Shown: positions 1 to 25,748 of the stretch, one piece after another
How positions within the stretch are numbered: position 1 is the stretch's first letter
How the letters are laid out: the number at the start of each line of letters is the position of its first letter
DNA from: a virus
Virus record (IMG/VR): IMGVR_UViG_3300035703_000387
Location: 1 to 25,748 of that record
DNA length: 25,748 nt
Reading direction: 5' to 3' (one strand)
Made by a program: the position numbers and the translations under genes
Notes under the pieces: model-generated
Told to the model about the DNA's origin: nothing
Database searches by the model: none
Seen by the model: only the letters and a program-made list of their open reading frames with translations

Positions 1-1
1 G

Positions 2-70
2 TATGCTATGGGTCATGGCATCTTGCGTCCTGAGTGCGCTATCGAATTGGCTACTGGTGCAGTTGCCTAA
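2..70 (+). CDS. gp10: Major capsid protein, C-terminal end (partial)
   Basis: An open frame enters from the left edge and stops with TAA at 68-70. It encodes YAMGHGILRPECAIELATG followed by AVA. The GHG-x-LRPE ending resembles the C-terminus of T7-like major capsid proteins (gp10A). Position supports this: it is followed by a terminator and then by tail tubular protein A, the order found in T7. Only 22 codons are visible, so a T7-style capsid frameshift product cannot be judged. The call rests on this short tail and on synteny. Confidence 0.75.
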   Translation, partial: YAMGHGILRPECAIELATGAVA

Positions 71-80
71 TCAATGAAGT

Positions 81-125
81 AACCCCAAGGGGAACTCTCG
101 TAACTGGGGGTTCCCCTTTTTTTTA
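81..125 (+). terminator. Intrinsic terminator after the capsid gene
   Basis: A 9-bp stem (87-95 with 110-118) with a 14-nt loop is followed by a run of T to position 125. It sits between the capsid gene and gp11, the same place as the T-phi terminator of T7, and would reduce transcription of tail and internal virion genes relative to capsid. Confidence 0.85.
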
Positions 126-140
126 TTTATTGGTGATTAT

Positions 141-734
141 ATGACTACTGTTCTGACTCCGACATCGGAGCTTGAAGCGATCAATACGATTCTATCCGTT
201 ATTGGCGAATCTCCCATTTCCTCTTTGTCGGATATCTCGTCAGTAGCTGATGCCGTAACGGCACAATCCATTCTTTCGGAAGTCTCCCGCCAGGTGCAAA
301 CCAAAGGCTGGCACTTCAATACCGAAATAGATTTCGAACTGTCTCCTGATACATTCTCAAAGGAGATCGTTATCCCCTCCAACGCCCTTAGGGTTGATCC
401 CATGGGTGACGATAGGGAAGTGGATGCGGTACAGAGGGGCAACAAGCTCTATGACCGTGTGAACCACACATTTCAATTTACAAAGAGCATCAAATGCGAT
501 CTCGTGATCCTGCTACCATTCGATCAACTCCCGCAAGCTGCTCGCCATTATGTAACAATCAAGGCTGCCCGTATATTCCAATCCCGTACGGTTGGATCTG
601 AAGCCTTGTACCAATTTACGGCACTAGATGAAAAGGATGCCCTTCTCGATTTGAAGAGAAACGAAGGCATCACTGGTGATTACAACATTCTGACAAGCAA
701 CCCAACTGTTTTCAGATCTCTTATACGTGAGTAA
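141..734 (+). CDS. gp11: Tail tubular protein A (T7 gp11-like)
   Basis: The 197-aa product matches the length of T7 gp11 (196 aa) and the family pattern: an N-terminal stretch with LEAINTILSVIGESPISSL, then VSRQVQTKGWHFNTE, and a helical C-terminal part with ARHYVTIKAARIFQSR. In T7 the protein forms the ring that joins the portal to the tail nozzle. It is the first gene after the capsid terminator and lies 3 nt ahead of gp12, so the two are probably translated together. The ribosome binding site is weak (GGTGAT near 131-136). Confidence 0.95.
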   Translation: MTTVLTPTSELEAINTILSVIGESPISSLSDISSVADAVTAQSILSEVSRQVQTKGWHFNTEIDFELSPDTFSKEIVIPSNALRVDPMGDDREVDAVQRGNKLYDRVNHTFQFTKSIKCDLVILLPFDQLPQAARHYVTIKAARIFQSRTVGSEALYQFTALDEKDALLDLKRNEGITGDYNILTSNPTVFRSLIRE

Positions 735-737
735 ACT

Positions 738-3092
738 ATGCTGATTTCCCAGTCCATCCCAAACTTGGCGAATGGTGTCTCTCAGCAACCCTTTACGCTT
801 CGCTTGGCTTCACAGGCTGAACTCCAAGAGAACGCACTGAGCACCACATCACAAGGGCTGAGAAAACGTCCTCCTACCAAGCACCTCAAAAAGATCCTCT
901 CGGGGTCCTACGCTGCCGCCTACATCCACACGATCAATCGTGATGAGAACGAGCGGTACATCGTAGTGATCACCAGTGGTGGTCTCAAGGTGTTCGACCT
1001 TGCTGGGGTCGAGAAGACGGTCACATTCCCAAGCGGAACCTCGTATCTCACGAGTGCCGATCCCGCTAACTCATTCAGGGCTGTCACGGTCGCTGATTAC
1101 ACATTCATCGTGAACAAGGGTGTCACGGTCACAGCCGGGGCTACCTTCGCTACCGATCGAACGGCTGAAGCGCTCATCAACGTCAAGGCGGGTAACTATG
1201 GAAAGCCCTACAGGGTTTTCATTGATGGCACCCAGAGGGCTGAGTACATAACCCCTAATGGTGGGTCTGCCACGGATTCCCCCTTCATTGCAACGGACTA
1301 TATCGCTGCCGAGATTTATAACGATCTGGTGGCATGGGGTGGATCAGGGTTCACCTTTACCCGCACTGGCTCTGTGATCCACGTCACGAAGTCCACAGGT
1401 GACTTTACGATTCGCTGTGAGGATGGCTTCAACAATGGTGCCATGCTCGCCCTAAAGGACCAAGTACAGAAGTTCCAGGACTTGCCAGCCAACGCTGGCG
1501 TCAATGGATTCGCTGTCGAAGTGGTTGGTGATAAGCAAACAGGCTTCGATAATTTCTGGGTTAAGTTTGATAGCTCAGGCACAGGCGCATGGAAAGAATC
1601 TATAGAGCCTGGCACAAGGCTAGGCGTGGCTGCATTGACAATGCCACATTCCCTTGTTCGTAATAATGATGGTACCTTTACCTTTGCTCCCCTGACGTGG
1701 AACGATCGTATCGTTGGTACTCTCACATCCAACTCAGATCCATCCTTCGTTGGCAAAAAGATCTCCGATATCTTCTTCTACAGAAACCGCTTAGGTCTTC
1801 TCGCAGATGAGTCTGTGATCTTCTCTGAGGCTTCTGAGTTCTTCAACTTCTACCGCACCACGGTGACGGAGTTGCTCGATTCGGATCCCATCGATGTTAC
1901 GGTATCCCATACCAAGGTATCTACCCTACAACACGCCATTCCGTTCAATCGTCAGCTCCTCCTGTTCTCGGCTCAGTCCCAGTTCGTGGTTGAGGCTGGT
2001 GATCTCCTCACTCCCAAAACCATCGCTGTGAAGCAGGCTACGGAGTTCGAGAGTGACGCATTGGTTGAACCCGCTGGCATAGGTAAGAACGTATATTTCA
2101 CGCTTACCAAAGGTGATTACACAGGTGTACGTGAGTACTTCCCAGTGGACGAGATCTCAGGCATCAACGATTCAGTTGAAGTCACAGGTCATATCCCTGA
2201 GTACATCCCTAAGAACGCCTATAAGCTGGCTCCTTGCTTGACTGAGGATATGCTTGTGGTTCTCTCTAAGGAGAATCGCTCGGCCATGTGGGTGTATAAG
2301 TTCTATTTCAATAACAATGAGAAGCTCCAGAGTTCATGGTCTAAGTGGACTGTAGACGCTGGCGATAGCATTCTCAATGCGGACTTCATTCGTTCGGAAT
2401 TGTTTCTGGTCATTCAGAGATCCGATGGTGTCTATGTTGAGAAGCTCTCAGTCGCTCTCGGTGATATCGGAGCCAATGAACCCTACAACGTCCACCTCGA
2501 TCGCAAGCTCACCGTAGCCAAGGCGAACATGACGTTCGATGGAACCTACACCAACATCCCTGTGGCGTACCTACCAGGTGCGATCACAAGCGGAACATGG
2601 GAAGCCCTCATCGCCACTGGTCAGCCTAAGAAGGCTGGAACTCGTTTGGCTCTCACGTCAACTGGATCTGGTGCTCGGATCACTGGTGATTTTACAACCT
2701 GCGATTTGATCGTTGGTCGTAAGTACACCATGCGATACCAGTTCAGTCCGATTACAATTAAGCAGCAAGCTGGAAATACCGTTAAGTCAGATACACAAGG
2801 CCGTCTACAGTTGCGTACCATGCAGATCAATTTCGCTAACACGGGATTCTTCAAGGCAAAGGTCACACCTGAAGGACGCTCTACGTATGACTATGTGTAT
2901 TCCGGTAAGACCCTTGGTCAGCCTTCGGCTACCATTGGTATGATACAATTAGATACTGGCAACACCAAGTTTCCTATTCTCTCTCAAAACACTGCTGTAA
3001 CGATAGAGTTGAATAATGACTCTCCGTTGCCTAGTTCATTTTTGAGTGCTGATTGGGAAGGAATGTATGTCAAACGTAGCAGAGGTATGTAA
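738..3092 (+). CDS. gp12: Tail tubular protein B, nozzle (T7 gp12-like)
   Basis: The 784-aa product has nearly the length of T7 gp12 (794 aa). The start carries the family hallmark SQSIPNLANGVSQQP, followed by LRLASQAELQENALS. Other conserved stretches are FFYRNRLGLLADESVIFSEA near residues 345-365 and FNRQLLLFSAQSQFVVE near 400-417. In T7 this beta-rich protein forms the hexameric tail nozzle under the gp11 ring. Its last 26 nt overlap the start chosen for the next gene, which suggests translational coupling. No truncation or frameshift is seen. Confidence 0.96.
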   Translation: MLISQSIPNLANGVSQQPFTLRLASQAELQENALSTTSQGLRKRPPTKHLKKILSGSYAAAYIHTINRDENERYIVVITSGGLKVFDLAGVEKTVTFPSGTSYLTSADPANSFRAVTVADYTFIVNKGVTVTAGATFATDRTAEALINVKAGNYGKPYRVFIDGTQRAEYITPNGGSATDSPFIATDYIAAEIYNDLVAWGGSGFTFTRTGSVIHVTKSTGDFTIRCEDGFNNGAMLALKDQVQKFQDLPANAGVNGFAVEVVGDKQTGFDNFWVKFDSSGTGAWKESIEPGTRLGVAALTMPHSLVRNNDGTFTFAPLTWNDRIVGTLTSNSDPSFVGKKISDIFFYRNRLGLLADESVIFSEASEFFNFYRTTVTELLDSDPIDVTVSHTKVSTLQHAIPFNRQLLLFSAQSQFVVEAGDLLTPKTIAVKQATEFESDALVEPAGIGKNVYFTLTKGDYTGVREYFPVDEISGINDSVEVTGHIPEYIPKNAYKLAPCLTEDMLVVLSKENRSAMWVYKFYFNNNEKLQSSWSKWTVDAGDSILNADFIRSELFLVIQRSDGVYVEKLSVALGDIGANEPYNVHLDRKLTVAKANMTFDGTYTNIPVAYLPGAITSGTWEALIATGQPKKAGTRLALTSTGSGARITGDFTTCDLIVGRKYTMRYQFSPITIKQQAGNTVKSDTQGRLQLRTMQINFANTGFFKAKVTPEGRSTYDYVYSGKTLGQPSATIGMIQLDTGNTKFPILSQNTAVTIELNNDSPLPSSFLSADWEGMYVKRSRGM

Positions 3093-3549
3093 GCCTTTTG
3101 TTCGTGAAGCAAAGCTATTAGATGTCCTTATATTGGCATCAAACATCCGTGAGTGCGATCGGAAAGAGATCTGGCATATGTCCAGGAAGTCTCCTGAAGA
3201 CGCCTTTCGGATAGGCTATGATGTAAGCGATACTCCCTATGTGATTGAGTATCGGATGAAACCAATAGCCATGTTTGGAGTTTCAGGCACCAAGGGATCC
3301 ATTGGGGTTCCTTGGATGCTGGGAACAGATGATATTAGAAAAATACAAAAGCCATTCCTTAGGGAGTGCAAAGATTACATGGAGGCAATGCACGAGCATT
3401 ACCCCACACTGACCAATTTTGTATGGTCAAAGAACAAAGTACATATTGCGTGGTTGAAGTGGCTGGGCTTCGAATTAGGTGGAGCTAAGGCTATGGGACC
3501 AGATGATGAATTATTTATACATTTTTATAAGGTGAAACACAATGTGTGA
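3067..3549 (+). CDS. gp13: gp13-like internal virion protein with GNAT-like fold
   Basis: I start the gene at ATG 3067 (MSNVAEVCKPF, 160 aa) because AAGGA at 3058-3062 is well placed; a start at 3046 lacks such a site. It lies where T7 gene 13 lies, between gp12 and gp14, and resembles the T7 Gp13 / DUF2833 group. The C-terminal half, with KPIAMFGVSG, GVPWMLGTDD and HIAWLKWLGFEL, reads like an acetyltransferase (GNAT) fold, which that group is often said to resemble. T7 gp13 helps assemble infective particles; no enzymatic activity can be claimed here. It overlaps gp12 upstream and gp14 downstream. Confidence 0.85.
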   Translation: MSNVAEVCKPFVREAKLLDVLILASNIRECDRKEIWHMSRKSPEDAFRIGYDVSDTPYVIEYRMKPIAMFGVSGTKGSIGVPWMLGTDDIRKIQKPFLRECKDYMEAMHEHYPTLTNFVWSKNKVHIAWLKWLGFELGGAKAMGPDDELFIHFYKVKHNV

Positions 3550-4084
3550 TCCAGGATCTCTAGCAGTGGCGTCTCTTGTCGTTTCCGCTGCATCCACGGC
3601 AGCTACCGTGTATTCACAACAGCAAGCAGCAGATGCCCAGGCGAAGGCGAATCAACAGGCTTATGATAGCCAGATGACGGCCTACAATGCCAATATCGCA
3701 AATGCTAATTTGATGAAAACCCAAGAGGCAGGCGTTCTCTCTCAGAAGCAGATTGATAACAATAGCCAAGCTCGTCGTGAGCAGGCAAAAGCCACCGTTG
3801 CAGCAGGAGAGTCTGGTGTATCTGGCTTGTCTGTAGATTCTCTGTTGGCTGAACTTGGTGGTAAAGCAGGACAGGCGAATGCGAATGCCGAGGTGAATTA
3901 CCTCGCTCGTGATCGTGCAATCGAGATGGATCGCATGAACTCATGGGCAGGAACAGCCAGTGCCATCAATTCCCTCAAGACTCCTACTCAACCAGATTAC
4001 ATTGGTGCAGGCCTTCGGATTGCCGATGCAGGCATTGGCTACCAAAACAGAATGAATAACATTAAGGCTGGAAGGACTACATAA
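3542..4084 (+). CDS. gp14: Internal virion protein B (T7 gp14-like)
   Basis: The 180-aa product has a hydrophobic, small-residue N-terminus (SLAVASLVVSAASTAATVYS), then a long Ala/Gln-rich helical region (QQAADAQAKANQQAYDSQM) and the segment VAAGESGVSGLSVDSLL. This is the usual pattern of gp14-type ejection proteins; T7 gp14 has 196 aa and is thought to form the outer-membrane channel during DNA ejection. It overlaps gp13 by 8 nt and its stop shares one base with the start of gp15, so gp13, gp14 and gp15 are tightly coupled. Confidence 0.9.
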   Translation: MCDPGSLAVASLVVSAASTAATVYSQQQAADAQAKANQQAYDSQMTAYNANIANANLMKTQEAGVLSQKQIDNNSQARREQAKATVAAGESGVSGLSVDSLLAELGGKAGQANANAEVNYLARDRAIEMDRMNSWAGTASAINSLKTPTQPDYIGAGLRIADAGIGYQNRMNNIKAGRTT

Positions 4085-6135
4085 TGGCGAGAGTGCAAGT
4101 AGAATCTGGTGTACGTGCTGAGGCACTACAAACTGTTGCAATGCCTAAGGCTCAAGCCGTTACCCCACGGTTCGACCCAAACTCAAGTCAGGCGTTTCAA
4201 CTTGCAGCAGCCCTAGGTGCAGCTCAACCTCTGGCAGATAGAATAAAAGAACGTGCTCTTGATGCAGAGGAAGAAGATGCTAGACGGTTTGCGTCTAGTA
4301 TGACCGCTGAAGAGCTACGGAAAAAGATTGACAACAAGGAACTCCCAGCGTGGAGATCTCCTCTATGGGTTGCCACCGTGCAGAACGTTGCAGGTGATAA
4401 CTCTGCTAAATCGATCTTCCGTGATGTCGATTCAAAGATTGCCAACAATGAGTTCAACACTCAGGAAGAGGTAGATCAATACATTAAGCAGCGTCGGGAT
4501 GAATCTCTCGGTGGTAAGTCAAATTACCAGACCGCTGGATTTGATAAGAATTTCAATGCGTTACGTGATCGTGCCTTGAACCAACAGAATGCGGTGCAAA
4601 CCAAGCGTCTGGAATCTCAGGGTCTTGAAGTGGCTACAGAGGATCTTTCCAATGCAGCCAGTGAGATCACAGGTGAAGCCTTCAACGGCAAAACCAACCA
4701 GGATCGTGTTGCATATGTGTTGCAAAAATACAACATGCACCGTACCGCACGTACCCTAAACGATTCAACCGCCAAGGCTGCACTCGATGGGGTGATCCTA
4801 TCGTTGGCTGCCTCTGGTCAGAAAGAGCTGGTGGACGAGTTCATTAAATCGAGGCTCCCTAACAATGGCCCTACGATCGAAGCCTTCCTGTCACCCGCTC
4901 GGGTTCTTCAACTCCGTGGCACGGCTGAACGGGAATGGAATCAAGCTCAGAACGAAACCGCCAAGAGAGCCATTCGGGTTGAGGCTGATACCATCGTCAC
5001 CTCGGCTAACACCCAGGCGGATGAGCTGGTGTCTCAACAGAATGGTTCAGCCATGCCTGATATCACCGTGCCCACCGAGAGTGGTGGAACGAAAACCGTC
5101 AAGGGCGTGGAACTCGTAGAAGCTGCCATAGGTCGTCAGATCGCTGCCAAGCCCGATATGCCGTTCGATCAGCAGGTTCGCCTCTATAAGAACAATGGCA
5201 TCATCAACCAGGCGTGGAAGAAGGATTTCTCCACTGCGGTTTATAACCTCGGTGAGATCACCATAGATGCCCAGGGGAAACCCTCAGGCAAGCTCCTCCA
5301 GCCAACCATTGATTCTCTAGAGCGGTTCTCTATCGCCCGTCAGGTCTCTGAGCAGTATGCCAAGGATCTCGTAGGTGAAGATAACTATAAGATTCTAAAC
5401 AAGATTCAGGCATTGCGTGAAGCAGGTGTTCCAGATGTGAACATGGCTGCTGGCTTTGTCAATCAGATCAATCGTCGTCAGTATGAACCCGTCACATGGG
5501 GTAACATCAAGAAGGATGTTAATACGTCGATCGAGGACATCAAGAATCCTGGTATATTCACAGGTCGATTCTGGGGTGAGCTATTCCGTGGTGAATTTGG
5601 TGATGGAACGAAGAACATTATTCCAATCCAAGGTAGCCTACAGGAACTAGCGGAAACCTATGTTCAGGCTCGTATCGCTCCTGATGGCAAGACTGCTGTC
5701 AGAATGGCTTCCGATTACATGGCTAAGAGCGTCGTACAGATCAACAACACAATGTATATGCGTTCGGATCTCCCCAAGGTTCCAAAGGGTGAGGACGATG
5801 CCGCTTGGTTTGAGAAATATCAAAAGGATGTTCTCATTCCCCAGCTCAAGAAGATGGGCATAGACCCTAGCTTGTCTGATCTCACTCTGCTCCCGCAGAA
5901 GGGTGGTCAACCCAGTTACATCATAGCCAATCGTGAGATGCCAATTCCTGGTGTCAATGGTGGTGCCATGGTTGTGACTCAAGCTGAGATCGAGAAGTGG
6001 GTCCAAGGATCAATCAACACGAGAACTGGTCTCTCAGCCGAAGAGGCTAACGCTGATTTGAAGCGTAAGCAGATTCGTGAGGAAAGACGGAAGAACCGAG
6101 TAAGTGCCGATCGTAAAACGATCTTAGGATTTTGA
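4084..6135 (+). CDS. gp15: Internal virion protein C (T7 gp15-like)
   Basis: The 683-aa product is somewhat shorter than T7 gp15 (747 aa). It is largely alpha-helical and polar, with charged segments such as DRIKERALDAEEEDARRFAS near the N-terminus and a basic C-terminus with KRKQIREERRKNRVSADRK. Identification rests on place between gp14 and gp16, size and helical make-up. In T7, gp15 with gp16 forms the periplasmic tube that carries DNA into the cell. The gene starts at the TAATG overlap with gp14 and is followed by a small GC-rich hairpin (6139-6150) before gp16. Confidence 0.88.
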   Translation: MARVQVESGVRAEALQTVAMPKAQAVTPRFDPNSSQAFQLAAALGAAQPLADRIKERALDAEEEDARRFASSMTAEELRKKIDNKELPAWRSPLWVATVQNVAGDNSAKSIFRDVDSKIANNEFNTQEEVDQYIKQRRDESLGGKSNYQTAGFDKNFNALRDRALNQQNAVQTKRLESQGLEVATEDLSNAASEITGEAFNGKTNQDRVAYVLQKYNMHRTARTLNDSTAKAALDGVILSLAASGQKELVDEFIKSRLPNNGPTIEAFLSPARVLQLRGTAEREWNQAQNETAKRAIRVEADTIVTSANTQADELVSQQNGSAMPDITVPTESGGTKTVKGVELVEAAIGRQIAAKPDMPFDQQVRLYKNNGIINQAWKKDFSTAVYNLGEITIDAQGKPSGKLLQPTIDSLERFSIARQVSEQYAKDLVGEDNYKILNKIQALREAGVPDVNMAAGFVNQINRRQYEPVTWGNIKKDVNTSIEDIKNPGIFTGRFWGELFRGEFGDGTKNIIPIQGSLQELAETYVQARIAPDGKTAVRMASDYMAKSVVQINNTMYMRSDLPKVPKGEDDAAWFEKYQKDVLIPQLKKMGIDPSLSDLTLLPQKGGQPSYIIANREMPIPGVNGGAMVVTQAEIEKWVQGSINTRTGLSAEEANADLKRKQIREERRKNRVSADRKTILGF

Positions 6136-6164
6136 TTATCCCCGAGGGGACAAAAGGATAAGGA

Positions 6165-9100
6165 ATGACTGAACTTAGTAATGTAGGAAAGTTTTTGAAC
6201 TTTCTTGGTGCAGCCGAGGGTGCAGGTTATAACACTATCACTGGTGGAGGATCTTTCTCCAGCTATGATAAGCACCCAGGCATCGTTGGAATGCGGACCA
6301 AGGAAGGTCCCAGTACTTCGGCTGGTAAGTATCAGATTACGAAAACAACGTATGATGATATTGCACCTAAGCTCGGTATCACCGATTTCTCCCCTGCTAG
6401 TCAGGATCGCATTGCATTAGAATTAATTAGACAAGCAGGTGCTCTTCCGGATGTCCAATCGGGCAACTTCGACGCAGCCATCAGCAAGCTTGGTGGACGA
6501 TGGGCGTCGTTGCCCAGTAGCCCCTATAGTCAACCTAAGAGATCTGCGGAGTGGGTGAGCCAGTATTTCGGAGGCAAAATTAAGCCAAGGGAATACACAC
6601 CTCCCACTCTTCAGAATCAAACAGATATACCAATCGCTCCCTCCTATAACGTAGGGGCGAGTGAGATTGCATTTAAGTCGGCTCAGGATGAAGCGAAATA
6701 TGGTGGCTTTGGCAACCAACTCTCCAATCTCCCTGAAGCTGTTGGCTTAGGCTTTCAGACGCAGAACTACGTTTATAACTGGCTCGTAGATCGCAATCTA
6801 CAGCAGGTCGATACAGACTTTAGATACACCAAGGATCTCGTATCTCAGGCTACCTCAGGGATCAACCCTGACTATCACGGATACATCCTCTCTGGGGTCT
6901 CTCAGGACGATGTGTTCCGTCGCAGGGCTAAGGTCGAGGAGGCTACCCGCAAACAGCAGGAGCTGGCTTCCATGGGTACCGTGGGTGCCATTGGTACCTT
7001 CACGGGTGCTCTCCTAGACCTACCCACTTTGGTAGGGTTCGTACCCGGATTGGGCACGGCTGCTGTCGTCAGCAAAGCCAACCGCCTCAAGAACGCCCTT
7101 GCCACAGGCCTGGTGTTCTCTGGCTCCAACGTGGCTGCTGAAGCTGCTCTCTCGAAATATCGCCCACTGGCAACCAACGATGATCTCGTATGGGCTGCCG
7201 CTGCTGGTCTCGCCTTTGGTCTCCCTATCGGAGCGATGGCGAACCCTGCATCAAAAGCGATCGGGCGTGTAGCTACAGAATTTCTCCCCGAGTCGGAAGC
7301 CCTCCAAAAGTTTGGCCAGAAGACCGCCTCCAAGATCCAGATTGATGAGATCAAGAGTGCAGGGCTGGAACTCACTGAGAAGGGTAAGAAGACCCTTGAT
7401 CCTGAATATCGTCAGGCTCAGGTCGCCAAGGTGGAAGCTGAAGCGATCAAGGTGGAATCCAAAGCGATTCCCATGCTGGAGAAGAGTTCTTCGTATACAG
7501 AGTTTGTACCTAAAACGAAAAGTGGCAAAGCCTATCCGGCTGAGTCAACCCGTAAGGTTCTTGAGGATCTCCTGCAAAGTGCAGACCCTCAGGTCGCTAA
7601 GATGGCTTCTAAGCTCTTGGATCAGATTGGTGATGATCTCCCATTCTACACGCTTCCAAAGAGTGCCAAGGCTCTTAGCAACCGTCCTGGCGTCTATTAT
7701 CCTTCACCTCACCTTGTGACGGTCTCGAAGGAAGCTAAGGAAACCACAAAGATCCATGAGATTGCTCATGCGGTCACGGTGCATAAACTTGATTATGGTA
7801 AGGCTAACCCTGACACAGCTCATGGTAAGCTCTACCAAGAAATAAATTCGTATTATCAACAGGCATTGAAAGAAGCAAACAAGCAAGGGTTCAAGAGTTA
7901 TTATCTCAAGAACATTGATGAGTTTGCAGCAGGTCTGTATGGTGGATCTTCGGCCAAGCCAATGGTTGAGTTCCTCTCCAAGATCAAGGTTGATGGTGAT
8001 GCCACTCTCCTGAGCAAGTTCGTTCAGGCAGTCGGTAAGCTCCTCGGCTTTGGTGATGATGAGATGAACCTCTACCTCAAATCCCTTAACGCTACCGAGC
8101 AGCTCATTGATGAGAAGCTTATGGTCAAGCTGGCAGGGAAGGGCGGTCGTAAAGACAATGAGTTCCTGATGGATGATGTCGAGCCAGGTATGGCTGACTA
8201 TATGCCAGATGGGAAGTCGAGCTTCACCTCCTATGGCCCAGCTTTAGAAAACTTCTTTGCTCGTGATTGGATACCCAGAGAGGCTCGTGATATATTTCAT
8301 AAGCTCGCTGGATCCACAACAGGCTATAAGAATCATGCAGTTGTCTCACAGTCAGCATGGGATCAGACCCTCGCCCTAGGCGATGGATGGATCACCAAGC
8401 TAGATAAATCCTTCAAGCCAGCCTTCAATAAATACTTTGAAGAGTTGATGGAGAAGGGTGAAGCCACTCGGTGGAAACGAGCTGAAGTGTTTGATTCGTG
8501 GGAGAAGCAGGTTGGTGATTATGTTCGTGGCGTAGATGGTGATTTCCATCCCTCCATTATCAAGGTAGGCAATGAAGTCAAAACCTTGATGAAGGAAGCC
8601 GTCGATCACATCAACAACCCTGGCAAGTTCAATGGTCGCACTAAGCGTGGCCTAACACAGATCGAAGAGACAGATCCAGAGACTGGAGCTAAGTCCCTTA
8701 CCGATCCTCTGCCTTACAATGAGAATTACCTTCCTCGTCATCCTGATGTCTCGAAGTTCAACTCGATGACAGCTCAGTTTGGCTCAGAGACGGTCCAGAG
8801 ATTCCTTGCCAACTCCTTCAAGTCAGCTAACCCTGATGTGGAAGCGAAAGTGGCTGAACGCTTTGGTCGTTGGTATTTCAATAACTTACAAGAGTCTAAG
8901 CTTAATCGTGTCAATGACAACCTAGAGAATATGCTCAGGGGATTTGATCGAGATAGCTTGAAGGAATCCTTCATCAAGAATGGTGCGATGACCGAAGCTG
9001 AAGCTACAGAGCTTCTGGCTAAGATGTTCCCCAAAAAGGACAAGATCAATCCCTTGACGAAGAACCTCAAGTCTCGTTCTTCATTGGATGAAACTTACTC

Positions 9101-10649
9101 AGAACAGATCCTCATGCCTGATGGCACAACTCACACAATGAGTTTGAATGACTTCATTGACACTCGTACATTCGATGTCCTTGAAGCCTACCTCAGGAGA
9201 ACCGCTGGAACAATCTCATTGGCTAACCAATTGGATGTCTACAAGGCATCTGACATTGATCGCCTGGTGAAGAATGCAACCTCTCAGGAGTTTGGTACTG
9301 CTCTCTCAGGAGAGCGGTTGACAGCGGTCAGAGAGAACCTTGATTTCACATTCGATCGTATCCTTGGTCGTCCTATCGAACAATTCTCGACAGGCAACAA
9401 GCTCCTCGAAATGTGGAGATCGTTGAACGTCACCCGCCTCATGGGTGGTGCCGTCTACAACCAGGTGCAGGAATTGTCCCAGATCATTGGATCTTTGGGA
9501 TGGAAAACCACCCTCAAGGCGATCCCTGAACTGCGTGGCATGTTGCGTGATGTGAAGTCAGGCAAGGTCAAGAATGAGATGCTCGACCAGCTCGAGAACC
9601 TCACTGGTGGAGCTGGAGCCGATCTCCTGCGTCGAACCGATTTCTCCCATAGGGATGATTGGGTCAGGCAGAGAGGGGACACCGCTCTGAACCAGTGGCT
9701 CGATCGCACGGATAACGTGATGTCTCGTTCCGCTTCAGGAGTTCTGAAATGGACGGGTATGACGGGTGTGATGATCCAGCAAAAGAGGATTCATGCCATA
9801 GCCATGGTCAACCACTTCGTGGAATCAGCGAATGGGAAGGCCAAGCTGGCGTTCTCTAAGGATCGTCTGGCATGGATGGGATTGGATGATGCTGACACCC
9901 GAAAGGTGTTGGATAACATCAAGCTCTACCATAAGGATGTCCAAGGTTCCAAGACCGGGCAGGTTGACTTCGAAAGATGGCAAGCCTCGGATCCCGATAG
10001 CTACGCTAAGTTCATTGTAGCGTTCCAAAGGGAAAGCCGTAGGGTTGTCCAAGAGAACGATCTGGCGTCCATGGTTCCGATCATGGGCAAAGGCTGGGGT
10101 CAAACGATGTTCCAGTTCCTCAACTTCTCGTTGCAGGGATGGAATAAGTCGCTTGGCTTTGCGATGAACCACAGGGACTATCAGACCCTCTCAACGGTCC
10201 TCCATGGCTCGATGTTCGCTGCTGCCACCTATCTGGCTCGTACCAACGCCCAGATGGCAGGCATGTCGGCTGAAGAGAGAGCTGAGTTCGCTGAGAAGCG
10301 TCTCTCCACCAAGCAGATTGTGGCCAACTCGATTGGTCGTATCGCTCAGGTGTCGGTGCTTCCTGTTCTCATTGACTCAACCATTGCTCCTACTCCGATA
10401 TTCTCAGGTGCAAGAACCACGTCCAACGTGACAGACTTTGTGGGATCAAACCCCACGCTATCTGCGATCAGCACAGCTTTAGCTATGCCTCGTAAGATTG
10501 CCCTTGCCAGTGCCTCTGATGATGTACAGGTAAGTGAAAGAGATGTCCGTAACTGGATGAAGCTTCTTCCCTTCAATAACGTTGTTGGAATCTCAAACGT
10601 ATTAAATTCAATTGCTGCTGATTATCCCAATACGGATAAACAGGAATAA
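6165..10649 (+). CDS. gp16: Internal virion protein D (gp16-like) with lambda R-type murein domain and HExxH domain
   Basis: At 1494 aa this is the largest protein here (T7 gp16: 1318 aa). Residues about 7-140 resemble the lambda endolysin gpR transglycosylase: FLNFLGAAEG, with E18 where lambda has its catalytic Glu, then GKYQITKTTYDD, DFSPASQDRIALELI and LGGRWASLP. T7 gp16 also begins with a transglycosylase but of the SLT/lysozyme type, so the murein enzyme appears exchanged. Residues 268-350 hold hydrophobic Gly/Ala stretches. A metallopeptidase-like HEIAH motif lies at 531-535, followed by DEFAAGLYGG at 585-594, whose E586 could be the third ligand. The long helical remainder fits the ejection tube. 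The ribosome binding site is AAGGA at 6154-6158. The general call is firm, the peptidase role is inference. Confidence 0.93.
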   Translation: MTELSNVGKFLNFLGAAEGAGYNTITGGGSFSSYDKHPGIVGMRTKEGPSTSAGKYQITKTTYDDIAPKLGITDFSPASQDRIALELIRQAGALPDVQSGNFDAAISKLGGRWASLPSSPYSQPKRSAEWVSQYFGGKIKPREYTPPTLQNQTDIPIAPSYNVGASEIAFKSAQDEAKYGGFGNQLSNLPEAVGLGFQTQNYVYNWLVDRNLQQVDTDFRYTKDLVSQATSGINPDYHGYILSGVSQDDVFRRRAKVEEATRKQQELASMGTVGAIGTFTGALLDLPTLVGFVPGLGTAAVVSKANRLKNALATGLVFSGSNVAAEAALSKYRPLATNDDLVWAAAAGLAFGLPIGAMANPASKAIGRVATEFLPESEALQKFGQKTASKIQIDEIKSAGLELTEKGKKTLDPEYRQAQVAKVEAEAIKVESKAIPMLEKSSSYTEFVPKTKSGKAYPAESTRKVLEDLLQSADPQVAKMASKLLDQIGDDLPFYTLPKSAKALSNRPGVYYPSPHLVTVSKEAKETTKIHEIAHAVTVHKLDYGKANPDTAHGKLYQEINSYYQQALKEANKQGFKSYYLKNIDEFAAGLYGGSSAKPMVEFLSKIKVDGDATLLSKFVQAVGKLLGFGDDEMNLYLKSLNATEQLIDEKLMVKLAGKGGRKDNEFLMDDVEPGMADYMPDGKSSFTSYGPALENFFARDWIPREARDIFHKLAGSTTGYKNHAVVSQSAWDQTLALGDGWITKLDKSFKPAFNKYFEELMEKGEATRWKRAEVFDSWEKQVGDYVRGVDGDFHPSIIKVGNEVKTLMKEAVDHINNPGKFNGRTKRGLTQIEETDPETGAKSLTDPLPYNENYLPRHPDVSKFNSMTAQFGSETVQRFLANSFKSANPDVEAKVAERFGRWYFNNLQESKLNRVNDNLENMLRGFDRDSLKESFIKNGAMTEAEATELLAKMFPKKDKINPLTKNLKSRSSLDETYSEQILMPDGTTHTMSLNDFIDTRTFDVLEAYLRRTAGTISLANQLDVYKASDIDRLVKNATSQEFGTALSGERLTAVRENLDFTFDRILGRPIEQFSTGNKLLEMWRSLNVTRLMGGAVYNQVQELSQIIGSLGWKTTLKAIPELRGMLRDVKSGKVKNEMLDQLENLTGGAGADLLRRTDFSHRDDWVRQRGDTALNQWLDRTDNVMSRSASGVLKWTGMTGVMIQQKRIHAIAMVNHFVESANGKAKLAFSKDRLAWMGLDDADTRKVLDNIKLYHKDVQGSKTGQVDFERWQASDPDSYAKFIVAFQRESRRVVQENDLASMVPIMGKGWGQTMFQFLNFSLQGWNKSLGFAMNHRDYQTLSTVLHGSMFAAATYLARTNAQMAGMSAEERAEFAEKRLSTKQIVANSIGRIAQVSVLPVLIDSTIAPTPIFSGARTTSNVTDFVGSNPTLSAISTALAMPRKIALASASDDVQVSERDVRNWMKLLPFNNVVGISNVLNSIAADYPNTDKQE

Positions 10650-10655
10650 CAATCG

Positions 10656-10684
10656 CCCCCAGGTAACACTGGGGGTTTTCTTTT
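10656..10684 (+). terminator. Intrinsic terminator between gp16 and tail fibre
   Basis: A perfect 7-bp stem, CCCCCAG (10656-10662) with CTGGGGG (10669-10675), a 6-nt loop, then TTTTCTTTT. It ends the internal virion protein transcript just before the tail fibre ribosome binding site. Confidence 0.88.
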
Positions 10685-10696
10685 GGAGAAATTCAA

Positions 10697-12880
10697 GTGC
10701 CTTTTAGTTACGTACAATACACGGGTAACGGCTCCACCACTAATTACGCTTTCTCATTTCCGTATCTGAATGCCTCGCATATCAAGGTACGTGTGAATGG
10801 AGTTCTGACCGCATTTACTTTTCTGAACTCAAGCACTGTCACCATCTCGCCCGCTCCTGCTAATGGAGCTGTAATCGATATTCGACGGGAGACTCCTAAA
10901 GACAACCCTCCAGTTGACTTTACGGATGGCTCGGTGCTGCTTGAAGCGGACCTAGACCTTCTCGCTAAGTTCAGCCTCTACACCGCCCAGGAGTCATCGG
11001 ATGGTGTATCCGATTCGATCACGAAGGACACTCTAGGCGTATGGGATGCACAGTCCCGTCGTATGAAAAGCCTAGCAGATCCTGTTAACGCCAATGATGC
11101 CGTCAATAAGGTATGGGCTGAAACAGGTATGACATCGCAGTTGGCACAAGCCACCACACAGGCTGCTAATGCCTCTGCCTCCGCAAGCTCGGCTTCTGGC
11201 TCTGCCTCTACGGCTACAGCTCAGGCTACGATTGCAACCACGAAGGCTTCTGAGGCTTCTGCCTCGGCTCTGTCTGCTTCTGGGTCAGCTACCTCTGCTA
11301 GTGGATCTGCCTCGACGGCTACCACACAGGCTGGAGTAGCAACCACCCAGGCAGGGATCGCCACAACCAAAGCTGGTGAAGCGTCTGCCTCGGCTGCCTC
11401 TGCCTCTAGCTCTGCTAGTTCGGCTACAGGCTCTGCAACCACTGCCTCTACCCAGGCTGGCATTGCAACCACTCAGGCTACCAATGCCTCCAACTCGGCT
11501 ACCTCGGCTTCTAACAGTGCGTCTACAGCGACCACTCAAGCGGGGATCGCTACGACCAAGGCAGGTGAGGCCGCAGGGTCTGCTAGTGCTGCTGCTGGAT
11601 CGGCTGCGACTGCAACCACACAAGCGGGTACCGCAACCACCAAGGCATCAGAGGCTGCTGCTTCTGCAATCCTAGCCAATGATTGGGCTACGCTGACCAC
11701 TGGTCCTGTAGCAGGTGGAGAGTACTCCTCTAAGTACCACGCACAGCAAGCCTCTAGCTCGGCTTCAACAGCCACGACTCAGGCAGGAATTGCAACAACC
11801 AAGGCAAATGAAGCTAACGCTTCAGCTATCTCTGCGGCTGCTTCTGCTTCCTCTGCTGCTGCTCTCTTGGATAACTTTGATGATCGCTATCTCGGTCCTA
11901 AGTCTTCTGCTCCTACTCTTGATAACGACGGCAATGCGCTTGTTGTTGGTGCTCTGTATTTCGATACGACAACTGGCAAGATGCGTGTCTACACGGCATC
12001 AGGATGGATAGATGCAAGCTCTGCTTCTGTAGCTACGCTTGGTCAGTTCCAGTTCAATGCGACTGCTAATCAGACCACATTCAGTGGAGCTGCTGCTGTA
12101 GGTGGAACTCTGACATACACCGTAGGTGCCGTACTGGTTGCCCTGAATGGTGTGCTCCTCGAAGAGACCTCGGACTTCACAGCCACGAACGGTACGTCTA
12201 TCGTGCTGGCTTCTGGGGCTGCTGCTGGTGACGAGCTGAACGTATATGCGTTTGGTAGCTTCCTGATTGCTGATACCTACACCCAAGCTGCTGCTGATGC
12301 TCGCTTCCTAAATGTGGCTGGTGACACCATGACTGGTGGCCTGATCATGGCCTCTGGTACAAGTGTGATCCTTTCGGATTCCGCAGGAGCCACAGGCTCT
12401 AACATGTTCCACTACAGTGTCGATGACCACACTTACATTGATAACGTCAAGGGTGGTGCTCAGGTATTTCGTGGTGGTGGCTCTTATGTCGAGCGTATGC
12501 GCTTGGACAATTCAGGCAACCTCAAGTTCAACTCAGGATACGGCTCAGTCGCTAATGCATATGGCTGTCGTGCATGGGTAGATTTCAATGGTACGGGTAC
12601 GGTCGCTATTCGAGGAAGCGGTAATGTAACAAGTATTACTGACCACGGAACAGGACAATACACAGTTAACCTGACTACTTCTCTGCCAGACACAAACTAT
12701 GCAATAGTGGCTTCCTCTGGAGCACCGGGTGCGGCTAAAACAAGTGTAGACATAAATGTTGTCGGTGATGGCCCAATTTCAGATTCATCACCAACTGTCA
12801 GTAGCTTTAGAATTCTTACAACTAGATACGATTCAGCCAACCAAGATAGTAAATATGTATCAGTTGCAGTCTTCCGCTAA
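10697..12880 (+). CDS. gp17: Tail fibre protein (T7 gp17-like)
   Basis: The start is GTG at 10697 with GGAG at 10685-10688. Of 727 aa, residues 1-150 ([35 protein letters not shown]) match the T7 gp17 N-terminal domain that attaches the fibre to the tail. Residues about 150-390 are an Ala/Ser/Thr repeat region built from [11 protein letters not shown]-like units, probably an elongated trimeric shaft. From about 395 a non-repetitive part follows, and from about 620 ([20 protein letters not shown]) a tip domain seen at the C-terminus of many phage fibres. The tip probably contacts the host receptor. Small accessory genes follow directly. Confidence 0.93.
11140..11866 (+). repeat. Degenerate Ala/Ser/Thr-coding repeats in the tail fibre shaft
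   Basis: This in-frame stretch encodes repeated variants of [19 protein letters not shown] alternating with SAS/SAT runs. The DNA repeats are imperfect (ACCACNCAGGC..GCNACNACCAAGGC-like units). They create long open frames on other frames and on the - strand that are compositional shadows. Such repeats can shorten or lengthen the fibre by recombination. Confidence 0.85.
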
Positions 12881-12892
12881 TCAGGAGAAATT

Positions 12893-13081
12893 ATGAACCA
12901 ACGAATTATATACCCTACTGATGATGGCGTAGCTGTCATAGTTCCCGCCCCTGACTGCGGAATGTCCATTGAAGAGATTGCTCTGAAGGATGTCCCAGAG
13001 GGCAAACCTTACAAGATCGTGGATGTCTCTGATATTCCTACAGACCGCACTTTCCGTAACGCATGGGAGTACCAAGAATGA
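12893..13081 (+). CDS. Small fibre-associated protein, unknown function
   Basis: A 62-aa acidic protein (MNQRIIYPTDDGVAVIVPAP...) with a good ribosome binding site (CAGGAGA) 12 bp after the tail fibre stop. Small proteins beginning with this pattern are common beside phage tail fibre genes and are usually left as hypothetical or possible fibre assembly factors. It shares an ATGA overlap with the next gene, so the pair is co-translated. Function is inferred only from position. Confidence 0.8.
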   Translation: MNQRIIYPTDDGVAVIVPAPDCGMSIEEIALKDVPEGKPYKIVDVSDIPTDRTFRNAWEYQE

Positions 13082-13320
13082 TCGTCATCAACATTGACAA
13101 GGCGAAAGCCATCACCAAGGACCGCTTGCGTTCTGAACGTGCTCCCTTGCTCCAGGCACAGGACATAGCCTTTCAACGGGCTTTGGAATCGGGCGAGGAC
13201 ACTTCCGCCATTGTTGCAGAAAAACAACGGCTCAGGGATGTCACCAAGCTGGCTGATCAGGTTGCAACGCTAGACGAGCTGAAGGCTCTGTCAGCGGATG
13301 CTCCATCCGAAGTAGCCTAA
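13078..13320 (+). CDS. Small helical fibre-associated protein, unknown function
   Basis: I start at ATG 13078, overlapping the previous stop as ATGA, rather than at 13063. The 80-aa product MIVINIDKAKAITKDRLRSE... is strongly helical and charged (RDVTKLADQVATLDELKALS), a type often coded with the preceding gene next to tail fibres in phages of Proteobacteria. It may help fold or assemble the fibre; there is no motif that proves it. A 69-bp gap follows. Confidence 0.8.
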   Translation: MIVINIDKAKAITKDRLRSERAPLLQAQDIAFQRALESGEDTSAIVAEKQRLRDVTKLADQVATLDELKALSADAPSEVA

Positions 13321-13341
13321 GCGAAATCAACAAGTTAGCTA

Positions 13342-13354
13342 GGGGTGTGACAAC
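13342..13354 (+). repeat. 13-nt repeat shared with the attachment-site region
   Basis: GGGGTGTGACAAC lies in the 69-bp gap before the second receptor-binding-type gene and recurs exactly at 25565-25577 beside the attachment site. Here it is followed by CCTTGG. Chance is possible in 25 kb, though not very likely for 13 nt; no function is shown. Confidence 0.4.
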
Positions 13355-13389
13355 CCTTGGCGTTCTTTATAACATAAAGGAATTTCATT

Positions 13390-14466
13390 ATGAGTAAAGC
13401 GAGAGACCTCGCAAAAGTCGGATCAGTCGCTTCTCTTGTAAGCCTCAAGAACCGCATCATCAATGGTGCGATGGTGATTGACCAGCGTAATGCTGGTGCT
13501 AGTTATACAGTACCTTCTGGTGGTGGCTATTCTATTGATAGATGGCATTGTGAAGCGTCACAAGCATCTAAATATACAGCGCAACAGTCTTCTACTGCGC
13601 CAGCTGGTTTTGTTAACAGTTTGAAACTGACATCATCCTCTGCTTATTCTTTGGGTGCTGGCGATTATTTTCAGCTTCAACAATCTATTGAAGGGTTTAA
13701 TACGGCAGATTTTAATTTTGGAACTGCTAATGCTAAGACTATTACCTTGTCGTTTTGGGTAAATGCAAGTGTTACTGGAACCTACGGAATGTTTTTGATA
13801 AACAACGCATCTAATAGAATTTATCCAACATCCTATACGGTTAATTCGGCCAATACCTGGGAGCAAAAAACAATTACGGTTGCTGGCGATACAACAGGAA
13901 CATGGGATACCACAAATAATAGAGGCATTCGCGTTGCTTGGACTTTGGGTTATGGCTCTACTTATGCAGGAGCAACACCAAACGCTTGGACTGGAGGTTC
14001 TTTATATGTCCCTAGCGGGTGCGTAAATTTTGTTGGCACAAACGGAGCAACTTTCTACATCACAGGTGTCCAACTTGAGGCTGGCTCTACAGCTACGCCT
14101 TTTGAGTTCAGACCTTATGGGCAGGAATTGGCGTTGTGTCAGAGGTATCTGCCAGCTTACATTTACGAATCTTCATCCGGGTCGGAGATTATTGGATGGT
14201 TTAGAGGTGGTTCAGGCTCTACTTATGGTTCGACACAAATTGTTTTTCCAGTAACCGCTAGAGTTCCACCAACAGGTATTTCCGTCACTGGTTCTTCATA
14301 TGCAGTAAGCGGGTTATCTTTTACTACTATAACATTTGGTTCAGCGAGCACAAGAGTTGGACAGTTGGATGTTTCTGGTGGAAGTGGAATGACTGCTCTG
14401 GCAATGTATACCTTTACTGCTGGGGCAACTGGAAGCAAAATTCTATTTACAGGATCTGAATTATGA
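13390..14466 (+). CDS. Second receptor-binding/tail tip-type protein
   Basis: The 358-aa product begins MSKARDLAKVGSVASLVSLK followed by NRIINGAMVIDQRNAG, a signature of many phage tail fibre or tail tip proteins. A beta-rich domain of carbohydrate-binding type follows (TLSFWVNASVTGTYGMF, TWEQKTITVAGDTTGTW), then the conserved FYITGVQLEAGSTATPFEFR and ELALCQRYLPAYI near residues 222-256, and a variable C-terminal tip. It is probably a host recognition protein in addition to gp17. The coding sequence is visibly more AT-rich than gp16 or gp19, which suggests module exchange. The ribosome binding site is AAGGA at 13377-13381. Confidence 0.85.
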   Translation: MSKARDLAKVGSVASLVSLKNRIINGAMVIDQRNAGASYTVPSGGGYSIDRWHCEASQASKYTAQQSSTAPAGFVNSLKLTSSSAYSLGAGDYFQLQQSIEGFNTADFNFGTANAKTITLSFWVNASVTGTYGMFLINNASNRIYPTSYTVNSANTWEQKTITVAGDTTGTWDTTNNRGIRVAWTLGYGSTYAGATPNAWTGGSLYVPSGCVNFVGTNGATFYITGVQLEAGSTATPFEFRPYGQELALCQRYLPAYIYESSSGSEIIGWFRGGSGSTYGSTQIVFPVTARVPPTGISVTGSSYAVSGLSFTTITFGSASTRVGQLDVSGGSGMTALAMYTFTAGATGSKILFTGSEL

Positions 14467-14639
14467 ACGAACCTATTTGGAAATTAATGCCAAGGCCTGA
14501 AGGCCAAAATGTCGATGTTGTCTGGAGAAAATGGCCAGATGGTAGACAAGAATCTTGTTTGGTTAATACTCCAGAATACCTAAAGTGGCTCGAAGAGGGC
14601 AACACACCGCTCCCTGCGGATACTCCTAGCGAGGAGTAA
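14463..14639 (+). CDS. Small tail fibre assembly-like protein
   Basis: A 58-aa protein starting at the ATGA overlap with the stop of the previous gene: MNEPIWKLMPRPEGQNVDVV, then a C-terminus with NTPEYLKWLEEGNTPLPAD. The EYLKWLEEGNTPLPAD ending is typical of small phage proteins encoded just after fibre or tip genes, often called fibre assembly or chaperone proteins. Overlap with the receptor-binding gene suggests a partner role. Assignment is by pattern and position. Confidence 0.75.
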   Translation: MNEPIWKLMPRPEGQNVDVVWRKWPDGRQESCLVNTPEYLKWLEEGNTPLPADTPSEE

Positions 14640-14642
14640 CCG

Positions 14643-14861
14643 ATGGAACAGCTTGAACACCGTGTTATCAAACTAGAGCTACGAGTAGACAACCACGCAG
14701 ACGACCTAAAGAAACTTTCAGACATCTCTGACAGTCTCAAGAAGTCCTTAGTCTCCATCGAAAAGACCCTCGCCCAGATCAAGTGGATCGCTCTTGGAGC
14801 CATCATTGCAGTCCTTGGTCAGGCGATGGGACTCGATAAAATCATAAAGGTACTCCTATGA
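14643..14861 (+). CDS. Class II holin-like / XhlA-like membrane protein
   Basis: The 72-aa protein has an N-terminal coiled coil (EQLEHRVIKLELRVDNHADD, with leucines at heptad spacing up to about residue 45) and one C-terminal membrane segment, IKWIALGAIIAVLGQAMGL (about 46-64). This layout fits the XhlA family and lies where T7 has its class II holin gp17.5, between the fibre and gp18. It probably helps time lysis at the inner membrane. No endolysin or spanin gene lies beside it; the partner endolysin should be outside the window. It overlaps gp18 by 4 nt. Confidence 0.75.
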   Translation: MEQLEHRVIKLELRVDNHADDLKKLSDISDSLKKSLVSIEKTLAQIKWIALGAIIAVLGQAMGLDKIIKVLL

Positions 14862-15118
14862 ACAAAGCAGACGAAAAAGAACTGGCTTCCCTCCATGGCG
14901 AGCTTGCCAAGGTTCTGAAAGACGCCATTGTCAAGGAGTATGTCGATGAAGCAGGGAATGCTATTCCTCCCCCAGCGGCTATCCTCAACGTTGCCCGGCA
15001 ATTCCTGAAGGACAACAAGATCGAGGCCGTCTCAGTTGAGGGTTCTCCGCTTCACAATCTAGCCGATCTACCCGTATTCGAGGACGAGAACATCGTCCCC
15101 ATCCGTAAGGTACAGTAG
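14858..15118 (+). CDS. gp18: Terminase small subunit (T7 gp18-like)
   Basis: The 86-aa product matches T7 gp18 in length (89 aa) and pattern: an N-terminal helix (LASLHGELAKVLKDAIV), then PPPAAILNVARQFLKDNKIEAV, and an acidic end (LPVFEDENI). In T7 the small subunit recognises concatemer DNA and controls cutting by gp19. The start overlaps the holin stop as ATGA. Between it and gp19 there is no Rz-type spanin gene such as T7 18.5, only a structured 110-bp gap. Confidence 0.9.
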   Translation: MNKADEKELASLHGELAKVLKDAIVKEYVDEAGNAIPPPAAILNVARQFLKDNKIEAVSVEGSPLHNLADLPVFEDENIVPIRKVQ

Positions 15119-15162
15119 TGCCTCATAAATCCTCATAAACGGCTCATAGAGGCTTTTTCTCT

Positions 15163-15190
15163 GTCTTCCTAGGCTACCCCCTAGGGAGAC
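15163..15190 (+). promoter_or_regulatory. Strong hairpin between gp18 and gp19, possible RNase III site
   Basis: GTCTTCCTAGG (15163-15173) pairs with CCTAGGGAGAC (15180-15190) over 11 bp with one G-T pair and a 6-nt loop. No T-run follows, so it is not a standard terminator. T7 has an RNase III processing site (R18.5) just after gene 18; this hairpin holds the same place. A processing role is inference. Confidence 0.5.
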
Positions 15191-15228
15191 CCTGAAAACG
15201 TCTCTAAGGTGCCTCTAATCGCCTCCAA

Positions 15229-16905
15229 ATGGATTCTAAACACAGAGTATTATCTGATTTCAGGGTGTTCTCCCATGTTATATGGGGCCACCTGAACCTC
15301 CCACCTCTCACTCCCGTACAGAATGACATCTGCTTGTACCTGCAAAATGGTCCTAAGCGGGGCATCATTGAAGCGTTCCGTGGAGTAGGGAAATCCTTTC
15401 TAACTTCAGCCTTCGTCTGCTGGATCCTCCTAAACGATCCCCAGAAGAAGATCTTGGTTGTCTCTGCCTCAAAGGAGAGGGCTGATGCCTTCTCCACCTT
15501 CGTCAAACGATTGATCAATGAAGTACCGATCCTTCAGCACTTGCGTCCTAAGGAAGGCCAAAGAGACTCTGTAATTTCATTCGACGTTGGTCCATCGTTG
15601 GCTGACCACTCACCTTCGGTTAAATCCGTGGGAATCACAGGACAGCTTACAGGTTCAAGAGCGGACATCGTTGTTGCGGACGATATCGAGACACCGGGCA
15701 ACTCAGCCACTCAGATGATGCGAGACAAGCTCTCGGAGCTGGTGAAGGAGTTTGACTCGATTCTCCGTCCCCTTCCTGATAGCCGAATCATCTACCTCGG
15801 CACCCCACAGTTGGAGATGTCCCTCTACAACGCCCTGGGCGAACGTGGCTATGAGACTCGCATATGGCCAGCTCAGTACCCAGAGATCCTCAAGGTAGCC
15901 TCCTATCAAGGAAAGCTCGCCCCTTGGATCACTCTGGCTCTGGAGAGGGATGCTACCCTCGTAGGCAAGCCTACAGACCCCCTGAGATTCGGTGAGGAAG
16001 ACCTCCTCGAACGGAGAGCGTCCTATGGTCGCTCAGGGTTCGCCTTACAGTTCATGCTCGACACATCCCTATCGGATGCCGACAGGTACCCCCTGAAGGT
16101 CTCTGACCTGGTGGTGCAGTCCCTGAACCCAACCATGGCTCACCTCAAGGTAGCCTGGGCAGCAGCTCCTGAACTCATCATCAATGATGTCCCCAACGTG
16201 GCTCTCACGGGGGATAAGTTCTATCGCCCCATGTGGCACTCCCCAGACATGGCTGAGTACACAGGCTGTGTGATGGCCATTGACCCCTCGGGTAGGGGAG
16301 CTGACGAGACAGGCTATGCCATCGTCAAGATGCTCGCTGGTAACCAGTACCTGGTGGCCTGTGGGGGTCTTATGGGTGGGTACTCAGACCAGACCCTAGA
16401 GACACTCTCAAGGCTTGCTAAGATCCACCAGGTGAACCATGTCATTGTCGAGGCTAACTTCGGTGATGGTATGTACACCAAGCTCCTGACACCAGTGATG
16501 GCTAGGATCCATAAGTGCTTGATTGAAGAAGTCAAACACTCCACTCAGAAGGAGATGAGGATCATAGACACCCTAGAGCCTGTCATGTCTCAACACAGAC
16601 TGATCATAGACCAAGAGCTGATCCGGAAGGACTTTGAATCAGCTCAGGATCCCAAGTACTCCCTCATCTACCAGATGACAAGGATCACCAAGGATCGAGG
16701 TGCTCTGATCCATGATGACCGTCTAGACGCCCTAGCGATGGCTGTAGGGTACTGGGTGGAGCATATGTCCAGAGACAACGACAAGGCAGTGGCTCAGTTC
16801 AAGTCAGAGTTCCTCAAGAAGGAACTTCAAGGGTTCATGAAGAATGCTTTTGGAGGTAAGCCTAAAGGGAACTCCTGGATCTCTACAAACAAAGCCACTA
16901 GATAG
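15229..16905 (+). CDS. gp19: Terminase large subunit (T7 gp19-like)
   Basis: The 558-aa motor protein (T7 gp19: 586 aa) carries the full ATPase and nuclease set. Walker A is FRGVGKS at residues 50-56, Walker B is VVADDIE at 148-154, and RDSVISFDVGP and SVKSVGITGQLTGSRADI are conserved with T7. Nuclease acidic residues are D352 (AIDPSGRG), E408 (IVEANFGDG) and D496/D500 (HDDRLDALAMA). It pumps DNA into the prohead and cuts concatemers. The ATG at 15229 lacks a close ribosome binding site (AAGGTG is 16 nt upstream), but conserved terminase sequence begins soon after it and no better start is seen. The repeat-rich junction follows. Confidence 0.96.
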   Translation: MDSKHRVLSDFRVFSHVIWGHLNLPPLTPVQNDICLYLQNGPKRGIIEAFRGVGKSFLTSAFVCWILLNDPQKKILVVSASKERADAFSTFVKRLINEVPILQHLRPKEGQRDSVISFDVGPSLADHSPSVKSVGITGQLTGSRADIVVADDIETPGNSATQMMRDKLSELVKEFDSILRPLPDSRIIYLGTPQLEMSLYNALGERGYETRIWPAQYPEILKVASYQGKLAPWITLALERDATLVGKPTDPLRFGEEDLLERRASYGRSGFALQFMLDTSLSDADRYPLKVSDLVVQSLNPTMAHLKVAWAAAPELIINDVPNVALTGDKFYRPMWHSPDMAEYTGCVMAIDPSGRGADETGYAIVKMLAGNQYLVACGGLMGGYSDQTLETLSRLAKIHQVNHVIVEANFGDGMYTKLLTPVMARIHKCLIEEVKHSTQKEMRIIDTLEPVMSQHRLIIDQELIRKDFESAQDPKYSLIYQMTRITKDRGALIHDDRLDALAMAVGYWVEHMSRDNDKAVAQFKSEFLKKELQGFMKNAFGGKPKGNSWISTNKATR

Positions 16906-16979
16906 CGACTAAAATGAAGTGCCCTAACCCCCTGTTTTATAAGACAATTCCTATAGTCCTTGAATAGGGGGAGGGGAAA

Positions 16980-17109
16980 CCTATAGTTAAACTATAGGAT
17001 AACCTAGAGATAGACCTAAAGATAGACCTATAGAGTAGACTATAGGTTGTCCTATAGAGAGACTTTAGAACCTAAAGAGACTATAGGTTGTCTATAGAGG
17101 TATCTATAG
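16980..17109 (+). repeat. Phased CCTATAG/CCTAAAG heptamer array (right array)
   Basis: About twelve heptamers of the form NCTWWAG begin at 16980, 16991, 17003, 17015, 17027, 17039, 17051, 17062, 17071, 17080, 17091 and 17103. Forms include CCTATAG, CCTAGAG, CCTAAAG and ACTATAG. Spacing is mostly 11-12 bp, about one helical turn, so the copies face the same side of the DNA. T7 carries arrays of CCTAAAG beside its terminal repeats. It lies 75 bp after the terminase gene. Confidence 0.8.
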
Positions 17110-17145
17110 GTTATATACTAATGATGATATAGTAGTATATAAACC
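17109..17145 (+). repeat. AT-rich inverted repeat next to the right array
   Basis: GGTTATATACTA (17109-17120) pairs with TAGTATATAAACC (17133-17145) with one bulged base and a 12-nt loop. It directly abuts the last heptamer. It could form a cruciform or hairpin at the genome end; hairpin intermediates are known in T7 concatemer processing, so a role there is possible. Confidence 0.6.
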
Positions 17146-17148
17146 TTA

Positions 17149-17173
17149 GGTTAGCTAGAGGTTAGCTAGAGGT
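17149..17173 (+). repeat. 11-bp tandem repeat GGTTAGCTAGA
   Basis: Two perfect copies (17149-17159, 17160-17170) and the first 3 bases of a third. The 11-bp period continues the helical phasing of the heptamer array and each unit contains TAGCTAGA. Confidence 0.75.
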
Positions 17174-17414
17174 GATCTTGTGGGGGTGTTACCACCATCC
17201 AAGTCAGGAATCCAACCCAGGAATATTTCATTACAAAAATCTGAATGCCTACCTCGATTTCTTAAAATGGGCGATTCCCCCCTCATGCTTTCGCTGGTTT
17301 CTCAAAGTTTCCCATAGAATCAAGGGGTTAGGTGGCACAATCAACGGCACAATCCCGCTAAGTCCTTGATTTCATTAGCACTACTTCGGATTAGATATCC
17401 TATGCACCCTCAAA

Positions 17415-17485
17415 ACTGATAGCAAGATGGTAAGTGTTGCGTAAAAACAACAGTCTGCCTCTCTGACTATCAGTCGGTTTTTTTT
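17415..17485 (+). ncRNA. Hairpin/terminator module 1 (possible small RNA)
   Basis: ACTGATAG (17415-17422) is the perfect inverted repeat of CTATCAGT (17467-17474). Between them is the 18-nt motif TGTTGCGTAAAAACAACA (17435-17452), itself a 5-bp stem with loop CGTAAAAA. A shorter hairpin, CTGACT-ATC-AGTCGG (17463-17477), followed by eight T (17478-17485), is a terminator that competes with the outer stem. The same 18-nt motif recurs at 20567-20584 ahead of another T-run. Only weak promoter-like bases are seen upstream (TTGATT 17366, TAGATA 17392, spacing too long). The terminator is clear; the RNA is a proposal. Confidence 0.5.
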
Positions 17486-17495
17486 CTGAGATAGC

Positions 17496-17581
17496 CCTAG
17501 AGATCACCCTCAAGTCCACCTCACGATCAACCACTCGCTACCCTCAAGTCCACCTCAAGTCCACCACTCGATCACCACTCG
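17496..17581 (+). repeat. Second phased heptamer array (CCTCAAG/CCACTCG)
   Basis: Heptamers begin at 17496 (CCTAGAG), 17508 (CCTCAAG), 17519 (CCTCACG), 17531 (CCACTCG), 17542 and 17553 (CCTCAAG), 17564 and 17575 (CCACTCG). Spacing is 11-12 bp throughout. CCTCAAGTCCACC itself occurs three times. The units resemble those of the array at 16980-17109, about 390 bp away, and the pair recalls the two arrays that flank the T7 terminal repeat. Confidence 0.7.
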
Positions 17582-17622
17582 CTAATCGGTCTGTTTTCGT
17601 GAGGATCACTCCTAGACAAAAC

Positions 17623-17668
17623 TATCTCATATCGTGAAAGCAAAACCATTGTTTTATCTTGCTATAAT
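17623..17668 (+). promoter_or_regulatory. Promoter of the amidoligase operon with shared upstream element
   Basis: TGCTATAAT (17660-17668) is an extended -10 box; no good -35 lies at the usual distance. Upstream, ATCTCATATCGTGAAA (about 17624-17639) closely matches TTCTCACATCGTGAAA at 20808-20823 before the other strong promoter, and both are followed by CAAAA and CCATTG. The core TCAYATCGTGA is a near-palindrome, which suggests a common regulator. Transcription would start near 17675 and cover the 39-aa gene. Confidence 0.6.
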
Positions 17669-17703
17669 CGGGCATGGCATTTGCCATTCACTAGGAGAAA
17701 ATA

Positions 17704-17823
17704 ATGTTAAAACTATTGGATCGTGTATTAGGCATTGAGGGTATCACTTGGAGTGAAGTCCTTATGGGATTAGCCCTAGCGTTTGCTTTTTGGTTTGCCT
17801 TAGTTGTTTTCTTATCAATATAA
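17704..17823 (+). CDS. 39-aa single-pass membrane protein
   Basis: MLKLLDRVLGIEGITWSEVL is followed by a hydrophobic helix (LMGLALAFAFWFALVVFLSI, residues 20-39). The start has AGGAG at 17693-17697 with 6-nt spacing. It is the first gene behind the promoter at 17660-17668 and lies 9 bp ahead of the amidoligase gene, so it is part of that operon. I recognise no family. It may sit in the inner membrane and act with the amidoligase system or be a small anti-host peptide. Confidence 0.7.
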   Translation: MLKLLDRVLGIEGITWSEVLMGLALAFAFWFALVVFLSI

Positions 17824-17832
17824 GGGGGATAT

Positions 17833-19185
17833 ATGAACTTACTTGCTTATTGGAATGAGGGAATAAACCATATTATTCCTGAAAGAAAGAAAGAACTCAC
17901 AAAAAGTTTTATTGAGAATAACTTGAGGATCAACAGGCAGTCCCGCTTTTCTTTTTATTATAACGATCAAGTAAAGGCTACTCTTAAACTTTATGGGGAG
18001 TTCTCAATAAACTTTAGACGGGCTATAAAAGACGATAACCTCAGCGAGGCAATTTATTTATTAAACAATACATATAGCGAGGTACGATCCTCACATAGAA
18101 CTTGTTGGGTAGATATCCTTGAGGAGAAGTTCTCAGGTGCAAACATACGCCAATGCAACGATTGTGGGGAGTTGATTGACGCTGAGAATGATGACTACTC
18201 CTATGCCTATGATGATTATGTGATCTGCCCTACTTGTCGTGATGAGTGCTACTCATACAGCGACAATCGGGATTGCTATATATCCAATGATGACTATGAG
18301 AATGAGGAGAGAGATGAGGATAGCGAGTATATCAACGAGTACCACTCAAGCGAACTAGGGCATATTCCATCTGAGTTCGATAAGCGTAAAACTAAGGTCT
18401 ATCTTGGCATGGAGTTAGAGGTAGAGGTGAAAGATGGGGATAGATCAGGGAAAGCACAAGAGGTATCGAGTGCAATAAGCGGGTATCGATCACCCATTGA
18501 TGACAATTATTACGACTACTCCACTCTTGAGCATGATGGTTCACTCGATTATGGTTTTGAGATCATTACGGGCTATACGGGTTTAGATGTCCATAGGGAT
18601 CAGTTGAAGTTTTTTAAGAATAGATGGCATGGAGTAAAGAGCCACGATACCAATACTTGTGGACTCCATGTGCATATCTGTAAGTCGGATATGACTATGT
18701 ACCATGCCTCTAAACTGATCCTATTTATCAATGATCCTGACAATCATAGGCTAATCAAGTCTATCGCTAGACGAGATGAGAGTGGATATGCCAAGATCAA
18801 AAACAAGGCAGAGGATAAGCGTTGGATCACTCATGCAAAGCAATTCGACAATCCTCTAAACCACTTGAACGAGGATCGTTATGAGGCATTGAACTTCAAA
18901 AACCCTAAGACAATCGAGTTTAGATTATTCAAGGGGACATTGAAATATGAAACTATCATCTCATGCCTTGAGTTCACTTATGCCTCTTGGTTTTTTGCAA
19001 GGGATACAGGTGCAACAGATTTGACGATCCCTAAGTTTTTAGATTTCATTTGCAAGCCTGAAAATCGGGCAGATACGATCTACCTCAGATCATATCTAGC
19101 GAGTAAGGGGTTCGATCTGCCTAAGTTGGGCCTTGTGAGAACTAATCCGAGAAATGAAGTACCCGCAGAAGTAGCAGAAGTTTAA
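17833..19185 (+). CDS. Amidoligase with N-terminal zinc ribbon
   Basis: The 450-aa protein matches the putative amidoligase family (glutamine synthetase-like COOH-NH2 ligases). Metal and ATP-binding acidic residues lie in GMELEVEV (192-199; E194, E196, E198); EHDGSLDYGFEII (233-245), CGLHVHIC (276-283) and EFRLFKGTL (362-370) are the other family motifs. Ahead of it, residues 108-139 form a Cys-rich zinc ribbon (C108-x2-C111, C132-x2-C135, C139). Family members are predicted to join a carboxylate to an amine using ATP, on peptides, proteins or cell-wall precursors. A glutamine amidotransferase follows directly, which could supply ammonia. The substrate is unknown. AGGGGGA precedes the start. 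Confidence 0.85.
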   Translation: MNLLAYWNEGINHIIPERKKELTKSFIENNLRINRQSRFSFYYNDQVKATLKLYGEFSINFRRAIKDDNLSEAIYLLNNTYSEVRSSHRTCWVDILEEKFSGANIRQCNDCGELIDAENDDYSYAYDDYVICPTCRDECYSYSDNRDCYISNDDYENEERDEDSEYINEYHSSELGHIPSEFDKRKTKVYLGMELEVEVKDGDRSGKAQEVSSAISGYRSPIDDNYYDYSTLEHDGSLDYGFEIITGYTGLDVHRDQLKFFKNRWHGVKSHDTNTCGLHVHICKSDMTMYHASKLILFINDPDNHRLIKSIARRDESGYAKIKNKAEDKRWITHAKQFDNPLNHLNEDRYEALNFKNPKTIEFRLFKGTLKYETIISCLEFTYASWFFARDTGATDLTIPKFLDFICKPENRADTIYLRSYLASKGFDLPKLGLVRTNPRNEVPAEVAEV

Positions 19186-19212
19186 TTTTTTAATAACTAG
19201 GAGAATTTGAAA

Positions 19213-20184
19213 ATGTGTTTATTGATTACTCAGAAGTCCACCTCACCCGCTTTAAGTGATGAGTGGCTAAAAGATTTTTATTCTTACAACGCTGATGGAG
19301 TAGGGGTTATGTTTTCTGATAGCGATACTCTCGTTATCGAGAAAATACTCCCTAAGAATGAGAAAGCGTTTATCAAGTTCTATCGGAAGCATATCCAAGG
19401 GAGAGATTGTGCATTTCACCTGAGAATGAGAACTCATGGCAATATCGATCTTGAGAACTGCCACCCTTACATGGTTCTCAATATGGCAGAGCATGGCATG
19501 GACTTATGGCTAATGCACAATGGCATTTTGACAACGGGCAATAGTGCTGATCCCTCAAAGTCGGATACATGGCACTACATTAAGGACTATCTCAGACCCA
19601 TGTTAGTAGATAACCCTGAGTTCGCTTTTCACCCTTCATTTGCTGAGATCGTTGGTAAGCATATCGGGGAGAGCAATAAGTTCGTGCTTATGGATAACTT
19701 AGGCAGACAAGTCATTATCAACGAGCAAGCGGGGGTCTATTGGGGGGGATTATGGCTATCGAATGAGTACGCTTGGAGTGCTACCTATAACTCCTCAGAT
19801 AAACCCATAGACGATCTTAAACTAGCCCAAGAGCAGATCAACGATAAACCCGTAAAACACTCATACAGCACTCCATTGTCGGGCTACTATGATAAGCAAT
19901 ACGGGTCATATCCTGATGAGGTTTTATATGATGAGATCGAAAACATTTATGCTGAGTTCGAGCATGAGGGTTTAATGGAATGTGCAAGCGTTGGGTTCAA
20001 CACTATGCTTGATTTTGCTGATCGTTTTGGTGCTGAGAGTTTTGTCGAGATCGCTTACATGGCTATCGATAAGGCAATAAGCGAGGAGTGGTTTATCAAG
20101 GTTATAAACGATCATAAGATGGCATTAGAGGCGTTTCCATACTTGGCAGATCAACAATATGCTCAAGAGTTGGAGTATGTCTAA
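19213..20184 (+). CDS. Class II glutamine amidotransferase (Ntn hydrolase)
   Basis: I start at ATG 19213, not TTG 19207, because this exposes Cys2 (M-C-LLITQ) as the N-terminal nucleophile after Met removal, the rule for class II amidotransferases; AGGAG at 19199-19203 fits. The 323-aa protein also has FHLRMRTHGNIDLENCHPY (68-86), the glutamine-binding region, and MHNG (101-104). It should hydrolyse glutamine and release ammonia. The C-terminal half, after about 200, is acidic and unlike a synthetase domain, so the acceptor enzyme is likely the amidoligase coded 27 bp upstream. It overlaps the next small gene by one base. Confidence 0.87.
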   Translation: MCLLITQKSTSPALSDEWLKDFYSYNADGVGVMFSDSDTLVIEKILPKNEKAFIKFYRKHIQGRDCAFHLRMRTHGNIDLENCHPYMVLNMAEHGMDLWLMHNGILTTGNSADPSKSDTWHYIKDYLRPMLVDNPEFAFHPSFAEIVGKHIGESNKFVLMDNLGRQVIINEQAGVYWGGLWLSNEYAWSATYNSSDKPIDDLKLAQEQINDKPVKHSYSTPLSGYYDKQYGSYPDEVLYDEIENIYAEFEHEGLMECASVGFNTMLDFADRFGAESFVEIAYMAIDKAISEEWFIKVINDHKMALEAFPYLADQQYAQELEYV

Positions 20185-20306
20185 TGCTGATTAAACCCCA
20201 TAAGAGGACTGATAGACCTGAGGATCAACGCTTACGCTGTCCGATATGCAAAACCCCTAAGCGTTGGGGTTCCAATGTGATTTGCGGGAGATGTCGAAGT
20301 CCATAA
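20184..20306 (+). CDS. 40-aa zinc-ribbon protein
   Basis: The gene begins at a TAATG overlap with the amidotransferase stop and encodes a very basic 40-aa protein with CPIC (19-22) and CGRC (34-37), a four-Cys zinc ribbon with 11 residues between the pairs. Many phage mini-proteins of this form bind nucleic acid or host enzymes. It closes the amidoligase operon, and a terminator lies 24 bp downstream. No family is recognised. Coupled start and intact zinc ligands make it a credible gene despite its size. Confidence 0.7.
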   Translation: MLIKPHKRTDRPEDQRLRCPICKTPKRWGSNVICGRCRSP

Positions 20307-20330
20307 CAACGCTGTAAAGCATTAAACAGA

Positions 20331-20360
20331 AAACCCTTAGGTATCCCCTGAGGGTTTTTT
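20331..20360 (+). terminator. Terminator of the amidoligase operon
   Basis: AAACCCTTAGG (20331-20341) pairs with CCTGAGGGTTT (20347-20357), 11 bp with one G-T pair and a 5-nt loop, then T to 20360. Confidence 0.9.
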
Positions 20361-20417
20361 ATTTGGTGCTTATGGATCGATCTTGGGGGTTCTCTAGCGA
20401 TCTGATACACGATTATA

Positions 20418-20459
20418 TGCTCTATTAGACCCCATAAAACGGGTCATAGGGCATTTTTT
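20418..20459 (+). terminator. Second terminator, 60 bp downstream
   Basis: TGCTCTATTAGACCC (20418-20432) pairs with GGGTCATAGGGCA (20441-20453), about 13 bp with a 2-nt bulge, followed by six T (20454-20459). The 57 bp between the two terminators hold no gene. Doubling suggests that read-through into the control region downstream must be avoided. Confidence 0.8.
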
Positions 20460-20501
20460 ATAGGGGGGTAAGGTGCAAGTATCAGAAAACTAGAAAATGC
20501 C

Positions 20502-20529
20502 TTGACGGGTCTAAAAATGCCTTTAGAAT
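20502..20529 (+). promoter_or_regulatory. Candidate sigma70 promoter ahead of module 2
   Basis: TTGACG (20502-20507), 16-nt spacer, TAGAAT (20524-20529). It lies directly behind two terminators and would start a transcript near 20536 that runs into the hairpin motif and T-run at 20567-20619. Confidence 0.55.
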
Positions 20530-20547
20530 CGATTTGCTTATAAGTAC

Positions 20548-20619
20548 GGGACTTGTACGGCAGCGTTGTTGCGTAAAAACAACACTTAGTGATTTTTCGG
20601 GAAAACCTGTCCTTTTTTT
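20548..20619 (+). ncRNA. Hairpin/T-run module 2 (possible small RNA)
   Basis: It contains the second exact copy of the 18-nt motif TGTTGCGTAAAAACAACA (20567-20584). A short outer stem, GGGAC (20548-20552) with GTCCT (20609-20613), precedes a run of seven T (20613-20619). Distance from motif start to T-run is 46 nt, against 43 nt in the copy at 17415-17485. With the promoter at 20502-20529 it would give an RNA of about 84 nt. The repeat is certain, the RNA is inferred. Confidence 0.45.
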
Positions 20620-20621
20620 AA

Positions 20622-20860
20622 TCTCGAACTCTTGGCCGATCATTTTTCAGGGTTTACCGCAAACTCTTGGCCGATCCTCTTTCTACCTTTGCCGCATACG
20701 CCTGGCCGATCAAAAATGTATCGTATAATATACAAAAGCAGCGACTAAAGCATCATATATGTTACATAAAGTCAGTTAATGTAATACTTATGATTCATTA
20801 GGTAACTTTCTCACATCGTGAAACAAAATCCATTGACACTCCGCAAAAGTATGGCCGATA
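20622..20860 (+). repeat. Four 20-nt repeats ending in TGGCCGAT (operator or iteron-like)
   Basis: Copies at 20622-20641, 20657-20676, 20692-20711 and 20841-20860 follow the pattern CCGCAAACTCTTGGCCGATC; the first deviates in its first five bases and the fourth in the middle. The first three start exactly 35 bp apart. The fourth lies over the spacer and -10 box of the promoter at 20833-20862, which suggests that the bound protein controls that promoter. A weak TATAAT (20724-20729) follows copy 3. From 20712 to 20808 I see nothing else. Confidence 0.8.
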
Positions 20861-20862
20861 AT
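20808..20862 (+). promoter_or_regulatory. Strong sigma70 promoter with two regulator sites
   Basis: TTGACA (20833-20838), 18-nt spacer, GATAAT (20857-20862). The palindromic element TCACATCGTGA (20811-20821) sits just upstream and is shared with the promoter at 17660-17668. Repeat copy 4 (20841-20860) covers the core promoter, so repression there is likely. Transcription should start near 20869-20870. Confidence 0.75.
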
Positions 20863-20869
20863 CCGTATA

Positions 20870-20977
20870 TGTCCTGACCCAAGGACAATAATACGTGGGG
20901 GTCACTGGCGGACGCTGAGAAGTCTTCAGACAATAGATGACAAACGAGAGGGCATTCCTTTGAGTGTCCTCTTTTTT
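20870..20977 (+). ncRNA. Leader RNA of about 108 nt ending in a terminator
   Basis: The stretch from the expected start to the T-run is structured: GTCC-GGAC and TGACCC-GGGTCA pairings near its 5' end, CTGAG-TTCAG in the middle, and a terminator hairpin GAGGGCATTC (20948-20957) with GAGTGTCCTC (20962-20971) followed by six T (20972-20977). It lies between a strong promoter and the gene at 21001, so it is either an attenuated leader for the methyltransferase operon or a free small RNA. A possible 8-codon leader peptide (MTNERAFL, 20937-20963) ends inside the terminator but has no ribosome binding site. Confidence 0.5.
20948..20977 (+). terminator. Intrinsic terminator upstream of the methyltransferase operon
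   Basis: Ten paired positions (two G-T) with loop CTTT (20958-20961) and six T. It stands 23 bp before the start of the next gene, so read-through or antitermination is needed to express that operon from the upstream promoter. Confidence 0.85.
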
Positions 20978-21000
20978 GTTATGACTAAAGGAGATTACAA

Positions 21001-21177
21001 ATGCAAGTATCGAAATACACAAGCAGCAAACGTGGTCAGATGCAAGCCATTGCTGATGACTTAGGCAAACCCTACGAGGAACTAGAACCTTGGGTTGATT
21101 ACGACCCTATCACAATCGATGAGATCGCCTGGCAAGTCCACAAGGGACGTTCCGGAGTGGTCTGGACTGGAGATTGA
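21001..21177 (+). CDS. 58-aa protein upstream of the methyltransferase, unknown
   Basis: MQVSKYTSSKRGQMQAIADD... ends WTGD and stops immediately before the methyltransferase ATG. The ribosome binding site AAGGAG (20988-20993) is strong. The N-terminal part is basic with a small helix, the middle acidic and aromatic (EELEPWVDYDPITIDE), followed by IAWQVHKGRSGVVW. I recognise no family. Direct abutment with the methyltransferase indicates co-translation and perhaps a joint role. Confidence 0.75.
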   Translation: MQVSKYTSSKRGQMQAIADDLGKPYEELEPWVDYDPITIDEIAWQVHKGRSGVVWTGD

Positions 21178-21927
21178 ATGAAAGTATTAGACCTGTTTAG
21201 CGGGATCGGGGGGTTTGCCCTTGGTCTTGATCGAGCGGGAATGGAAACAGTTGCTTTTTGCGATATAGATCAAGCAGCTAGGAATGTGTTGCGACACCGT
21301 TTTCCTAACGTTCCCATATTTGACGACGTATCTACATTGACGAAGGACACATTAGACCACCATGGAATCACAGTTGACGCTATTGTTGGAGGATTCCCCT
21401 GCCAAGACATCTCACTCGTTGGAAAAGGTGGGGGATTGTCAGGAGAACGCTCAGGCCTCTGGTTTGAGTTCCACAGGCTTATCAAAGAGATCCGTCCGAA
21501 GTTCATCATTGCGGAGAACGTCTCAGCCCTTCGCACTAGAGGACTGGACGAAGTGCTCAGGAGCCTCGCTGAAATCGGGTATGATGCGGAGTGGCATTGT
21601 ATACCCGCTTCAACCGTTGGTGCACCACACCGCAGAGACCGCATTTGGATTATTGGCTACCCCAACAACATCCCAGAGTTGGAAACCTCTCCGGTGCTTA
21701 TGCCCGACGGAAGCAGCTGGAAAGCACGGGAAGACATTGGTAGGCGATATTGGGGATCGATATCCCGAACACGTAGGCCAATACCTGAATCCATCTGTAT
21801 GCGAGTGGATGATGGGCTTCCCAATCGGGTGGACCGACACAAGCAACTCGGAAACGCTGTAGTTCCTGCAATTCCTGAGATAATAGGAAAATCCATTATG
21901 GAGAGAATGTATGATCAACGAACATGA
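21178..21927 (+). CDS. C5-cytosine DNA methyltransferase (Dcm-type)
   Basis: The 249-aa enzyme has the motif order of C5 methyltransferases: motif I DLFSGIGGF (5-13) for S-adenosylmethionine, motif IV GGFPCQDIS with catalytic C75, motif VI ENV (113-115), motif VIII RRDRIW (152-157) and motifs IX-X ending QLGNAVVP (223-230). The target recognition stretch between VIII and IX is only about 65 residues, short for the family, so specificity may be simple. No restriction endonuclease is visible, so it probably protects phage DNA from host restriction or changes gene expression. A long +1 frame is open within it (21362-21862). It overlaps the next gene by 17 nt. Confidence 0.93.
   Translation: MKVLDLFSGIGGFALGLDRAGMETVAFCDIDQAARNVLRHRFPNVPIFDDVSTLTKDTLDHHGITVDAIVGGFPCQDISLVGKGGGLSGERSGLWFEFHRLIKEIRPKFIIAENVSALRTRGLDEVLRSLAEIGYDAEWHCIPASTVGAPHRRDRIWIIGYPNNIPELETSPVLMPDGSSWKAREDIGRRYWGSISRTRRPIPESICMRVDDGLPNRVDRHKQLGNAVVPAIPEIIGKSIMERMYDQRT
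21362..21862 (+). other. Long overlapping +1 frame inside the methyltransferase gene (possible dual coding)
   Basis: A 166-codon frame, shifted +1 against the methyltransferase, starts at ATG 21362 without a clear ribosome binding site. It reads LLEDSPAKTSHSLEK, SGMMRSGIVYPLQPL, LLATPTTSQSWKP and LNPSVCEWMMGFPIGWTD. I recall patterns such as LLPTPTASD and EWLMGFPIGWT from many phage proteins labelled methyltransferase-related. Here each lies on the same DNA as a genuine methyltransferase motif (GGFPCQDIS, IIGYPNNIP, VDDGLPNRVDR). It may be a real overlapping gene, or an open frame forced by conserved codons that annotation has propagated. Confidence 0.35.
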
Positions 21928-22195
21928 TTTGAATGATTTTGTAACACAGGCACTAGAGACGACTGGTGACGTAGCTCTTGATGTAAAAGAGCACGAGGGC
22001 CAGACTGTCCTAGATATGAAGAACTTCTTACACAAATACACTGAGACTGTCGCCAAGATGCTCTCTGACAAGTGCGATAAGGCTTGGTACTTTGATGCAG
22101 CTAACCTCATCAGACAGACCGCAGGGATCCCCATCTCTGTGTCCTCAGATGTACAGTTGAGCATGAAGCTGCACCCTGAAGATGATCCAGAATAG
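21911..22195 (+). CDS. 94-aa acidic protein, unknown
   Basis: MINEHDLNDFVTQALETTGD... is acidic and mostly helical, with KNFLHKYTETVAKMLSDKCD in the middle and an acidic tail (HPEDDPE). The start overlaps the methyltransferase end by 17 nt with GGAGAG at 21900-21905, and the end overlaps the next gene by 14 nt, so it sits in a tightly packed operon. No family is recognised; size and position fit an early phage accessory protein. Confidence 0.8.
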   Translation: MINEHDLNDFVTQALETTGDVALDVKEHEGQTVLDMKNFLHKYTETVAKMLSDKCDKAWYFDAANLIRQTAGIPISVSSDVQLSMKLHPEDDPE

Positions 22196-22352
22196 GTGGT
22201 TCACCGTTAGGGACGAGGATGGGATAGCTCTTCGATTGTTCGACACCAAGGATGAAGCCGAGAGATTCCTTCAACCTGGCTGGACGATCAACGAGAAGCC
22301 AATCCCGCCTCGCAAGTCAATCTATGAGCTGTTAGGTCCAGCTCCATTTTGA
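22182..22352 (+). CDS. 56-aa protein, unknown
   Basis: The gene begins inside the previous one and encodes MIQNRWFTVRDEDGIALRLF, then DTKDEAERFLQPGW and a C-terminus PRKSIYELLGPAPF. The pattern W-x-V-x-DEDG, then a DEAERFL helix, resembles short phage beta-beta-alpha proteins that read host-derived or DNA ligands, but no function can be named. The codons read normally and the overlap supports it as real. Confidence 0.65.
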   Translation: MIQNRWFTVRDEDGIALRLFDTKDEAERFLQPGWTINEKPIPPRKSIYELLGPAPF

Positions 22353-22361
22353 AAGGTCTGT

Positions 22362-22577
22362 ATGATATTAATCAAGTGGTTAGGGACGATCTTGTGTCTC
22401 ATAGGTATCACTCTCACGAGCTTCAACGTGTACCCATTGAACGTGATTTTTAGTCTCGTCGGGTCTGCCTTGTGGACACTCGCTGGGTTTCTCCAAAGAG
22501 ATCCTCCGTTGTTCCTCGTGGAGTTCGTAGCAGTAGCAATCTATTTCGCAGGGCTTATCTCCTGGTTGGTGATGTGA
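22362..22577 (+). CDS. 71-aa integral membrane protein
   Basis: About three membrane helices are visible: IKWLGTILCLIGITLTSF (4-21), VIFSLVGSALWTLAGFL (28-44) and LVEFVAVAIYFAGLISWLV (52-70), the first followed by NVYPLN. This pattern is common in small membrane proteins of marine and freshwater phages and bacteria of unknown role (DUF6552-like, my recollection). GAAAGG at 22351-22356 precedes the start, and the stop overlaps the next start as TGATG. Confidence 0.8.
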   Translation: MILIKWLGTILCLIGITLTSFNVYPLNVIFSLVGSALWTLAGFLQRDPPLFLVEFVAVAIYFAGLISWLVM

Positions 22578-22744
22578 TGGTTTGGCTTTGTCCACCACTA
22601 AACCTGAAAAACTGGAATAACTGTTGGAAATGGAGAGAAGAACTTACGCAGGATGAGCAGCAAGACGATAAATGTGATTATTGTTTGAATAACGAAAGGA
22701 ATCATGATGGCTCGTGTAATTACAAAAAATCGAATTACCCTTGA
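22577..22744 (+). CDS. 55-aa Cys-rich protein, unknown
   Basis: I start at ATG 22577, coupled to the previous stop, instead of a longer upstream start that would run through the membrane protein gene. The product has Cys at 5, 16, 33, 36 and 47 (CDYC core, later GSC) and many Trp/Asn, which suggests a small metal-binding protein. It overlaps the next gene by 38 nt. I recognise no family. Confidence 0.6.
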   Translation: MVWLCPPLNLKNWNNCWKWREELTQDEQQDDKCDYCLNNERNHDGSCNYKKSNYP

Positions 22745-23024
22745 AGAGGACATTCTGAAGATCTGGGATATCAAAACGGATATCGAGACATTCCTTCAGA
22801 TGTATTGTGATAACCCACAGCCGATGAGTGAGGATGATGTTTATAACTACCTCCACTCGATCAGCAATATCCTAGACCTTCGCATGGAGAGGCTCTGGGA
22901 CACCTTCTGTCAGTGCTTCGAGCTGGACGAGTACGCCAGTGAGGAAGCGATCGCTGAGAGAATCAAGCTGTGGCAGGATAGCCAGAAGCAGGACAAACCC
23001 AAAAAGAAAGGGAAGAAAACATGA
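22707..23024 (+). CDS. 105-aa helical protein, unknown
   Basis: I prefer ATG 22707 to the adjacent ATG 22704 because AAAGGA (22695-22700) is then 6 nt away. MARVITKNRITLEEDILKIW is followed by ETFLQMYCDNPQPMSEDDVY and a helical region (YLHSISNILDLRMERLWDTF), and a lysine-rich end (KPKKKGKKT). It is acidic in the middle and basic at the end, possibly interacting with nucleic acid. It shares an ATGA overlap with the next gene. Confidence 0.78.
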   Translation: MARVITKNRITLEEDILKIWDIKTDIETFLQMYCDNPQPMSEDDVYNYLHSISNILDLRMERLWDTFCQCFELDEYASEEAIAERIKLWQDSQKQDKPKKKGKKT

Positions 23025-23353
23025 GACGCCATTTTATCAGCGTGACCATCATGGCCTTTCTCCTGGGGGTGACCCTAGGGTTCATGGCAGGGAAGGCTCA
23101 CGCCCAACAGAACACCTACAGTGACCAGTATGGGCGAGTGGTAGGGCAGGGGAGCACGGTGGGCAACCAGACCACCTACAGCGATCAGTATGGCAGGACA
23201 TTGGGATACGGCTATCAGGTGGGCAATCAAACCACCTATGTCGATCAGTACGGGAGAACCCTTGGTTATGAGTCCCAGATAGGGACTAACCCATACCCGA
23301 ATTCAAACCCGAATATATCCGATTCGATGCCAGCCCCATTCACAGGGAGATAA
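23021..23353 (+). CDS. Secreted protein with three 20-aa repeats
   Basis: The first 28 residues form a signal peptide (RRHFISVTIMAFLLGVTLG, cleavage likely after AHA). Three tandem 20-residue units follow at 32-51, 52-71 and 72-90, each TYSDQYGRTLGYGxxVGNQT-like, then a Pro/Asn-rich tail. Such Y-x-DQYGR-x-x-G repeats occur in small exported bacterial proteins of unknown role and look like stacked beta turns. In a phage it may act in the periplasm or envelope after infection or lysogeny. It overlaps the gene before it by 4 nt. Confidence 0.8.
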   Translation: MRRHFISVTIMAFLLGVTLGFMAGKAHAQQNTYSDQYGRVVGQGSTVGNQTTYSDQYGRTLGYGYQVGNQTTYVDQYGRTLGYESQIGTNPYPNSNPNISDSMPAPFTGR

Positions 23354-23354
23354 C

Positions 23355-23567
23355 ATGAAGCAGTATTTTTTGATTGGTTTGGTGTTCGTGGCAGGGGTGA
23401 TGGGCACCGAGTATTTCAAGCGGTACGGCACCTACCTCGATGAGCTGAAGTGTGGAATCTACAAGCCAGGCTGGACCACCGTGGTGGCCTATGACGATGG
23501 CGAATTGATATGTGTCTATCGGCAGCAGGACTGGCCCCAGAAGACACACTCAGGGAGATCCACATGA
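23355..23567 (+). CDS. 70-aa membrane-anchored protein, unknown
   Basis: MKQYFLIGLVFVAGVMGTEY forms an N-terminal membrane anchor or signal, followed by a small soluble part with two Cys (LKCGIYKPGW, ELICVYRQQDW) that could form a disulfide outside the cytoplasm. GGGAGA precedes the start, as for the next gene. It may act with the secreted repeat protein coded 1 bp upstream. No family is recognised. Confidence 0.75.
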   Translation: MKQYFLIGLVFVAGVMGTEYFKRYGTYLDELKCGIYKPGWTTVVAYDDGELICVYRQQDWPQKTHSGRST

Positions 23568-23785
23568 AGGTCGTCATCATGCTCGAAGACACCCCTAAGG
23601 GGATCTACCCTGAGGTTCGTTGGAAGGGGAATGGGGTCTGCGACCACCCTCCAGACAGCATCTCGCTACACCTTTGTACTCTACTCGTGAAACAGATCGA
23701 GGAGCTGGCAAAAGCGGGGGCACTGGTGGTCGTGAAGGAGCCTATGACACCCGAAGCTGAAGCTTCACAAAGGCGTCTCGGATAG
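23564..23785 (+). CDS. 73-aa protein, unknown
   Basis: I start at ATG 23564, coupled by an ATGA overlap to the stop of the previous gene and preceded by GGGAGA, not at 23510. The product MKVVIMLEDTPKGIYPEVRW... continues with SISLHLCTLLVKQIEELAKA, a beta strand then helix pattern. It is the last gene of the small-gene operon and its 3' end overlaps the end of a - strand gene by 44 nt. No family is recognised. Confidence 0.75.
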   Translation: MKVVIMLEDTPKGIYPEVRWKGNGVCDHPPDSISLHLCTLLVKQIEELAKAGALVVVKEPMTPEAEASQRRLG

Positions 23786-23990
23786 CTGCTGACTCGGATC
23801 TGAAGGGTCCATCCTCATCGACGGCTACCACTTTACCCTTCTGGGTTCGCTCCCAGTACCACCCGCCATAGCGAAGCGGTTCCCCCTTGATGCGGGTGCC
23901 ATTCCAAACCTTGGTAGTGGTTCGTCCCGCAAAGTAGACCTTCACCCCAGCCTTTTTGACCTGGTGGATGAAGTTCGTAGGCAGTCTCAC
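23742..23990 (-). CDS. 82-aa protein on the opposite strand, unknown
   Basis: This is the only - strand gene I support. It starts with GTG at 23990 behind a near-perfect ribosome binding site, AAAGGAGG, at 23996-24003 (read on the - strand). The product has YGGWYWERTQKGKVVAVDED followed by GPFRSESAAIRDAFVKLQLR, which reads like a folded small domain seen in phage hypothetical proteins. It converges with the + strand small-gene operon with a 44-bp overlap, and diverges from the MarR-integrase operon, with which it may share the control region 24004-24164. Confidence 0.75.
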   Translation of the reverse strand: MRLPTNFIHQVKKAGVKVYFAGRTTTKVWNGTRIKGEPLRYGGWYWERTQKGKVVAVDEDGPFRSESAAIRDAFVKLQLRVS

Positions 23991-24118
23991 GCATTCCTCC
24001 TTTGATTTTAGTTACCATGTGGAGAGTGCTGAGTCCGGGCAATGGTTGTCAAGCCTCAGTTGCCTTCTTTCCACGCTTACCATTTGGAGAGAATTTATTG
24101 ACGGATGAGTCCGCATGA

Positions 24119-24139
24119 TTCAGACTCTAATCGTCTGAA
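24119..24139. promoter_or_regulatory. Operator-like palindrome upstream of the MarR-like gene
   Basis: TTCAGAC (24119-24125) and GTCTGAA (24133-24139) form a perfect 7-bp inverted repeat around TCTAATC. It lies 26 bp before the start of the MarR-like gene. TTGACG at 24098-24103 could be the -35 box of a promoter whose -10 falls in the palindrome, though spacing to TCTAAT is long (22). Autoregulation is the simple reading; a small hairpin CGGA-TGAG-TCCG (24102-24113) lies just upstream. Confidence 0.55.
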
Positions 24140-24164
24140 ATGAAAGCGGGAGGTGTGAAACCAG

Positions 24165-24497
24165 ATGCAACCACAAGAGGCATTTAGATTACTCTCAGGT
24201 ATCCAGAAGGTAGATCCTGAGATGCCTATCCAGCAGGTGATGTGCTTGCTGGTTATAGCGGAAGCAGAAGAAGGCCTTTCTCTTACTGATGTTGCCAAAA
24301 AGGTAGGAATAAGCCTGACAACTGCATCTCGCTACGTAAGTGCTCTTGGTAAAATGAATCGTCATCGTACTGAGGGCTTAAAATTCATCGAGTCTCACGA
24401 GGATCCGATGGAAAGACGCAAGAAAATTATACGGATAACCACCAAGGGCAAGATCGCCCTTCGCAACATCTTAGGAGAAACCCATGCCAATCTTTAG
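24165..24497 (+). CDS. MarR-like winged-helix regulator
   Basis: The 110-aa protein has helices up to about residue 38, then a helix-turn-helix SLTDVAKKVGISLTTASRYV (about 39-58) and the basic wing (HEDPMERRKKIIRITTKGKI), as in MarR family dimers. GGGAGGTG (24148-24155) precedes the start. The gene overlaps the integrase by 14 nt, so both come from one transcript. It is a good candidate for the lysogeny switch or for controlling integration, since no CI or Cro type repressor is in the window. The palindrome upstream may be its own binding site. Confidence 0.85.
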   Translation: MQPQEAFRLLSGIQKVDPEMPIQQVMCLLVIAEAEEGLSLTDVAKKVGISLTTASRYVSALGKMNRHRTEGLKFIESHEDPMERRKKIIRITTKGKIALRNILGETHANL

Positions 24498-25515
24498 ACG
24501 AGGTAAGAGTTTTATGGTGTCTGTGGGGAGCGGAGAACACCGCTTTAGGCAGTGCTATAAAACAATGGACGAGGCAAAGCTTGCCGAATTGGAAGCTATC
24601 GTTCGCCACAACACAACGGGGTCAGCTTTGATCCCAACAGTGAAGCCTAAGGTTGCCTTGGGACACACCCTCAAGGATGCCTACGAGCTGACGTGGAGGC
24701 TTCATTGGTCTCAGGACAAATCACCGAAGACACACAATGACGCATGTCGTTGCATCTTTCGTGCGATCCCTAGCGACACTCAGCTTACCGACATCAAGCC
24801 TGATCTGATCCTTGAGGCTATCGAGGATTGGGAGGAGCAGGGTAACTCAGGATCCACCGTGAACAGGAAACTGAGTCACCTACGCATGATGCTCAAGACG
24901 GCTCACGAGCGTGACTGGATTGCCACACTTCCCAAAGTTCCAACACGTAGGGAGGGAAAGCACCGAATCCGTTGGATCAATGAGACGGAGGAGCTGAAGG
25001 TTCTGACCACCTGCACCCACCTTGGACTCGATGAGCTGCGGGACTTCATCATCGTGGCGATTGATACGGGGTTCAGGCGTGGGGAGCTTCTCGGACTGGA
25101 GCCGAGAGACATCTTCAACGGACTGATCCACCTCCACGAGGGTGAGACCAAGACGGACAAGGCTCGTTCCGTTCCTGCCACGAGCAGGGTCTCTGAGATC
25201 CTCGCCCGTAGGTCGAACCAACGGAGGATCTTCAACCTCACCGAGCCAGCCCTACGGCATCAGTGGAGGGTGTTGCGCCAGGCAATGAAGCTGGAGGACG
25301 ATCCTCAGTTCGTTGTCCACATGCTGAGACACACTTGTGCGTCAAGGTTGGTTCAACGTGGGGTACCGTTGGCGGTAGTCCAAAAGTGGATGGGACATTC
25401 CAACATCCAGACCACCCTCCGTTATGCCCACCTCGCCCCTGAAAGTCTTATGGTGGGCAAGGAGGCTCTGGAGCAAGTATCTGAGAGGCCAGCCCTGCGG
25501 CTCGTTAACGGCTGA
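24484..25515 (+). CDS. int: Tyrosine-family integrase
   Basis: The 343-aa recombinase carries the complete catalytic set: R198 in DTGFRRGELLGL, a Lys in GETKTDKARSVP, H279 and R282 in HMLRHTCASRLV, H305 in WMGHSNIQTTL and the nucleophile Y314 in LRYAHLAP. The N-terminal part (about 1-60) is the arm-binding type domain and 70-150 the core-binding SAM-like domain. It should insert phage DNA at the tRNA-Leu gene, whose 3' part lies 107 bp downstream. The start overlaps the MarR-like gene; AGGAG sits at 24474-24478. Confidence 0.95.
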   Translation: MPIFRRGKSFMVSVGSGEHRFRQCYKTMDEAKLAELEAIVRHNTTGSALIPTVKPKVALGHTLKDAYELTWRLHWSQDKSPKTHNDACRCIFRAIPSDTQLTDIKPDLILEAIEDWEEQGNSGSTVNRKLSHLRMMLKTAHERDWIATLPKVPTRREGKHRIRWINETEELKVLTTCTHLGLDELRDFIIVAIDTGFRRGELLGLEPRDIFNGLIHLHEGETKTDKARSVPATSRVSEILARRSNQRRIFNLTEPALRHQWRVLRQAMKLEDDPQFVVHMLRHTCASRLVQRGVPLAVVQKWMGHSNIQTTLRYAHLAPESLMVGKEALEQVSERPALRLVNG

Positions 25516-25521
25516 TAAAGG

Positions 25522-25577
25522 GTTGTCACAGGCGTGGTTCTGTGTCAGAAGACGGGCACAAAATGGGGTGTGACAAC
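25522..25577. repeat. 9-bp inverted repeat between integrase and attachment site
   Basis: GTTGTCACA (25522-25530) and TGTGACAAC (25569-25577) are perfect inverted copies 38 bp apart, 45 bp before the tRNA fragment. They could be integrase arm sites or an operator. The right copy is part of the 13-nt sequence also found at 13342-13354. Confidence 0.55.
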
Positions 25578-25621
25578 GGAACTACCCATTGAAAACAAAA
25601 GGGAATTTGGATCGGGCACGG

Positions 25622-25674
25622 TTTAGGTTCCGGTGACGCAAGTCGTGTGGGTTCGAGTCCCTCCGCCCGCACCA
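25622..25674 (+). other. attP/attR: 3' part of tRNA-Leu(UAG) gene
   Basis: From 25622 the sequence reads as a tRNA-Leu from the anticodon loop TTTAGGT (anticodon TAG 25624-25626), 3' anticodon stem TCCGG, a long variable arm GAC-GCAA-GTC, T-loop TTCGAGT (25652-25658), acceptor strand CGCCCGC (25664-25670) and ACCA. Bases before 25622 do not pair as a 5' anticodon stem and no 5' half is present, so this is not a full gene. A tRNA 3' end beside an integrase marks the attachment site. One T-T mismatch (25648 with 25662) breaks the T-stem, unusual for a functional tRNA. Confidence 0.88.
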
Positions 25675-25698
25675 CCCCAAATCCTAAGACAAACTGAA

Positions 25699-25727
25699 GA
25701 GAACTCCTTGTAAACCAAGGGGTTCTC
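25699..25727 (+). terminator. Hairpin downstream of the tRNA fragment
   Basis: GAGAACTCCTT (25699-25709) pairs with AAGGGGTTCTC (25717-25727), 11 bp with one G-T pair and a 7-nt loop. The following bases (CTTCGTTT) are only moderately T-rich, so termination is likely but not certain. It could be the terminator of the host tRNA gene or a phage one. Confidence 0.6.
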
Positions 25728-25748
25728 CTTCGTTTGACAGGGATAGTT

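Follow-up and report, generated by a model that had tools for sequence, protein, structure and literature searches.

Among the described systems, the junctions of phages T7 and T3 are the closest to the one analysed here; they lie 3' of the gp18 and gp19 terminase genes and hold a direct terminal repeat with a heptamer array on either side, and in T7 these two arrays differ, the left one mixing CCTATAG and CCTAAAG and the right one being a more uniform series of CCTAAAG. In T7, recombination at the repeats gives rise to concatemers, and cutting of the right end is sequence-specific; the completion of the left repeat before packaging in T7-like phages is not fully understood (PMC3350473). ATCTGTT followed by a U-run, known at the concatemer junction, is a class II pause or termination signal of T7 RNA polymerase (PMC11617373). 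The ends of T3 were determined by read pile-up (PMC3896407), those of P-SSP7 were sequenced experimentally (PMC3350473), and Ralstonia phages carry a repeat of 280-281 bp according to Sanger sequencing (PMC8703784); the ends of the Ralstonia phage vRsoP-WF2 are also Sanger-mapped.

The DNA considered here (the window, that is, the whole 25.7-kb stretch) is an IMG/VR fragment of a temperate T7-like phage, in which tail genes, internal virion proteins and a tail fibre precede gp18-type and gp19-type terminase genes that adjoin the junction directly on its upstream side:

14858-15118, forward strand: small terminase subunit (TerS), T7 gp18 type (PF11123 DNA_Packaging_2, E 1.9e-17; phrog_891)
15229-16905, forward strand: large terminase subunit (TerL), T7 gp19 type (PF22530 Terminase-T7_RNaseH-like, E 8.8e-40; phrog_38, E 3.5e-125)

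On the 3' side of TerL, noncoding DNA (16906-17703) is followed by amidoligase-like, glutamine-amidotransferase-like, cytosine methylase, MarR-like regulator and tyrosine integrase genes, and this order, read across the genome ends, is that of the temperate T7-like phages LUZ100, CRP-227 and HTVC019P. The location of the MarR-like regulator (24165-24497) and the integrase in the early region is shared with these three phages and RHEph21 (near tRNA-Leu in LUZ100) and distinguishes the window from T7 and T3. The 3' end of a tRNA gene (...CGTGTGGGTTCGAGTCCCTCCGCCCGCACCA) at 25632-25674, about 120 nt past the integrase gene, where ARAGORN found no complete tRNA, is probably the core of a putative attachment site. 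The early-region genes expected of a temperate T7-like phage are thus present together with a putative tRNA-derived attachment site.

The first gene past the junction is a short ORF at 17704-17823 (MLKLLDRVLGIEGITWSEVLMGLALAFAFWFALVVFLSI), which likely encodes a single-pass membrane protein and has a close version in three relatives (L004, L005 and L006); the amidoligase-like and then the glutamine-amidotransferase-like gene of the early region occupy 17833-20184. A conserved element directly 3' of TerL (16906-16977, CTATAGTCCTTGAATAGGGGGAGGGG) is found at the site of the phiOR promoter of T7, and in related phages it consists of CAATTGG, a small hairpin and GGGGG. A second copy of the TTGAATAGGGGGAGGG element after TerL, sought as a test of a phage-promoter role, was absent elsewhere in the window, and the phage promoters of LUZ100 (ATTACCACACAG) do not match this element.

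The junction itself is very probably a T7-type genome-end region, that is, of a known kind, as the preliminary description had proposed. T7 and T3 have the same layout, from TerL through an array, a left-end box, the terminal repeat, a right-end element and a second array to the early genes; phage records searched with the nucleotide sequence of the junction gave no useful match. On comparative sequence evidence, positions 16906-17700 are read, with a probability of about 0.92, as the concatemer junction of a temperate T7-like phage with a terminal repeat of about 217 bp and cuts at 17251^17252 and near 17468^17469 (^ marks a cut between bases).

Left of the predicted repeat lie the counterpart of the left T7 array, whose CCTATAG and CCTAAAG units are found in the T7 right-end sequence, and an inverted repeat:

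16981-17109, forward strand: array A, self-complementary, with 12 CTWNAG units at a spacing of mostly 12 bp
17104-17149, no strand assigned: inverted repeat, its 17-nt arms being 82% complementary, with a similar one in L002 and L003

The 12 NCTWWAG copies first counted in 16980-17109 reduce to 11 strict ones, the twelfth unit being CCTAGAG at 17003, and the reported spacing of 9-12 bp stands (start to start 11, 12, 12, 12, 12, 12, 11, 9, 9, 11 and 12); two more AGGTTAGCTAG units lie past the array at 17148-17170. CTWWAG occurs 11 times in the densest 130 bp, whereas none of 700 shuffles exceeds 4. As single-stranded DNA, array A folds strongly (z -6.84 over 16975-17180), and foldback on the left side reaches z -5.4 to -6.8 in the window and -2.3 in T7 and T3. 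A hairpin intermediate has been proposed for left-end processing in T7, and the predicted foldback of array A fits such a structure.

Right of the predicted repeat lies the counterpart of the T7 CCTAAAG array, here with a different unit:

17496-17581, forward strand: array B, with 7-8 CCTCAAG/CCACTCG units at a spacing of 11-12 bp and a C-rich top strand
17585-17597, forward strand: second copy of ATCGGTCTGTTTT, which closes array B, with similar ones in L003, L010 and L019

Seven CCTCAAG, CCTCACG or CCACTCG units start at 17508, 17519, 17531, 17542, 17553, 17564 and 17575, mostly 11 bp apart; the eight copies at 11-12 bp reported earlier are reached only if CCTAGAG at 17496 is counted. Array B shows little self-complementarity, and CCWCWMG occurs seven times in 90 bp, with a maximum of 3 in shuffles, so that both arrays are real. 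Their period, described as shared, is close and not identical, mostly 12 bp in A and mostly 11 bp in B, and the comparison with related phages that had been recommended reveals the same difference over 43 junctions, where the lag peaks at 12 before the left end (4.3 times the expected value) and at 11 after the right end (6.0 times). The unit varies by phage (CCTAAAG, CCTCAAG, CCAACGG, CCTTTAG, CACCAG or CCTGCC) while pitch and position are kept, and in the junctions of some relatives the periodicity is weak or absent.

The prediction of the left end draws on phages whose ends are known or on record (T7, T3, gh-1, Pasto, P-SSP7 and HTVC019P), which have in common an A-rich box, YTGA, about 7 nt, the cut, 24-26 nt and a C-tract. 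The left end of T7 reads ...CATAAAAATCTGAGTGACTA^TCTCACAG...GTTCCCCC, those of T3, gh-1, Pasto, HTVC019P and Syn5 are of the same form, and the window shares with T7 and T3 the AAAAATCTGA box, the cut, predicted in the window, 11 nt after AAAAAT and the C-tract 25 nt past the cut:

17235-17244, forward strand: left-end box AAAAATCTGA, from the weight matrix and the signature match
17251-17252, no strand assigned: predicted left virion end, a cut between these bases, at the position recorded in T7, T3, gh-1, Pasto, HTVC019P, Syn5, P-SSP7 and K1F
17277-17282, forward strand: C-tract, 25 nt inside the predicted left end

A weight matrix built solely from the known or recorded left ends of six phages (T7, T3, gh-1, Pasto, Syn5 and HTVC019P) has its best match on both strands of the window at ATTACAAAAATCTGAATGCCTA^CCTCGATT (17230-17251^17252, 21.8 bits); the next best on either strand scores 15.0, 100 shuffles reach at most 19.5, and when each phage is left out in turn, Pasto and Syn5 score low. 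The fixed-spacing pattern AAAAAY-N34..38-C5 occurs once in the window, between the arrays (0.04 expected). Among related junctions it is found downstream of TerL in 83 of 94, with 70 counts at exactly 36 nt, related contigs being among those counted so that the counts are not independent; several of the 11 junctions devoid of it are contigs that end too soon, and in 860 kb of control sequence, taken upstream of the end of TerL, the pattern is absent (0) at that spacing. When IMG/VR was scanned blind with AAAAATYTGA-N32-C5, a T7-type TerL preceded 95 of 120 among the matches listed, on the same strand and at a distance of less than 2.6 kb, compared with none of 80 stretches near TerL in a control scan at N27.

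The rule is also obeyed by P-SSP7 and K1F, both outside the training set. P-SSP7 and Syn5, with repeats of 206 and 237 bp, have CTGAG or GTGAA about 10 nt before the left end and C5 24-26 nt after it, although the A-box is weaker and Syn5 has no periodic array before its left end. phiKMV keeps the C-tract distance; its fit to the upstream box is poor, as is that of SP6. In the temperate relatives, the signature 3' of TerL is strict in LUZ100, CRP-227 and RHEph21 and has a shorter A-box in HTVC019P; a terminal repeat is annotated in LUZ100 and present in HTVC019P. Recorded left ends deviate from the rule in two close temperate relatives, BB8 by 7 nt (127-bp overlap) and LUZ100, which has a CCTCAAG-like array before its left end, by 12 nt (244 bp).

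The right end is predicted from a second, different sequence. In T7, T3 and Pasto the repeat ends at CCCT^ATCTGTT, and in Syn5 at CCCC^ATCTGTT; the window reads GACT^ATCAGTCGGTTTTTTTT at 17468^17469, thus sharing CT^ATCNGT with T7 and T3 and having ATCAGT and a T-run where T7 has ATCTGTT:

17252-17468, no strand assigned: predicted direct terminal repeat of 217 bp, with a firm left and a less certain right border
17415-17474, forward strand: terminator-like hairpin ACTGATAG...CTATCAGT (RNA fold of 17410-17490, z -3.86; terminator scan)
17469-17485, forward strand: candidate right-end element ATCAGTCGGTTTTTTTT, related to the ATCTGTT pause signal at the T7 concatemer junction

The motif ATC[AT]GT..TTTT follows the left end at 150-300 nt in 20 of 151 junctions and at 300-450 nt in 1 of 149, and in close relatives with the element the repeat is mostly about 200-280 bp long. 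Because this enrichment concerns only a minority of the junctions, the motif being present in only a minority of relatives, the right border is less certain than the left one, which is predicted firmly at 17251^17252. Differently from T7 and T3, the right element of the window lies inside a hairpin, with the ATCAGT copy in its arm; an intrinsic-terminator hairpin as a general mark of the right end was rejected, since of 30 relatives that have the element only 2 possess a matching 5' arm. The earlier placement of the virion ends between the arrays thus agrees with the best matrix match and the fixed-spacing signature, and can be refined to predicted cuts at 17251^17252 and about 17468^17469. 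As for the suggestion that the two arrays let the packaging machinery tell left from right, they do differ in sequence, but they are not needed for this purpose because each end has its own distinct cut signal.

Contig ends in relatives are suggestive of physical ends at these places, without amounting to proof. Contigs end (3') no more than 300 nt after the predicted left end in 19 of 120 among the signature matches listed, versus 1 of 80 in the control. The contig of one relative (L121) ends in ...GTCTCCCT, a T7-type right-end sequence, directly followed by a 9-nt string resembling the start of an Illumina adapter (AGATCGGAA), which possibly marks a physical DNA end in the metagenome, and a close T7 relative (L222) ends at ...TTGTCCCCT.

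The junction could be real and its repeat shorter, of about 100 bp and with its end near 17356, if the record of Bordetella phage BB8 (MK984681; L088, L089) is followed, in which the ends share exactly 127 bp; the homologous right border would then lie at ...GGCACAATCCC^GCTAAG. We consider this improbable, since an overlap of exactly 127 bp matches a common assembler k-mer length and is probably an assembly overlap. The paper on BB8, a phage similar to the Ralstonia phages DU-RP-I and RsoP1EGY, does not describe the termini (PMC7073063), and the overlap, taken up at first as a mapped repeat, was set aside. For BB8 the rule predicts a true repeat of about 278 bp, which would begin 7 nt ahead of the first base of the record and is close to the 280-281 bp of the Ralstonia phages (PMC8703784).

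A different doubt concerns the arrays, which might be by-products of repeat slippage in noncoding DNA near recombining ends, leaving only the left-end signature and the right-end element to serve packaging; the wide variation of unit sequence and copy number among relatives, and the junctions with weak or absent periodicity, would agree with such an origin, which nonetheless appears rather unlikely given that arrays of 11-12 bp pitch in a flanking position are a recurrent feature of 43 junctions and that the two sides keep distinct properties (GC skew above 0.1 in 14 of 25 junctions before the left end, with frequent foldback, and below -0.2, that is, a C-rich top strand, in 20 of 25 after the right end, mostly without foldback). 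Phased heptamers also look like iterons, array A folds strongly and a MarR-like regulator is encoded at 24165-24497, all of which would suit iterons or operators of a replication or lysogeny control region in place of packaging elements. Such a role is very unlikely: no Rep-type protein was present among the ORFs examined, one would expect a repressor to have its operator close to the target promoter (that of the RNA polymerase gene) and not at the ends, and lytic T7 and T3, together with many T7-type relatives, have arrays at the same places by the genome ends with changed unit sequences.

Under the T7-type packaging reading, each junction in replicated or excised phage DNA would contain one copy of the terminal repeat. 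The gp18/gp19-type terminase would cut the left end at 17251^17252, 11 nt after the AAAAAT box and 25 nt before the C-tract, and the right end near 17468^17469, beside the ATCAGT and T-run element; at this ATCAGT-T8 element the phage RNA polymerase would probably pause or terminate, in the manner of T7 at ATCTGTT. The repeat of about 217 bp between the cuts would be duplicated during packaging, and each virion would therefore have it at both ends. The arrays would most likely hold the packaging complex by serving as phased sites, for binding or of a structural kind, and array A could fold into the hairpin that has been proposed for left-end processing in T7.

Whether the bipartite left-end signature is a family-wide recognition element and cleavage ruler for left-end formation, conserved in T7 as well as in marine, cyanobacterial and temperate members, and previously undescribed, with array units varying beside it while pitch and position are kept, is a proposal to which we give even odds. 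A family-wide element of fixed spacing at the left end may be undescribed so far, no description having been found in the literature searched, the scope of which left older T7/T3 packaging papers mostly outside. The fixed-spacing signature around the cut is a direct target for mutation tests of left-repeat completion, and it allows left virion ends and, less surely, right ones to be predicted from assembled or prophage sequence alone, which is useful where assemblers give circles without ends.
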